This document shows, one piece after another, positions 1-64,000 of a stretch of DNA of 64,000 nt. Made by a program: the position numbers and the translations under genes. The DNA lies in contig CALFUU010000012.1 in NCBI GenBank assembly GCA_937929835.1, positions 1 through 64,000 of the forward strand. Direction: 5' to 3'. A model generated the notes under the pieces. It searched no databases, was not told the origin of the DNA, and saw only the letters and a program-made list of their open reading frames with translations. The stretch's first letter is position 1. Each line of letters starts with the position of its first letter. Source of the DNA: an uncultured Saprospiraceae bacterium. GTDB lineage: Bacteria; Bacteroidota; Bacteroidia; Chitinophagales; Saprospiraceae.

Positions 1-3000
1 AGCAATACAATCTCTCAACTCTGTACAGTGAATGTATCAGGAGCGGGAGCAGCAACGGTTACATGTCCTGTAGTGAATATCGATTGTGATGAAGCAGCGG
101 CATTTGTACCAGGAGCGGCGACGTTCACAGGTGCATGTGGAAACAATGGAACTGTGACAGGAAACATAACAGCACCATATAGTGGCTGTGGAACAGGCAC
201 TATCGGCGTAACATATTCAGGAACGGACAATTGTAATAATGCAATCTCTCAACTTTGTACAGTGAATGTATCAGGTGCTGGGGCAGCAATAATTACATGT
301 CCAGTAGTGAATATCGATTGTGAAGATGCAGCGACATTTGTACCAGGAGCGGCGACGTTCACAGGCGTGTGTGGCAACAATGGAAGTGTAAATGGAACGA
401 TATCAGTACCATATAGTGGTTGTGGAGCTGGAACGATCAGCGTCACTTACTCTACCACTGATAATTGTAATAATACAATCTCTCAAGTTTGTACAGTGAT
501 TGTATCAGGTGGAGCAGAGGCAACAATTACTTGTCCAGTAGTTACAATAGATTGTGAAGATGCAGCGACGTTTGTACCAGGAGCGGCGACGTTCTCTGGC
601 GCATGTGGAAACAATGGAACTGTGACAGGAAACATAACAGCACCATACGGTGGCTGTGGATCTGGAACTATCGGCGTAACATACTCTGGTACGGACAATT
701 GTAGTAATACAATCTCTCAACTTTGTACAGTGAATGTATCAGGTGGAGGTGCTGCGGTTATTACTTGTCCAGTAGTGAATATCGACTGTGAAGATGCAGC
801 GACATTTGTACCAGGAGAGGCTAGTTTCTCCGGAGCATGTAATAATAGTGGTACTGTCAATGGAACCATCAATATGCCATACACTGGCTGTGGAACAGGA
901 TTCATTGGAGTAACCTACGAAGGTGTTGATAACTGCGGCAATGATATTTCTCAGACATGTACAGTCAGTGTGACAGGTGCAGGTCCAGCAATAGTAACTT
1001 GTCCAGTAATTCAGCCGATAACTTGTTCTGAAGTACCAGGATTTATACCTCCAACAGCTTCATTCTCAGGTTCTTGTAATAATGCAGGAAGCTTGAATGG
1101 AAGCATAGTAGCGACCAATAGTGGTTGTAACGGCGGTACAATGACAGTAGCTTACAACGGCGTAGATAACTGTGCCAACACATTGAGTACTGAATGTATC
1201 TTTACTATAGAGCCTTGCGGTTCAGGTCAAGATGTTATCGAAAACAGACAAATCTGTGCCGGTGACCAGTTCATATGGAATGTAGATGGACAAATCTATA
1301 CAACCGAAGGACAGTTTATTGTTCCTGGAGTGGACGCGAATGGATGTACGTTCAATAATATATTGAACCTAAGTTTCTTTGCTGTCACTATGGATCAGAT
1401 GACAACTGACTTCGAATGCGAAGGCACGCCATATATCTGGGCTGTCAATGGAGAAACGTATACTGAGACTGGAATCTTTGTTGAAGAGTCAATAGATGCC
1501 AATGGTTGCATATTCAGACAAATACTTAATCTTACGATTGTACCACTTGGTCAAGATGTAGTGACAAATGCATTCTTCTGTCCTGGTGAGACATATACTT
1601 GGAGTGTAAATGGCGTGACATACGATATGCCAGGTACGTTTACTGAAGTATCTACTGATGCATGTGGCGGAAACTTTGTCTTAGTCTTAGGAATGTATCC
1701 TGATGTTGAGGACGAAAGATCTACTGAAACAATTTGTGAAGGAGAAGCATTCTTCTGGCCAGTTATTGGTGAGATGTTGACTATCGAAGACACTTATTCA
1801 GTAGAGAGAACAGATGTCAACGGTTGTACTTACAATATCATCTTAGACTTGATTGTCAGCGAAGGATTGACTTGTTCTACGACATCATCACCTTCAGGAT
1901 GTGATCCTACGGGTACAGCGACAGTCACGACAATAGGAGGATCAGGAAACTACACTTACCTATGGAGTGACGATCAGATGACATCTGTAGCGACTGGTTT
2001 ACTACCAGGCAACTATTCAGTTACTGTATCAGATTCTAATGGTTGTTCTACAGTATGTACTGTGGATGTAGAAGGTACTACTGGTTTAAGTTGCGAAACA
2101 ACATCTACACCTACAAGATGTGGTGAGATGGGTACAGCAACAGTAACAACAACAGGTGGTACTGGCATATACACATACTTATGGAGTAATGGAGAAGTAA
2201 CTCCTGTAATTACAGGCTTACAAGCAGGTAACTACTCTGTGACATCGACAGATTCAGAAGGATGTAGTACAGTATGTACAGTAGAAGTGACAGCAGATAG
2301 TGTACCGACTTGTACGACAGTGAGCTCTCCAGCAACTTGTGGAGAAGAAAACGGTACAGCTACAGTTACAGCCCTAGGCGGTGCTGGTGGTTACACTTAT
2401 GAGTGGTCTGATGGTCAGACCGGTTCAGTAGCTATTGACTTGCCAGCAGGCTTGTATAGCGTCATAGTAACTGACCAAGATGGTTGTTCTACAACTTGTA
2501 CTGTTGAAGTAACTGGAATCCCAGCACCTGTATGTGAAGTGTCAAGTACACCAGCAGATTGTGGAAACGCAATTGGTACAGCAACAGTAGTTGCAAGCAG
2601 TGGTACTCAACCATACTCTTACGAGTGGAGTACAGGGGCTACAACGAGTACTGTAACTGGTCTCCCTTCAGGAGTGTATATGGTTACAGTGAGAGATGCG
2701 AGAGGATGTGAAACGATGTGTGTAGCGACTGTAGGATCTACAGGAAATGCTCCTCAGTGTACTATTACAGCAACAGATGTGACTTGTGGAGATGCAAACG
2801 GAACTGCTATGGCAAGTGCAACTGGTGGTTCAGGAGGATATACTTACCTCTGGAACACTGGTGATACAGCTGCTAGTCTGACAGGACTCAATGCAGGCTT
2901 ATACTCTGTAACTGTTACAGATTCTGCAGGATGTGATGTTGTTTGTACGACGATGATAGAATCGATAGGAGGACCATCTTGTACAACTTCAGTAGTTGAT

Positions 3001-4539
3001 GCAGAATGTGGTATTAACTCAGGTGCAGTGTTTGCAAGTGCAGCAGGTGGTACAGGTCCATATAGCTTTATCTGGAGTACAGGTTCTACTTCATCCACAA
3101 TTTCTGGATTGAGTGCTGGAACTTACTCAGTGACTGTAACGGATGAGAAAGGATGTCAGACAGTATGTGAAGCAGTTGTATTGACTAGTGGAGCCAATTG
3201 TGGTGAGATAGGATCTCAAGTATGGAACGATCTTAACGGTGATGGCATCTATGATCCTACCAACGAACCAGGTCTACCAGGTGTAACAGTGACCTTATAC
3301 GATTCAAATACAGGAGAACCAATTACTTCTCTAATATCAGGACCGGACGGAGAGTACTGCTTTACAGGTTTACCTGCGGGTGACTACTATGTAGGATTCG
3401 ATGTGAGCTCTTATGTAGGCTTTATCCCTACTACAGCAACTGGTGAGCCAGGAGGTAGTGATGTAACAGGTGACAACGGATTCAATACGACTGATGACTT
3501 TACACTTATAGGTGGCCAGAATAACAAAGATGTTGATGCTGGTTTCTATATGGGCGGAACGATTGGTAACACTGTATGGTGTGACAATGTCGATAGTTTA
3601 GCCTTTAGTTCTAGAAATATCCTCGATGCAGGAGATACTAGAGTAGAAGGTGTAGAAGTAAGACTTTACAGTATTGATATTAATACAGGTACAGAAGTGT
3701 TAGTCGAGACAACCTTTACAGATGAAGAGGGTTCTTACTTATTCTCTGAGCTTCCACTTGGTAACTATCAAGTAGAATTCTTCATTGAAGATGATAAGTT
3801 CTTCGTTTCTTCTAATGCAGGACTTGATGACAATATCGATGGTGACGTTATCACAGAAAGATTAGCCAATGGAATGAGAATCGGTAGAACGATGACATTC
3901 AGATTGACAGCTAGTGAAAACAATTTGACAATCGATGCAGGTACATCTACAGAAGCTCCATTGACACTTGAGTTACTTGACTTTGATGGTGTATGGAATG
4001 TAGAGTCTAGAATGTCTAACCTATTCTGGTCTACATCTGTAGAAATCAACTCTGACTACATCGCAGTAGAAAGAACTCAAGACTTAGGTGGAGAGTTTGT
4101 AGAAATGGGTAGAGTAAAAGCTCAAGGTAACACAGCGGCAACTACTCAGTACACATTTGATGACGATCAAGTATTTGATTCAGGAATCTACTACTACAGA
4201 TTGAGATTGGTTGATCTAGATGGTTCATACGCTTACAGCAAGACAATTGCACTAGAAGTAAGAATGGATGGTGCTGATCAAGACATCAAGATCGGTGTAT
4301 ATCCGAATCCAGTAATTGAGAACTTGAATATCGACATCGATGTTGAGCGAGCTTCAAATGTCAAAGGTGGCATCTACGATGTTATCGGACAGTTGATACA
4401 ACCTCTTGAGATTACAAGATTAGAAGGTGGTAAGACGACTATCTCAGTGAATGTTTCTGATATTCCAGTAGGTACTTACTTACTCAGAATTGATATAGAC
4501 GAGCAAGTGTATTTTGAAAAAGTTTCAATCATAGAATAA
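1..4539 (+). CDS. Giant repeat adhesin, T9SS type A cargo (5' end cut by window)
   Basis: The frame is open from base 1, so the N-terminus and signal peptide lie outside the window. In order: five near-identical 78-residue Cys-rich units (bases ~22-1195, motif CPVVNIDCEDAATFVPG); four ~65-residue units with the pattern C-x-G-E..W.VNG..Y..G.F....DANGC (~1210-1850); six SprB-type repeats (~1860-3190, motifs YLWS and YSVTVTDSNGC); two SdrD_B-like beta-sandwich domains (~3200-3950, GSQVWNDLNGDGIYD); a linker domain common in T9SS cargo; and a C-terminal type A sorting domain starting at YPNPV (~4300). By analogy with SprB it should be exported through the T9SS and anchored or moved at the cell surface. 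Ligand unknown. The domain calls rest on visible motifs, and the family role is established for SprB-like proteins. Confidence 0.9.
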   Translation, partial: SNTISQLCTVNVSGAGAATVTCPVVNIDCDEAAAFVPGAATFTGACGNNGTVTGNITAPYSGCGTGTIGVTYSGTDNCNNAISQLCTVNVSGAGAAIITCPVVNIDCEDAATFVPGAATFTGVCGNNGSVNGTISVPYSGCGAGTISVTYSTTDNCNNTISQVCTVIVSGGAEATITCPVVTIDCEDAATFVPGAATFSGACGNNGTVTGNITAPYGGCGSGTIGVTYSGTDNCSNTISQLCTVNVSGGGAAVITCPVVNIDCEDAATFVPGEASFSGACNNSGTVNGTINMPYTGCGTGFIGVTYEGVDNCGNDISQTCTVSVTGAGPAIVTCPVIQPITCSEVPGFIPPTASFSGSCNNAGSLNGSIVATNSGCNGGTMTVAYNGVDNCANTLSTECIFTIEPCGSGQDVIENRQICAGDQFIWNVDGQIYTTEGQFIVPGVDANGCTFNNILNLSFFAVTMDQMTTDFECEGTPYIWAVNGETYTETGIFVEESIDANGCIFRQILNLTIVPLGQDVVTNAFFCPGETYTWSVNGVTYDMPGTFTEVSTDACGGNFVLVLGMYPDVEDERSTETICEGEAFFWPVIGEMLTIEDTYSVERTDVNGCTYNIILDLIVSEGLTCSTTSSPSGCDPTGTATVTTIGGSGNYTYLWSDDQMTSVATGLLPGNYSVTVSDSNGCSTVCTVDVEGTTGLSCETTSTPTRCGEMGTATVTTTGGTGIYTYLWSNGEVTPVITGLQAGNYSVTSTDSEGCSTVCTVEVTADSVPTCTTVSSPATCGEENGTATVTALGGAGGYTYEWSDGQTGSVAIDLPAGLYSVIVTDQDGCSTTCTVEVTGIPAPVCEVSSTPADCGNAIGTATVVASSGTQPYSYEWSTGATTSTVTGLPSGVYMVTVRDARGCETMCVATVGSTGNAPQCTITATDVTCGDANGTAMASATGGSGGYTYLWNTGDTAASLTGLNAGLYSVTVTDSAGCDVVCTTMIESIGGPSCTTSVVDAECGINSGAVFASAAGGTGPYSFIWSTGSTSSTISGLSAGTYSVTVTDEKGCQTVCEAVVLTSGANCGEIGSQVWNDLNGDGIYDPTNEPGLPGVTVTLYDSNTGEPITSLISGPDGEYCFTGLPAGDYYVGFDVSSYVGFIPTTATGEPGGSDVTGDNGFNTTDDFTLIGGQNNKDVDAGFYMGGTIGNTVWCDNVDSLAFSSRNILDAGDTRVEGVEVRLYSIDINTGTEVLVETTFTDEEGSYLFSELPLGNYQVEFFIEDDKFFVSSNAGLDDNIDGDVITERLANGMRIGRTMTFRLTASENNLTIDAGTSTEAPLTLELLDFDGVWNVESRMSNLFWSTSVEINSDYIAVERTQDLGGEFVEMGRVKAQGNTAATTQYTFDDDQVFDSGIYYYRLRLVDLDGSYAYSKTIALEVRMDGADQDIKIGVYPNPVIENLNIDIDVERASNVKGGIYDVIGQLIQPLEITRLEGGKTTISVNVSDIPVGTYLLRIDIDEQVYFEKVSIIE
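22..1195 (+). repeat. Five tandem 234-bp repeats inside the adhesin gene
   Basis: The codon TGT of the motif CTVNVSG recurs at 22, 256, 490, 724 and 958, exactly 234 bases apart, and then at 1195 (237). The first four copies are nearly identical at DNA level, including synonymous sites, and the fifth is more diverged. This points to recent duplication or gene conversion, and copy number may vary between strains or be collapsed in short-read assemblies. The array probably continues to the left of the window. Confidence 0.93.
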
Positions 4540-4565
4540 GATTGATATTTATCAGAATTTAGATA

Positions 4566-4598
4566 AAAAGGGGAGTTCTTCGGAGCTCCTCTTTTTTT
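4566..4598 (+). terminator. Rho-independent terminator of the adhesin gene
   Basis: A perfect GGAGTTC / GAGCTCC stem (4572-4578 with 4583-4589, allowing one G-U pair) closes a TTCG tetraloop and is followed by a run of seven T. It lies 30 bases after the adhesin stop. Confidence 0.9.
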
Positions 4599-4707
4599 AT
4601 GCACTATAATGAAGTGTAGTCGTCTCAGATAATAAAGCACAGATCTAAAGGAGGAACGGGTAACTTATCGGGGAATACTCAGTCTATATATTATAGCTTA
4701 GACTTCT

Positions 4708-6408
4708 ATGGTAAAATCATTGTGCTTCAGAACCAAAAATTACTTGACCATTCTTGTTATTGCCTCTTGGGTATACCTACCGATCAGCAAAGCAGTGGCT
4801 TGTTGTAGTACCCCTACACAAACCTTAATAGAATTACTCAACACTAAGGATACATCTCTACACATATTTACTGGCAAAGTCCTGAAGACTATCAAAGTGG
4901 ATGAATTTGCGAGTCTAGTAGAAGTCACCCAAAAATTAAAAGGTCATCCTAAGGATACCATACTACTGCATACAGGAGGCTTTTCTTCTGCTGGCGGCAA
5001 ATATCTGGAGCCGGGTTCTCAGCATTTCATTGTTTCTCGTAATCGAGATGGGTTCTCCTATTATGCCTATGTCTGCGATATATATTCAGCGCCCTTATCC
5101 ATCAATAAATTGGCCCTGTTTGTTGATCACCAAGATTTTATTGGAATGTATCGGTTGAAAAACGTTCTTAAGTATTATCAATATCAATACCAAAAGTATA
5201 CGGGTAAAGTAAAGTTTATAATGGATGATAAGATAGTAGCTGAGGGCGCTTTTGACGAGGGTCAGCCCACTGGGGAGTGGCGATATTTTCAGTCCAACCA
5301 AGATGGTGAGATGCAACCCTTCAGTATTGCTAACTACGATAGAGGTCAGCGCTCAGGACGCTACGTCCGATATGGTTGGAGGTCTGACTATAAAAGCTAC
5401 GAAGCTTTCTATGTAGATAATCAAGTGGTTTCTGCTAAGATGTGGAGACGCAAATCTCAGCAAATCAGTAGTAGTCTAAAATACACGTATGATAAGGAGC
5501 AAACCACCATAGAGGATATCCAATATGATGCTACGGGCAGAGTTGTAGGGCAATCTACCTGGGTGCGCCATACATTAGCTCATAACTTAAAGTTAAGATA
5601 CCAACACGGTTATGCCTTTCAGGTAGATAAAAAGACTGGTCTGACTTCTAGAGGTGAATATTATTATGGCGCAAAGGTAGGAGACTGGAAACAATACAAT
5701 GATGCAGGAGACCTTATAGACTCGACAGTATATCCTTATCCTAATAAGTATGAGGAGAACGATCTGACAGCTTATCGGGAGTCAGGCGTAATAAAGCAAT
5801 CCATTAGATATAATCATCAAGGTCATAAGATTTTTGTTGTTCAGTATGACAAAAAGGGGACTCCCTATATGGTAAAAACTGTCTCACAAGATGGATGGGT
5901 CACTCAAAGAAATTTCTCTAAGCATGGCCGCTCGGAAACCTATTATAGAAATAATAAGCGAGAAGGTCTCCAGACCAGTTATAGAGCAGACTCAACACTT
6001 TCTTACTCGACCAGATACAAGTGTGGCCTAAAACACGGCCCTCAAAAGGAGTACTATAAAAACGGAAATCTCAAATCTGAGAAAAATTATGTCAACAACT
6101 TATTAGTTGGAGAGGAACACTTCTACAAGAATAATGGAGAGTTGCTTTGCACAAATTTTCGGGATCAGTACGGATGTCTTCAAGGTGCCTATGCGCTATA
6201 TGTAGATGGTGTACTCAGATCGGAAGGAAAATATCTGGATGGGTACAAGGTCGGAGAATGGAAAGAGTATAGATCTTATAATACGGATAAATACAGCTAT
6301 ATCGTCCATAAATATCGAGACTTACCTGAGCATTCCAGTGCCTCAAGAGTAGAGCAGTTAATAGTTACGGAGTATTATAATGATAAAGGAGAGAAGATCT
6401 CTCGATAA
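4708..6408 (+). CDS. Exported MORN/YwqK-like repeat protein
   Basis: 566 residues. The first ~32 residues look like a signal peptide (hydrophobic LTILVIASWVYLPI, then small residues before ACC). Residues ~40-140 form an uncharacterised N-terminal domain. From ~170 to the end the chain carries degenerate MORN-variant repeats of the kind found in YwqK-type proteins, with patterns such as EGAFDEGQPTGEWRYF, GLKHGPQKEYYKNG and EGKYLDGYKVGEWKEY. Such repeats form an extended beta-sheet and usually mediate binding. No catalytic motif is seen. Its stop codon directly abuts the convergent recG stop with no bases between. It may be a cell-envelope or secreted protein; no T9SS sorting domain is visible at the C-terminus. 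Confidence 0.75.
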   Translation: MVKSLCFRTKNYLTILVIASWVYLPISKAVACCSTPTQTLIELLNTKDTSLHIFTGKVLKTIKVDEFASLVEVTQKLKGHPKDTILLHTGGFSSAGGKYLEPGSQHFIVSRNRDGFSYYAYVCDIYSAPLSINKLALFVDHQDFIGMYRLKNVLKYYQYQYQKYTGKVKFIMDDKIVAEGAFDEGQPTGEWRYFQSNQDGEMQPFSIANYDRGQRSGRYVRYGWRSDYKSYEAFYVDNQVVSAKMWRRKSQQISSSLKYTYDKEQTTIEDIQYDATGRVVGQSTWVRHTLAHNLKLRYQHGYAFQVDKKTGLTSRGEYYYGAKVGDWKQYNDAGDLIDSTVYPYPNKYEENDLTAYRESGVIKQSIRYNHQGHKIFVVQYDKKGTPYMVKTVSQDGWVTQRNFSKHGRSETYYRNNKREGLQTSYRADSTLSYSTRYKCGLKHGPQKEYYKNGNLKSEKNYVNNLLVGEEHFYKNNGELLCTNFRDQYGCLQGAYALYVDGVLRSEGKYLDGYKVGEWKEYRSYNTDKYSYIVHKYRDLPEHSSASRVEQLIVTEYYNDKGEKISR

Positions 6409-8505
6409 CTACCCAATCCGCCCCCAATCTTTAAATCCCTTATTGAGCTGATGTAAGTACTTATTAAGAATTGCATTGTCAGGACTCTCCAGAAGAGGAT
6501 CATTTTTGAGAACTATGGACGCTATACTTCTCGCCGTATCTAAATAATCTTGATCTTCGCTCGCATTGAAAAGTCTAAACTCTAGACCTCCACTCTGCTG
6601 TATCCCTTCTATGTCCCCAGGTCCTCTCAGATTGAGGTCTTCTTCGGCAATTTTAAATCCATCATTGGTGTTGGTCATTATTTTGATTCTAGCTTTGGAA
6701 TTTTCACTCAGCTTAAAGCTTGACAGCAGCAGACAATAAGATTGCTTCCCGCCTCTGCCCACACGACCACGTAACTGGTGCAACTGTGATAGACCAAAGC
6801 GCTCGGTATTCTCTATAACCATTACTGTAGCGTTAGGTACATTGACGCCGACTTCGATCACGGTGGTGGCTACCATTATCTGCGTCTTTCCTTCTGCAAA
6901 GCGCTTCATTTCTGCATCCTTATCTGCTGGCTTCATCCGACCGTGCACAATACTGATCTGAAAGTCAGGTCTTGGAAAAAAATCCAGCAGCCTCTCATAG
7001 CCCTGCTGTAAGTTGGCGAGATCTAACTTCTCAGATTCTTCTATGAGTGGATAGACCACATAGATCTGGCGACCTTCTTTGATCTGCTGATGCATAAACT
7101 CCAGAATCTGTGGCCTATGCTTTTCATATTTATGCAGAGTTATAATTTCCTTTCTTCCAGGCGGCAATTCATCTATAACGGATACATCTAGATCACCATA
7201 TAAAGTCATCGCCAAAGTCCTAGGAATAGGTGTCGCCGTCATCACCAATATGTGTGGTGGATTCTCATTTCCCTTAGTCCAGAGTCGTGAACGTTGGACG
7301 ACACCAAATCGATGTTGCTCATCTATAATGGATAATCCTAACTTATGAAACTTGACAGGCTTCTCTAGTACGGCGTGAGTACCTATAAGTATATCCAAAT
7401 CTCCAGCCTCTAGATGCCTCAGCAAATCTGCTCGTGTTCTACCTTTGACACTACCAGAGAGAAAAGCTACTTTGATACCGAGCCCCGAAACACTTTCGGA
7501 TATAGACTTATAGTGTTGCTGTGCGAGTATCTCAGTAGGGGCCATCATCACACATTGCAACCCACTATCTAGTACCATCAACATCGACATCAGGCCGACC
7601 ATCGTCTTACCCGAACCCACATCTCCTTGGAGAAGTCGATTCATCTGTGCGCCTGAGCCGAGGTCTTGTCTGATTTCTTTCAGTACTCTCTTTTGTGCCC
7701 CAGTGAGTTCAAAGGGTAATTTTTCATTGAAGAACTTATGGAAACTTTTACCAAGAGCTTTTATGGGTATACCTCTAAACTTGAGGCGTCGATAATTTTT
7801 GTTGAACAGCATCCGCAATTGAAAGAAGAAGACTTCTTCAAATTTGATTCTCTTTTGAGCCTGTTGGAGTGAGGCCAAGTCTGGAGGCAAGTGAATCCAC
7901 TTCAGCGCTTGATACTTCGAGATGAGTTGTAGTTTCTCAGTGAGGTAGGGCGGTAGATTTTCTTGGATATCGTCCGTCTTTAATCTGCTGATGATTGTCC
8001 TAATGGCATTCTTTCTGACTTTACCATCAAAGCCACTCTTTTTGAGTTTTTCGGTGCTGGAGTAGACGGGTTCCAGAACCTTGGAGAGGCTCTGCTCTCC
8101 CAAGTAAGGTTGCATTTCAGGGTGTGATATAGACATCTTACCTTTAAATCTTTGGGGTTTTCCATAGATGAGATATTGTTTGTCTATAACCAGAAGATCA
8201 TCTAACCAGGCCCCTCCTCTAAACCATATGAGCTCCAAGAACCCAGAGGTATCCTTTATTGTCGCAGTGGTATAGCTTTGTTTCTGTCCCCTTACGCGAT
8301 TCTTTTTGATTAATGTACCTACCACTTGACAGTGTACACTTGGGTCTAAGTCTTTGATGGTGGTGATCTTGGTCTTATCTACATATCTAAAGGGGAAAAT
8401 ATGGAGTAAATCACCTATAGAGCGGACAGAAAGTTCTGATTCGAGTAGTCTCGATTTATTAGGTCCTACACCTTTGAGATAAGTGACTTCTTCGTTGAGT
8501 AACAT
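6409..8505 (-). CDS. recG: ATP-dependent DNA helicase RecG
   Basis: 698 residues, normal length for RecG. It remodels stalled replication forks and branch-migrates Holliday junctions. N-terminal wedge/OB region (KGVGPNKSRLL at ~12), then a helicase core with Walker A GDVGSGKT (~290), an IIDEQHRFGV box (DEQH variant usual for RecG), VMTATPIPRTLAMTLYGDLD, and the C-terminal LHQLRGRVGRGGKQSYCLLL motif followed by the RecG C-terminal region (GPGDIEGIQQSG). Start ATG at 8505. It is divergent from rbfA, with 91 bases between the two start codons. Confidence 0.97.
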   Translation of the reverse strand: MLLNEEVTYLKGVGPNKSRLLESELSVRSIGDLLHIFPFRYVDKTKITTIKDLDPSVHCQVVGTLIKKNRVRGQKQSYTTATIKDTSGFLELIWFRGGAWLDDLLVIDKQYLIYGKPQRFKGKMSISHPEMQPYLGEQSLSKVLEPVYSSTEKLKKSGFDGKVRKNAIRTIISRLKTDDIQENLPPYLTEKLQLISKYQALKWIHLPPDLASLQQAQKRIKFEEVFFFQLRMLFNKNYRRLKFRGIPIKALGKSFHKFFNEKLPFELTGAQKRVLKEIRQDLGSGAQMNRLLQGDVGSGKTMVGLMSMLMVLDSGLQCVMMAPTEILAQQHYKSISESVSGLGIKVAFLSGSVKGRTRADLLRHLEAGDLDILIGTHAVLEKPVKFHKLGLSIIDEQHRFGVVQRSRLWTKGNENPPHILVMTATPIPRTLAMTLYGDLDVSVIDELPPGRKEIITLHKYEKHRPQILEFMHQQIKEGRQIYVVYPLIEESEKLDLANLQQGYERLLDFFPRPDFQISIVHGRMKPADKDAEMKRFAEGKTQIMVATTVIEVGVNVPNATVMVIENTERFGLSQLHQLRGRVGRGGKQSYCLLLSSFKLSENSKARIKIMTNTNDGFKIAEEDLNLRGPGDIEGIQQSGGLEFRLFNASEDQDYLDTARSIASIVLKNDPLLESPDNAILNKYLHQLNKGFKDWGRIG

Positions 8506-8596
8506 TTTTATTAGCGTCCTTTCAGAGAATTAAGGATGATAAATATAAACTATTAGTGTTGGATGGGTTTTATGCATATATTATGACCCAGTTGAT

Positions 8597-8968
8597 ATGG
8601 AAACAAAAAGGCAAAAACAGACAGCAGAAGTAATAAGGAGACATCTAGGACACGTCCTGATGATGGAAGGCTCTTATATCTATGGGGGTGCGCTCGTGAC
8701 CATCACCCGTGTAAAAGTCACTCCAGATATGAGCGAATCTAAGGTATATATCAGTATCTATAATGCAAAGGACAAACAAACAGTCCTCGATAATATCAGA
8801 AAAAACACCCATTCACTCAAGCGAAACTTGAGCAGCAGGATAAGAAAGCACGTCAGAAGAGTGCCCAAAATCCAGTTTTTCACAGATGATACCCTCGATG
8901 AAGTCAATAAAATGGATAATCTCTTTAGACAATTGCGTGAGACCAATCAGATGGGCGAAGAAGAGTAG
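8597..8968 (+). CDS. rbfA: Ribosome-binding factor A
   Basis: 123 residues. RbfA is a KH-fold protein that binds the 30S subunit during 16S rRNA maturation. The N-terminal TAEVIRRHLGHVLM helix, the TRVKVTPDMSESKVYISI strand region and the C-terminal PKIQFFTDDTLDEVNKMD segment match the family, and the length is typical. ATG start. It stands just upstream of purA on the same strand with a 79-bp gap that holds a separate promoter-like motif. Confidence 0.95.
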   Translation: METKRQKQTAEVIRRHLGHVLMMEGSYIYGGALVTITRVKVTPDMSESKVYISIYNAKDKQTVLDNIRKNTHSLKRNLSSRIRKHVRRVPKIQFFTDDTLDEVNKMDNLFRQLRETNQMGEEE

Positions 8969-9007
8969 ATATATATCTCTATTTTAAGAATATGTAGCGC
9001 TTATTCC

Positions 9008-9015
9008 TATTTTTG
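9008..9015 (+). promoter_or_regulatory. Candidate -7 element upstream of purA
   Basis: TATTTTTG matches the Bacteroidota -7 consensus TAnnTTTG and lies 33 bases before the purA ATG. No clear TTG is present at the -33 position, so support is limited. Confidence 0.4.
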
Positions 9016-9047
9016 CCTTTTAATAAACCCCCTCTTAAAACAGGTTT

Positions 9048-10310
9048 ATGCATATCGATGTTTTATTGGGTTTACAATGGGGAGATGAAGGAAAGGGCAA
9101 GATAGTTGATTATCTAGCTGACGATTACGACCTCATATGTAGATTCCAAGGTGGCCCTAATGCTGGGCATACAATAGTTATAGACGGCACTAAGCATGTA
9201 CTCCATACTATACCCTCGGGTATATTTAGGGATAAGGTCATCAATGTCATAGGTAATGGCGTAGTTATAGACCCTATTGTCTTTGCTCGTGAGATACAAG
9301 GCCTCCTGGATCACGGCATAGATATCAGTAGGATAAAGGTGGCACGCAAAGCACATCTCATCTTGCCTACCCATAGATTCTTAGATGCTGCCTCTGAGGC
9401 TTCCAAAGGAAAAGACAAAATCGGCTCTACACTAAGGGGTATAGGTCCAACTTATATGGACAAGACCGGTCGTAATGGTCTACGAGTGGGGGATATAGAA
9501 TCTCCAGACTTTAGAGATAGATACAACAGCCTTAAGCATAAGCATCTTGCTCTGGCCAAAATATATCCGGAAGTTGCCTTTGACTTGGAGAAAGAAGAGG
9601 AGGCATTCTTTACAAATCTTGAAGTCCTCAAGAAGTTGGAATTTATCAACTGTTCTTATTATGTCAACGAGGCCTTACAATATGGTAAGAAAATTCTCGC
9701 GGAAGGGGCTCAGGGTTCTATGTTGGATATAGATTACGGTACATATCCTTTTGTTACTTCCTCCAATACATTGACCGCTGGTGTTTGTGTTGGACTAGGA
9801 GTGGCCCCTTCGACGATAGGGAAAGTATACGGGATCACCAAGTCGTATTGTACTAGAGTAGGGGGAGGTCCTTTCCCTACAGAGTTAGATAATGATTTAG
9901 GAGAAGAGCTCCGACAGATCGGTGCAGAATTCGGTGCTACTACAGGTCGACCTAGAAGGACGGGATGGATAGACTTACCACAACTGAAGTATACAGTTAT
10001 GCTCAACGGGGTCAGTCATCTCTGCGTCACCAAGATGGATTGTCTCAATACCTTTAAGCAGATAGAACTCGCCACTGAGTATGAAATCAAGGGAGAGAAA
10101 ACTAAGCAGTTGGCCTATGATCTCTCATCGGATCTCAAGCCGCATTACACTGCACTCAAGGGTTGGAACCAAAACATTAATGACATCAAAGATTTTGATA
10201 AGATGCCTATTGAAGTCAAAGACTACATAGCATTTATAGAAGAATACTTAGGCGTACCTGTGACAATGTTGAGTACTGGACCTGAAAGGGAAGCCCTTAT
10301 AGTTCGATAA
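9048..10310 (+). CDS. purA: Adenylosuccinate synthetase
   Basis: 420 residues. PurA catalyses GTP-dependent ligation of IMP and aspartate to adenylosuccinate, the first committed step of AMP synthesis. The N-terminal LLGLQWGDEGKGKIVDYL P-loop, GGPNAGHT, the IGSTLRGIGPTYMDK signature, GTYPFVTSSNT and the C-terminal substrate loop region GATTGRPRRTGWIDL are all present, so the enzyme should be active. ATG start. Transcribed toward the methyltransferase gene on the opposite strand, with only 23 bases between the stops. Confidence 0.97.
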   Translation: MHIDVLLGLQWGDEGKGKIVDYLADDYDLICRFQGGPNAGHTIVIDGTKHVLHTIPSGIFRDKVINVIGNGVVIDPIVFAREIQGLLDHGIDISRIKVARKAHLILPTHRFLDAASEASKGKDKIGSTLRGIGPTYMDKTGRNGLRVGDIESPDFRDRYNSLKHKHLALAKIYPEVAFDLEKEEEAFFTNLEVLKKLEFINCSYYVNEALQYGKKILAEGAQGSMLDIDYGTYPFVTSSNTLTAGVCVGLGVAPSTIGKVYGITKSYCTRVGGGPFPTELDNDLGEELRQIGAEFGATTGRPRRTGWIDLPQLKYTVMLNGVSHLCVTKMDCLNTFKQIELATEYEIKGEKTKQLAYDLSSDLKPHYTALKGWNQNINDIKDFDKMPIEVKDYIAFIEEYLGVPVTMLSTGPEREALIVR

Positions 10311-10333
10311 AATTTATCGTTAGAAAATTCCAT

Positions 10334-11023
10334 TTAAATTTCTGCTGAGACCATATACTGGTACTCTAGGGTATTGTCATCTGTGATGATGTTTTTATAC
10401 CCAGCGGCTTCGAGTTGATCTTCTAATTTATATAAGACGAGTCTGTTATCGAAGCTCGGAGCGGGGACAAATTCAGGAAGGCGCTTGTTTTTGTAGTCAA
10501 CTATAAAAAGTTTACCGCCACTCTTGAGATGTCCTCTGAGATTCCTGAGGTATTCTATACGCGGACTTAGGTAGGCGACTGTATTAACGATGAGTATGAT
10601 ATCTGCTTCTCCCGCTGCTAGTTGGGGATCATTTACTTGGGCCAATCGGATGTCTAAGTTTTCTTGAAGGTCAGGATTCAGGGTACTCTTAAATCCTTGG
10701 AGGATCTCTATTTTATCCGTGTCGATATCGACGGCGATAACTTTCTTACACTTCGGTAAGAGCTTAAAGGCGAAGTAGCCTATCCCAGCTCCAAGATCCA
10801 CAACTGTCTTGTCTTCCAGCGGTCCTAAAGCTCTTATGACATCAAATGGCTTCTGCCAGCTCATCCTTTTGTCCGTGTCATCCATTATAGGATCCGCTCC
10901 GTCTGCTGACTGCTGAGGCGCAACAACCTCTTTTGTAGAGATAGTCGATTGAGGTGCCTCAGATTTACAAGCAAACAGACTGAGAGTTATGGATAAGACA
11001 AAGATCAATTTGGCATTAGACAT
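10334..11023 (-). CDS. Lipoprotein with class I SAM-dependent methyltransferase domain
   Basis: 229 residues. The N-terminus KLIFVLSITLSLFACKS is a lipoprotein signal peptide with a lipobox ending at Cys19, followed by a Ser/Thr/Gln-rich linker to ~45. From ~55 the chain is a Rossmann methyltransferase: motif I VVDLGAGIGYFAFKLL, an acidic residue at the end of strand 2 (VIAVDID), and motif IV/V segments ADIILIVNTVAYL and LKSGGKLFIVDYK. The family uses S-adenosylmethionine, which is not known to be abundant outside the cytoplasm, so the predicted export is odd. Substrate unknown. It is separated from the downstream end of the dacB gene by 21 bp on the same strand and could be the last gene of that operon. 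Confidence 0.8.
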   Translation of the reverse strand: MSNAKLIFVLSITLSLFACKSEAPQSTISTKEVVAPQQSADGADPIMDDTDKRMSWQKPFDVIRALGPLEDKTVVDLGAGIGYFAFKLLPKCKKVIAVDIDTDKIEILQGFKSTLNPDLQENLDIRLAQVNDPQLAAGEADIILIVNTVAYLSPRIEYLRNLRGHLKSGGKLFIVDYKNKRLPEFVPAPSFDNRLVLYKLEDQLEAAGYKNIITDDNTLEYQYMVSAEI

Positions 11024-11044
11024 AGGACAAAATTACACAATATA

Positions 11045-12502
11045 TTAGCCTAGCTTATTGTAAATGCCAATTATCATTTTTTGTAACTGTGACCTTATTT
11101 TTTTGGGTTCAGAGGAGTATCCATTGACGATAAGAGAAAAGCTGTACCACTTTCCAGACTTTGATTTGATATACCCCGAATAACTCTGGACGCCTTCCAT
11201 ACTGCCACTCTTCAGCCAGATGTTACCTTTTATAGAACTACCACCAAACATTCCTCTTACAGTACCTTCCATTCCACCACGAGGTATATAGGCGGTAACT
11301 TGATCTATATCTATAGAACTGGACAGCCCAGATAAAAACTGCGCCATAGATTTAGCGCTGATGAGGTTTCTTGCAGATAGACCAGAACCATCATGTAAGT
11401 GGAGACTCTGCGTATCGACACCATATTTCCTCAATAGTCTTTTGACGGCGGCTAGACCATTTTGACCCGAACCTTGACCATTTTTTTTAAGGCCTATCAT
11501 TTTCAGTATCGCTTCAGTATACAGGTTGTTACTTTTAGCATTAGCTTGTTTGACTATGATAGATAGAGGGGGGCTATAAAGCGTGTCTATTGGATGGAAC
11601 TTCATCCATTGCGCTCTAAAAATATTTTTAACAGAGCCAGACTGTATGTGGGCCTTGTGCAAAGTTAATTGTAGTATCTCTCCCAAGAAGGTAGGCGGGT
11701 CAGGTATGGCTCCTTTTATTGTAAATGTACCAGCACCTTGTGGAATGGTACCTACTATTCTTTTCTTAAAATTATAGGGTCCACCAAAAATGTAAGCTTG
11801 ATCTCCAGTGTGCGAGGAGTCGACAACTATTTCGTTAGACAGTTCTAGATTATTGATAATCGGTTCAGTACTGTGTATGGATGGACGCTGGCCTATGACA
11901 CCTCGTTTTTTGAAATAGATGCGATACTGGTTTTCGTTGACATTAACTCCCCAAGCTCCCGTAGCATAATAATTGCCTAAGTCATTCCACTGCCAAGTAG
12001 GGGCAATAGGGTAGCTGTCATAAATAGACTCATCAATAACGATATCCCCGTCTATACAGTTGATCCCTTGATCTATAACTTGAGTTTTGATGTGATCAAG
12101 AAGTGTAACCAAATCTTTATTGCCCTTTATTTTGGATGATCCAAGAGTCGGGTCTCCTCCTCCTTTGATGACCAAATTTCCTTTGAGTGTACCGCTATCA
12201 TCTATATGGCCTGTGTAACCGATGATGGTCTCAAATCTAAAATCTTCCCCTAAATAATGTATCCCACTGAGGGTTGTGAAGAGCTTCAGTGAGGAAGCGG
12301 GGGTGGCAACTTTCTGCGATCGGTGACTTGCAATTTCTGTATGAGAGTCTACCTCATAAATTGATAAAGACAAGTTTGCTGATTTGTAAATGGAATGATC
12401 AGCGGCTTTATCGAGGTAGCTTTGTAAGGGTGTCTGTCCACAGAGAAAGGACAGGGCTACTAGGCCATTTAGTAAATTAGTTATCCAGAATTTCAGTTTC
12501 AT
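11045..12502 (-). CDS. dacB: D-alanyl-D-alanine carboxypeptidase/endopeptidase (PBP4 type, S13)
   Basis: 485 residues with an N-terminal signal peptide ending near LCGQ (residue 23). The three penicillin-binding motifs are in the right order: SxxK as PASSLKL (~67), SxN as AKSNNLY (~325) and KTG-type KSGSMEGV (~430). PBP4-like enzymes hydrolyse the terminal D-Ala or the cross-links of peptidoglycan in the periplasm. The ATG at 12502 lies inside the end of the upstream hydrolase gene (26-bp overlap), which argues for one operon and translational coupling with the RimK/M14 pair. Confidence 0.93.
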   Translation of the reverse strand: MKLKFWITNLLNGLVALSFLCGQTPLQSYLDKAADHSIYKSANLSLSIYEVDSHTEIASHRSQKVATPASSLKLFTTLSGIHYLGEDFRFETIIGYTGHIDDSGTLKGNLVIKGGGDPTLGSSKIKGNKDLVTLLDHIKTQVIDQGINCIDGDIVIDESIYDSYPIAPTWQWNDLGNYYATGAWGVNVNENQYRIYFKKRGVIGQRPSIHSTEPIINNLELSNEIVVDSSHTGDQAYIFGGPYNFKKRIVGTIPQGAGTFTIKGAIPDPPTFLGEILQLTLHKAHIQSGSVKNIFRAQWMKFHPIDTLYSPPLSIIVKQANAKSNNLYTEAILKMIGLKKNGQGSGQNGLAAVKRLLRKYGVDTQSLHLHDGSGLSARNLISAKSMAQFLSGLSSSIDIDQVTAYIPRGGMEGTVRGMFGGSSIKGNIWLKSGSMEGVQSYSGYIKSKSGKWYSFSLIVNGYSSEPKKIRSQLQKMIIGIYNKLG

Positions 12503-13448
12503 AACCTAAGTGAAATAAGGCGTCGCCTTGATTGACGACTGATGCATTATTGTGTCCGATAATATAGCCATCCTTATGGGCAATGACGCTGACTGACTTT
12601 TGACCACTAGGGTCGTTAATCGAGCCGAGCTTATCGCCTTTGACTACTTGTGTGCCGGATTTAGTTGTCCACAAAAATAGTCCAGAAAAAGATGCTCTTA
12701 TCCAAGTAGTCTTTTTAATTAATATTGGTGGGTCGGTTTTTTCGGCCTCAGGTGCTGATGATATGTGACCCATATGATGGAGGCAACGCATGAGTCCATC
12801 ATAACCCATATTAATGGCACTTTCATTGAGCCTAGTGGATTCGCCACCTTCATATACGAGTATTGGTATTTCGAAATCTCTTGCTATTTTCCTAAGTGAC
12901 TTGACGATAATACCACTTTGGATAATATACTTTGCACCGAACACTTTGGCCAACTCTTTGGCTACATTATCAGTGGGTGAGTATCTGATTTGTGGATAAT
13001 TATAACGGGAGTCACCACCTGTATGGAAGTCAAAGATATAATCTGCTAAAGGCAAGATATGTCTAGTCAATGTTCCTGCTATTCTAGAAGCCAAAGATCC
13101 GTTTTTCGTTCCTGGGAAACTCCTATTGACATCTTTGCCATCTGGTACATATCTATTAAAATTGATAAATCCATAGACATTAAGAAGTGGTATGACGATG
13201 ATACTTCCTTTGGTTATGTCTTTGCCAACTTTGTTGCTCAGGACTCTTCTGAGTATTTCTACGCCGTTGATTTCATCGCCATGGACGCCTCCAAGAAGTA
13301 AAGTCGTTGGGCCAGGATTCTTTGACCTAAATACATAAACCTGTACACTCAGTAAAGTATCTGAAGGTAACCTACCCACAGCCAATTGCACCAATCCATT
13401 CTCACCAGGTCTAAATACCTTAGAGTCTATCACAAATTTTTCTGACAT
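12477..13448 (-). CDS. Succinylglutamate desuccinylase/aspartoacylase-like M14 zinc hydrolase
   Basis: 323 residues from the ATG at 13448; a TTG one codon upstream is also possible. The zinc-site motifs of the AstE/AspA family are visible: LLGGVHGDEINGVEILRR (His and Glu ligands, ~55-70), FDFHTGG (~143) and the later acidic LVYEGGES (~200). The C-terminal part (GSINDPSGQKSVSVIAHKDG) resembles the barrel-sandwich domain of this family. It should hydrolyse an N-acyl amino acid or amide bond; the natural substrate is unknown. It starts 3 bp after the rimK-like stop and overlaps dacB by 26 bp. RimK plus M14-like hydrolase is a recurring pair in bacteria, consistent with opposing ligase and hydrolase activities. 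Confidence 0.85.
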   Translation of the reverse strand: MSEKFVIDSKVFRPGENGLVQLAVGRLPSDTLLSVQVYVFRSKNPGPTTLLLGGVHGDEINGVEILRRVLSNKVGKDITKGSIIVIPLLNVYGFINFNRYVPDGKDVNRSFPGTKNGSLASRIAGTLTRHILPLADYIFDFHTGGDSRYNYPQIRYSPTDNVAKELAKVFGAKYIIQSGIIVKSLRKIARDFEIPILVYEGGESTRLNESAINMGYDGLMRCLHHMGHISSAPEAEKTDPPILIKKTTWIRASFSGLFLWTTKSGTQVVKGDKLGSINDPSGQKSVSVIAHKDGYIIGHNNASVVNQGDALFHLGYETEILDN

Positions 13449-13451
13449 CAA

Positions 13452-14339
13452 TTATTTTACGGCTTGTATTTTTATACTTCTTTCTATAAAGTTGATGATG
13501 CGACCGGCAATATCTACTTTGGTGGTTGTCTCTATGCCTTCTAGACCGGGGGAGGCGTTGACCTCAAGAATAAGAGGGCCTCTTTTTGACCTTAACATAT
13601 CTACACCAGCTATCTTGAGTCCCAAATGCTTGACAGCATCGAGGGCAACTTTCTCCTCTTGTGCTGAAATAGGCTCTACTGAGGAGCTGCCACCGCGATG
13701 TAGATTAGACCTAAACTCACCTGGCTTGGCTTGACGTTTCATCGTGCCCACTATTTCTTGGTCTACAACAAAAATTCTGATATCTGCTCCTTTAGCTTCC
13801 GCGATAAACTCTTGCATCATCGATTTTTGCTTAGTCTTATTGAAAGCTTCTAGTATGGACTCTGCCTGACCTTTGCTCTCTGCTAAGACCACACCGATAC
13901 CATGCGTTCCATTAATGAGTTTGATGACGATATTATCATCAAAGGTATTGAGCAATTCTCCATACATCAAAGAGTTATTAGACACGATAGTTCTCGGTAT
14001 CTGTAAGCCTTTAGAGGCCAATATCTGAGAACAAGTCAACTTGTCTCGAGACATAAGAAGTGCATCAGAGCTTAAGGTGGTTATCACCCCTTTCTGTTCG
14101 AATTGTCTGATAACAGCCGCACCATAATTGGTATGCGAAGCACCTATCCTTGGGATTATTGCGTCTATATCTTTGATGACCTGTCCGTGGTACATTATGG
14201 TCAGATTTCCATCCTCCATTATAAGATCACAGTTGGTGTAATCTATGATTCTGACGTAATGATGCTTAACTCTTGCGGCACGAGCTAGACTCTGTGTGCT
14301 GTAGAGGGCAGGATTTCTAGACAGAATTGCAATGTTCAT
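13452..14339 (-). CDS. rimK: RimK-like ATP-grasp ligase
   Basis: 295 residues, close to E. coli RimK. RimK adds glutamate residues to the C-terminus of ribosomal protein S6 and can make poly-glutamate. Visible features: RimK N-terminal domain (IPRIGASHTNYGAAVIRQFE, ~85-104), ATP-grasp core with KLINGTHGIGVVLAES, MQEFIAEAKGADIRIFVV and the C-terminal metal site LILEVNASPGLEGIE (Glu and Asn ligands). First gene of the rimK-M14-dacB run. The exact acceptor, S6 or another peptide or small molecule, cannot be told from sequence. Confidence 0.9.
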   Translation of the reverse strand: MNIAILSRNPALYSTQSLARAARVKHHYVRIIDYTNCDLIMEDGNLTIMYHGQVIKDIDAIIPRIGASHTNYGAAVIRQFEQKGVITTLSSDALLMSRDKLTCSQILASKGLQIPRTIVSNNSLMYGELLNTFDDNIVIKLINGTHGIGVVLAESKGQAESILEAFNKTKQKSMMQEFIAEAKGADIRIFVVDQEIVGTMKRQAKPGEFRSNLHRGGSSSVEPISAQEEKVALDAVKHLGLKIAGVDMLRSKRGPLILEVNASPGLEGIETTTKVDIAGRIINFIERSIKIQAVK

Positions 14340-14469
14340 TTGGCAATTTTTTTTGTGTAGGGTAGTTGGGACACTTTTTTAGACGGCAATTGTTGATTAA
14401 AGTACAGTAATGAAGTAGTGATTTTTCAAATAAGTCAAAATTATACGCGATAAAACTTAGTTTCACAGT

Positions 14470-15756
14470 ATGCATACTGTCATAAAAAAGAACGATAAAA
14501 GCGTCATAAGAGGTTGGTCCTTTTTTGATTGGGCCAACTCTGCTTATGCCTTGGTGATTTCCACAGCGGTTTTTCCGCCTTTCTTTTCAGCTACGGCACC
14601 AGCGACTATGTCTTTTTTTGGTGTGTCTCTTACGAGTACGGCTCTCTACTCCTTTTCTATCTCTTTTGCATTTTTATTGAATGCAATTATGACGCCTTTT
14701 TTATCAGGATTAGCAGATTATTCAGGAAGACGACTATTTTTCTTGAAATTCTTTACGATTCTAGGCTCTATTGCTTGTATGAGTTTATTTTTCTTTGATG
14801 GACCTGATACCGCTTGGCTAGGATTGACATCCTTTGTATTAGGGACTATCGGCTTTGGTGCCTGTGTTGTTTTTTATAATTCTTATCTACCAGATATCGT
14901 TACAGAGGACCGACTGGATAAAGTCAGTGCCCAGGGATATGCCTATGGGTACATAGGCAGTGTTATCTTACTCCTTATCATCTTGGCTCTGATACACTTT
15001 AAAGATGCCTTGGGCTTTACCTCCGATTCATTGCCTGTAAGGCTAGGTTTTCTTTTAGTTGGTATCTGGTGGTATGGATTTGCCTTGCTTACTTTTAGAG
15101 TCTTACCTAAGGAGAATAAACTAAAGTTCAATACAAGCTTCTTATCTAAAGGACTTAAAGAGGTGACTTCTGTACTCAAACTACTGCTCCAGAATAAGAA
15201 CATAACGCTCTTTCTGACGGCTTATTTTTTCTTTATCGCTGGAGTCAATGTGGTCATTTATCTGGCAGCTGTATTCGCAGAGGATGTCTTAGATTTTGGT
15301 AGGACGGAGTTGATCATTTTGATATTGTTATTGCAGTTTTTAGCGATGATAGGGGCCTACTTCTTTGCATTCCTATCTAGTAAGATTGGCAATAAAGTAT
15401 CCTTACTTATCCAAGTCGCTATATGGATAGCCATCTGTACTACTGCTTACTTTGTGACTGGTAGCCAGGAGTTTTATATACTGTCTTGCTTTGTAGGATT
15501 GGTCTTTGGTGGTATTCAGTCTTTATCGCGTTCGACGTATAGTAAGATGCTAGATGACAACATTGAGTCGATGGCTTCTTACTTTAGTTTTTATGACGTG
15601 TTGACAAAGTTAGCAGTAGTGGCAGGGACTTTTATTTGGGGTTTGGTTAATCAACTGACCAATAACATGCGCTATTCTATTCTCTCTATAGCTATCTTTT
15701 TTGTTATTAGCTTTTTTATTCTATTGGCTGTCAAGGTAGAGAGAAAACAGCAATAG
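14470..15756 (+). CDS. MFS transporter, UMF1 (Atg22-like) family
   Basis: 428 residues with about 12 predicted membrane helices. The N-terminal signature RGWSFFDWANSAYALVISTAVFP and the mid-chain GLVFGGIQSLSRSTYSKM are characteristic of the UMF1/Atg22-like branch of the major facilitator superfamily. The substrate is not known for bacterial members. ATG start at 14470, divergent from rimK with 130 bp between. The stop is 2 bp from the convergent lipoprotein stop, with no clear terminator. Confidence 0.9.
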   Translation: MHTVIKKNDKSVIRGWSFFDWANSAYALVISTAVFPPFFSATAPATMSFFGVSLTSTALYSFSISFAFLLNAIMTPFLSGLADYSGRRLFFLKFFTILGSIACMSLFFFDGPDTAWLGLTSFVLGTIGFGACVVFYNSYLPDIVTEDRLDKVSAQGYAYGYIGSVILLLIILALIHFKDALGFTSDSLPVRLGFLLVGIWWYGFALLTFRVLPKENKLKFNTSFLSKGLKEVTSVLKLLLQNKNITLFLTAYFFFIAGVNVVIYLAAVFAEDVLDFGRTELIILILLLQFLAMIGAYFFAFLSSKIGNKVSLLIQVAIWIAICTTAYFVTGSQEFYILSCFVGLVFGGIQSLSRSTYSKMLDDNIESMASYFSFYDVLTKLAVVAGTFIWGLVNQLTNNMRYSILSIAIFFVISFFILLAVKVERKQQ

Positions 15757-15758
15757 GA

Positions 15759-17252
15759 TTATTTTTGGAACTCATAGCAACCTACATCGACAAGATTAGC
15801 TTCTCGAGGGTTGCCATCTAGATCATCCATTACAAAGGGTAGGAAGAGGCCTTGGTCGATCGCAGCAGACAAGGTGTCCAAGTGATAGTCTTGCATCTCC
15901 AAGTCTAAGAAAAGTGAGTCCTGACGAGTCACAGATATGCAGTTGATACAGTTGTCAAAAAAATTGGGGAATTGGCCCACCTGCAGTATTTCGCTGACAT
16001 TCAAGAAGCAATTATTCATCTCATACCTAAATGCATTAGGATCATTTCCCTCAGTGAGGTCAAAAAATGATATTTCATCGTCGCCATTTCCAGTCAAGAT
16101 GCAATTATTCATCGTCAGATTGAGTGGATTAAATAATATTTCCTCTTGGCATAAGGGGTCGGTACATCTGATATTAGTGGCTGATAGAGCAGCACCTTGA
16201 TTTTCGTAATTAGCGGAGGTACAATGATTGAAAGTATACTCGCCACCATATCCTAAGGTTATACCATTGGTTAGATTTTGATAAAAAAGACAATTTGTAG
16301 CCGTGACATTGGCGTGTTGTGCACTTAATCCGCTTCCACTCGTAAATCCTATTTCGCAACTATTCATCACCAGTGAAGCTGCAGAATCAACCGAGATGCC
16401 GACTATCGAATGTTGTATCAGAGTATGGTTGAAGATATTGTTTCTGCTGCCCTCCTGTATAAGGATTCCAGCCCACTGACCTGCTACTTCTCTAAATTCT
16501 GTTTCTAACCTATCAGACCTTATGCGCACAGGATTGTCAGCTGTACCTTGCACTTCGATGGAGCTATTGGGCAATATGACTAAAATCCCATCATTAAAGA
16601 CACCGATATCCTCATTGATACCCACACCTCCGTGAACGTAGATGTCAGTACCAGGCGCAATCACCAGCCTACAATTATCTAGTCCTAATACACCATAGAT
16701 GACATAAGGTCGTGGGTCATTCCAGGTGATAATGCCGCCATCACAAGAAAGACTATTGACTTCACTATCCGAAAACCTACTCGGTATATAGTTGGCATTT
16801 TGTCCCCACGCTTCTAGGTGAATCATATAATCAGACTGACTTGCTTGAATATTGACCACATCCTCTACTACAAATGGACTCACGCTGAGGGGTTGATTTG
16901 GGTCTATGGTAGCCTCTATAAATACCCAGATGCTATCTAAGGCCTCAATTCTGGTGTTTTCTACTTCATCTCCTGCTATTCCGTCTACATTCATCCTAAA
17001 GAATGACGCCTCGTCATTGAGACTTATTTTGTCTATAATGACTGCTTCTTCTAACTGATTGTATATCTTAAACGACCGTGTCACAGAGCCGACTTCCGTG
17101 AATACCGTATCAAATCTCAGGGTGTCCAAGGAGAACTCTAAGGGTATGGGACCGCCGCCTTCAAAGACTCTGTCTTGCTGGCACGAAGCCAGGAAGATTA
17201 TTGATAGAATACCCCCTATAATGAAGCATTTCCAGACTTGAATTAAGGTCAT
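15759..17252 (-). CDS. Lipoprotein with right-handed beta-helix (choice-of-anchor Q type)
   Basis: 497 residues. The N-terminus carries a lipoprotein signal peptide with lipobox IIFLASC (Cys ~24). Residues ~35-165 look like a beta-sandwich with DUF1573-like flavour (FDTVFTEVGSVTRSFKIYN). From ~180 to 470 there are parallel beta-helix repeats (IYVHGGVGINEDIGVFNDG, IFNHTLIQHSIVGISVDSA, ATNCLFYQNLTNGITLGYG). The C-terminal DDLDGNPREANLVDVGCYEF ending is typical of Bacteroidota surface beta-helix proteins. Function unknown; probably at the outer membrane. No catalytic acid cluster could be assigned. Transcribed alone. Confidence 0.85.
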   Translation of the reverse strand: MTLIQVWKCFIIGGILSIIFLASCQQDRVFEGGGPIPLEFSLDTLRFDTVFTEVGSVTRSFKIYNQLEEAVIIDKISLNDEASFFRMNVDGIAGDEVENTRIEALDSIWVFIEATIDPNQPLSVSPFVVEDVVNIQASQSDYMIHLEAWGQNANYIPSRFSDSEVNSLSCDGGIITWNDPRPYVIYGVLGLDNCRLVIAPGTDIYVHGGVGINEDIGVFNDGILVILPNSSIEVQGTADNPVRIRSDRLETEFREVAGQWAGILIQEGSRNNIFNHTLIQHSIVGISVDSAASLVMNSCEIGFTSGSGLSAQHANVTATNCLFYQNLTNGITLGYGGEYTFNHCTSANYENQGAALSATNIRCTDPLCQEEILFNPLNLTMNNCILTGNGDDEISFFDLTEGNDPNAFRYEMNNCFLNVSEILQVGQFPNFFDNCINCISVTRQDSLFLDLEMQDYHLDTLSAAIDQGLFLPFVMDDLDGNPREANLVDVGCYEFQK

Positions 17253-17339
17253 AGTGTAATTGACTAAGATATGATGTAAAAGTAGTGCATAATAACTCTA
17301 AAATGTCCCCATAATTACCGTAAAAACTTATGAATAATC

Positions 17340-17347
17340 TAGCTTTG
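17340..17347 (+). promoter_or_regulatory. Candidate -7 element upstream of the glycosyltransferase operon
   Basis: TAGCTTTG fits the Bacteroidota TAnnTTTG consensus exactly, 16 bases before the first ATG of the operon. There is no clear -33 TTG. Confidence 0.4.
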
Positions 17348-17363
17348 TAGCTCTTAAGGACTT

Positions 17364-18047
17364 ATGCACGTCGATATCATCATTCCTGCTTACAATGAAG
17401 AAGAGTCAATTGGAAAGGTTGTAAATGCCATACCTATGAGTCTAGTTAGGGAAGTCGTTGTTTGCAATAATGCCAGTACCGATTCGACCAAAAAAGTAGC
17501 AGAAAGCAAGGGTGCAACTGTGATAGATGTCCCCCAGAAAGGGTATGGCAAAGCTTGCTTGGCGGGTATAGACTACTTAACTCATAAATCTATACAACCT
17601 GATGTTGTGGTTTTTCTAGATGGTGACTTTTCCGACCATCCAGAAGAATTGCCTTTATTACTTGATCCAATCAGACAAGAAGGTATGGATATGGTTATTG
17701 GTTCGCGCGCTTTAGGAAGCCTAGAAAAGGGCGCTATGATGCCACAGCAGATATTTGGTAATTGGCTAGCCACTACCTTAATTAAGATCATCTATAAGTA
17801 CGAGTTTTCTGATTTAGGACCTTTTAGGGCTATCAAATTTGATGTCCTCAAAGACCTTGATATGAAGGATCAAGATTTTGGGTGGACGGTTGAGATGCAA
17901 GTTAAGGCGGCCAAGCTTAAGCTCAAGTGTAAAGAAGTGGCGGTATCTTATAGAAAGAGAATAGGTGTATCTAAGGTCTCAGGGACTATAAAGGGTACTA
18001 TCCTTGCTGGGCACAAAATTTTATGGACCATTTTTAAATTGATATGA
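17364..18047 (+). CDS. Family 2 glycosyltransferase (DPM-like)
   Basis: 227 residues, a complete GT-A domain: VDIIIPAYNEEESIGKVVN nucleotide-binding strand, VVVCNNASTDST, the DxD-like VVFLDGDFSDHPEEL (~90-104) and MVIGSRALG. No membrane helix is present, as in short dolichol-phosphate-mannose-synthase-like enzymes that make polyprenyl-phosphate sugars. First gene of a three-gene run; its TGA overlaps the next ATG (ATGA, 4 bp). The likely role is to supply a lipid-linked or lipid-acceptor sugar for envelope glycan synthesis, which is inferred from context. Confidence 0.88.
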   Translation: MHVDIIIPAYNEEESIGKVVNAIPMSLVREVVVCNNASTDSTKKVAESKGATVIDVPQKGYGKACLAGIDYLTHKSIQPDVVVFLDGDFSDHPEELPLLLDPIRQEGMDMVIGSRALGSLEKGAMMPQQIFGNWLATTLIKIIYKYEFSDLGPFRAIKFDVLKDLDMKDQDFGWTVEMQVKAAKLKLKCKEVAVSYRKRIGVSKVSGTIKGTILAGHKILWTIFKLI

Positions 18048-19519
18048 TAACGGCAATTAGCTATATAATTTTTGGGGTGTATGTATGTTGCTTGTTGCTC
18101 ATAGGCGTATACTGTACGATTCAGTTTCATTTACTCTTCCATTATCTGAGGAAGAATTCCATTAAAGAAGAAAATCCAGTTCTGAAAGAGGATGAATATC
18201 CCTTTGTAACAATTCAGCTCCCGATATTCAACGAGTACTTTGTTGTCAATAGGCTCATAGACAATATTATCTTGATGGATTATCCTAAGGATAGGTATGA
18301 GATCCAAGTACTAGATGATTCTACTGATGAAACTGTAGAGATCTCTAGGAAGAAAGTGGAAGAGTACAAAGCCAAAGGCTACAATATAGAACTGCTTACG
18401 AGGACAGACAGAAAGGGATATAAAGCTGGTGCACTCAAAGAAGCTATGCCAAGTGCTAAGGGTGAGTTTGTCGCTATCTTTGATGCTGACTTTTTGCCAA
18501 ATCCAGATTTCTTGAAGAAGACGATCCCTTTCTTTGCCGATAAAGATGTAGCAGTTGTACAGACGCGTTGGGGACATATCAATCAGTCTTATTCATTGCT
18601 TACAGAGGTGCAGGCTTTTCAGCTCAATGTTCATTTTTCTGTGGAGCAAAAGGGGAGAGAATTAGGTAATTACCTCCTTCAATTCAATGGGACAGCAGGT
18701 GTGTGGCGCTCAGAAGCCATCGCTGATGCCGGTGGCTGGGAAGCAGATACCTTGACTGAGGATCTAGATCTCAGTTATAGAGTACAACTTAAAGGATGGA
18801 AGATAATCTTTAAAGAGGATGAGGTTTCTCCAGCAGAGTTGCCAGCAGAGATGATGGGGCTGAAGTCACAGCAGCATAGATGGATGAAAGGAGGAGCTGA
18901 AACTGCCAAAAAGCTGTTACCAAAGGTTTGGAAAAGTGAACTGAGTTTTGGTAAGAAGATACACGGCTCTATACATCTATTAGGTAGTAGCGTTTTCTTA
19001 TCTATCTTTCTAGTAGGTGTTTTTAGTGTGCCACTGCTTTTTGTAGCCTTTCCATCATTTTTGAGCCCCAATGTATTGCAATATTTTATGGCGTCGACCA
19101 TCTTGATTGCGATTATATACTTTACGGCCAATGTTCAGCACAATAATAAGAGCACACTGAAGTCGATAGTAAAATTCATTGTTCTCTTTCCTATTTTTCT
19201 TTCCTTATCGATGGGCCTTTCGTTACACAATTCTGTAGCCGTCATACAAGGTTATCTAGGCAGAAAGTCAGCCTTTGTGAGGACACCTAAGTTTGATATA
19301 AAGGGCATTTCGAATAAAATAAGAAATAGCAAGTATCATAAGTATTCCATATCTAAGATTACAATTATGGAGGGCTTTCTAGCGCTTTATTTCCTAGGTG
19401 GTGTGATTGCCGGGTTGACGATGGGCAATTCTTCTATGTTGCCATTTCATATAATGTTGTTTTTTGGCTACGGAGCCATCTTTTCTTATTCCGTAATGCA
19501 TCAAGGTGCTCACCAGTAG
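18044..19519 (+). CDS. Membrane glycosyltransferase family 2 (cellulose-synthase-like)
   Basis: 491 residues. One N-terminal membrane helix (~5-30), a GT-A core (~55-290) and about four C-terminal helices (~310-490). The catalytic set of processive-type GT2 enzymes is intact: VLDDSTDET, the DxD in AIFDADFLPN, TEDLDLSYR and QQHRWMKGG (QxxRW motif). Related Bacteroidota proteins are annotated as cellulose synthase or glucosyl/mannosyl transferases, but no BcsB, BcsC or PilZ partner is present here, so cellulose synthesis is unlikely. Overlaps the upstream gene by 4 bp and the downstream gene by 14 bp, so the three are surely co-transcribed. Confidence 0.88.
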   Translation: MITAISYIIFGVYVCCLLLIGVYCTIQFHLLFHYLRKNSIKEENPVLKEDEYPFVTIQLPIFNEYFVVNRLIDNIILMDYPKDRYEIQVLDDSTDETVEISRKKVEEYKAKGYNIELLTRTDRKGYKAGALKEAMPSAKGEFVAIFDADFLPNPDFLKKTIPFFADKDVAVVQTRWGHINQSYSLLTEVQAFQLNVHFSVEQKGRELGNYLLQFNGTAGVWRSEAIADAGGWEADTLTEDLDLSYRVQLKGWKIIFKEDEVSPAELPAEMMGLKSQQHRWMKGGAETAKKLLPKVWKSELSFGKKIHGSIHLLGSSVFLSIFLVGVFSVPLLFVAFPSFLSPNVLQYFMASTILIAIIYFTANVQHNNKSTLKSIVKFIVLFPIFLSLSMGLSLHNSVAVIQGYLGRKSAFVRTPKFDIKGISNKIRNSKYHKYSISKITIMEGFLALYFLGGVIAGLTMGNSSMLPFHIMLFFGYGAIFSYSVMHQGAHQ

Positions 19520-20870
19520 AGCGCATTCATTGGGAGCTATTTTGGCTCTCTTGGTTTCTATAATCTACTTGAATTTTTTTTGTGGGCAGTCTCATTTTTA
19601 TGAGATCCTATGTGCTTACACGGTGGCCTTTGTAGGTTATTTCATTTTTCTCAGAAGTCTGAGAGGCGAGGGTCGTGTAGGTGATTTATTTAAGATTGGT
19701 GTGGCGACCGGTATTGTGTTGCGAGTAGTGCTCATCTTTGCTTTTCCTTTACTATCCGATGACATCTATAGATTCTTATGGGATGGGCACTTAATGCATA
19801 AAGGGGTGCACCCTTTGTCTTTTTTGCCGTCTGATCTGATAAAGGACTCAACGCTAGCTGACGGTTATCTAAGAAGTATTTACGCCCAGTTAAATTCACC
19901 TAATTACTTTACTGTCTACCCGCCGATCAGCCAACTAGTATTCTATCTGGCAACCTTATCCGAAAGCTGGTCGATCTATGTTTCTGCTGGGGTGATTAAG
20001 TTGATTCTACTCCTGAGTGATGTTGGTATTTTATTAATGCTCAGAAAGTTGTTGGTCAGATTTGACGTCTCACCTAGATGGAGCTTGATTTATTTTTTAA
20101 ATCCACTCGTCATTACCGAAGTCAGTGGTCAAATACACTTTGAAAGCCTGATGGTCTTCTTTCTCTGTGGAACTTTTTATGCATTGAGCAAAGGGATGTT
20201 ACGTGTAGCAGGTTTTTCTCTTGCACTTTCAATAGGTACGAAGTTGCTTCCCCTGATGTTTGTTCCATTGTTTATGAAGCATCTCAATGATAGGGTAGGC
20301 AATTCTTCATTTTTGAATTCTTTGTTTAAGTTTTTTGCGCCTTTTGTAGCAGTGCTTTTATTGACCTTTGGGCCTTTTTTCCGATCTCTTGATTTAGGTA
20401 ATTTTATGGCGAGCCTCAACCTCTATTTTCAGAGTTTTGAGTTTAACGCTAGCTTGTATTATCTACTCAGATGGTTAGGTTATTTGCTCTCTGGGTACAA
20501 TCAGATTGCCATTATTGGTCCTCTATTGAGTCTAGTGACAGTTGGCCTCATAGCTTACCTGTCACTAACAAAGAAGATTGATACTCTGTCTCAACTCTGG
20601 AAGTACTGTATGATGGCTTTTACTTGCTATTTGTTTTGTACGACTACTATACATCCTTGGTACTTGATAATGCTCATCTTTTTTGCGACTGCCATCAGGT
20701 CTTGGTGGGTGTTGGTATGGAGTGCACTTATTATACTGAGCTATTCTACCTATAGGCATCCCGACTTTCAGCAAGATCTTTTCCTTATCTCTTTAGAATA
20801 TTTTGTTGTCTTTGGATTATTCTTTTGGAGTTGGTCTAGAGGTCGTTTGTACAATGGTCCAGAAAATTAG
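19506..20870 (+). CDS. Polytopic GT-C mannosyltransferase-like protein
   Basis: 454 residues from a GTG start at 19506 inside the end of the previous gene. Around ten to twelve membrane helices. The large periplasmic loop after the first helices has the GT-C signature SDDIYRFLWDGHLMHKG, followed by NYFTVYPPISQLVFYL; the paired acidic residues and the YPP motif are typical of DUF2029/GT87 and MptA/B-like polyprenyl-phosphate-sugar dependent transferases. It should move sugars from lipid-phosphate donors on the outer face of the inner membrane, fitting with a DPM-like donor synthase two genes upstream. Exact sugar unknown. Confidence 0.82.
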   Translation: MLTSRAHSLGAILALLVSIIYLNFFCGQSHFYEILCAYTVAFVGYFIFLRSLRGEGRVGDLFKIGVATGIVLRVVLIFAFPLLSDDIYRFLWDGHLMHKGVHPLSFLPSDLIKDSTLADGYLRSIYAQLNSPNYFTVYPPISQLVFYLATLSESWSIYVSAGVIKLILLLSDVGILLMLRKLLVRFDVSPRWSLIYFLNPLVITEVSGQIHFESLMVFFLCGTFYALSKGMLRVAGFSLALSIGTKLLPLMFVPLFMKHLNDRVGNSSFLNSLFKFFAPFVAVLLLTFGPFFRSLDLGNFMASLNLYFQSFEFNASLYYLLRWLGYLLSGYNQIAIIGPLLSLVTVGLIAYLSLTKKIDTLSQLWKYCMMAFTCYLFCTTTIHPWYLIMLIFFATAIRSWWVLVWSALIILSYSTYRHPDFQQDLFLISLEYFVVFGLFFWSWSRGRLYNGPEN

Positions 20871-21039
20871 GTTGTCCACTTGGTGTTATTTTTATTTCGC
20901 AATAATCATTGACCAGAGCTACATAACATTTTTTGGTGCTGACAATAAGCTTCTAGGAGACCAATCGGAAGATGATCTATTATCAATGCTGCAAACTCAA
21001 TATCTTAAGTCACCGAAACCTATAATTGTGGGTTTGTAA
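20854..21039 (+). CDS. Possible small protein at the end of the glycosyltransferase operon
   Basis: A 61-codon frame with an ATG at 20854 overlapping the GT-C gene end by 17 bp and stopping just before a terminator hairpin. The N-terminal part is hydrophobic (STWCYFYFAIIID), and the rest is polar (DNKLLGDQSEDDLLSML). No family recognised. Position and overlap fit the operon style, but chance cannot be excluded without homologs. Confidence 0.35.
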   Translation: MVQKIRLSTWCYFYFAIIIDQSYITFFGADNKLLGDQSEDDLLSMLQTQYLKSPKPIIVGL

Positions 21040-21080
21040 AGACTCTACAATTCTTCTATGTCTATATATAGTCACAAAAA

Positions 21081-21112
21081 AAATCCGTACAGAATATCTG
21101 CACGGATCTTTT
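21081..21112. terminator. Bidirectional terminator between the glycosyltransferase and gld operons
   Basis: Ten-base arms at 21083-21092 and 21098-21107 (ATCCGTACAG / CTGCACGGAT, one mismatch) with a 5-base loop. A T-run follows on the plus strand (CTTTT) and a longer one on the minus strand (A-run at 21076-21083). Convergent genes end on both sides. Confidence 0.85.
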
Positions 21113-21132
21113 ATATCTATAATTAAGTAGGA

Positions 21133-21990
21133 TTAATATTCCCACAAATCATGTTCGAAATTGAAAAGCTCAGCTTTTATTCTATCGGACTCCATTAATT
21201 GATCGATACCAGCTCTGTCATAACCAAAGTAGATGTCCTTTACTCTTAAGTCAAGAGGATTGGACTCTTTAAGGATATAACTAGAGAACTGTCTTTGTTC
21301 GATGAGATCATACCAAGACATTGGTGCTATATCATTGTTGCCATTCTGTACTCTAACCTTAGCTAGAGAATATCTAGCTTCTGGATAGTATACCCAAAAC
21401 AGTACTTCTTGATACTTGAATTCTCCTGTATCTTCATCGATACTCTGAAGGATAGGTCCGATACCCAACATTCTAACTTTCAGAGTAGAAAGTTCTTTGT
21501 CGAAGTACCATACTTCTTTCATACGAAATTGCTTAATGTCTTCCCAGTTGATTTCATTTCTTACAACTTGGAGTTTTTCTTCATAAGTGTCAGGATCCCA
21601 AACTAGGGTAGTGTCTACTCTGTTGAGCTTAGCATCTACTTCATCAGTTGTTAATGGCTCTTTGAAAAATTCATCTCTAAAAATAGCGATATCACCATTT
21701 TCTGCCATAGATCTGAGTACACTGAAGAAAGGGGCTTTAGGACTTCTGAAAGCGATATTCATCTTCTCTCTTGTGTCCAGCAATCTTGTCATTCTGCGCT
21801 CCCACACTACATCAGCTTCTCTTACGTGATCGTATTCGATAACTGGTGATTCTTCTACTAGAGTTCTCTTTACGATACCATCTATGTAGATGTCTTCTAG
21901 TGGAGTGCCTGATTCTGTTGTCTCTATTTGCCCAAACGAGATAACTGAAATCAGAAGACCGGCGATAAGTAATAAATTATTCTTAAGCAT
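21133..21990 (-). CDS. gldN: Gliding motility / T9SS ring protein GldN
   Basis: 285 residues with an N-terminal signal peptide (LLLIAGLLISVISFGQ, cleavage near 21). GldN (PorN) is a periplasmic protein that forms the trans-envelope ring with GldK under the outer membrane. The family pattern is clear: VWERRMTRLLDTREKMN, WYFDKELSTLKVRMLGI, EVLFWVYYPEARYSLAKV and the C-terminal DIYFGYDRAGIDQLMESDR. Last gene of the sprF-gldK-gldL-gldM-gldN operon, 12 bp after gldM, and followed by the terminator near 21.1 kb. Confidence 0.96.
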   Translation of the reverse strand: MLKNNLLLIAGLLISVISFGQIETTESGTPLEDIYIDGIVKRTLVEESPVIEYDHVREADVVWERRMTRLLDTREKMNIAFRSPKAPFFSVLRSMAENGDIAIFRDEFFKEPLTTDEVDAKLNRVDTTLVWDPDTYEEKLQVVRNEINWEDIKQFRMKEVWYFDKELSTLKVRMLGIGPILQSIDEDTGEFKYQEVLFWVYYPEARYSLAKVRVQNGNNDIAPMSWYDLIEQRQFSSYILKESNPLDLRVKDIYFGYDRAGIDQLMESDRIKAELFNFEHDLWEY

Positions 21991-22002
21991 TTGAACTGAT
22001 TT

Positions 22003-23604
22003 TTATTTTACGTTGAATACCATAGTCCCAAGGTCTCTAGCTGCTTTGTCTCCAGGACACTTACACTTGATATTCTCAAAGAAATACTTGTCAGATGGTT
22101 TCGCTTTTTTGATTAAAGCTGCTGCAGCTCCTTTGAACTTACCACCTGGGTTGTCAGCAGGTTCTGCATCTTGTCTCTTTGCAACTCTCACAAGTCTAAA
22201 TCCTGCTATTGTACACCTTGCATCAAAGTCAAAACCTTCTAGATCTGGATTGATACCCAGTTGTGCTTTGAATTGTCCGTTAGGCATAGAACCACCTCTC
22301 TTACCAGATAATTTTGGTACTGGGTTAGGGATTCTTTTTACTCTAAATTGTTTTTTGTCCTGTAGTCCAGGGGCAGTTACATTAATATTAGCGAACTCAC
22401 CATTTTTAGTTGGAGAAGATACATTAACAATGTATCCACCTTTACCATCTGGCTTGACTTTTCCGCCGCCTGCTCCACTCATAGAAACTTTTACTTCTGA
22501 TGATGCTACACCTGCTGCTGATACTTCGATAGGGTTGTCAACACCGATATAAAATACATTCATCTTAGAAGCGGATACAGCAACTGATCTTTCACCAACT
22601 TCATATGAGAATGTTTTGGTAAAACTCTTAGTCTCGCCAGTTACTGGGTCAGTAAGAGAGGCTGTCGCTTTATAAGACTTTTCTCCATTAGAGTTAGCAA
22701 CGGTTGAGTAGCTTGCTTGGCCATCACTATTAAGTGGTAAATTTTTACCATTTACAGAGATTCTGATTCCTGTATTAGAATCACCACCAGCTGATGCACT
22801 TAAGAATAAGTCTGCTTCGTACTTCTCACCTTTAATAATGTAAGATTTCTTAGGAGCAGAAACAACTTGGTACTTATCTAGTACAACAGTTGCACCACCT
22901 GATCCCACCTTACCTGCAAGGTAGTTGAGCGCTGCAGACTCTGTTGCTTTTACATCATTGATGTACTTGCTGAATATTGGAACAACAGCTTGAAGAGGCA
23001 TATGGTCAAAATTCATATGAGACCAAGATGCTTTATCTTTTTGTTTCCAAGTATCGTCATCAATCTGAACAGCTATTTCTCGTGCGAATCCAGTCTGATC
23101 TTCTTTGTCGACGTACTTCATCATACTTTCTCTAAACTCTAGAAGCTTAGATTTGATCTCCTCACCTTTACCTGGATTACCTTGTGGATCCATAACAAGG
23201 ATTCTAGTTGTAACACCGTAGTCCTTCTCTTTTTTGAGTTTCTGAAGACCAGTAGTCGGATCTTCTATGTAGCCTCCAGTAACATTGCCATCGGCATCTT
23301 TGTCTTCTATCATCTCATCAACGATTCCTTGAAGGTAGTTGGTAAGTTGCTTAGACTCGTTTCTGATGGGCTCTATACGCTCAGCGTATGTTGCAAGTGA
23401 TGCTTTTGTTTTGGCAGCATCTTTTATACCCTCTATCATTCCTTCATTGGATTGATCTAGAGCTTTATTAGATTTGATAAGACCCTTATCAACTATTTTG
23501 AATGCATTAAATACTTCTGCCGAGACATTGAGTGCTAATAGGGCAGTAAGAACCAAATACATGATGTTAATCATCAGTTGTCGGGGTTCCTTAGGAATAG
23601 ACAT
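22003..23604 (-). CDS. gldM: T9SS/gliding motor protein GldM
   Basis: 533 residues, usual length. GldM (PorM) has one N-terminal inner-membrane helix and a long periplasmic shaft; with GldL it forms the proton-driven rotary motor of the T9SS. Visible: PRQLMINIMYLVLTALLALNVSAEV membrane segment (~7-31) immediately followed by a helical bundle region, then Ig-like domains (~220-510; YEVGERSVAVSASKMNVFYIGVDNPIE is typical of the D2-D3 boundary). ATG start; 55 bp after gldL. Confidence 0.97.
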   Translation of the reverse strand: MSIPKEPRQLMINIMYLVLTALLALNVSAEVFNAFKIVDKGLIKSNKALDQSNEGMIEGIKDAAKTKASLATYAERIEPIRNESKQLTNYLQGIVDEMIEDKDADGNVTGGYIEDPTTGLQKLKKEKDYGVTTRILVMDPQGNPGKGEEIKSKLLEFRESMMKYVDKEDQTGFAREIAVQIDDDTWKQKDKASWSHMNFDHMPLQAVVPIFSKYINDVKATESAALNYLAGKVGSGGATVVLDKYQVVSAPKKSYIIKGEKYEADLFLSASAGGDSNTGIRISVNGKNLPLNSDGQASYSTVANSNGEKSYKATASLTDPVTGETKSFTKTFSYEVGERSVAVSASKMNVFYIGVDNPIEVSAAGVASSEVKVSMSGAGGGKVKPDGKGGYIVNVSSPTKNGEFANINVTAPGLQDKKQFRVKRIPNPVPKLSGKRGGSMPNGQFKAQLGINPDLEGFDFDARCTIAGFRLVRVAKRQDAEPADNPGGKFKGAAAALIKKAKPSDKYFFENIKCKCPGDKAARDLGTMVFNVK

Positions 23605-23659
23605 ATATCTTTTTTAACTTAGTTAGGTAATTTTATTAATCTGTGTGGATTAATAAAGA

Positions 23660-24253
23660 TTATTGTCTAAATGCACCTAGAACGTTACCATAAACTCCAT
23701 TCAGCGAGTTCAAGTTAGCATTCAATGAAGCCATATTTGCTTTGTAAGCATTTACATCATCATTAGCTGAGTTAAGCGTATCTACCGTACTAGCCATAGA
23801 CTCCATAGCTTCGTTCATTTTATTATAAAAGCTACCCATTTGCTCGATTTGACCTTTTGTTTCAGTGAAATCAACTTCTTGAAGTGCTTTAAGACTGCCT
23901 AGGCTTGATGACATTCCTTGTAGTTCTGTCAGCATTCCACCTAGTCTACTTTCAACAGCATCAGCATCAAGAGGTCTTACACCTCCACCACCGCCTGCAG
24001 ATAGGGGAGTCAATTGTGAGCTATAGTTATCTAGTCCCGGGTATAGTTTCTCCCAGTAGTAATCTTTTTCTGGAGGTAATACTCCTAACATAAGGAATAA
24101 GAATGCTTCTGTAAGTAGACCTGCTGTGATAAGTGTGTTACCAGCAGGATGACTTAAGATCTTAGCAAGGGCACCTACCATTACAACTGCCGCACCAACT
24201 CCAATGATGAAATTCTTTAAGTACTTAAATCCTTTTGATTTGTGAAAAGCCAT
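23660..24253 (-). CDS. gldL: T9SS/gliding motor protein GldL
   Basis: 197 residues. Two membrane helices (~13-31 and ~40-58), the second holding the conserved Glu in LLTEAFLFLMLG that is thought to carry the proton path of the GldL-GldM motor. After YYWEKLYPGLD there is a short Gly-rich linker and a coiled-coil tail (~100-197). The tail is at the short end for the family (many are 215 residues or more). Located in the standard order between gldK and gldM. Confidence 0.96.
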   Translation of the reverse strand: MAFHKSKGFKYLKNFIIGVGAAVVMVGALAKILSHPAGNTLITAGLLTEAFLFLMLGVLPPEKDYYWEKLYPGLDNYSSQLTPLSAGGGGGVRPLDADAVESRLGGMLTELQGMSSSLGSLKALQEVDFTETKGQIEQMGSFYNKMNEAMESMASTVDTLNSANDDVNAYKANMASLNANLNSLNGVYGNVLGAFRQ

Positions 24254-24326
24254 TAGTTAGATTTTAAAAGTTAGTAATTAACTGATTATTAGTGTATTAA
24301 ATATGTTCAAATTATGTGATTTCTGA

Positions 24327-25562
24327 CTAGAAATCGTTGATTGATCTTCCTAAGAAAGTAAGTGCACATCTAAAGCCTACATAAGACTTCGTTGTATCTT
24401 GATACTCCCAGTTTCTAGTACCAGTCTGGCAGTAGTATGAGATATCCTTCCAAGATCCACCTCTGATAACCTTTCTCTTTGCAGATTCTGGATCATCATC
24501 TTTAGCATCGTACTTGATGTCTGGATTTAGATCGTGGGTATGGTGATATGCATTAGGGTGGTAAGCTGTTTCAGTCCACTCTGATACATTTCCTGACATA
24601 TTATACAATCCATAATCATTAGGGAAGTAAGCATCAGCTTTTACTGTGTAGAATCCACCATCCTCTGGGTAGTTACCTCTTCCAGGCTTAAAGTTGGCCA
24701 ATAGACAGCCTTTAGCATTTCTGATATAGTATCCACCCCACGGGTAAGGTGCAATCTCACGACCACCTCTTGCAGCCCATTCCCACTCAGTTTCCGTAGG
24801 TAGTCTGTACTCCTCAGTGTTAGGCTCCTCATCACCTTTAAATGCATTTCTAATATGCGTTCTCCAGTGACAGAAAGCCTTAGCTTGCTGCCAATCTACA
24901 CCAACTACTGGGTAGTCATCAAAAGCTGGGTGCCAGAAGTAGTTTCTAGCAAACGGCTCATTATAAGAGTAAGAGAAGTCTCTTATCCATACCAGTGTGT
25001 CAGGATACGCTTCTACTTTTCTAGTATTCAATAATTGAGATCTGACGACATCTGGACTTGAAGCCGCTTTTTTCCAATCTATCCACTTATACTCATAAGT
25101 AAATTGCTTGGTATCCATTGTTCTTTCAGAATCATAGAGTTTCATATCACCTTCGTAGAACATCTCATCTAGATCTTCTAAAGTGTAATCGAGCTCATAA
25201 TCCCAGTCTACTTGCTCATTACCGTAGTCGTCTTCTTTAAAGTCTCCTAGGATAGTGTGTGCAATAGAATCCCTAATCCAGTGGACATACTGACGATATT
25301 CATTATTGGTGATTTCGGTATCATCCATAAAGAATCCAGAAATAGAGATTGATTTTGGTCGTTGGGTGTAGGTGCTAAACACATCCTGATCACTCTGACC
25401 GATTGTAAGTGTACCGGAGGGAACATATACCATCCCAAAAGGATTTATACCATTCCATCCTGGTCTATCTTGAACTCCTACAAGTTCACCTGTCTGCTCT
25501 GTACCACACGAACTCAATAAGAGAAGTACCAAGCCCATTAAAAACAATGATTGTCTTTTCAT
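24327..25562 (-). CDS. gldK: T9SS/gliding lipoprotein GldK
   Basis: 411 residues from the ATG at 25562; an in-frame TTG at 25598 would add 12 residues ahead of the signal peptide and is less likely. Lipobox LLLLSSC (Cys ~19). The rest is a formylglycine-generating-enzyme-like (FGE-sulfatase) fold with FGMVYVPSGTLTIGQSDQD, FFMDDTEITNNEYRQYV, YRLPTETEWEWAARGG, GLYNMSGNVSEWTETAY and KVIRGGSWKD. GldK (PorK) is the outer-membrane lipoprotein of the ring made with GldN; the fold is structural, not enzymatic. A short inverted repeat (25600-25613) precedes the gene, 190 bp after sprF. Confidence 0.96.
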   Translation of the reverse strand: MKRQSLFLMGLVLLLLSSCGTEQTGELVGVQDRPGWNGINPFGMVYVPSGTLTIGQSDQDVFSTYTQRPKSISISGFFMDDTEITNNEYRQYVHWIRDSIAHTILGDFKEDDYGNEQVDWDYELDYTLEDLDEMFYEGDMKLYDSERTMDTKQFTYEYKWIDWKKAASSPDVVRSQLLNTRKVEAYPDTLVWIRDFSYSYNEPFARNYFWHPAFDDYPVVGVDWQQAKAFCHWRTHIRNAFKGDEEPNTEEYRLPTETEWEWAARGGREIAPYPWGGYYIRNAKGCLLANFKPGRGNYPEDGGFYTVKADAYFPNDYGLYNMSGNVSEWTETAYHPNAYHHTHDLNPDIKYDAKDDDPESAKRKVIRGGSWKDISYYCQTGTRNWEYQDTTKSYVGFRCALTFLGRSINDF

Positions 25563-25751
25563 GCCTTTGTTAACTGATTTTGCCAAATTATTACTCAAAC
25601 TTCGATAACGAAGTGTGTAAAAATAACTTTTGTTGCCAAACTACAAAAACATAGTTCGGTTTTATATTGCCCGCCTTCTCAAAGAGAAAGCAGTGTTATA
25701 ACGCATTAATTATCAATGGTATTATGTCATTATGTGACATTTTACCATCTA

Positions 25752-26702
25752 TTATAGATAACGTGGATTATAGATAATTTCTGGTGGTAAGCCTATCCCC
25801 AACAATTTGTTCAAATTGTAGTTGATGTGAATCTCATGACTCCCACCCGCAAGACGACCCACCTGGCTCAAACCAACGTCATAGCTATAGGATAAAGTGT
25901 AATTTTTATTAAATTCTATCCCCGCAATTATAGCTAAAGCGTCTAATGATTCAGCATTGAATCCTCGTAAGCTTATTCCTCCAAAAACGTTGCCACTTTT
26001 AGCGACACATGAGAGGTCGGACTGATACGATGCAAAATTTGTTTTAAGCAATAGACTCGGATATAAAAGCAAATCCTTTATCCTAAATAGATATCTGCCA
26101 ATTATCTTGACGTTTTTACCATTATCAATAGCGGTAGAGCCTAGTTTCTGATTTGGTAGAAGTAAATTCTGCACAGATATACCGAGGTCAAATTTTGTAT
26201 GTCCTAGAAATAAGCTCAAATCATAGTCTAATCTGACACTTCTATCTATTCCTGTACCGAGGATGATATCTTGATGATCTATACTTCCTGCACTATAAAT
26301 ACCCTGAGGCGTGACGATAAGACTACCATCTAGACCAGATTGTGTAATTCCTAATGAAGAGCCAAAAGACAGTACGCCAAAGGCTCTTTTGAGGATACGA
26401 TTATAGGAGATGCCTGCGGAGGTGAGGGAGAGGCTACCCAGTTGATCGCTTTTCAAATAGGCACCTACAGCACCTTCCCATATCACAACTGGCAAGTGTG
26501 CATTAACAGAAAACTGACGTGGATGCCCTTCTATTACTCCCCACTGATCTCTGTAATTAAGATTTACCGAAAGTGTATTGTCTAAGCCTGCGTAGGCAGA
26601 GTTGACTTGATATAGGTCGATTAGATAGAGACTATTCTGAGGTGCCAGTTGACACAGTGCTGCTTTTCCTGTAAGTAGGAAAAGGAGGTTGAAGAGGATA
26701 AT
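25752..26702 (-). CDS. PorP/SprF-family outer-membrane protein with non-ATG start
   Basis: About 317 residues. The frame is open from a TAG at 26727-26729 down to the stop at 25752, yet contains no ATG, GTG or TTG before 26495. Upstream of 26495 the translation is plainly coding: a signal peptide (LFNLLFLLTGKAALCQ), then LYQVNSAYAGLDNTLSVNLN and YRDQWGVIEGHPRQFSVN, which are the family-defining N-terminal motifs of PorP/SprF. The start is therefore a rare codon, ATT at 26702 or ATA at 26705 being best placed, or there is a sequence error. Family members bind T9SS type B cargo or the GldK ring at the outer membrane; the rest is a 14-strand barrel-like pattern (GTGIDRSVRLDYDLSLFLG, YTLSYSYDVGLSQVGRLAGG). 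It precedes gldK as in many relatives. Confidence 0.88.
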   Translation of the reverse strand: MILFNLLFLLTGKAALCQLAPQNSLYLIDLYQVNSAYAGLDNTLSVNLNYRDQWGVIEGHPRQFSVNAHLPVVIWEGAVGAYLKSDQLGSLSLTSAGISYNRILKRAFGVLSFGSSLGITQSGLDGSLIVTPQGIYSAGSIDHQDIILGTGIDRSVRLDYDLSLFLGHTKFDLGISVQNLLLPNQKLGSTAIDNGKNVKIIGRYLFRIKDLLLYPSLLLKTNFASYQSDLSCVAKSGNVFGGISLRGFNAESLDALAIIAGIEFNKNYTLSYSYDVGLSQVGRLAGGSHEIHINYNLNKLLGIGLPPEIIYNPRYL

Positions 26703-26774
26703 TATGTATGTTTTTGAGCGGATAGCCTATTTTCTACTCTAAAAGAACGGAAATACTCAATAGTAAGCAAGTGT

Positions 26775-27539
26775 TTAGATCAAGTCCAATACCATATTGT
26801 CATTAAAAGGCAAGACAGCCTCAGGAAGTAACTGCGCCCACTCTGCCGTCAAGCCCATTAAGTGGCTTATGTGAGAAAGGTATGCTTGACGGGGTTGGAT
26901 CTTTTTTATTTCCCTAAGCGCTTCTTCCAAGGTAAAATGGGAATGATGTTCTTTTTTCCTTAAGGCGTTAATAATAAGTGTGTCGAGACCTTGGAGATGC
27001 GGATATTGGTCTTCTGGAATACTCTTGGCATCGGTTAGGTAAGCAAAGTCCTTTATTCTGTATCCATAAATATCTAATAGACCATGTCGAACCTTTATGG
27101 GTCTGATCGATAATCCATTGATGGAAAAGGGGCTGTCGTCAATAACATGTATACTGACACGCGGTGCACCTGGATAGAGGTCATCACCAAACATATAGGG
27201 ATAATATGCTTTAAGACAATTCGCTACTCGCTGAGAAGCATAGACGGGAATGGACTTTCTCTGAGCAAAATTTATCGACCTAATATCATCCAAACCAGCT
27301 ATATGGTCATTATGCTCGTGGGTAATAAGTACTGCATCCACGTCATCAAGTTCATTATGTAGAAACTGTTGTCTGAAATCTGGTCCTATATCTATGAGAA
27401 TCTTGGCCTCTTCAGTCTGGACGTATACGGCAGATCTCAGCCGCTTATCTCTTTTATCATTAGAGGTGCAGACAGCACACGGGCAACCAATTACTGGTAC
27501 TCCTTGCGAAGTTCCTGAACCAAGACAAATGATTTTCAA
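26775..27539 (-). CDS. MBL-fold metal-dependent hydrolase (PhnP-like)
   Basis: 254 residues. Metallo-beta-lactamase fold with the HEHNDHIAGLDDI motif (HxHxDH, ~77), N-terminal LGSGTSQGVPVIGC with CPCAVC, typical of the PhnP / phosphoribosyl cyclic phosphodiesterase-like branch, and the late YLTDAKSIP and LSHISHLMG metal-site segments. The start is TTG at 27539; there is no ATG in a sensible position. The four early cysteines suggest a structural zinc as in PhnP. Common in Bacteroidota as a stand-alone gene. Substrate uncertain. Follows the 93-residue gene by 13 bp. Confidence 0.9.
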   Translation of the reverse strand: MKIICLGSGTSQGVPVIGCPCAVCTSNDKRDKRLRSAVYVQTEEAKILIDIGPDFRQQFLHNELDDVDAVLITHEHNDHIAGLDDIRSINFAQRKSIPVYASQRVANCLKAYYPYMFGDDLYPGAPRVSIHVIDDSPFSINGLSIRPIKVRHGLLDIYGYRIKDFAYLTDAKSIPEDQYPHLQGLDTLIINALRKKEHHSHFTLEEALREIKKIQPRQAYLSHISHLMGLTAEWAQLLPEAVLPFNDNMVLDLI

Positions 27540-27552
27540 TACTGAATTTTTG

Positions 27553-27834
27553 TTAAGATAGACCTTCTGCGTAGGATTTAGCTATCAACTTGAGAATTTG
27601 TTTGGATTCTTCCTTAAGCGCTTCTTCTTTCAGTTCTACTTGTTGGATGAGATCAATCATAGCTTCTATGCGGCCTTTCGTATCATAAAACTTGTTGATT
27701 ATGACGATTTTCTTATCTCTAAGAAGACAATAACCAGATTTGAATTGTCCTCTTTCGTACCTGACTGTAAATTCAGATGAAGTGAGGACATCCTCAAGTT
27801 TTTTTAGGGTAGTTTTGTTGTATTTCAAGGCCAT
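27553..27834 (-). CDS. Small conserved-looking cytoplasmic protein, function unknown
   Basis: 93 residues, ATG start. Two parts: an alpha/beta segment with YERGQFKSGYCLLRDKKIVI and INKFYDTKGRIEAMIDLI, and a C-terminal charged helix (EEALKEESKQILKLI). The former pattern is familiar from short uncharacterised Bacteroidota proteins. No catalytic residues or membrane helix are visible. First gene of the minus-strand run leading into the MBL hydrolase and the gld operon. Divergent from the beta-barrel gene. Confidence 0.8.
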   Translation of the reverse strand: MALKYNKTTLKKLEDVLTSSEFTVRYERGQFKSGYCLLRDKKIVIINKFYDTKGRIEAMIDLIQQVELKEEALKEESKQILKLIAKSYAEGLS

Positions 27835-27892
27835 TTCTCTTCTTCAGGTGGCAAATATAAACCCATCGTTTCGTATGTCAGTTATTATTAAT

Positions 27893-28495
27893 ATGAAATA
27901 TCTCCTAGTTACCATCTTTTTATTTTCTCTATGTTCCATAAGTACCGTCGAGGGACAAAGGGGATTTAAGGGATCAATATTGGCTGGGCTTAATTTAAGT
28001 CAGATAGATGGCGATGAGTTGGTTGGGTACAGACAAGCTGGACTCACATCTGGTCTCAAAGTTTCCTTCCAGCTCAAAAACAGGCTATATGGCAACTTAG
28101 AGCTACTTTATAGCCAGAGAGGATCAAGTGCGAAGCTATTTAGCAATAAAGGATCCGTGACACGAATCAATTATTTGGAATTGCCACTTTACGTATCTTT
28201 TAAGGATTGGTACATAGAAAATGAGAACTATTACAAGCTTTCTGGTGAAGTAGGATTGAGTCTAGGAAATATTATCAGTGCCAGTGTTTCTGAAGAAGTC
28301 ACTGATTACAATCCAGACTGGTTCGAAACAAAAGATATCGGCTGGATGCTAGGAGCCAACTACGCATTTACCAAGCACTTGTCTGTGACAGTGAGATACA
28401 CCAGATCAATTAATAAGCTTCTTGATGACAATACACTCTTTGAGAGATACTTATTGGGTTATTTTTGGACAATTAGAACTGACTATACATTTTAG
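27893..28495 (+). CDS. Outer-membrane beta-barrel protein (PorT-like)
   Basis: 200 residues from the ATG at 27893 (another ATG at 27875 would add six residues before the signal peptide). Signal peptide KYLLVTIFLFSLCSISTVEGQ, then alternating strands such as GSILAGLNLSQIDGDEL, YGNLELLYSQRGS, INYLELPLYVSF, YKLSGEVGLSLG, WMLGANYAFTKHLSVTVRY and a C-terminal aromatic residue (YTF). This matches the PF13568-type outer-membrane beta-barrel family, which includes PorT of the T9SS; PorT identity itself is not proven. Overlaps none of its neighbours; the lipoprotein gene follows after 2 bp. Confidence 0.85.
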   Translation: MKYLLVTIFLFSLCSISTVEGQRGFKGSILAGLNLSQIDGDELVGYRQAGLTSGLKVSFQLKNRLYGNLELLYSQRGSSAKLFSNKGSVTRINYLELPLYVSFKDWYIENENYYKLSGEVGLSLGNIISASVSEEVTDYNPDWFETKDIGWMLGANYAFTKHLSVTVRYTRSINKLLDDNTLFERYLLGYFWTIRTDYTF

Positions 28496-28497
28496 AT

Positions 28498-29007
28498 ATG
28501 AAGCATATAACCATACTCATTTTAGTTGCCTTACTCACAATAGCTTGTAACCAAGAACCCAAAAAGAGTGCTACGGCACCAGCCGCTTCCTCCACTACGG
28601 CAGCCGCATCGCAGTCACAAACTCCACTCTTACCTAAGCTTCCCAATACTTATCTACAGCAAATGTGGGATAACGGCCAGATGATAGATTACCTCTTTCA
28701 TGATCTGCCTTTCAGTATGAATCAGAATGAACCAGCGAGTATCAAAACAAATCTAACCTACATTGACGAAGCTCCAGTAATGCAGGTTCCCGAGGGCTGT
28801 AAACCTATGGCCAGGCAGTTTTATCAAGTTGGTGGAGATATCATATTTGAAGCTGATGTATATTTCAGTGAGCAATGCACCTTCTATGTATTCTTTGTAG
28901 ATGGCAAGCCCAAGTATGCGAATCAGATGGCTGAAAGCGGACGACAGTTCTTTACATCTATGATCCGCCAGGCAATGAAAGCCAGTGGTAACCTCAATCA
29001 AGGCTAA
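28498..29007 (+). CDS. Small lipoprotein, unknown function
   Basis: 169 residues. Lipoprotein signal KHITILILVALLTIAC (Cys ~17), an Ala/Ser/Thr-rich linker (~24-45), then a compact domain containing YLQQMWDNGQMIDYLFHDLP and YFSEQCTFYVFFVDGKPKYA. No family recognised. Start 2 bp after the barrel gene stop and end 2 bp before ppx, so it is part of a tight three-gene operon. Confidence 0.8.
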   Translation: MKHITILILVALLTIACNQEPKKSATAPAASSTTAAASQSQTPLLPKLPNTYLQQMWDNGQMIDYLFHDLPFSMNQNEPASIKTNLTYIDEAPVMQVPEGCKPMARQFYQVGGDIIFEADVYFSEQCTFYVFFVDGKPKYANQMAESGRQFFTSMIRQAMKASGNLNQG

Positions 29008-29009
29008 GT

Positions 29010-29894
29010 TTGCGGTTTGCAGTTGTTGATTTAGGTAGCAACACTTTCCATCTCTTAATTAGTGATCTGGATTTAGAGCGCGGCACTTTTGTAGAGGTAT
29101 TCCGCAAGAGGTCTTTTGTTTATCTCTCTAGAGGGAGTATAAAAGTGCTGACCCGAGAAGCGCTCTCCAGAGCAGAGAATGCCCTTAAGTTAATTGGTGC
29201 TCTTTGTCGGGCTTATGAAGTTGATGAAATAAAAGTCTTTGGCACAGCAGCTTTTAGATTGGCTTCTAATATCAGTAATGTGCACGCATCGGTCATCCGA
29301 CACTTAGATACGCAAGTGGATGTACTGTCAGGAGAACAAGAGGCAGATTATATCCTCAAGGGCATTAGCTGGACTATCGACTCTAAATCCGTTCCTTATG
29401 TAGTTATGGATATAGGCGGAGGGAGTGTCGAATACATATATGTCTCCAATGATTCACTCCTGAGATACTCGATTAATCTAGGCATCTCTGTATTACGATC
29501 AGAATGGCATCGTGATGATCCACCCACTGAGCGTCAAATTAATAGCTTGACAGAAACGCTGAATACAGCTCACCAACAATATATTGGACTAGAAGCCCCA
29601 CAACCTAAGTTCTTGGTCGGTAGTTCAGGTCCTTTTGAGATATTCCAATTTATGCTGGGTAGAGATCAGATTTCAAGAGTTGAGGTGCAAGGCTGTATCC
29701 AGAAGATATTATCGGCTACACTAAGTGAGAGAATCCATTTAGATGGAATGCCATCGAGTAGGGCTGACTTGAGTCTGGAGTCTATGGCTGTGGTAGCCCA
29801 TCTCTTATCTAGATGCCCATCAATTGATTACCTGCGGGTTTCGCAGTACGGTATTAAGGAAGGTTTTATTAAGGAAAGGCTATATTTAGGGTAG
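29010..29894 (+). CDS. Ppx/GppA-family phosphatase
   Basis: 294 residues from a TTG start at 29010, 2 bp after the lipoprotein stop. ASKHA fold with the N-terminal phosphate loop AVVDLGSNTFHLLI and the second loop YVVMDIGGGSVEYIYV (~128-143), plus ILSGEQEADYILKG. Lacks the C-terminal HD domain of long Ppx enzymes, like most Bacteroidota members. It should degrade polyphosphate or the 5' phosphate of pppGpp; the two activities cannot be separated by sequence. Confidence 0.92.
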   Translation: MRFAVVDLGSNTFHLLISDLDLERGTFVEVFRKRSFVYLSRGSIKVLTREALSRAENALKLIGALCRAYEVDEIKVFGTAAFRLASNISNVHASVIRHLDTQVDVLSGEQEADYILKGISWTIDSKSVPYVVMDIGGGSVEYIYVSNDSLLRYSINLGISVLRSEWHRDDPPTERQINSLTETLNTAHQQYIGLEAPQPKFLVGSSGPFEIFQFMLGRDQISRVEVQGCIQKILSATLSERIHLDGMPSSRADLSLESMAVVAHLLSRCPSIDYLRVSQYGIKEGFIKERLYLG

Positions 29895-29926
29895 TCTAAA
29901 AATAATATTAACTTTGCTTAAATATT

Positions 29927-31201
29927 ATGGAATCTATTACAAATCTTATCGAGGTTATGTCTTCTGAGTGGGCGCTACGTGCACTTATCGCCTCCTCGAT
30001 GGTGGGGCTTATGTGTGGTATTTTGGGCTGTTTTATAGTACTCAGAAATATGTCCTTGCTGGGGGATGCGCTTTCACATGCTGTCTTGCCTGGGGTGTTT
30101 TTTGCCTTTTTGTTAGTAGGGTACAGCACGATAGGATTTTTTGTAGGTAGTACTATAGCTGGGCTTATAACGGCCTTTGCCATTTCTTGGATCCAACAAA
30201 ATGTCAAGACTAAGAATGACGCAGCCATAGGGATCATCTTTACGGCGATGTTTTCTATAGGGGTAATGGGGATTTCTTGGCTCAATCAGAGTGAAGGTGT
30301 ACATCTGGACCTCAAGGACTTTCTATTTGGGAATGTCCTCGGTATCTCAAATGAGGACATATATTTAACTTTTGGTATAGCCTTATACACAATGGTGTGT
30401 GTATTCTTGTTTTATAGATATCTGTTTATAACCACTTTTCAGCCGACAATCGCTGAGACGATGGGCATCTCTGCTAAGACGATTCATTATTTCCTAATGC
30501 TTCTATTGTCATTTGTCATAGTAGCTTCACTGAGGACAGTAGGTGTCATACTTGTGGTGGCCATGTTGATTACGCCAGCTGCTACAGCACTTTTACTTTC
30601 AGAAAGATTAAAAAGAGTAATCGTTATCTCCGCAGTCATTGGGGTGATGTCTGCCGCCTTGGGTCTGGTCTGTTCTATTGTTCTGGAAACAACTCCAGGG
30701 CCAGCTATGACACTATGCGCTACACTTTTTTATTTCTTAGCTGTTCTCTTTTCTCCTACTCAAGGATTACTCTTTAAGTACAATCAAAATAGAATTGAGA
30801 AACGTAGAATCCTAAGAGAAGATATCTTGCGACAAGTCATCAAGAAACAACCTGAAGGCACCTCGATTGCTTCTCTTACTGAAAGATTAAATATTCCAGA
30901 AAGTAGAATACAGTCAACGGTCAATGTGATGACCAAAAGTAATCTGATAACACGGATGTCTGATAAGGTCATACTTACGGATGCTGGTATCAATAAAGCG
31001 GAGCAGTTAGTCCGAGCACATAGATTGTGGGAGACTTATCAAGTAAGAAAGATGGGTTTGGATTCTAATCAAATCCATAATGAAGCAGATCAGATAGAGC
31101 ACTTTCTTTCAGAGGAATTATTGGATGAGATTGATAGGGAGCTCGGATTCCCTACTAAAGATCCACATGATTCTCCTATACCTTCCAAGGTTATTAATTA
31201 G
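29927..31201 (+). CDS. Metal ABC transporter permease fused to a DtxR-like regulator domain
   Basis: 424 residues. Residues 1-~285 are an ABC-3 type permease (ZnuB/MntB/TroC-like) with about eight membrane helices and the motifs [20 protein letters not shown] and [20 protein letters not shown]. Residues ~295-424 are cytoplasmic: a winged helix ([20 protein letters not shown]) and an iron-dependent-repressor metal-binding/dimerisation domain ([44 protein letters not shown]). The last block contains the His/Glu ligands typical of DtxR/MntR. No ATPase or solute-binding gene is next to it. The tag stop overlaps the convergent fur stop by 4 bp. Confidence 0.9.
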
Positions 31202-31692
31202 CCCTTGTTAGTGGCTGGGGCTGCTGTCTTTTCGCAAGCACCTTGACAATTTCCATAGAGATTAAGTGAGTGGTGGGTAACATTAAATTTCAATAACTCA
31301 CCCATCATATCTTTGATGTTTTGAATTCTTGGATCACAAAATTCTAATACTTTTCCACAGTCTACACACAGCAAATGATCATGTTGTTTGTATCCATAAG
31401 ATTTCTCATACTGGGTTAGATTTTTGCCAAACTGGTGCTTGGTGACCAAATCACAATTGACAAGTAAGTCCAAGGTATTATAGACAGTTGCACGAGAGAC
31501 TCTGTAGTTTTGGTTTTTCATATGGATATAGAAAGCTTCAGCATCAAAGTGATCTGTTCGCTTATAGATCTCTTCGAGAATTGCGTACCGCTCTGGAGTT
31601 TTTCTTAGTTCATTTTTCTCCAAGAAATTGGTGAAGATTTGTTTTACTTCATCAAATATTTTCTCAATGTGTTCTGATACTTCTTCAGCCAT
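31198..31692 (-). CDS. Fur-family metal-dependent transcriptional repressor
   Basis: 164 residues. Winged helix with [25 protein letters not shown] and the recognition helix [14 protein letters not shown]; metal and structural zinc sites in [11 protein letters not shown] (HDH plus CxxC) and a terminal second Cys pair (CQGAC) near 155. Whether it senses Fe, Zn or peroxide cannot be told. It lies 4 bp downstream of the rel gene on the same strand, so the two are likely co-transcribed, and its 3' end overlaps that of the metal permease-DtxR fusion gene. Confidence 0.93.
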
Positions 31693-31696
31693 ATGC

Positions 31697-33934
31697 TTAG
31701 TCCTCTATTCTAGTGACATTGGTAATGCCATCTAATTTCTTAATGGAATGAATAACGTGGTTTAGTTGATCTTTGTTTTTGACGAAGATACTAACCTTAC
31801 CTTCAAAATAACCTTCATCTCCTTCTATGCTAAAGGATCTGATATTTATACCTAGGGTGTTACTGATCTCATTGGTGATAACAGTAATGACACCGGGGCC
31901 AGAATCCACTCCTATGATGGATAGTACCACTGTAAAGTTGGATCCAGCTTTTCTTGCCCACTCTGCCTTTAGTACCCTGTAAGAGTAGTTAGCCAGTAGG
32001 TGGGTTGCATTTTTACAATTGGTCCTATGGATTTTGAGTCCCTCTCCAGCTGTAAGATACCCAAAGATATCTTCACCTTGCACAGGCGTACAGCACCTGG
32101 CCAATGAAAATTCATATTGGTCTGCGGATTCTCCATTGACGAGGATAGACGATTTGTTTAGCTCTGCAGCTTTACGCGTCCTCTTTGGTGGGAGGTCAGC
32201 AGGGGCCTGTGTACCTGCAGACGCCACTGGTTTCACTTCCTCTTCTTTTAGTCCTTTTATTTTTCCTCCCTCAATTTCAAAAGTCTTAAAGTCTGGAAGT
32301 TTTATTTCTTCATTAGAGATGGCAAAGTAAAAATCTGGCCTATTGGCATAGCCATTGTGTTTTACTAGAAAGTCAATGTTTTCTTCGAAGGTAAGCTTGG
32401 CATTTTTCATTTTGCGCTCTAGGTTTTCTCTTCCTATTTCGCCTTTTTTTCTTTTCTCTTCTTTCATAGCCGATCTAATTTTTGATCGGGCTTTTCCAGT
32501 CACAGTCATCTTGAGCCAGTGCTCCGATGGCTTTTGATTTTTGTTGGTGGTTACAGTCACTTGATCTCCATTTTGGAGTTTGTGACCCATAGGTACCAAC
32601 TTGTTGTTCACCTTGATGGCTGTCGCTTGATAGCCTACCTGAGAGTGTATCTCAAAGGCAAAATCCAGAGCTGTAGCGCCTTCTGGTAGCATTTTCATAT
32701 CCCCATTAGGCGTAAATACATAGACTTCTTTATTAAAGAGATTAGACTTAAAATCATTTAGAAACTCGAGAGCATCATTATGTTGAGTGTCGAGCAGTGC
32801 TCTAATATTATCCAACCATCTATCATAGACACTATGCTCACTTTTAACGCCTTTGTATTTCCAATGTGCAGCAAAACCGCGCTCGGCAATATCATCCATC
32901 CTTTCCGATCTCACTTGTACTTCTACATACTTGCCACTAGGTCCTATGACTGTGGTGTGGAGAGATTCATAACCATTACTCTTTGGTGTAGTTACCCAAT
33001 CCTTGAGTCGTTCTGGAATGGGATTATATACATCTGTGATTATCGAGTATATCTGCCAGCAGACACTCTTCTCCGACTCTATAGGCGTATCACATATGAT
33101 CCTAATGGCAAACAGATCATAGATTTCCTCAAATGGTATTTGTTTCTTCTGGATTTTATTCCAGATAGAAGAGATGGCTTTAGACCTACCGAGTACACGA
33201 TAGTCTACATCGAGATCGTTTAGCTTTTTAGTTAGAGGTTCTATAAAGTCATTAATATATTCTGTCCGTCCTGATTCCGAGGCCTCTAGTTTTGCGGAGA
33301 GCTCATTGTATGTCTCAGGTTCAGTAATCTTCATACAGATGTCATTAAACTCAGTTTTGACATTATATAAGCCAAGTCTATGAGCGAGTGGCGTGTAGAT
33401 GTATGAAGTCTCGGCGGCTATCTTTAATTGCTTGGATCGTGGCATTGCACCTATGGTCCTCAGATTGTGCAACCTATCGGCCATCTTGATTAGTGCGACC
33501 CTAACATCATAAGTAAGAGAAGAGAGGACTTTCTTAAAGTTTTCTGCTTGCTTATTCTCTACGTTATAAGTGCCATCCAACTTTGTGAGGCCATCTACGA
33601 TACGGCTGATTTTTTCTCCAAAAATTTCATTGATATCCTCTAGAGTGGTATCTGTATCTTCTACCACGTCATGTAATAGAGCGCTGATGACCGCTGTTGG
33701 TCCCAGACCTATTTCTTCAAAACAGATTCTAGCCACTTCTATGGGGTGGAAGACATATGGCTCTCCAGACCTTCTACGCTGAAATTTATGCGCATCAAGT
33801 ATCAATTGGTAGGCCTTATCGAGATCTTCCTTGTCTTGATCTGTGCTTTTTTGCCTAAGTTTCTGCATAAGCGCCTGAAACTCAACGTCAATAAGCTTGT
33901 ATTCACTATCTGATATGGCCTTTCCTATGGGCAT
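31697..33934 (-). CDS. Bifunctional (p)ppGpp synthetase/hydrolase, RelA/SpoT family
   Basis: 745 residues, the full long-RSH layout. N-terminal HD hydrolase ([25 protein letters not shown] with the HDxxED motif, ~75-90), synthetase domain (~200-350, [31 protein letters not shown]), TGS ([19 protein letters not shown], ~405), helical/zinc-finger region with [20 protein letters not shown], and a C-terminal ACT domain. The intact HD motif suggests it can both make and degrade the alarmone. The usual single RSH of Bacteroidota. Forms an operon with fur. Confidence 0.95.
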
Positions 33935-34045
33935 AAATTTCCTTTAAATCTCTATTGCTCAGCAAGTTAGATAATTCTAAGGTTTTAAGTGTGGAATGCG
34001 AGTTGCCTTAAGTATCTAAAATTCTTTTAGTTGACGGTTCTAAAG

Positions 34046-34075
34046 TTGTTCTATTTATAAATATATCTATCTTTG
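34046..34075 (+). promoter_or_regulatory. Bacteroidota-type promoter for tRNA-Leu and tig
   Basis: A TTG at 34046-34048 and TATCTTTG at 34068-34075 (consensus TAnnTTTG) are separated by 19 bases, the favoured spacing. Predicted transcription start near 34081, about 15 bases before the tRNA. Confidence 0.65.
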
Positions 34076-34095
34076 CGCCTCATTTTCTTTGAATT

Positions 34096-34177
34096 GCGGG
34101 TGTGATGAAATTGGTAGACATGCTAGATTTAGGATCTAGTGCTTCACGGCGTGTGGGTTCGAGTCCCTCCACCCGCA
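34096..34177 (+). tRNA. tRNA-Leu (anticodon UAG)
   Basis: The acceptor stem GCGGGTG (34096-34102) pairs with CACCCGC (34170-34176), discriminator A at 34177. D-arm region with GGTAGACA, anticodon stem CTAGA / TCTAG with loop TTTAGGA (anticodon TAG), a short variable arm and T-arm GGTTCGAGTCC. Total 82 nt, with a class II variable arm as expected for leucine. No encoded CCA follows. Confidence 0.96.
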
Positions 34178-34222
34178 CTTTTCAAAGAAATTCCAATACT
34201 ATTCCTCCATCACAGATATTAA

Positions 34223-35584
34223 ATGAAGCTAGAGAAGAATCAAATTGATGAACTCAATGCAGAGTTAACGCTGGTTATCGAAAAAGACGATTATCTAGGC
34301 GAATACGACAAGCAAATAAGGTCTTATCAACAAAAAGCCCAGCTAAAAGGCTTCAGAAAGGGCAAAACACCAATAAGTGTTATAAAGAAAATGTACGGAG
34401 GTGCCGTAATGCAAGAGACTGTATCAAAGATACTTACAGATAAGATCAATGATATCATTGCGGACAAAGAGCTAAGAATCATCGGAGAGCCTTACCTTAT
34501 CGATAGAGAAAATCTTCCTGAGCTCAATCATAAAGCTCCCGAAGACTATACCTATAAGTTTGAGATAGGGATGGAGCCTCAATTTGATGTCGTAGGCGTC
34601 TCAGAATCAGATACTTACGAGAGACCAGAAGTCGCCATCTCAAAAGAAATGGTAGATGAGGAACTGCATAGTCTTCAAAAAAGACTAGGTGATCAGTCTA
34701 GCTCAGAGGAGCTTATTCAAGATGACGACGTTATATATTTCATATCTAAGGAGCTCTATAATGGTAATGTCTTGGTAGATGGGCATTCTTCTGAGTTCTC
34801 CGTGGCTATGGAAAAAGTCAATCCCAAGTATCAAGACGAGCTCAGAAAACTCAAAAAGGGTGGAAGTATAGATGCCGACATCTACGAATTAGAAAAAGAT
34901 CTACCATCGAGTCAAGTTGAAAAATATCTCTTAAAGGTGGGAGAGGATCAGGACCTATCTAGTATGAGCAGTGACTTTAGATTGGAAGTCAAAGATGTAG
35001 TGCGACTGACACCAGCAACACTAGATCAGGACCTATTCGATAAGTCTTTCGGTAAGGATGAAGTCAAATCAGAAGAAGAAGCTCGAGCCAAAATAGAGAG
35101 TTACCTCAAGGACTACTTTGACCAAGAATCCAACAAATTGGCCAATAGAAGAATTATGGAAGCCCTTATGGAAAAGAATGCTATGGAGTTGCCAGATGGT
35201 TTCCTCAAGAAGTGGCTGACCCAAGATACAAGTAAAGAACCACCTACTGATGAGCAGTTTGAGCAATTCAAAAAGGAGCTGAAGTGGAGAATCATCAAGA
35301 AAAAACTTAATGATCAGTTTGAGGTAGACGTCACCGAGGAGGAAATCTTCCAGTATTTTGTCAGTGCAGTTAAGAGCTACTCGCCTTATATGGATGAGTC
35401 GAGCCTAAAGAATACTGTATTTTCTCTTATGCAAAATCGAGAACAAGTCAATACAGCTGTAGAAACTATAAGCAGTGGCAAGCTTTTCGAGAAAATAAGA
35501 GCAGTTGTTAAAATCAACAACGCCAGTATTGATAAAGAAGGCTTTTATGAAATAGCCAAAGAATTAAATCAAAAAGCGAATTAA
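34223..35584 (+). CDS. tig: Trigger factor (ribosome-associated chaperone/PPIase)
   Basis: 453 residues. The N-terminal ribosome-docking signature KGFRKGKTPISVI (~45) matches GFRxGKxP. A diverged PPIase-like segment (~150-235) and a long helical C-terminal substrate cradle (~250-453) follow. Binds nascent chains at the exit tunnel. Followed by clpP and clpX, the common tig-clpP-clpX order. Start ATG 45 bp after the tRNA. Confidence 0.92.
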   Translation: MKLEKNQIDELNAELTLVIEKDDYLGEYDKQIRSYQQKAQLKGFRKGKTPISVIKKMYGGAVMQETVSKILTDKINDIIADKELRIIGEPYLIDRENLPELNHKAPEDYTYKFEIGMEPQFDVVGVSESDTYERPEVAISKEMVDEELHSLQKRLGDQSSSEELIQDDDVIYFISKELYNGNVLVDGHSSEFSVAMEKVNPKYQDELRKLKKGGSIDADIYELEKDLPSSQVEKYLLKVGEDQDLSSMSSDFRLEVKDVVRLTPATLDQDLFDKSFGKDEVKSEEEARAKIESYLKDYFDQESNKLANRRIMEALMEKNAMELPDGFLKKWLTQDTSKEPPTDEQFEQFKKELKWRIIKKKLNDQFEVDVTEEEIFQYFVSAVKSYSPYMDESSLKNTVFSLMQNREQVNTAVETISSGKLFEKIRAVVKINNASIDKEGFYEIAKELNQKAN

Positions 35585-35619
35585 TCCGTTATATCTAAAG
35601 AATATAAAGAAATAAACGT

Positions 35620-36336
35620 ATGTCATTAACCAAGGAATTCCGAAGTTTTGCTACCAAGCATATGAATCTAAATGCTGATCTGGTAGATAACCATCTTAAT
35701 AATATCAATGTTGCAGTACCTAATATTACGGGCTTTACGCCTCAAGTAATAGAGGAGCGACAGATGAATGTGGTCGGAATGGATGTGTTTTCTAGACTCA
35801 TGATGGATAGAATCATCTTCCTCGGTGTACCTATTAATGACTATGTAGCCAATGTCGTGCAAGCACAATTGCTTTTCTTAGAGTCAACCGATCCCAAGAG
35901 AGACGTGCAGATGTTTATAAATAGTCCTGGAGGTTCCGTTATAGCTGGATTAGGTATCTATGATACCATGCAGTATGTGACACCAGATGTAAGCACTATA
36001 TGCACGGGCCTAGCAGCCTCTATGGGCGCAGTTCTTTTGTGTGCTGGAAAAACTGGTAAGCGGACTTGTCTACAGCACAGTAGAGTGATGATACATCAGC
36101 CTTCAGGTGGTATGCAAGGTCAGTTTTCAGATATGGAAATATCGTATAAGCTTATCAAGCAATTAAGAAAGGAATTGTATGATATTATGGCTGACCATAC
36201 AGGTCAGACATTTGAGTCTATTGAGAAGGATAGTGATAGAGATAACTGGATGTCAGCAACAGAAGCTAAGGATTATGGCTTAGTTGATGAAGTATTAACA
36301 AGAGATCATATCAGAAAACAAAAAGATAACGCCTAG
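35620..36336 (+). CDS. clpP: ATP-dependent Clp protease proteolytic subunit
   Basis: 238 residues. Serine peptidase with the catalytic Ser in [14 protein letters not shown] (Ser134) and His in [11 protein letters not shown] (His159); Asp expected near 208. [20 protein letters not shown] matches the oxyanion/handle region. The N-terminus is ~35-40 residues longer than E. coli ClpP, as in many Bacteroidota; part may be a cleaved propeptide. Start ATG at 35620. Its TAG overlaps the clpX GTG start by one base. Confidence 0.96.
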
Positions 36337-37580
36337 TGTCTAAAACAAAAGGAAAAGGTCAAAAGTGTTCGTTTTGCGGCAGAGATAAGAGTGACACACT
36401 CTTAATGATAGCTGGTGTAGAGGGACATATCTGTGAGTCTTGTGTCGAGCAAGCTAACGAGATTGTTAGTGAAGAGCTCGGCAATAAGGCGCCTAGCAAA
36501 AGCTCTTTTTCCTTTAACCTGCCATCTGGGGTAACACCAGTCAAGATCAAAGATTACTTAGATCAGTTTATAATAGGGCAGACAGATGCTAAAAAATACT
36601 TAGCGGTTAGCGTATACAATCACTACAAAAGGCTCAACCAAATCAGTACGGATGATGTCGAAATAGAGAAGTCTAATATCCTTTTTGTAGGACAGACAGG
36701 TACTGGTAAGACGCTACTTGCAAAGACCATTGCGAAATACTTGAATGTTCCTTTTTCTATTGTTGATGCTACAGTCTTTACGGAAGCAGGGTATGTAGGA
36801 GAGGATGTAGAGAGTATGCTTTCTCGATTGTTGCAGGCATCAGATCATGATGTCGATGCGGCACAAAAAGGTATTGTATACATAGATGAGATAGATAAAG
36901 TCGCTCGGAAGAGAGATAATCCTTCTATTACCAGAGATGTATCTGGTGAGGGTGTACAGCAAGCCTTACTCAAAATGCTCGAGGGTACGGAAGTCAATGT
37001 CCCTCCGTATGGAGGAAGAAAGCACCCCGAGCAAAAGATGATTCAGGTCAACACCAGTAACATCCTTTTTATAATGGGTGGTGCCTTTGATGGTATCAAC
37101 AAGCTCATCGCCAATAGGCTCAATACGCAAGTGATCGGTTTCAATAAAGCAGATACAGAGCTATATGATGAAGACAATATTCTTAAATATGTCACACATC
37201 AAGATCTTAAGAGCTACGGTCTTATTCCAGAGTTGATCGGACGTATGCCTGTACTCACTTATCTCAATCCATTAGATAAGGAAACACTCATAAGAATCAT
37301 CACAGAACCTAAGAATGCGCTCATCAAGCAATACCAGAAGCTCTTTAGGTTAGAAGGTATTAGCCTTGAGATTACGGAAGATGCCTTGGATTTCATTGCA
37401 GAAAAAGCCTTGGATTATAAGTTAGGTGCTAGAGGGCTAAGATCAATTATGGAGGCTATTCTGGCTGAGTCTATGTTTGAGTTACCATCTCATCCAGATG
37501 TTAAGGAGTTTACTGTTGATAAGGCTTATGCAGCTTCACAACTAGAAAACTCTTCTATCTCTAAGCTAAAGGTCGCCTAG
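36336..37580 (+). CDS. clpX: ATP-dependent Clp protease ATP-binding subunit ClpX
   Basis: 414 residues from a GTG at 36336 that shares a base with the clpP stop. N-terminal zinc-binding domain (CSFCGRDKS ... CESC, four Cys at ~10-40), AAA+ core with Walker [16 protein letters not shown] (~117), Walker [14 protein letters not shown] (~186), sensor 1 and an RLNTQVIGF / [12 protein letters not shown] region, and C-terminal sensor-2 [11 protein letters not shown]. Forms the unfoldase that feeds ClpP. Last gene of the tig-clpP-clpX unit; no strong terminator follows. Confidence 0.97.
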
Positions 37581-38054
37581 TTCTCCACAATAGAAGCTAT
37601 CTCCTAGGATGTTCCTGAGCTATGACTCGATGAATGCTAGCTTCTAAAACCTTTCTTTTCACCATTTCATACCGACCCTATAAGGATATTATAGGTATAT
37701 GAGCTATGGTCTGTGCTCTGCATGTAAGGGATTTCCTTCGTACTTATACTTTTTTCCAATTGTACGACCTCAATTATTAATACTGGTCAAAGCACTTAGT
37801 AGGCCTGGAAGAAATTGATGGATCAAGCCAGATAAACAGGATGAAATTAGGCGGAGATATCTAATGGCTTCCCATTTTGGATTAAGGTCTTGCAGATTTT
37901 GCCCTTCTGATGCTCTCCATAAAGAAAATGCAACCACTCATCTTTGATTTCAAGCTGTATTGGATCAGTCTGGTTGAACCAACAATCCGTTGACCTTCGA
38001 ACAATCTCCAAATTATGAAGTCTAAGTAGTATCTAATAAACAAAAACTATCAAT
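37581..38054. other. 474-bp gap between clpX and the DUF3185-like gene
   Basis: No full gene is seen. It holds a 7-bp inverted repeat (37677-37683 / 37689-37695, CCTATAA / TTATAGG, 5-base spacer) and, on the minus strand, a short frame (37847-38011) that may be a gene remnant. Base composition is like the surroundings. No tRNA-like fold or terminator with a T-run is seen after clpX. Confidence 0.7.
37847..38011 (-). pseudogene. Possible short ORF or gene remnant
   Basis: A 54-codon frame starting at a TTG (38011) with a protein-like composition (EIVRRSTDCWFNQTDPIQLE then KDEWLHFLYGEHQKGKICK). It has no ATG, is preceded in frame by a TAG near 38035, and belongs to no family I recognise. A chance ORF is quite possible. 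Confidence 0.25.
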
Positions 38055-38267
38055 ATGAAAAGCGTTATAGGTTCTGCACTCATACTTGTGTCGTTATACT
38101 TAGGGTACACTGGTATAACGAAGATGAGCAACAGCGAAAAATCTGTCGAGATTATAGGAATAGAGTTATCCGCCTCAGATGAGGACAAAAAGTCAACGGG
38201 AATAATTTACTTAGGCCTATCAGTGGTCAGTATGATAGGCGGTGTCACCCTTTTAGCTCGAAACTAA
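38055..38267 (+). CDS. Small two-helix membrane protein, DUF3185-like
   Basis: 70 residues: membrane helix 1 (VIGSALILVSLYLGYTGI), a polar middle with SASDEDKKST, and membrane helix 2 (GIIYLGLSVVSMIGGVTLLA). The layout, length and middle motif resemble the DUF3185 family of short inner-membrane proteins, whose role is unknown. Clear ATG start. Isolated between clpX and the glyA stop. Confidence 0.7.
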   Translation: MKSVIGSALILVSLYLGYTGITKMSNSEKSVEIIGIELSASDEDKKSTGIIYLGLSVVSMIGGVTLLARN

Positions 38268-38296
38268 TCCTATCAAGGATGGCTACGATTATCTGT

Positions 38297-38339
38297 AAAA
38301 ATCACGACTGATGATTAGATCTACTAGCGATGATTTTTT
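38297..38339. terminator. Weak hairpin between the DUF3185-like gene and glyA
   Basis: AAAATCA (38298-38304) can pair with TGATTTT (38331-38337), followed by Ts on both strands, between convergent genes. The internal loop is long (26 bases, with a partial inner stem), so this is only a weak candidate. Confidence 0.35.
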
Positions 38340-38347
38340 GAGGTCTG

Positions 38348-39622
38348 CTACAAACTAGGGTAGAGTGGATAGTTGGCCATCGCAGAATTGACTTTCTCTT
38401 TAACGGACTGGATCACAGACTCATTATTGATGTCTGAGAGTATCATATCTATCCATTCTATTATCTGACCGCAAGACGCTTCTTGCATCCCTCTAGAGGT
38501 GATAGCCGAGGTGCCTATTCTTATTCCTGAGGTAACAAAAGGACTCTTTGTGTCAAATGGAACCATATTCTTATTGACAGTGATATCAGCTTTTATAAGT
38601 GCATTCTCAGCTTCCTTACCAGTGACATTCTTAGATCTAAGATCAATGAGCATCAGATGATTATCAGTACCGCCAGATATGACTTTGTACCCTTTTTCTT
38701 TCAGGGCTTGGCTCATCACTTGTGCATTCTTTATGACTTGTTCTCCATAAGTCTTGAACGACGGATCTAGTGCCTCGCCAAACGCTACTGCTTTAGCGGC
38801 GATGACATGCTCTAGTGGTCCTCCCTGCATTCCAGGAAATACTCCACTGTTGAGTATTGATGACATCTTGATTACGGTACCTTTCTTAGTCGTTCTGCCC
38901 CAAGGATTTTCAAAGTCCTTACCCATCATAATTATGCCTCCTCTAGGTCCTCTAAGTGTCTTGTGGGTTGTGGAGGAAACGATATGACAGTGGGGGATAG
39001 GATCATTGAGCAATCCGGCTGCGATAAGTCCAGCAGGGTGCGCGATATCTGCCAATAAGAGCGCATCTATGGAGTCGGCTATGTTTCTAAATCTCTTATA
39101 ATCCCAATCTCTAGAATATGCAGAGGCACCACAAATAATCAACTTAGGCTTGTGCAGCTGGGCAAGCGATTCAACCTTATCCATATCGATTGTCCCAGTA
39201 TCTTCGTCTACACCATAGAACACAGGGTTGTATACTTTACCTGAAAAGTTGACAGGAGAACCGTGTGAAAGGTGCCCTCCGTGCGAAAGATCAAAGCCCA
39301 AAATTGTATCTCCTGGCTGCAGGATAGCTAAGAAGATAGCTGCATTGGCTTGTGCACCTGAGTGGGGCTGTACATTGGCATATTCAGCACCGAACAAGGT
39401 CTTTAACCTGTCTATAGCCAACTGTTCTACTTCATCGACGACTTCACAACCACCATAATATCTCTTGCCAGGATATCCTTCAGCATACTTATTGGTCAGA
39501 CAACTGCCCATTGTTTGCATTACTTGGAGGCTCGTAAAGTTCTCTGATGCTATTAATTCGACTCCTTCTCTCTGTCTCTGGAGTTCTCTAGATAGTAAAT
39601 CTTGTATCTGGTTATCTCGCAT
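38348..39622 (-). CDS. glyA: Serine hydroxymethyltransferase
   Basis: 424 residues from the ATG at 39622; the frame extends upstream to a TTG but the family starts at the [10 protein letters not shown] segment. PLP-dependent interconversion of serine and glycine with tetrahydrofolate. The lysine that binds PLP lies in [17 protein letters not shown] (Lys221), with [14 protein letters not shown] and [13 protein letters not shown] before it. Length and motifs are those of an active cytoplasmic enzyme. Monocistronic: its upstream region holds the terminator of the preceding repeat-protein gene. Confidence 0.97.
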
Positions 39623-39650
39623 ATTATATTCCAATTGGAGACGCAAATTA

Positions 39651-39686
39651 GAAAAAAAAAAGCCTTGCGGAAGAACCGCAAGGCTT
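39651..39686 (-). terminator. Rho-independent terminator of the repeat OmpA-like gene
   Basis: An 11-bp perfect stem AAGCCTTGCGG / CCGCAAGGCTT (39660-39670 with 39676-39686), 5-base loop, then nine or ten T on the minus strand (A-run at 39652-39660). It lies 22 bases beyond the stop of the 1497-residue gene and just before glyA. Confidence 0.93.
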
Positions 39687-39708
39687 ATATAACTTAACAG
39701 TGTATCAA

Positions 39709-42700
39709 TTAGTTGATACCTAAAGCTCTCATAGTTTCTGTATCCAATTGACCTACAGGTAACCCGTTGTCTTTTTGGAATTTCACTAAGGCAGCTTTTG
39801 TTCCTGCACCCATTCTGTTGTCAGCACCTGCTGATCCAACATCATATCCTCTAGAGATAAGTGCTTGTTGTACTTTTCTAACTAAGTCAGATGTTACATC
39901 TTTTTCACATACAACTTCTCTCCACTCAGTAAATCCACCTTGCTTCACTAACTGTCTCTTAGAGATAGTCTTGTATTCTGCAGGTATTTCTATTGATCTA
40001 GTAGTAGCAGCTGATGTTCTAGTGTAAGATCTGTTCTCAAATCTTTCATCTACTGGCGCACTCTGCGTAGTTGCAGGGCTAGCTAGTTTCTGGTAAGATC
40101 TAGTAGTGTATTGTGGCTCTCCACTTACATTTTCTGCACTTGCATCATTTGCAAGTTTCTGCATACTGATAGTTGTGTACTGAGCCTCTCCAGTTACTGC
40201 TTCAGATGTCGCATCGTTAGCTAGCTTCTGGTAAGATCTAGTTGTATACTGAGGGTCTCCACTTACATTGTTTGCACTTGCATCGTTAGCAAGTTTTTGC
40301 ATACTAATAGTCGTGTACTTAGCATCTCCAGAAACGTTTTCTGCAGAAGCGTCATTCACCAATCTCTGGAAAGTTCTTGTAGAGTAACTTCTACCGTCAC
40401 CACCATCGTTAGCACCTGCTAATACTAGCTCGACTCTTCTGTTAGCTCTTCTACCTGTAGCAGTAGAGTTATCAGCTTTTGGCTGCGTTTCTCCCATACC
40501 TTCGTAGTTAAGGCTGCTAGCGTTAGCTCCAGCTGCAATTAATGCATCATATACTGCCTTAGCTCTGTTTCTAGAAAGTGCAAGGTTGGCACTATCATCT
40601 CCTTGACTATCTGTGTGACCTACGATAGTTCCACCTCCTGTAGAGTTGATCTTATCGATAGCTCTTCTGATTTCAGAATCATAACCTGAAGAAAGGTTAG
40701 CAGATCCAGATGCAAAGTTTACATTGATCGTGTAGTTGTTAGAACCACCTGGTACATAGTTTTCTGATGTCGCATCATTAACCAACTTCTGGTAAGAGTA
40801 AGTTGTGTATGCAGGATCACCCATATTGTTTTCTGCAGATGCATCATTAGCCAATCTCTGAGAAGAGATCGTCGTGTACTGCGCAGCACCGTATACAGCT
40901 TCAGTAGTTGCATCATTCACTAGTTTATCAGAGGAGATCGTCGTGTACTGAGCATCACCTGAGATATTCTCAGAAGTTGCATCATTAGATAATTTCTGGT
41001 AAGATCTAGTTGTGTATTGTGGATCACCTGAAGAATTAGAAGCTGCAGCTGGTGCAGATAATTTCTTGTATGTTCTTGTTGTGAACTGAGCTGGCACGTC
41101 AACAACTTCTGTTGTCGCTGGGCTAGCTAATTTCTGGTACGATCTAGTCTCATACTTAGCAGGTACAGTTACAGACTCAGTAGTCGCAGGTGTAACAAGC
41201 TTTCTGTAAGATATAGTTGTGTATACAGGCTCAACTTGAACTGCCTCCGTAGATGCAGGTGTAACGAGCTTTCTGTAAGATCTAGTAGTATATACTGGCT
41301 CTACAGTAACCGCCTCTGTAGATGCTGGTGTAACTAGTTTCTTGTAAGATCTAGTCGTGTACTCAGCAGGTACTTCTACTGCCTCAGTAGTTGCAGGCGT
41401 TACAAGCTTTCTATATGAAATAGTCGTGTATACTGGATCAACTTTTACAGCCTCCGTAGTAGCAGGTGTTACAAGCTTTCTATAAGATCTAGTTGTGTAC
41501 TCAGCAGGTACTTCTACAGCTTCTGTCGTTGCTGGAGTAACCAATTTCTGATAAGATCTAGTTGAATAAACAGCAGGTACTTCTACAGCCTCCGTAGTGG
41601 CAGGTGTAACAAGCTTTCTGTAAGAAATAGTCGTGTATACTGGGTCAACGTTTACAGCTTCTGTCGTCGCTGGGTTAACCAATTTTCTGTATGATCTAGT
41701 TGTGTATTCTGCAGGTACAGTTACAGACTCAGTAGTTGCTGGATTAACCAACTTTCTGTATGAGATAGTAGAGTATTGAGCAGGGATGTCAACAACTTCA
41801 GTAGTTGCATCATTAACTAGTTTTCTGTAAGATCTAGTTGTGTACTTAGCAGGTATTTCGATAGTTTTTACACAATCGTCTCCTTGCTCAGTATATCCAT
41901 CAGCACATCCAACTCTAACTTTCTTAGTTACTGTTCTGAATTGTGCAGGTGTTTCTTGTAGACACCAAACTAGACAGTCGTTAGGATCTGCAGAAAGACA
42001 GTTTTTATCAGCTTTCTTCTTTACCCACTTCGTAGATGCAGGTGCAGTCTGGATAGACTCCGTCTGCGTCTCATATCTAGCAGGAATCTTCTCCAACTTA
42101 GAAGTTGCTTCAGATACCAATACTTGCTCAGTTACTGTCTCGTAAGTCGCAGGTATAACTCTAATTGTAGTAGAAGCTTCTTTTTGAAGTACTTCTTCAG
42201 TTACTGTCTCATAAGTCGCTGGTACTGCTCTTAGAGTCGTATAAGCATCTTTTTTCAAGATTTGCTCAGTGACTGTCTCATATGTTGCAGGGATTACTCT
42301 CAATGTAGTGTATCCATCTTTCTGCAATACTTGCTCAGTTACAGTTTCGTATGTTGCTGGTACTGCTCTTAGAGTAGTGTAAGCATCTTTCTGTAGGATC
42401 TGCTCAGTTACAGTTTCGTAAGTTGCAGGAACCTTTCTTAGTGTCGTGTAAGCATCTTTTACAAGTACTTGCTCAGTAACAGTCTCGTATTCTGCTGGTA
42501 CTTTTCTTAGAGTTGTATAACCATCTTTCTGTAGCTTCTGCTCAGTAACAGTTTCATAAGTCGCTGGTACTTGTCTCAAAGTAGTATAAGCGTCTTTTTT
42601 AAGTACAGTTTCAGATACTGTCTCGTATACTGGAGGTACAGTTCTGATAGTTGTGTACCCGTCCTTCTTAAGTACTGTTTCTGTAACAGTCTCGTAAGTT

Positions 42701-44202
42701 GCAGGTACTTTTCTCAATGTTGTATAACCGTCTTTTTGCAATACTTGCTCAGTAACAGTCTCGTATACTGCAGGTACTGGCTTTAGTACGTCATAAGCTT
42801 CTTGAACAAGAACCTCTTCAGTAACAGTTTCAAAAGATGCAGGTATAACTCTTATAGTGGTATAAGCATCTTTAGTCATAACTTCCTCAGTGATCGTTTC
42901 GAACTGAGCTGGGGAGATATTGACATTAGAAGCACCATCAGACTTAAGGATTTGCTCTGTTACAGTCTCAAATGATGCAGGTGTGATTCTTACATCAGAA
43001 GAACCTTCTGAAGCTAGAACTTGCTCAGTTGCTTTTTCGAATTGTGCAGGTATAACTCTATAAGCTACTACACAATTAGGATCGTTACTCGCGTTGTCGC
43101 TGCTTGTTGCAGTACTAGGAGATACTAATTCTACTCTTCTGTTGGTCGCTCTACCACTGGCGGTACTGTTGTCTGCAATTGGGCTAGACTCTCCCATACC
43201 ATCATATGTGATACAAGAAGAAGAAACACCAGCAGCGATAAGTGCATCGTATACAGCTTTTGCTCTGTTTCTTGATAAAGTTGCATTAGCAGCCTCAGAT
43301 CCTTGAGAATCTGTGTGACCGATGATTCTAGAAGTACCAGCTCCACAATCAAGTGAACCAGCTATTCTTGAAATCTCTGCAGATGATGAAGCAGTCAATA
43401 CTGCAGAACCAGAGTTGAATGATACATTCAATGCTGTTCCAGCACTTCTGTATCCAGCTCCACCTGCAGCACAAGTGTTAGATATAACTTGTTCAGTAAC
43501 TGTCTCAAAAGTCGCAGGTGTTATTCTTATAGAAGAAGCACCATCTGATTTTAAAACTTGTTCTGTAACTGTCTCGAATTGTGCTGGTGTGATTCTTAAA
43601 TCAGAAGCACCATCTTGAGTAATGATTTCCTCAGATGCAGTTTCGAAAACTGCTGGTGAGATTCTTACATCAGAAGAACCTTCTGAAGCCAATACTTCCT
43701 CAGTTACAGTTTCGAACGTTGCTGGAGTAATATTAACAGAAGAAGAACCATCAGACTTAAGAATCTGCTCAGTGACAGTTTCAAAGGTTGCTGGAATTAC
43801 TCTTAAGTCATTAGCTCCGTCACTAGCAAGAACTTGCTCAGTTACAGTTTCGAACGTTGCCGGTGTGATGTTAACTGAAGAAGATCCATCAGACTTGAGG
43901 ATTTGCTCAGTTACAGTTTCAAACGTAGCCGGTACAACTGATAGGGTAGTACTACCTTCTGATGCAAGTACTTGCTCAGTCAGTGTCTCAGTTGAACCAG
44001 GTACGATTTCAACTCTCGTCGTTGCGTCTTTAACTAGAATTTGCTCCGTCACAGTCTCATACTGATCTTGAATCAAACATCTGGCATAACATTTACCAGG
44101 CTCAGATGGCATCCCCTCTGACGGTGCTCCCGTCGTTTGAGCGAACATACTCACCGAACCAAGTAAGAATAGACAAGATAAAATCAGATTAACTTGTTTC
44201 AT
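39709..44202 (-). CDS. Giant 23-residue-repeat envelope protein with two OmpA domains and a peptidoglycan-binding domain
   Basis: 1497 residues. Signal peptide 1-22 ([17 protein letters not shown]). Then 8 units of 23 residues (48-231; pattern [16 protein letters not shown]), an OmpA-like domain (~258-360, [13 protein letters not shown] and [16 protein letters not shown]), 14 more units (~388-709, mostly [22 protein letters not shown]), a Cys-containing hinge (~710-786, TKWVKKK and [14 protein letters not shown]), 16 units of a second class (~787-1155, [18 protein letters not shown]), a second OmpA-like domain (~1156-1260), 5-6 more units and a C-terminal PG_binding_1 domain (~1430-1497, [13 protein letters not shown]...[18 protein letters not shown]). 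OmpA and PG_binding_1 domains bind peptidoglycan; the repeats probably form a long rod. No T9SS sorting domain. Shorter proteins with related hinge motifs occur in other phyla. Confidence 0.85.
39982..44061 (-). repeat. Arrays of 69-bp coding repeats, two sequence classes
   Basis: About 45 in-frame 69-bp units in four blocks (~43510-44061, 42076-43041, 40738-41844 and 39982-40392), broken by the two OmpA-like domains and the hinge. Class 1 reads (F/Y)ETVTEQ-, class 2 reads YTTRSYRKL- or YTTISYRKL-. In class 2 the R and I versions tend to alternate, so part of the array may have grown as 138-bp doublets. DNA similarity among neighbours is high but not perfect. Confidence 0.9.
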
Positions 44203-44272
44203 GGTTGATTTTAAATTTAAATTAATAATGTCAATAAAGGTTTTTACCCACAGTAAAGCGCAGGCGTTTATT

Positions 44273-44289
44273 CTTGTATACTGTACAAG
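44273..44289. promoter_or_regulatory. Inverted repeat upstream of the repeat OmpA-like gene
   Basis: CTTGTA / TACAAG arms of 6 bp with a 5-base spacer, 71 bases before the gene start and 19 bases after the stop of the HD gene. No T-run follows, so an operator is more likely than a terminator. Function unproven. Confidence 0.35.
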
Positions 44290-44307
44290 ACCGTAAAAAT
44301 ATTCAAT

Positions 44308-45531
44308 TTATCTTGGATAACATAAATAGTGTTTTGTAATCTTTTTTACATTTATGAGGGTATCCAAGACGTCAGAAATGGGCAATACCTTGCCGTCTTT
44401 CCTTAGGACTTGTATAGTTTCTTTTGTGCGGTTATAGGCTTGATTGGATTCTGTGCCTATGTAGATGAGTCTGTTCACTATTTGGTCTAAATTCTCTGGG
44501 TGTACGCCTTGTTTGAGGAGTAAGGCTTCGAGATTAAGACGCTTTTCTGCGATTAAGTCACTCTTTATGGGTGAATCATTAAGAATCAACTTGTGCAGTC
44601 GTCGATTCAAGATGTGCTCGGATAGATAGCTCAATATGAAATCAGGATGGTTAACAGTTGCTTTTATAGCTGTCAGAACGTCCACATCATCTAGACGTGC
44701 AAATTCTTCCAAGTAGTTAGTATCATTAATTGTACCATTTATGCGTTTTTTGACAAATTCCATAAAAGCAGTATCTGAATCCTCCGCTTGAGGGTTTATT
44801 TCTGCCAATTCGACCAACCTCTTGACAAACTCCTTCAGCATTCTTTCTGCCACAATGGATGTTTTGTGCAAATACACTTGCCAATACATAATGTGTCTAG
44901 CCACTAGAAACTTTTCTATCGAAAAAATTGCCTTTTCCTCCACTACGAGCTGATCCTCGACTACATTCATCATCGATATCAAGCGCTTATAGCCTATAAC
45001 CCCCTCGGCTACACCTGTATGGAAACTATCACGAATAAGATAGTCCAATCGATCCATGTCAAGTTGACTCGAGACCAGTTGCTGAAGAAAAGGCCGATGG
45101 TATTCCTTTTTGAATATACTGATAGCCAGATCTAGCTGACCACCCATTTCTACATTAAGGGCCGACATTGTATCCAAGGAGATGGCTTCATGATGTTTGG
45201 GAAAGATCAGTTCCTCTAGTCCATGCGAGAAGGGTCCGTGACCTATGTCATGGAGCAAGATCGCTTGACATACGGCTTCGTACTCCTTGTCATCTATAGC
45301 AATTCCTTTCTCCCTAAGTGAATGTATGGCCGTTGTCATCAAGTACAGTGCTCCTAGCGCATGGCTAAATCTGGAATGATTGGCGCTCGGATAGACATAG
45401 GTGCTTAGACCCATCTGAGAGATTCTCCTTAACCGCTGGAAATAGGGGTGCTCTATAAGGGTGTATAGGCTATCAAAGGGAAAGGATACCAAGCCATATA
45501 TGGGATCATTGAAAATCTTTCTACTACTCAT
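44308..45531 (-). CDS. HD-domain phosphohydrolase (SAMHD1/YdhJ-like)
   Basis: 407 residues. HD superfamily metal site: RFSHALGALYL (His), AILLHDIGHGPFSHGLE (HD pair, ~72-88) and LDMDRLDYLIRDSFHTGV (Asp, ~160), all intact. This branch, sometimes called YdhJ-like, resembles dGTP triphosphohydrolases and SAMHD1 and is widespread in Bacteroidota; the true substrate may be dNTPs or another phosphate ester. The ATG at 45531 is divergent from porX, with 93 bases between starts. Confidence 0.92.
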   Translation of the reverse strand: MSSRKIFNDPIYGLVSFPFDSLYTLIEHPYFQRLRRISQMGLSTYVYPSANHSRFSHALGALYLMTTAIHSLREKGIAIDDKEYEAVCQAILLHDIGHGPFSHGLEELIFPKHHEAISLDTMSALNVEMGGQLDLAISIFKKEYHRPFLQQLVSSQLDMDRLDYLIRDSFHTGVAEGVIGYKRLISMMNVVEDQLVVEEKAIFSIEKFLVARHIMYWQVYLHKTSIVAERMLKEFVKRLVELAEINPQAEDSDTAFMEFVKKRINGTINDTNYLEEFARLDDVDVLTAIKATVNHPDFILSYLSEHILNRRLHKLILNDSPIKSDLIAEKRLNLEALLLKQGVHPENLDQIVNRLIYIGTESNQAYNRTKETIQVLRKDGKVLPISDVLDTLINVKKITKHYLCYPR

Positions 45532-45574
45532 ACAAGCACGAAGGTAATAGAAAGGTGCCGTGATGCGTTCCTTA

Positions 45575-45602
45575 TTGACGTTTTCACAATGATGTACCTT
45601 CG
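45575..45602 (+). promoter_or_regulatory. Candidate promoter for porX
   Basis: TTG at 45575-45577 and TACCTTCG at 45595-45602, 17 bases apart. The -7 element has one mismatch to TAnnTTTG. It lies just before the preferred ATG (45625) and overlaps the longer frame, favouring the shorter start. Confidence 0.35.
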
Positions 45603-45624
45603 TACACTAAAGCAAATTCCTTAT

Positions 45625-47178
45625 ATGAGTAAAGTAAAGATCCTCTGGGCTGATGATGAAATTGATCTTCTCAAACCCCAACTGTTCTTCTTAGAAAAGA
45701 AAGGGTACGAGATTATAGAAGTTACCAATGGCCATGATGCGCTGGAGGTGATGGCAGAGGACAAAGAAATTGACTGTGTCTTTTTAGATGAATCTATGCC
45801 CGGTATATCGGGACTAGAAACGCTTGAAAAGATACGGGAGACCAATAAAAACATACCAGTGGTGATGATCACTAAGAATGAGGCAGAGGATCTCATGGAG
45901 GAGGCCATCGGCTCAGAAATCCACGACTATCTCATCAAGCCCGTCAACCCCAATCAAATCTTGCTTTCTCTCAAAAAGATTATTGACAATAAGCGATTGG
46001 TAAGCTCTAAAACAGCTACGGATTACCAGCAAGAATTCAGGAAGATATCCATGGATATCAATAGTGGCCTAGACAGAGAAGGTTGGAACACCATCTACAA
46101 GCGGATTATAGAGTGGGAGATAAAGCTTGATAATTCAGACAATGAGCAGATGAGAGATATTCTCGATATGCAGAAGAGTGAGGCCAATAATGGTTTTTGT
46201 AAATATGTGTCCAAGGAGTACAAAGAATGGACTAAGCAGGCAGATGGACCAGTGTTATCTCACAACCTGTTCAAGGAGCACCTATTTCCTGCCTTAGACC
46301 CAGATAGACCCAATGTATTGGTCCTATTTGATAATCTGCGCTTTGACCAATGGAGGACCTTACAACCGACCATTAACGAATACTTTAGAGTGGAGTCTGA
46401 GGAGGTGTTTTACAGCATTCTACCTACGTCAACACAATACAGTCGCAATGCCATCTTCGCGGGGATGACGCCGCTCGACATACAAAAGAACTTTCCACAG
46501 TACTGGCTCAATGATAATGAGTCTGGAGGCAAGAATCAGCACGAAGAGGCCCTGATGCAAGCGCAGATAGATCGACTGGTCAAGCGGGATCTCAAGTGGG
46601 CTTACTACAAGATCCGAAATGTAGATGACGCCAAGGCTATGCTGGATCAGACGCCTAATTTTAGAAATAATGAACTGACAGTTATCGTCTACAACTTCAT
46701 AGATATGCTCTCCCACGCTCGGACGGAGATGGATGTCCTCAAGGAATTAGCCTCCGACGAGAAGGCCTACAGATCATTGACCAAATCGTGGTTTATCAAT
46801 TCACCAATATGGAGTAGTCTACAAAGCTTATCTGATCAAAAAGTGAAACTCTTTATTACAACAGATCACGGAACCATCAGAGTCAACAGTCCTAGTAAGG
46901 TCAAAGCAGATAGGGAGACTTCTACTAATCTCAGATATAAGGTGGGCAAAAACCTAAACTATAAGAAATCTGATGTCTTGGATGAGGCAGACCCCCATAG
47001 CCTTGGTTTGCCCAGACCTAATATCAGTTCCAAGTTCATCTTTGCCTTAGAAAGCAACTTTTTCCTTTATCCTAACAACTACAATCGATTTAATCGGATG
47101 TATAATGACACTTTTCAGCACGGTGGCTTGTCGATGGAGGAGATGATCTGCCCTTTTGTAACACTAGAAAGTAGATAG
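45625..47178 (+). CDS. porX: T9SS response regulator PorX with PglZ domain
   Basis: 517 residues from the ATG at 45625 (an upstream in-frame ATG at 45589 adds 12 residues that do not fit the family). Receiver domain: acidic pair Asp10/Asp11 (ILWADDEID), phosphoacceptor Asp55 (CVFLDESMPG) and Lys105 (YLIKPVNP). A helical linker (~125-225) leads to an alkaline-phosphatase-like PglZ domain with VLVLFDNLRFDQW (~231), the PTSTQYSRNAIFAGM nucleophile region (Thr near 270), YNFIDMLSH and FITTDHGTIRV metal-site motifs. PorX works with the PorY kinase and controls T9SS output; in Porphyromonas the PglZ domain is a zinc phosphodiesterase acting on cyclic oligonucleotides. No porY gene is nearby. Confidence 0.95.
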   Translation: MSKVKILWADDEIDLLKPQLFFLEKKGYEIIEVTNGHDALEVMAEDKEIDCVFLDESMPGISGLETLEKIRETNKNIPVVMITKNEAEDLMEEAIGSEIHDYLIKPVNPNQILLSLKKIIDNKRLVSSKTATDYQQEFRKISMDINSGLDREGWNTIYKRIIEWEIKLDNSDNEQMRDILDMQKSEANNGFCKYVSKEYKEWTKQADGPVLSHNLFKEHLFPALDPDRPNVLVLFDNLRFDQWRTLQPTINEYFRVESEEVFYSILPTSTQYSRNAIFAGMTPLDIQKNFPQYWLNDNESGGKNQHEEALMQAQIDRLVKRDLKWAYYKIRNVDDAKAMLDQTPNFRNNELTVIVYNFIDMLSHARTEMDVLKELASDEKAYRSLTKSWFINSPIWSSLQSLSDQKVKLFITTDHGTIRVNSPSKVKADRETSTNLRYKVGKNLNYKKSDVLDEADPHSLGLPRPNISSKFIFALESNFFLYPNNYNRFNRMYNDTFQHGGLSMEEMICPFVTLESR

Positions 47179-47201
47179 AACCCACTAGACCACTTGCCCA
47201 T

Positions 47202-48005
47202 TTAGTCAGGGGATTGATATTTCTTGTAGGCCCGCTTAGAGATGAGTATGCTAAGCTCGTACAGCACAAATACAGGTATACCGATGAGAAACTGGGTGAC
47301 GACATCAGGTGGGGTTATCACAGCAGCAAATAGGAGTATCATGATCACTGCGTGACGTCTGTAGTTGCGCATAAGATCAGGTGTCACTAAGCCTATTCTA
47401 GATAAAAAGTAGATGACTATCGGTAGCTCAAATATGATTCCTGTAGGTACTGTGAACATCGTGACATTGTTGACATAAGAGGCAAGTGTAGGGCTGCTTA
47501 TAATCTCATCAGATATGTTGTAACCCGCCAAAAATGAAACAGCAAATGGGCTGATTACATAATACCCAAACAGTACACCCAGTAGGAAAAGAGAAGAGCA
47601 GACAAAGACGATTCCACGGGCGGCTTTCTGTTCGTTTTTATAGAGACCGGGTTTTATAAATCGCCACATCTCCCAGAAGATATAGGGAAAGGAAATGATG
47701 ATGCCGAGCCAGATGGAGACCTTCAAATGTGTAAAGAATTGCTCGCCCAACTCCCTCGGCAGCAACTTGAATTCTGGTGGGCTAAAGCAGAGCACATCAG
47801 AGAGGCTGCAGATAAATCTGTAAGTGGGAAAATTAGGATTCTTTGGTCCTAGTATAATCTTGTTGAAGACAAAATCCTTGAAGAAGAACACGATGCACGC
47901 AAAGAGTACAACAGACACTAGGGATCTGATGATGTGCCACCTTAATTCCTCTAGGTGGTCAAGGAAGCTCATTTCCTTCTCTTCGACTGCTTTTTCTTCT
48001 GCCAT
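47202..48005 (-). CDS. tatC: Twin-arginine translocase subunit TatC
   Basis: 267 residues. The conserved N-terminal MSFLDHLEELRWHIIRSL motif is followed by six membrane helices, with the FSPPEFKLLPRELGEQFFTHLKVSIWLG periplasmic-loop region and WRFIKPGLYKNE between helices 2 and 3. TatC is the receptor for folded proteins with twin-arginine signals. No tatA gene is adjacent; Bacteroidota usually keep it elsewhere. Start ATG at 48005, divergent from the antiporter gene. Confidence 0.95.
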   Translation of the reverse strand: MAEEKAVEEKEMSFLDHLEELRWHIIRSLVSVVLFACIVFFFKDFVFNKIILGPKNPNFPTYRFICSLSDVLCFSPPEFKLLPRELGEQFFTHLKVSIWLGIIISFPYIFWEMWRFIKPGLYKNEQKAARGIVFVCSSLFLLGVLFGYYVISPFAVSFLAGYNISDEIISSPTLASYVNNVTMFTVPTGIIFELPIVIYFLSRIGLVTPDLMRNYRRHAVIMILLFAAVITPPDVVTQFLIGIPVFVLYELSILISKRAYKKYQSPD

Positions 48006-48057
48006 TGTGCGGGCCCAAAATTAAACCTAAAGTCCCAACTATCGTTTTTATTTGCTT

Positions 48058-48065
48058 TACTTTTG
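48058..48065 (+). promoter_or_regulatory. Candidate -7 element for the antiporter gene
   Basis: TACTTTTG matches TAnnTTTG. It sits upstream of the TTG at 48094 and inside the longer possible frame, which supports the later start. There is no clear -33 TTG. Confidence 0.35.
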
Positions 48066-48093
48066 CTCACATATTAAGAAAGTAGAGAATACG

Positions 48094-49014
48094 TTGATTA
48101 CATACATAGCCATATCTGCAGTTAGTCTAGCCGTTTTACTTTTGGCCTCTGATTGGTTTATCGAGTCTGCAGAAAAGATTGGGCTTTCCTTTGGGATATC
48201 TCCCTTTGTGATAGGTGTAACAATTGTAGCCTTTGGAACCTCTCTACCAGAGCTGGCTGCTTCTATTGCCAGTGTTTATTCTGGCACCTCAGAGATCGTG
48301 GTCGGTAACGTTGTCGGTTCTAATATCACCAACATTCTTCTGGTACTGGGTCTTACGTGTATGGTCGGCAAGTCCATCAATTTAGATTTTGACCTATGGG
48401 ATGTCGATATGCCTTTACTATTGGGTTCCTCATTCTTGATGTATTTCATTCTACAAGATGGCCAATTGGCTCTTATTGAATCCCTACTTTTTCTTGCTGC
48501 TTTGGTGGGATTCTTAATCAATAGTGTCGCCAGTTCAGTTCCAGACGAAGATGTAGAAAGACCCACAGTAGGGCCCAAGGATATTGCAAAATTAATAGCT
48601 GGAGGTGTATTGGTTTATTTCGGGGCCAAGTACACCATCTACGGTATAGAAGGCGTGTCTATGATAGCAGGTATAAGCCCTGAGGTCATTTCATTAACTT
48701 TTGTAGCCTTAGGTACTTCCTTGCCAGAGGTAGTCGTCAGTATAGCGGCTGCTAAGAGAGGTAAGCACGCGATAGCTGTCGGTAATGTTTTAGGGTCTAA
48801 TATCTTCAATACTTATGCTGTAATGGCAATACCTTCCCTCCTAGGCGAGTTGTATATTCCAGAAAATGTCATTTCGTTTGGACTTCCATTTATGGTGGCG
48901 ATGACGGTGATGTTTGGCGCGATGACTTTCTCTAGGAAAATATGTAAATGGGAAGGCTTTCTTCTCCTCATATTTTATGCTTATTACTTAGCGCAACAAT
49001 TCTGTAATGTGTAA
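48094..49014 (+). CDS. Calcium/sodium antiporter (YrbG-type, CaCA family)
   Basis: 306 residues from a TTG at 48094 (ITYIAISAVSLAVLLLASDW). A longer frame from TTG 48052 exists, but the first 14 residues are polar and overlap a promoter motif. No ATG is available. Ten membrane helices with the two alpha repeats: VAFGTSLPELAASIAS with VGNVVGSNITNILLVLG, and VALGTSLPEVVVSIAA with VGNVLGSNIFNTYAV. These are the ion-binding motifs of the family, which exchanges Ca2+ for Na+ or H+ in the inner membrane. Gene stands alone. Confidence 0.93.
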   Translation: MITYIAISAVSLAVLLLASDWFIESAEKIGLSFGISPFVIGVTIVAFGTSLPELAASIASVYSGTSEIVVGNVVGSNITNILLVLGLTCMVGKSINLDFDLWDVDMPLLLGSSFLMYFILQDGQLALIESLLFLAALVGFLINSVASSVPDEDVERPTVGPKDIAKLIAGGVLVYFGAKYTIYGIEGVSMIAGISPEVISLTFVALGTSLPEVVVSIAAAKRGKHAIAVGNVLGSNIFNTYAVMAIPSLLGELYIPENVISFGLPFMVAMTVMFGAMTFSRKICKWEGFLLLIFYAYYLAQQFCNV

Positions 49015-49051
49015 TTCTTTGGTAATTCTAATTGTAAAACTTTAAGGTCAA

Positions 49052-50278
49052 ATGGTGCAGAAATTTCAATCGATTTTGTTCTTGACTCTTCTCGCGATGA
49101 CGCTGAGTTTTACCTTATCAGGACAGATATTACCTGTATGCCATTACAGCTTTGATAATGATGATCTATCGGAGTCGACGGGAAATTTTCTTTCGGGGCA
49201 AGCTGCGGAAAGCACAGTGACTTACACCTGTGGGGTTGGAGAGAATTCTAGAGCTCTATTATTCGATGGGTCTGTAGATACCTTGACACTGGATCAAGAA
49301 GTCAGGGATTTATTTGATGAGGATTTTTCTTTTAGTATGTCTTTTTGGGTGGATCCTACGCAAGGCAACTATTCACTGTTTGCGATAGAGGATAGTTGCA
49401 GAATCGATTCTTCTTTTGCTATAATTTATTCTGGAGATGTCAATCAAGTACAAATAGAGTTTGCCCGGGATATTAGCGAATCGGTTATCTTTTCTGCTCC
49501 GCTCAATACGACTAGATGTTGGCACGATTTGATATTTATTAGAGATCAAAACACCTATTCTTTTTATCTAGATAATGAGCTGATTAGAACAACTTTCTTT
49601 GCAGAAGAAATCGTACTGGCGCAAAATGCTGCTGTCGAAGTAGGCTTCTCGGAATGTGTGCCTCTAAGAGATAATTACTTCTCCGGAAGAATAGATGACA
49701 TAAAGGTATTTGACGTGGCTATCGACGTACAAACGGTAGAAGACCTCTCCGCAAATCAAGACCAAATCATTTCTCAGGATACCACAATTTTTGAAGGGGA
49801 TGCTTATCAAATTTTGGCTGGGCCTACCTGTGCCAACACTGTCTCTTGGAACCCTGGTGCTGGTCTAGACCGAACAGATATAACCACACCTATTGCGAGC
49901 CCTACGCAGACGACGCAGTATTTTATAGAATACGATCACGGCAGCTGTATCAGTTCAGATTCTGTATCGGTGTTTGTGATTAATGAGGAAGATATAGATT
50001 GTGGTGAGCTGCTGCTGCCGAGTGCTTTTACACCTAATGGCGACTTGCTCAATGACACTTATGGTATCAGTAATAACTTTATCATAGAGTCTCTAGACCG
50101 CTTCGAAATCTTTGATAGGTGGGGAACAAAATTATTCGAGACAGTAGATAAAAATGCTACTTGGGATGGTACATACAAAGGAGAATCCTTGATGCCGTCG
50201 AGTTATGTTTATAAAATTGAATATTCTTGTATGAACAGTAGTTTCCAAAAATCTGGTAGATTTAATCTTATAAAGTAA
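49052..50278 (+). CDS. Secreted LamG-like protein with T9SS type B sorting domain
   Basis: 408 residues. Signal peptide ~1-25 (ILFLTLLAMTLSFTLSGQ). A concanavalin/LamG-type jellyroll at ~30-230 (CHYSFDNDDLSESTG, FSFSMSFWVDP, NYFSGRIDDIKVFDVAID). A PKD-like short stretch (~235-310) and then the gliding-motility-associated C-terminal domain (CHU_C, type B): LLLPSAFTPNGDLLNDTYGI, LDRFEIFDRWGTKLFE and NATWDGTYKG. Such domains direct secretion through the T9SS, often with a SprF partner. The jellyroll suggests carbohydrate or surface binding. Followed by the lipoprotein gene after 11 bp. Confidence 0.9.
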   Translation: MVQKFQSILFLTLLAMTLSFTLSGQILPVCHYSFDNDDLSESTGNFLSGQAAESTVTYTCGVGENSRALLFDGSVDTLTLDQEVRDLFDEDFSFSMSFWVDPTQGNYSLFAIEDSCRIDSSFAIIYSGDVNQVQIEFARDISESVIFSAPLNTTRCWHDLIFIRDQNTYSFYLDNELIRTTFFAEEIVLAQNAAVEVGFSECVPLRDNYFSGRIDDIKVFDVAIDVQTVEDLSANQDQIISQDTTIFEGDAYQILAGPTCANTVSWNPGAGLDRTDITTPIASPTQTTQYFIEYDHGSCISSDSVSVFVINEEDIDCGELLLPSAFTPNGDLLNDTYGISNNFIIESLDRFEIFDRWGTKLFETVDKNATWDGTYKGESLMPSSYVYKIEYSCMNSSFQKSGRFNLIK

Positions 50279-50289
50279 CCTCATCGTCT

Positions 50290-51018
50290 ATGTTATTCTC
50301 TACATCCTATCCTCAAGCTATTGGACTTATATGTATGTTTTCCTTGATATTGATGGGTTGTGCAGAGGACAAGACCGCTTCCTCAACAGCTAGTAGAATA
50401 ACTGAGCAAAAGATAGAAAAACCTATACCTAGCGCCTCTGTAGACACAGACAAGATCGTCAATTCTCACGAACTGGAATCTAGTCCCGAGGTAAAAAACG
50501 TGGGGGATATGGAAGTAAAGACAGTTACGTCAAAGTCTAATATAGAAGAAAAACCCACTAAAGAAAACGAAGCATCTGAACCTGTTCCAAAGAAACCCAT
50601 TGTAGAAAAAACTGCATCACGTAAACAAAAGAAGGCGAGGGCTAAGCTGTTACCCAATCTAGAATTTGATCTGATACGACATAATTTTGATACTATAACA
50701 TCGGGTTATATCATCGACTACAAATTTGAATTTACCAACACAGGCAAGGGGCCTTTGGTCATAGAAAGTGCCAAAGCAACTTGTGGATGTACTCAGCCGA
50801 GTTATCCTTTCATTCCTATAGAGCCAGGTGAGCGCGGATACATTGGCGTGACTTACAATAGCGTTGGTAAAGAAGGCCAGCAAAAGCCATTGATTACAGT
50901 CAGATCTAATGCCTCTAAGGAGCCTATTGCCTTGATGCTTACAGGCTTTGTCGAGCCCAAAAAGATGACTGAAAAAGATCAGAAGGCGCTCACTAAAGAC
51001 ACCCTTAATAAAGGCTAA
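50290..51018 (+). CDS. Lipoprotein with DUF1573 domain
   Basis: 242 residues. Lipobox MFSLILMGC (Cys ~24), then a long Lys/Glu/Pro-rich flexible linker (~30-120). The C-terminal ~100 residues are a DUF1573 immunoglobulin-like domain: FDTITSGYIIDYKFEFTNTG, the CGCTQP motif, and PGERGYIGVTYNS. The family is common in Bacteroidota outer envelopes; its function is poorly known. The stop is one base from the convergent stop of the giant gene at 51020. Confidence 0.87.
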   Translation: MLFSTSYPQAIGLICMFSLILMGCAEDKTASSTASRITEQKIEKPIPSASVDTDKIVNSHELESSPEVKNVGDMEVKTVTSKSNIEEKPTKENEASEPVPKKPIVEKTASRKQKKARAKLLPNLEFDLIRHNFDTITSGYIIDYKFEFTNTGKGPLVIESAKATCGCTQPSYPFIPIEPGERGYIGVTYNSVGKEGQQKPLITVRSNASKEPIALMLTGFVEPKKMTEKDQKALTKDTLNKG

Positions 51019-51019
51019 G

Positions 51020-54000
51020 CTAGTCCTCTCTCAGTAAAGTGATTTGACCACGAGAAGCAAGTACTAAGCCATCCACATATCGAACATTGGCTATCCAGAC
51101 GTAGACACCTTGTTCTGCATCTTGACCATTTCTAGTGCCATCCCATCCATCATCTCGTGAGGTCGGATGTTCTTTAGCCTCTTCAGGCAATTCGAACACA
51201 ACATTGCCCCATCTATCATAGATAAGGAAGTCTACAACTCTATCTACTCCTCGTCCTGTTTGGATCATTACCCTGTCTTCGGCGTTGCTAGAACCTGCAA
51301 TAAAGAAAGTAGGTACATAGGTCCTTCTTGGTGAGTCTAGGTTGATATTGATTTCGTCTACAGCTGTACAGCCATTGACATCTGTAACGGTGACAGAATA
51401 TGCTGAGGTATTGATGGCCATAATCTCAATAGAATCACAGGTCGGATTTAAGCAAGTAAATGAATCTAAGGATTCCCATTCTATATCACTTATAGCAAAC
51501 GAAGACGTGATGTTTGCAGTTAGAATTATTTCACCACTGCCAACCTCACCTTCAATATCTGGACCCAGATCCACATTGTACTCTGGTTCTGTGTCAATAA
51601 TAACTTCTGGTAATTCAAATGAGCACCCTTCAGAATCAAATACTGTCAAAAAGTATTGGCCAGGTGCTACCATTACACAAGAATCTATTGGAATTCTGTT
51701 GCCAAAATTTATACTATACGTATAACCTATACCTGTTCCACCTGATACAGAAGAGGAATCTACGCCTATACAAACCAATTCTCCAGCACACTGTATTTGT
51801 GTCGCATCTAGAGCGGTTGCAGTCAGTTGATTAGATCCAGAAACTTCTGCGTCGATTATGGTTTCACAACCACAAGCATCAGTAATCGAGATGCTATAGT
51901 TGCCTACATCTAGGCCAGTAGCAATATTCGTCATAGATTCATTGGCGGGCCATAGATAAGTAAATCCTTCGCACCCACCCGTTGGATTCAATGTGATGCT
52001 TCCACCTAGGCCTGAATCAGAACAACCAACATTTGTAATTAGCGTATCGACAGTGATCGTATCAGGCTCCACGACCATAAAGGAATCTATATGCGTACAG
52101 AAATTGCTGTCGGTGAGGGTGACTATATAGGCACCAGCACATAGGTCGTTTCTCGTCCTAGAAGTCATTCCATCTTCCCACATATAAGTATAGATGCCGT
52201 TAGGTGTAGTACCCCCACGTGGATCAAGCTCAATAGTGCCATCGCAGAATCCTCTACAATTAACTGTCACATCTGTAAGATCGTTGAAGAATAAGGAATC
52301 TGGCTCTGTCAACGTAAATCTTACCGTATCTGTACACGCATTGGCATCGCCTATGACAACAAAATTTTCGCCACCAGAAAGCCCAAGTTCTGTATCAAAG
52401 AGACCATTAAGTTCTGTAGTACCCCCGTTCCAAGAGTATGAATACTCTGTGATGTTGCTTGGGTTGGTAGTTATCTCAACAGTTGCATTGCCGTCAGTGC
52501 CTCCAAAACAATTCGGATCAACTGACACATTGATATCAGCAGTAAAGAGCTCGACATCTTCTATCAAGAAAGTATCGGTAGCACTACAAATTCCATCCAT
52601 TATAGTGAAGATGTACTCACCGGAATTCCCGATAAATATACAACCAGGTATATCCATTCCATCTTGATCCAAGCAAACAAGATTACTTCCGATTATCTGC
52701 ACAGTTCCATCGTTGTCGCCTGGGCAGGTGGGCGATGTTACCATTGAAGTATACATCACCTCGTCATCACTCATAAGGGTTATGGATTTACTTGTTTTGC
52801 AACCTGTAGCAGTGTCTTCAATCGTTACTGTGAACGTGTTACCACTTACAAGAATATTCGCAAATATGACTACGCCTTCATTAAACATAAAATCCATCAA
52901 CTCAAAGGTACCTCCAGCTGCTAACTCCACATCCCACGCGTAGCTATAATTGCCTGAGCCTCCAGATAAGTTTTCTACAAAGACTTCACCTCTTACATCA
53001 TCCGGACAAGATTGTGGTTCCACCTTAGATAAATCAAAATCAAAACCAGAAGGAGAATCTAACTGTACAGTTCCCGCTACAGTACAGGCACCACCGTTAA
53101 TACTTACCACCACAGTGTATAGTCCTGGATCAGTAGTCCTAAGTAGGGCACTGTCACCGACATTATCTCCATTAGCGTTGGTCCAAGTAACCATTATATC
53201 TGTTGCGTTACTATTGATGCCAGCACTCAAGACTGCAATTACTGAAGGATCATCACATTGCAAGCTATCCCTAACAACTGGTTCTATCGTCAGAAAATCA
53301 CCGGCTAATAAATCCAGCGTAATTACTTCAAAGCAACCTGACTCTATATCTGTCACGGTGACTATATATTCGCCAGCAGCGACAGGAGAAATGTTATTGT
53401 TCGTCTCACCAGGAAAGTCCTCCCAGTTGTACATAAAGTTGCCACTGCCACCCATTGCATCCACTAAAGCAATGCCATCATCCATACCACAATTTGGCTG
53501 CGTACTGTTGTCAGTAAGAAGGAGTCTTGGCGGTATCGTGTTAGGTACAAAAATCTCAAATTCTACAGTACAATCTGTATTCAAATCTTGGACAAACCAC
53601 GTGTAATTTCCTGTTTCTATATTGGTGGCTTGCTGAAAGGTATTATTACCACCCGTTAATATTTGTGTATTGGTATCATCATTTCTGAGAGAAGAATTAT
53701 AAATACTATTAGGTAAGTCTACTCGAGAAGTCCATCCCATATTTTCTCCACATACTGTAGGTGTTAAGGTATGGATAAAATCAAAGGAATCCCCAACGGG
53801 GATGAATACAGAATAATTAGTCACACAACCATTGGCATCGAAGAACTGACCTCTCAAGGAGTCTTCACCAAATAGGGTAAAGCCTGGGATGACAATGGTA
53901 TCAGTCAACATTGTGGCTCCTCCCAGTCCATAGTCTGGTGTACCCCCGCTAGGAATAATACGGACTTCCCAGTCATCTGCTCCAACACAAGAAGAGGAGT

Positions 54001-55159
54001 CTACTTCGACCTCAAAAGTGATAGGTAGGGGACTAGTAATATCAATAATTGTAGATACTTCGCATCCTGCTTTATCTAAAGCTGTCAAGGTATAAGTCCC
54101 AGCAGTTAGTTGGGTAAAGACCCCAGAACTTTCTGCATTTAATCGAGTGGTCCCATCTGATAAAAACAAATCATAGAGTCCTCTATCTACAGTGGCTCCT
54201 GGTTCTTGAGTATTTCCACCTGCAACAGTATAATTGATCGAAGCTCTAGCATTAGAACAGGCAAGAGGGTCCGGGTCAGAAAAAGCGTTAATCGTTAAGG
54301 GGTCAAAATTATCTGGATCTATGAATTCTATACCCAATCCTGAATTTCCAGGGAAAGGTGTACCATTGACATCAAGAATTTCTAACCCATATTCCGTGTT
54401 GGAGGCGGGTAACACAACTGTTACTAGGTCTCCAGCAGCGGCAATTGTACCAGAATCAAAACCTATTATATCCCAAGTAAACGGGCCCATACCACAGGCT
54501 GAGAATGAAAGGTTGAGAGATCCATCTGGATTCTTACATATGTTTCTATCGATAAGCGTAGGTTCTGTACCACAAATGATACACGCTTCGTCGATTGTAG
54601 GCTCTGTGATTAACAAAACGGTGTCTGGACATTGGATGCCTAGCCCTTCGTTATTTCTAATGACATCATTGTCAAAACCAGAACTGATATTTATGGTAGC
54701 ACAATCCATCTCACCACAGGCGTTGAATAAGATTCTAATCATCTGTGTGCCATCTGGCTGAGTAGCTCCAGTAAAGGCGACATCATCGAAAAACCCAATG
54801 GACATCTTCCCCGAGTTCGCCACCATTTCTAGTTCGGTATTTAGATCTGCAGAGGTAAACAAGGAATTGGGAAAACCAGGAACCACTTGCGGATTGTTAA
54901 ACTGTAACGTGTCTGTATTAAGACAAAGGATGGTAGGGTCCCATTGTATTTCAAATGCAAAGGTTAGGATGTCTTCAAAGTTTTCGACAGAAAGGATCAT
55001 CTCTACTGGATCTCCAGGCATATAGGGCCCTCCAGGAACAAGTTCTTGATTGAAAATCAGTGGATCAGGATATAGTGCATCGCAATCTTGAGAGACTAAG
55101 GGTAGGGTGGATAGAAAAATGGATAGGAGCACAATCAGGCTCTTACTTAGGCTGCTCAT
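51020..55159 (-). CDS. Giant SprB-repeat protein with cohesin-like domain and T9SS type B sorting domain
   Basis: 1379 residues. Signal peptide 1-24 (LIVLLSIFLSTLPLVSQ). Residues ~28-175 read as a cohesin-like beta-sandwich (GDPVEMILSVENFEDILTFA, FEIQWDPTILC, GKMSIGFFDD, GTQMIRILFNACG). Then many SprB-like Ig repeats, ~75-90 residues each (~290-1255), with recurring GGSGNYSYAWD, YIVTVTD and Cys pairs. The C-terminal ~95 residues are a CHU_C type B domain (FFIAGSSNAEDRVMIQ, DFLIYDRWGNVVFELPE, GWDGTRNGQDAEQGVYVW). Expected to be a T9SS-exported surface adhesin. Cohesin-like folds may bind other proteins or simply act as a fold unit; no dockerin is visible in the window. Confidence 0.9.
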   Translation of the reverse strand: MSSLSKSLIVLLSIFLSTLPLVSQDCDALYPDPLIFNQELVPGGPYMPGDPVEMILSVENFEDILTFAFEIQWDPTILCLNTDTLQFNNPQVVPGFPNSLFTSADLNTELEMVANSGKMSIGFFDDVAFTGATQPDGTQMIRILFNACGEMDCATINISSGFDNDVIRNNEGLGIQCPDTVLLITEPTIDEACIICGTEPTLIDRNICKNPDGSLNLSFSACGMGPFTWDIIGFDSGTIAAAGDLVTVVLPASNTEYGLEILDVNGTPFPGNSGLGIEFIDPDNFDPLTINAFSDPDPLACSNARASINYTVAGGNTQEPGATVDRGLYDLFLSDGTTRLNAESSGVFTQLTAGTYTLTALDKAGCEVSTIIDITSPLPITFEVEVDSSSCVGADDWEVRIIPSGGTPDYGLGGATMLTDTIVIPGFTLFGEDSLRGQFFDANGCVTNYSVFIPVGDSFDFIHTLTPTVCGENMGWTSRVDLPNSIYNSSLRNDDTNTQILTGGNNTFQQATNIETGNYTWFVQDLNTDCTVEFEIFVPNTIPPRLLLTDNSTQPNCGMDDGIALVDAMGGSGNFMYNWEDFPGETNNNISPVAAGEYIVTVTDIESGCFEVITLDLLAGDFLTIEPVVRDSLQCDDPSVIAVLSAGINSNATDIMVTWTNANGDNVGDSALLRTTDPGLYTVVVSINGGACTVAGTVQLDSPSGFDFDLSKVEPQSCPDDVRGEVFVENLSGGSGNYSYAWDVELAAGGTFELMDFMFNEGVVIFANILVSGNTFTVTIEDTATGCKTSKSITLMSDDEVMYTSMVTSPTCPGDNDGTVQIIGSNLVCLDQDGMDIPGCIFIGNSGEYIFTIMDGICSATDTFLIEDVELFTADINVSVDPNCFGGTDGNATVEITTNPSNITEYSYSWNGGTTELNGLFDTELGLSGGENFVVIGDANACTDTVRFTLTEPDSLFFNDLTDVTVNCRGFCDGTIELDPRGGTTPNGIYTYMWEDGMTSRTRNDLCAGAYIVTLTDSNFCTHIDSFMVVEPDTITVDTLITNVGCSDSGLGGSITLNPTGGCEGFTYLWPANESMTNIATGLDVGNYSISITDACGCETIIDAEVSGSNQLTATALDATQIQCAGELVCIGVDSSSVSGGTGIGYTYSINFGNRIPIDSCVMVAPGQYFLTVFDSEGCSFELPEVIIDTEPEYNVDLGPDIEGEVGSGEIILTANITSSFAISDIEWESLDSFTCLNPTCDSIEIMAINTSAYSVTVTDVNGCTAVDEININLDSPRRTYVPTFFIAGSSNAEDRVMIQTGRGVDRVVDFLIYDRWGNVVFELPEEAKEHPTSRDDGWDGTRNGQDAEQGVYVWIANVRYVDGLVLASRGQITLLRED

Positions 55160-55305
55160 TAGGTTTCAATTAAGAAGGTAAATATAACCGAAAGATTACA
55201 TATGAACGTCTTGCAAAATGCAGATAGCGATCATCTGAGTTGCTTTATATATTCCATCTAACGTACGATGGTTGCTATGTATGTCAATATTTTTGGGTTT
55301 TATAC

Positions 55306-55338
55306 AAAAAAATAGCCCCTCCGATTATGGAGAGGCTA
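55306..55338 (-). terminator. Rho-independent terminator of the thioredoxin-SPOR gene
   Basis: Ten-base arms 55313-55322 and 55329-55338 (one G-U pair when read on the minus strand) with a 6-base loop and seven T on the minus strand. Confidence 0.85.
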
Positions 55339-55354
55339 GTTTTCATAGTTGGTT

Positions 55355-55377
55355 CGACATCTTTTGATGTCGTTTTT
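55355..55377. terminator. Second hairpin directly after the thioredoxin-SPOR stop
   Basis: CGACATC / GATGTCG arms (55355-55361, 55366-55372) with a TTTT loop. The T-run is on the plus strand, where no gene precedes it, so it may act as a second barrier or mRNA 3'-end stabiliser for the minus-strand gene. Confidence 0.45.
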
Positions 55378-55379
55378 CA

Positions 55380-56156
55380 TTAATGGATAATGGCTGATAT
55401 GCCAAAATCTCTCTGTAATATTCTTCTAAAACCTTCAGCCTCAGCCATCGTGTTAAATTCTCCCATCATCACCTTGTAGTGGGTCATATTTTCCACATAC
55501 TCATTGATGACGATAATAGGCTCTATAAACACTTCTGATAATTCATTGACTTTTTTGAAAGCCTCTGAGTAGTCGGTATAATTAGCCACTTGAACCTTGT
55601 AATTGGTTCGGTTTTTCTCAGCAGAGAGGTAGTTGTTGTACATCTCATCCAAGCTTTTGTCATAAGATCTCTCCTCGGTAGGGCTGCTGTTGTAAGGGTA
55701 ACTTACTGTCAACTCATGTCCATCAGAGTTAAGGTGGAAAGATAGTAGGCTGACCATAGAGTCAGAGCTTAGCGTTTTTTCGATACGATCCACCATTTTT
55801 CCAGCAGAGTTGAATATTAAGATAGTAGGTAACATTCTTACAGAATATTGGCTTTTCAGCTCAGAACCTTCATCATTTTCGATGTCCATCTTAAGGGCCA
55901 CATAATTGGTGTTCATAAGGTCTACGACGTCAGTATTCTTAAAAGTTGTTTTATCCATCCATTTGCAAGGAGTACACCAGTCAGCATAGAACTCGACAAA
56001 TAGTAGTTTTCCCTCGGAATTAGCTTTTGATAAGCCGCTTTCGAATGATCCTGTATGGAATTTGACATTGTTGTCTGGTGCATTATTGGCAGCAACACTC
56101 GTCAATGACAGGGCCAAGAAGAGTATGGCCATCGTGAAAGGAGTCAACAGTCTCAT
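55380..56156 (-). CDS. Periplasmic thioredoxin-like protein with SPOR-type C-terminal domain
   Basis: 258 residues from the ATG at 56156; the longer frame to 56246 only adds a non-signal extension. Signal peptide RLLTPFTMAILFLALSLTSVAA (~1-24). Thioredoxin fold ~35-140 with active site FYADWCTPCKWMD (CxxC) and the cis-Pro in SVRMLPTILIF. Residues ~180-258 resemble a SPOR domain (NYKVQVANYTDYSEAFKKVN, HYKVMMGEFNTMAEAEGFRR), which binds denuded glycan strands of peptidoglycan at division sites. The pairing would tether a disulfide oxidoreductase to the cell wall. Single-gene unit with its own terminators. Confidence 0.87.
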   Translation of the reverse strand: MRLLTPFTMAILFLALSLTSVAANNAPDNNVKFHTGSFESGLSKANSEGKLLFVEFYADWCTPCKWMDKTTFKNTDVVDLMNTNYVALKMDIENDEGSELKSQYSVRMLPTILIFNSAGKMVDRIEKTLSSDSMVSLLSFHLNSDGHELTVSYPYNSSPTEERSYDKSLDEMYNNYLSAEKNRTNYKVQVANYTDYSEAFKKVNELSEVFIEPIIVINEYVENMTHYKVMMGEFNTMAEAEGFRRILQRDFGISAIIH

Positions 56157-56422
56157 ATTAAAATAATTTATGATGTATAAAAAATTGAATTTCATTGGAT
56201 TATGAAATACAAAAGTTGTTCCAAGCAGGTATATTCTTTTGTCCATATGTTAAAATGACCCTTATTGATATATGTAAATAATTGATATACAGTTGTTTAG
56301 GAATTATCATTTTAATTAATATTTAATGCACCTCTCCTGCCCAGAGGCCTCGTCCTGGCTTATAAAGGTGGCGTTACGGGATATTATTCCTTTCTTTGCG
56401 GCATACCTACACGACCAACATT

Positions 56423-57412
56423 ATGAGTAATATAAGAGCCGCCATTACCGCAGTAGCGGGATATGTTCCCGAAGATGTTTTGACCAATAAAGACCTCGAA
56501 ATGCTGGTCGATACCAATGATGAGTGGATTGTTAGCAGAACGGGAATAGAACAGCGACATATCCTCAAAGATCCCACAAAAGCGACCAGTGATATGGGAG
56601 TGGAGGCGATAAAGGTCTTACTAGAAAAGCGGGGTATAGGTCCAGAGGAAATTGATATGATAATAGTCGGTACGGTGACTGGTGATTATGTTTTTCCAGA
56701 TACGGCCAATCTTATAGCGCATAAGATAGGGGCTACAAATGCTTTTGGTTTCGATATTAATGCGGCCTGTTCTGGCTTCCTATTTAGCTTGACTACAGCC
56801 TCTAAATTTATCGAAACAGGCACTCATCAAAAAGTCTTGGTCGTCGGAGCTGATAAGATGTCTTCTATCATTAATTACGAAGATAGGACGACCTGTATAC
56901 TCTTTGGAGATGGTGCGGGAGTGGTCTTGTTAGAGCCAGACACGACAGGTGGCGGCCTAGAAGATGCGTTACTCCGAGGTGATGGTAGTGGTGCCAATTA
57001 TCTCTATCAGAAAGCAGGCGGGAGTCTTAATCCACCCACGGCAGAAACTGTAGCAAGGAATGAGCACGCAGTCTACCAAGAAGGAAGAGTTGTATTTAAG
57101 GCTGCAATTAAGGGAATGTCTGAGAGCATAAGAGAGATATTGGCCAAGAACAACTTGAAGGCAGCGGACGTTGATTATCTCATAGCACACCAAGCCAACA
57201 AACGTATTATCCTTGGCGTGGCTGATATGTTAGATTTCCCAAAAGAGAAGGTGCTCATCAATATAGAGAAATATGGCAATACGACTGCCGCTACCATACC
57301 GCTGTGCCTAAGAGATTTTGAATCTAAATTCAAAAAAGGAGACAGAATCCTATTGACAGCCTTTGGAGGAGGTTTTACTTGGGGTTCAATTATACTGAAA
57401 TGGGCTTATTAG
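56423..57412 (+). CDS. fabH: 3-oxoacyl-ACP synthase III (FabH)
   Basis: 329 residues from the ATG at 56423 (upstream frame to 56396 lacks a good start). FabH condenses acetyl-CoA or a branched acyl-CoA with malonyl-ACP to start fatty acid synthesis. Catalytic triad: Cys116 in DINAACSGFLFSL, His in DYLIAHQANKRII (~245) and Asn in NIEKYGNTTAATIP (~275). Typical length. Upstream of efp-accB-accC; biotin carboxyl carrier and carboxylase then provide malonyl-CoA, so the neighbourhood is a fatty-acid-initiation group. Confidence 0.96.
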   Translation: MSNIRAAITAVAGYVPEDVLTNKDLEMLVDTNDEWIVSRTGIEQRHILKDPTKATSDMGVEAIKVLLEKRGIGPEEIDMIIVGTVTGDYVFPDTANLIAHKIGATNAFGFDINAACSGFLFSLTTASKFIETGTHQKVLVVGADKMSSIINYEDRTTCILFGDGAGVVLLEPDTTGGGLEDALLRGDGSGANYLYQKAGGSLNPPTAETVARNEHAVYQEGRVVFKAAIKGMSESIREILAKNNLKAADVDYLIAHQANKRIILGVADMLDFPKEKVLINIEKYGNTTAATIPLCLRDFESKFKKGDRILLTAFGGGFTWGSIILKWAY

Positions 57413-57446
57413 TCCATTACCCGCTTATTTCTGCATCTAATTTTCC

Positions 57447-57454
57447 TACTTTTG
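57447..57454 (+). promoter_or_regulatory. Candidate -7 element upstream of efp-accB-accC
   Basis: TACTTTTG fits TAnnTTTG, 22 bases before the efp ATG. The -33 region has only a TTAT. Confidence 0.4.
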
Positions 57455-57476
57455 GAGCACATTAAAATCAAGCTAA

Positions 57477-58043
57477 ATGGCTAGTACATCAGATATAAAG
57501 AATGGACTCTGTATGAACTATAACCACGACGTATTTAAAGTCGTAGAGTTTCTACACGTAAAACCAGGGAAAGGTCCAGCTTTTGTTAGAACTAAATTAA
57601 AGAGCCTCACTACGGGTAAGGTTATCGATAACACCTTCCCTGCGGGTCACAAAATAGACGTTGTTAGAGTAGAGAGAAGGACCTACCAGTTTCTGTACAA
57701 AGAAGGCGATGACTTCAATTTTATGAATACAGAAACCTATGAGCAAGTAATGATAGAGGGCAAGATGATCGATAATGGCGATCTGCTCAAGGATGGGCAG
57801 AACGTTGAGATACTCTTCCATTCAGAAAATGAGACGCCACTGACTATAGATTTGCCTCAGTACATTACCCTAGAAATCACCTACACAGAGCCAGGTGTCA
57901 AAGGCAATACAGCAACCAATGCGAGTAAGCCTGCGACAACTGAGACCGGTGCTGAAATAAAAGTTCCTATGTTTATCAATGAGGGAGATCTGATCAAGAT
58001 TGATACAGCAACTCGTGGATATGTTGAAAGAGTAAAAAAATAA
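57477..58043 (+). CDS. efp: Translation elongation factor P
   Basis: 188 residues, three OB-like beta-barrels. EF-P relieves ribosome stalling at polyproline. The loop that reaches the P-site tRNA is HVKPGKGPAFVR with Lys32 at the tip, the residue modified in the lysine-type EF-P class. C-terminal EGDLIKIDTATRGYVERVKK matches the family. Leads the efp-accB-accC run, 3 bp before accB. Confidence 0.96.
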   Translation: MASTSDIKNGLCMNYNHDVFKVVEFLHVKPGKGPAFVRTKLKSLTTGKVIDNTFPAGHKIDVVRVERRTYQFLYKEGDDFNFMNTETYEQVMIEGKMIDNGDLLKDGQNVEILFHSENETPLTIDLPQYITLEITYTEPGVKGNTATNASKPATTETGAEIKVPMFINEGDLIKIDTATRGYVERVKK

Positions 58044-58046
58044 AAG

Positions 58047-58547
58047 ATGGCAATGACTTACAAAGAAATCAAAGAACTCCTAGAAATAGTAGGAGAGTCT
58101 GATCTAGCAGAATTCAAGCTGAAGGATGGAGACTTTGAGGTGTCTATCAGAACAGGTTCTTATAGTAAGGTCAAGATGACCTCACAGCCAATGATGGCAG
58201 CACCAGCGATGACTGCCCAGCCTATCCAGCAAGTAGCAGCCTCAGCACCGGCTAGCGCAGCACCTGCAGCGCAACCTGCAGCAGAAGCTGATTCTACGGA
58301 AGGCTTGTTAGAAGTAAAATCTCCCATAGTGGGCACATTTTATAGGTCTGCATCCCCCGACAAACCGGCATTTGTATCTATCGGTGATACGATCTCAGAA
58401 GGTTCTGTCGTCTGTATTGTAGAAGCCATGAAACTTTTTAATGAAATCGAAAGCGAGGTTGCTGGTAAGATAGTCAAGGTCCTTGTCGAAGATGCTTCTC
58501 CTGTCGAGTATGATCAGGTATTATTCTTGGTAGACCCTAAAGGGTAG
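58047..58547 (+). CDS. accB: Biotin carboxyl carrier protein of acetyl-CoA carboxylase
   Basis: 166 residues. N-terminal domain ([20 protein letters not shown], ~1-45), an Ala/Pro-rich mobile linker (~48-82), and a biotinyl domain with the [11 protein letters not shown] motif; Lys129 is the biotinylated residue. The thumb region [15 protein letters not shown] is present. Works with AccC to carboxylate biotin. Followed by accC after 24 bp. Confidence 0.97.
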
Positions 58548-58571
58548 ATCGAGCACATCAAATCCCCACTT

Positions 58572-59915
58572 ATGTTCAAAAAAGTACTCATAGCTAACCG
58601 CGGTGAAATTGCCTTACGCGTTATTAGAACCTGTAAGGAAATGGGCATCAGAACGGTCGCAATATATAGCACGGCAGACAAAGAAAGCCTGCACGTAAGA
58701 TTTGCTGATGAGGCCGTCTGTATAGGGCCACCATCCTCTACAGATTCTTATCTCAATATTCCTAGGATTATGGCTGCTGTCGAGATTACCAACGCGGATG
58801 CGGTACATCCCGGATATGGTTTCTTATCAGAGAATGCTGGATTTGCCGAAGTCTGTGAGCAGTATGGAATTAAGTTTATAGGTCCCTCTGCCGCTATGAT
58901 CAATGCAATGGGTGATAAGATCACAGCCAAGGAGACAATGATTAAGGCTAAGGTGCCAGTTGTACCTGGTTCAGATGGTGCAGTTACAGATGTCAAAAAA
59001 GGACTCGTAGATGCTAAGCGTATAGGTTATCCTGTTATACTAAAGGCTACTGCTGGCGGTGGTGGTAAAGGTATGCGTATCGTTAATGGTCCAGAAGAAT
59101 TTGCAGAGCAACTTGAAAAAGCACAGATAGAAGCCGGTGCCGCCTTCGGTAATGATGCCATGTATATGGAAAAGTTTGTAGAAGAACCACGCCATATAGA
59201 GATTCAAGTAATAGGAGATCGGTATGGAAACGTAGCGCATCTGTCAGAGAGAGATTGCTCAGTACAGCGAAGACATCAAAAGTTAGTAGAGGAATCCCCT
59301 TCTCCATTTATGGATCAGAAACTGAGAACCAAAATGGGTAAGGCAGCCATAGCAGCAGCAGCGGCCATCAATTACGAAGGTGTAGGGACAGTAGAGTTTC
59401 TCGTGGATAAGCATCGTAAGTTCTACTTTATGGAGATGAATACGAGAATCCAAGTAGAGCACACGGTCACAGAAGAAGTGATCAATAGAGATCTGATCAA
59501 AGAACAAATAAAAGTAGCTGCGGGGGAAGCCATTTCTGGAAAGAACTATTTTCCTACTTGCCACGCTATAGAAGTCCGTATCAATGCGGAAGACCCGTAT
59601 AATGACTTCCGACCTAGCCCAGGGCACATCACCTCATTTCATAGTCCTAAAGGCCACGGTGTCCGAGTGGATACCCACGCCTATGCAGGTTACAGTGTAC
59701 CGCCATATTATGACTCTATGATAGCTAAGCTGATATGCAAGGCTGAGACACGAGAGGAATGTATCAAGAAGATGTCTCGAGCACTTGATGAGTTTGTCAT
59801 CGAAGGTATCAAGACTACTGTTCCCTTACACATACAATTAATGAAAGATGAGCGATTCAAGAGTGGTGATGTAACAACTAAGTTTCTCGAGGATTTTGAT
59901 CTAAAACCTCTCTAG
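58572..59915 (+). CDS. accC: Acetyl-CoA carboxylase, biotin carboxylase subunit
   Basis: 447 residues. N-terminal [23 protein letters not shown]-grasp with the glycine loop [14 protein letters not shown] (~160), the [20 protein letters not shown] segment, and catalytic [15 protein letters not shown] (Glu and Arg residues). Ends normally at residue 447. Carboxylates the AccB biotin using bicarbonate and ATP. AccA and AccD are not in this window. Confidence 0.97.
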
Positions 59916-59986
59916 GTCTAAGGAAATAAAAAGAGTTTCTTATCTGTTTGTATAGGGGCCTCTTGTGGGTTTTTTAGAACTACCAG

Positions 59987-61774
59987 ATGAAGGATTTTAA
60001 GACATTACTCCAGCTTATGGCGCCTTACAAAACTAAGGTGACGATGAGCTTGGTCTGTCACCTGTTGATGGCTGTCTTTACGATCATTTCTATCCCTTTG
60101 ATTATTCCTTTTTTTCACTTTCTATTCAGCACAACACCAGAAGCGGTACCTCGACCAGATTCAGTTTTTGATCTAGTAGGGTGGATGGAATATTACTTTC
60201 TAGCGCTTATAGAAACGAGAGGTCAGCAGACTGCTTTGCTCTTTATTTGTGGATTGATGGTCCTCACATTTTTCTTTAAGAATGCCTTTCGGTATCTCGG
60301 TATGTGGTTTATGATTCCTGTAAGGAGCCACATCGTTTCGGATTTGAGGATGGGTCTCTATGAGAATTATCTGATTTCTAGTTTTGATCATAAAAAGGTC
60401 AAGAGGGGAGACTTATTGACTAGAATGACGGCAGATGTGCAGGAGGTGGAGTTTAGTATTTTGCGATTTGTACAGACGTTCTTCAAGGCACCTCTTGTTA
60501 TTATATGTAGCATCTTATTGATGTTGAGTATCCATAAAGGATTAACTCTTTTTGTTTTCATCCTTATGCTTTTTACAGTGCTTGTGATTGGGACCCTATC
60601 TCGAACACTGAAAAAAAGTTCTACACGTCTTCAGAGTACCTTGGGTGGATTGACAGGGGTGGTCGATGAGACCTTAGATGGTGCTCTAGTCCTCAGGGTA
60701 TTTCGGGTTATGGATAGATGGAAGCAGAAGTTTTCCGCTTATAACTCAGCCTATAAAAAGGACTTTGATACGGTGACTAGGAGACAAGAGTTGTCATCAC
60801 CTTTGTCAGAGTTTTTGGGAGTTTCTGTGGTGGTTGTTTTATTGTGGTATGGTGCACACCTTGTGTTCAGAGATGAATTAATACCAGAAGCGTTTTTTGC
60901 CTTCGTCTTTGCTTTTTATCATGTCATAGAGCCTCTAAAGTCTTTTTCTACTGCTATCTACAATATGAAAAAGGGCAGCGCTTCCTTAGATAGAATATTG
61001 GAATTTGATCAAAATAAAAAAGAGCCTATCAATGGTACGCCATTCCAGTTTGATAAGTATATAGAGTTTGATAAGGTTTCGTTTTCTTATGAGGGGCGGA
61101 CTGTATTAAGTGAAGTATCCTTTAGGATTAATAAGGGAGAAAAGATTGCGATCGTAGGTGATACGGGCTCAGGGAAGTCTACGCTGATTGCACTCCTTCT
61201 TAAAGTTGTACAACCTAGTTCTGGTAAGATATTGATTGACGGACAGGATTTGAGTTTTATAGATACTAGCAGTTTGTATAGCCAAGTTGGCGTAGTGACC
61301 CAGTTACCCTTTGTGTTTAACGGCTCACTAAAAGATAATATAATAATCGGTAGACGCGGCGTCACAGATGAGCGCATTATGCAGGCTGTAGTTATGGCTG
61401 GATTGGAAGATTATGTGCAGTCGCAGGCTGACAGACTTGAGGTGGCCTTGGTAGATAGAGGAGAGAATCTCAGCGGAGGGGAGCGACAAAGGTTGACAAT
61501 TGCTAGAGCACTCATAGAAAATCCAGACCTGTTGATTTTTGATGAGCCTACTTCAGCATTAGATCCTGTCGCTGAAGCTAAGGTGACCTCTGCGATACAG
61601 GGCGCACTCAAGGATAGAACGGCCATTATTATTGCCCACAAGATTTCTACAATTAGGTATGCTGATAACATTTTCTTTTTGAAGGGAGGTAAAATTTCTG
61701 AATCAGGAACGCATCAAGAACTGGTCACACAAGACGGTGCCTATAATACCTATGTCAATCTCGGTCAAGAATGA
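59987..61774 (+). CDS. ABC exporter, fused permease-ATPase (MsbA-like)
   Basis: 595 residues. Six membrane helices (~15-320) of an ABC type I exporter, then the ATPase: Walker A IVGDTGSGKSTLIALLL (~390), Q-loop GVVTQLPFVFNGSLKDNII, signature LSGGERQRLTIARALIE (~497) and Walker B LLIFDEPTSALDP. The closest functional class is the MsbA / lipid A flippase group, but other lipids or peptides cannot be excluded. The TGA overlaps the ATG of the next gene by 4 bp. Confidence 0.92.
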   Translation: MKDFKTLLQLMAPYKTKVTMSLVCHLLMAVFTIISIPLIIPFFHFLFSTTPEAVPRPDSVFDLVGWMEYYFLALIETRGQQTALLFICGLMVLTFFFKNAFRYLGMWFMIPVRSHIVSDLRMGLYENYLISSFDHKKVKRGDLLTRMTADVQEVEFSILRFVQTFFKAPLVIICSILLMLSIHKGLTLFVFILMLFTVLVIGTLSRTLKKSSTRLQSTLGGLTGVVDETLDGALVLRVFRVMDRWKQKFSAYNSAYKKDFDTVTRRQELSSPLSEFLGVSVVVVLLWYGAHLVFRDELIPEAFFAFVFAFYHVIEPLKSFSTAIYNMKKGSASLDRILEFDQNKKEPINGTPFQFDKYIEFDKVSFSYEGRTVLSEVSFRINKGEKIAIVGDTGSGKSTLIALLLKVVQPSSGKILIDGQDLSFIDTSSLYSQVGVVTQLPFVFNGSLKDNIIIGRRGVTDERIMQAVVMAGLEDYVQSQADRLEVALVDRGENLSGGERQRLTIARALIENPDLLIFDEPTSALDPVAEAKVTSAIQGALKDRTAIIIAHKISTIRYADNIFFLKGGKISESGTHQELVTQDGAYNTYVNLGQE

Positions 61775-62838
61775 TGGTTCGGTTATGCATATCAATTGTC
61801 CTGAGTTGGTTGAGCTTTCTAGTTTCTGCTCAGGACGATTTACATCTTAAAGTTGGAGATGTTTTCTATGACTATTCCACCAAGTTGAGTTCTGAAGTGG
61901 AGCCTATCAGTGATTTGCGTTTTATGGATTACGATATTCACTGCGTCGAAAAGACTGAGATCATCGAATCACAAATACCTAAGGTTGATTTTCAGTTGAC
62001 CACCGGTAATAAGAAGTGGCTGCTTGGTGTGGCTGATAATATGATCTTATGGAAAGGGATTGAGGGTCCAGATCCTTACTTAGGCGTAGACAAATATTTT
62101 CAATTTAAGGAAGGTGTACCTGTGTATAACTTAAATGAGCCTAGCGACTTTGATCGTGATGGGCAACTGAATATTTATTTCGAATATAAAATTGATGAGT
62201 TGCCTGACAATGTTGGAGTATGGGCGACTTTGATGGAATACTCTAAGCTAAAGGTTAAAGTCCAAGTTAATTATAATACGGCGTATCTTGGATTTCACCA
62301 ACAAGCTTTTACTGAAGTAATTATGCATGAATTGCTAAGTGAAGTTAGCTTCAGCGTTATAAATTATCAAGCCAAAATGCTCGATGAGTGGGTAGATGTC
62401 GTTCCTGATGCTCACCCTTCCTTGATGGATATCTTTGCGCCCATTACGATGAGCGAAAAAAGGCTAGCAGATGTGCACAACCCGCTTGGTAGCGTCATCT
62501 ATAGAAGTTCTCCTGAGACTGAGGTTGTTTTTAGAAGTATGACCTCTCTTCAGAATCTACCCGAATGTGACGACTCGGATAATCAGATCTACGTATATCC
62601 TAATCCTAGTTTTGGAGATATTACAATAAGGATGGACAACAATGGTTACGGGCCTTATACTTTTGAATTATTCAATGTCGTAGGACATCCTGTACGCAAA
62701 GAAACGTTATCTGGTGCATCCATTATTCATGCTACCTATGATCTTGGATATCTGGAGAAAGGCATCTACCTCTATAGTATCAAAGATAGCCGCGGCGCTT
62801 ATCTGCAAACCAAACGGTTGATTATTGTAAAGCGCTAG
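61771..62838 (+). CDS. Small secreted protein with T9SS type A sorting domain
   Basis: 355 residues. Signal peptide 1-21 (LCISIVLSWLSFLVSAQ). Residues ~25-265 have no recognised domain; they contain FDRDGQLNIYFEYKIDELPD, suggesting an extracellular beta-rich fold. C-terminal ~80 residues are a type A sorting domain (QIYVYPNPSFGDITIRMDNN ... ATYDLGYLEKGIYLYSIKD ... KRLIIVKR). Starts within the end of the ABC exporter gene (ATGA overlap), so it is translationally coupled to it. The stop is one base from the convergent DUF3667 stop. Confidence 0.83.
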   Translation: MMVRLCISIVLSWLSFLVSAQDDLHLKVGDVFYDYSTKLSSEVEPISDLRFMDYDIHCVEKTEIIESQIPKVDFQLTTGNKKWLLGVADNMILWKGIEGPDPYLGVDKYFQFKEGVPVYNLNEPSDFDRDGQLNIYFEYKIDELPDNVGVWATLMEYSKLKVKVQVNYNTAYLGFHQQAFTEVIMHELLSEVSFSVINYQAKMLDEWVDVVPDAHPSLMDIFAPITMSEKRLADVHNPLGSVIYRSSPETEVVFRSMTSLQNLPECDDSDNQIYVYPNPSFGDITIRMDNNGYGPYTFELFNVVGHPVRKETLSGASIIHATYDLGYLEKGIYLYSIKDSRGAYLQTKRLIIVKR

Positions 62839-62839
62839 C

Positions 62840-64000
62840 TTAGAGGAGTACTCCAGATAGGACTAAGATAAAAAGTAGGCAACTACTCAGAATAAAAACA
62901 TAGGACATTAAGCCTACACACATTTTAATTAGAGTTTTGAAACGGGATTGCTTGTAAAAATTGCGCAGGGACTTATACATATAGATTAGCGACAATAGAA
63001 ACCATACCCCCAAGAACCAACCTGATGCTATTGTATCAGGCTTAATTTTACCGATAATAATAAAAATGACTCCCAGTAATAGAAGTCTAGTGTGTGCATT
63101 GACCTGAAGTATAAAATGTTCTGCGTAATGGATACTATGCCGCCAATAAAGTAGGTAGAATATAAAAGACATTAATAAGACGATTAAGATGATCGCCCAG
63201 GTGCCATTTCCTATGAAAAAGGTGACAGACGATTGTAAGTCTTTAATTATTTTTTGCGACTGAACGAGAAATAATTCCTTGTACCATAAGCCATTACCAT
63301 ATTTCTGTTTCAACTTGTCTGGGGACAACTTAAATAGGTCTATGGCCGGTATTTCATTGATTAGAGTAGCATTGAAGCTGCCCCCGTCGTAGTAAAACTC
63401 ATTATTGGGGTTTACTTCAGATTCTTCTTTTCTATTTTCTATTTCATCTTGGACTACTTCTTCTTCTGGCGGGAGGGTGTCCTTTCGGTCATAATTTTCC
63501 CATCCTTCTTTGAAACCACCTGCAATGCTTGTAGTGTCATTTTCCGTAGGGTCATCAATAATGTCTTCCTTTTTTTTGAATATGATAGCCTTAAAGTTTA
63601 AAGTGGAATCGCGAAGGACTTCGTGTTCTAGTGCCAGGGTGTCGTAGTTGTTGAGATAATGTTCTTTCCAGATATTTTTTTCTTGTGTAGAAGAGACTTC
63701 TCTGAGTGAGGAGAGGCTTTCCCTAATTTGCATCAGGAATAAGGTAAAGAAACTAAATAAGACAACTAAGAATATCCTAAGGGGATGGTAGTAGATGACC
63801 CGCTTCCCAGCTATAAAGGCTAGACTGAGCTTAGCTGGTATCCAGATGTCTTTTAAGGAATTCCATATCTTGTTTTCTAGGTTGAAAAGATTGGAAAAGA
63901 AGTCCTTAACTAGAGAGCTGAACCGGAGTTTATTAAACTTTGTCTTCTGCCCGCACTGGCGGCAGTGCTTATCCTCTGAGGAGAAGGGGTGATCACAGTT
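62840..64000 (-). CDS. DUF3667 membrane protein (N-terminus cut by window)
   Basis: The frame stays open from 62840 to the right edge, so the start is outside. An N-terminal Cys/His ribbon, NCDHPFSSEDKHCRQCGQKT, is followed by a cytosolic stretch (FSNLFNLENKIWNSLKDIW) and a first membrane helix (PLRIFLVVLFSFFTLFLM, ~63725-63785). A long acidic extracellular or periplasmic loop (~180 residues) precedes four hydrophobic segments at the C-terminus (~62850-63220). This matches the DUF3667 family of zinc-ribbon membrane proteins of Bacteroidota, function unknown. Confidence 0.8.
   Translation of the reverse strand, partial: NCDHPFSSEDKHCRQCGQKTKFNKLRFSSLVKDFFSNLFNLENKIWNSLKDIWIPAKLSLAFIAGKRVIYYHPLRIFLVVLFSFFTLFLMQIRESLSSLREVSSTQEKNIWKEHYLNNYDTLALEHEVLRDSTLNFKAIIFKKKEDIIDDPTENDTTSIAGGFKEGWENYDRKDTLPPEEEVVQDEIENRKEESEVNPNNEFYYDGGSFNATLINEIPAIDLFKLSPDKLKQKYGNGLWYKELFLVQSQKIIKDLQSSVTFFIGNGTWAIILIVLLMSFIFYLLYWRHSIHYAEHFILQVNAHTRLLLLGVIFIIIGKIKPDTIASGWFLGVWFLLSLIYMYKSLRNFYKQSRFKTLIKMCVGLMSYVFILSSCLLFILVLSGVLL

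Follow-up and report, generated by a model that had tools for sequence, protein, structure and literature searches.

The window analyzed here, 64,000 nucleotides from an uncultured Saprospiraceae bacterium, carries a rimK-like ligase gene, an M14-type hydrolase gene and dacB in close succession on one strand, which raises the question of which of the three work together and on what substrate. A sequence-only reading had proposed that the ligase and the hydrolase make and remove an amino-acid tag, possibly in muropeptide turnover through dacB rather than on ribosomal protein S6. The genes and their conserved flanks are:

13452..14339, minus strand: rimK, ATP-grasp alpha-L-glutamate ligase, proposed writer of the S6 C-terminal glutamate tail (295 aa, ATG start; Rimk_N and RimK domains)
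12477..13448, minus strand: M14-clan zinc hydrolase of the AstE/aspartoacylase type (DoeB-like), proposed eraser of RimK-made glutamate (323 aa; AstE_AspA_cat domain)
11045..12502, minus strand: dacB, PBP4-type D-Ala-D-Ala carboxypeptidase/endopeptidase, probably outside the module (485 aa, ATG start; Peptidase_S13, PBP4 equivalog)
14470..15756, plus strand: MFS/Atg22-like transporter gene, a divergent conserved flank of rimK used as synteny control (domain match; flank conservation)
10334..11023, minus strand: methyltransferase-domain gene downstream of dacB, in the conserved block (domain match; block conservation)
9048..10310, plus strand: purA, in the conserved block (domain match; block conservation)

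The 3-bp spacing between rimK and M14 and the 26-bp overlap between M14 and dacB, both read from the sequence earlier, are borne out by a script run on the coordinates with M14 counted from the ATG at 13448, which gives the 323-residue length; the ORF list begins one codon earlier, at a TTG. Judged by match ends, an overlap of equal size occurs in the close relative G011. Among the 25 relatives in which M14 and dacB are neighbors, the match ends overlap in four and lie 4-154 bp apart in 21. Among named sequences, those closest to the M14 gene belong to Saprospiraceae metagenome genomes (the record of the window's own genome may be missing among them).

The RimK protein contains pre-ATP-grasp and ATP-grasp domains (PF18030, E = 1.7e-33; PF08443, E = 6.8e-57), exceeds the cut-off of the NCBIfam rimK_fam model, and finds its best PDB matches, over the full length, in Pseudomonas and E. 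coli RimK. Its score of 306.3 bits against the S6--L-glutamate ligase model PRK10446 just misses the cut-off of 331. All seven poly-glutamate contacts reported for Pseudomonas RimK (PMC10092738, which also describes genetic contexts) are kept as S7, R8, S14, R64, S68, R188, and N261, mapped by an alignment with a one-residue shift past position 131. By eye, neither RimK nor M14 has a signal-like N-terminal stretch.

The M14 protein matches AstE_AspA_cat (PF24827, E = 7.4e-33), and residues H56, E59, H142, N108, R109, E200, R155, and R186 are invariant in 33 aligned orthologs; the first six of these make up the H-E-H zinc site, the NR carboxylate motif and the catalytic Glu. The AlphaFold model (pLDDT 87.8, pTM 0.87, loop 93-103 below 50) is matched over its whole length by AstE-type chains at Z-scores of about 25 to 32, namely 3cdx (Z = 32.4), the N-acetyl-diaminobutyrate deacetylase DoeB/EutE (Z = 32.0) and CphZ (Z = 24.9). 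Further matches are AstE (Z = 16.5) and aspartoacylase (Z = 15.4), while Csd4 (Z = 14.6) and the M14D enzyme BcCCP (Z = 14.3, over 204 residues) cover the catalytic part only. DoeB is the closest characterized fold, with 22% identity and the same zinc site, but R155 and R186 are missing from the DoeB and 3cdx sequences in pairwise alignments inspected by eye, and the DoeB NCBIfam equivalog aligns over the full length with a weak 101.1 bits, short of its 402.7 cut-off. The modeled fold and the zinc site fit an amide or peptide hydrolase; a shared fold is no proof of function.

The association of the two genes was followed in 120 genomes of relatives and in a phylum sample of 345 genomes, in which M14 orthologs were called at E of at most 1e-40, a cut-off chosen by the analysts. 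Weak RimK hits, including G035 (34% identity) and a broken second RimK of G013, were not counted, nor were weak C-terminal dacB hits and M14 paralogs scoring about 125 bits or less. The phylum sample holds M14 in 96 genomes, RimK in 106 and RimB in 95. RimK is present in every one of the 96 M14-bearing genomes, and M14 in none of the 239 that lack RimK. The two are adjacent in 65 of the 96 and co-occur without adjacency in the remaining 31. Among the relatives, RimK gave a strong hit in 71, an M14 ortholog is present in 65 and both occur in 64; in 52 of these 64, M14 comes next after rimK in the same orientation, and in 55 the two lie within 3 kb (49/56 inside the family, 6/8 outside). RimK also stands beside M14 in 70 of 80 named loci. 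M14 is absent from seven of the 71 RimK-positive relatives, and a single genome, G020 (98% complete), has M14 where RimK was not found. The shared order in 52 of 64 relatives and the adjacency in 65 of 96 phylum genomes go beyond chance. With co-occurrence complete in the phylum sample (96/96), also in the 31 genomes without adjacency, a genuine functional association of rimK and M14 is strongly supported. The literature searched yielded no paper that pairs RimK with an AstE/M14 hydrolase; Iyer 2009, on amidoligases, may discuss such neighborhoods.

The known counterpart is the rim operon of Pseudomonas, where RimK adds poly-alpha-glutamate to S6 (RpsF) and the retropepsin-like RimB removes it (PMC11957791, PMC10092738); the distribution of RimK and RimB, together with RimBK hybrids, is described in PMC11957791. 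The present pair resembles it in its ligase family, its poly-glutamate contacts, the linkage to a hydrolase and, in the window's family, a likely S6 target. It differs in that an M14 zinc enzyme takes the place of the aspartic protease, in its dacB neighbor, and in that no match to RimB (PF05618) was found in the genome, which is 90.1% complete. RimB occurs in 15 of the 120 relatives; the window's family accounts for four of these (G008, G013, G016, and G034). It adjoins a RimK in 13 of the 15, and one of these RimK copies, in G013, is broken. RimB, RimK, and M14 stand in a row in six relatives (G034, G080, G081, G088, G111, and G117). Across the 106 RimK-bearing phylum genomes, RimB is present in 95, M14 without RimB in nine and neither in two, and RimB without RimK does not occur among the 345. 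Only three of the 71 RimK-positive relatives have neither RimB nor M14 (G022, G031, and G060).

The S6 protein of the same genome, 222 residues long, ends in GEEE and has a C-terminal extension with weak similarity to a helix-hairpin-helix domain (HHH_5, 21.5 bits, below cut-off). In the window's family, 40 of 52 RimK-positive genomes encode an S6 with an EEE end, leaving 12 with other ends, versus three of 13 RimK-negative ones (Fisher p = 0.0005, uncorrected for kinship). These three are G020, which has M14, and the less complete G032 (89%) and G051 (74%); in G032, dacB occupies positions 1-1197 at the edge of a contig, so that neighbors could be missing. The counts rest on 108 of 110 S6 hits, with G006 dropped for a broken frame and G075 left out. 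An EEE end is found in only three of 640 other long ORFs from the window and the relatives' loci, and the linker ahead of EEE varies freely. A second sample of further family members has EEE in two of three. Two trees, of the S6 core (68 rows) and of PurA (46 rows), are poorly resolved and offer two and four supported independent pairs, respectively, too few for a significant result; with the three doubtful genomes kept, the PurA-tree pairs lean slightly against the association (0.6 same, 1.0 opposite).

Because the EEE end tracks RimK within the family and the poly-glutamate contacts are kept, S6 is likely the RimK target there, and the earlier preference for a substrate other than S6 is contradicted for this family. 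The signal is confined to the Saprospiraceae, since outside the family none of 43 RimK-positive S6 proteins of the phylum sample ends even in EE, also where RimB and M14 accompany RimK. Two of 24 RimK-negative ones do (70 of 80 hits were read; 10 RimK-negative sequences beyond the 24 were left out), and we rejected the EEE end as a phylum-wide marker. Within the order but outside the family, the count is likewise none of 11. It follows from the two null counts, 0/43 and 0/11, that M14 is tied to RimK and not everywhere to a glutamate-ended S6. S6 proteins that are not glutamate-ended are also described for some bacteria in PMC11957791.

The dacB product scores 236.2 bits against the PBP4 model TIGR00666 (cut-off 107.8) and has the motifs SSLK at 70, SNN at 324, and KSG at 431, of the SxxK, SxN, and KTG types. 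Its N-terminus, MKLKFWITNLLNGLVALSFLCGQ, is signal-like by eye, without a predictor, and the enzyme is probably exported. The three-gene order held in its first part, rimK followed by M14, but M14 is followed by dacB in only 25 of the 47 relatives with all three genes (13 of the same genus, 12 of other genera in the family) and in neither of two outside the family; dacB continues the pair in 39 of 70 named loci. In 18 relatives dacB occurs without RimK and M14. Of the family genomes that carry both genes concerned, 45 of 53 have the MFS gene no more than 3 kb from rimK and 23 of 49 have purA no more than 4 kb from dacB, often with the methyltransferase gene in between. Among 27 family dacB genes away from RimK and M14, purA is matched in 24 genomes and lies within 4 kb in eight; conversely, 15 of 24 rimK-M14 pairs without dacB keep their MFS neighbor. 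In G022, dacB stands beside rimK without M14, and in G036 it is convergent to rimK, again with no adjacent M14. The dacB neighborhood thus looks like part of a wider inherited block, with which co-expression remains compatible, and dacB is tied only weakly to the rimK-M14 module. A functional partnership of dacB was rejected as the default because of the block synteny with purA and MFS and the patchy adjacency, although these do not account for the arrangements in G022 and G036.

Two other systems help to place the hydrolase. CphZ is an AstE/M14-type hydrolase of cyanophycin dipeptides, found beside the synthetase CphA1 that makes cyanophycin (PMC10206079). It likewise combines such a hydrolase with an amino-acid-polymer ligase and matches M14 over the full length, but its polymer is cyanophycin, not poly-glutamate, and identity to M14 in the structural alignment is 17%. 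In eukaryotes, glutamate tails on tubulin are written by TTLL ligases, of the ATP-grasp type, and erased by M14D cytosolic carboxypeptidases. The logic of an ATP-grasp-type writer and an M14-clan eraser is the same, whereas the M14D enzyme BcCCP matches the catalytic part only and the window's protein is of the AstE type; the relation would be convergent. Bacterial M14D enzymes are put in context in PMC3940198, and further related literature includes PMC12239564 and PMC4431377.

We favor, at a probability of about 0.5, the reading that rimK and M14 act in the cytoplasm as a writer/eraser-type module on alpha-linked glutamate tails, in which dacB has no biochemical role. RimK would write glutamate tails onto S6, and M14 would hydrolyze the RimK-made glutamates, whether on S6 itself or on oligo-glutamate after its release; dacB would encode a wall enzyme that is exported and has its place in the block, and perhaps the transcript, in common with the pair. 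Because RimB was not found in most of the window's family, M14 would be the only remover of a known type there. We infer the substrate, direction, and chemistry of the M14 step, and likewise the modification of S6. The idea of a make-and-remove pair thus stands as far as the couple itself is concerned and is a fair inference for removal, given the co-occurrence together with a fold and zinc site that fit an amide or peptide hydrolase. We put forward more tentatively that M14 is a zinc carboxypeptidase trimming RimK-made glutamates from S6, in convergence with TTLL/CCP, and that it may have replaced RimB in the Saprospiraceae as S6 acquired an encoded EEE end. The nearest characterized relatives, DoeB and CphZ, have small-molecule substrates, and the aspartoacylase lid domain is described as impeding polypeptides; both points speak for oligo-glutamate rather than S6 as the substrate of M14.

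The same consideration lends some weight to the possibility that M14 spares S6 altogether and, like CphZ, completes the breakdown of free poly-alpha- or oligo-glutamate made by RimK, recycling glutamate and limiting the RimK product. The closest characterized folds, CphZ and DoeB, have small substrates, M14 accompanies RimK also where S6 is not glutamate-ended, and free poly-alpha-glutamate is a product of Pseudomonas RimK both in vitro and in vivo (PMC11957791). However, the known endo-cutter RimB is mostly absent from the family, so that short pieces have no obvious source, and the EEE pattern indicates S6 as the target of RimK; we regard this reading as possible but doubtful. That the pair makes and breaks a small peptide or amide metabolite of another kind, with RimK no S6 ligase here, is unlikely. 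A second pair of ATP-grasp and M14 paralogs in the same genome would suit such a role, as would the further ligase-like gene beside such a pair in several relatives and the near miss of the S6-ligase model, and methanogen RimK homologs act on cofactors (PMC11957791); yet the full-length PDB matches are S6-type RimK, the poly-glutamate contacts are kept, and EEE tracks RimK. Still less probable is that M14 simply deacylates N-acyl amino acids, as AstE or DoeB do, with glutamate supply as its only link to RimK. The AstE_AspA_cat assignment and the weak DoeB hit are in keeping with it, but it leaves the absence of M14 from all 239 RimK-free phylum genomes unexplained. The muropeptide link through dacB is the least credible of these readings, even though dacB often follows M14 and stands beside rimK without an adjacent M14 in the two genomes named above, and the murein enzymes MpaA and Csd4 share the M14 catalytic fold. 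Those two enzymes match the catalytic part only, at about half the Z-score of DoeB; dacB is probably exported and RimK and M14, by eye, are not; and the separate occurrence of dacB, with pairs that keep MFS and detached dacB genes that keep purA, points away from it.

If the favored reading is right, a widespread protein annotated only as succinylglutamate desuccinylase/aspartoacylase would be assigned to the modification of ribosomes, and glutamates could be taken off S6 by two erasers of unrelated kinds, the aspartic RimB and the zinc-dependent M14, which makes S6 glutamylation reversible by either. The EEE end of S6 would then be a simple genomic marker of RimK action on S6, and it would reveal lineages in which RimK must have another target.

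Two relatives' genomes place dacB beside rimK without an intervening partner: at loci L116 (genome G022) and L117 (G036), rimK immediately adjoins dacB and has no adjacent M14 hydrolase gene, and at L117 the two genes are convergent. In the window, the methyltransferase-domain protein encoded downstream of dacB (10334-11023, minus strand) carries at its N-terminus a lipoprotein-like signal (LSLFAC, identified by eye), which is odd because such an enzyme would need cytoplasmic SAM.

RimB, the aspartic protease known to remove RimK-made glutamates, adjoins a second RimK in two relatives of the same genus, G008 (L118) and G013 (contig C18). The RimB-adjacent RimK of G013 is split into two pieces, with stops.

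A second pair of paralogs was also located:

Locus L002, 580-2046, and contig C61, 19385-20218: glutathione-synthetase-like ATP-grasp protein and M14 paralog

Directly upstream of this pair lie a basic 48-residue ORF ending in SEEE and an acidic 104-residue ORF assigned to no family. A comparable small ORF, ending in EEEE, is present in G011 (L314); none was seen in L320 or L324. Among 640 long ORFs other than S6 from the compared loci and the window, three end in EEE, two of them at L311, one of the rimK-M14 loci.

In the window's genome (contig C184, L064) and its near relatives, ribosomal protein S6 is approximately 215-240 residues long, with a C-terminal extension that weakly resembles HHH_5/DUF4332. 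The EEE ending is retained despite this extension.
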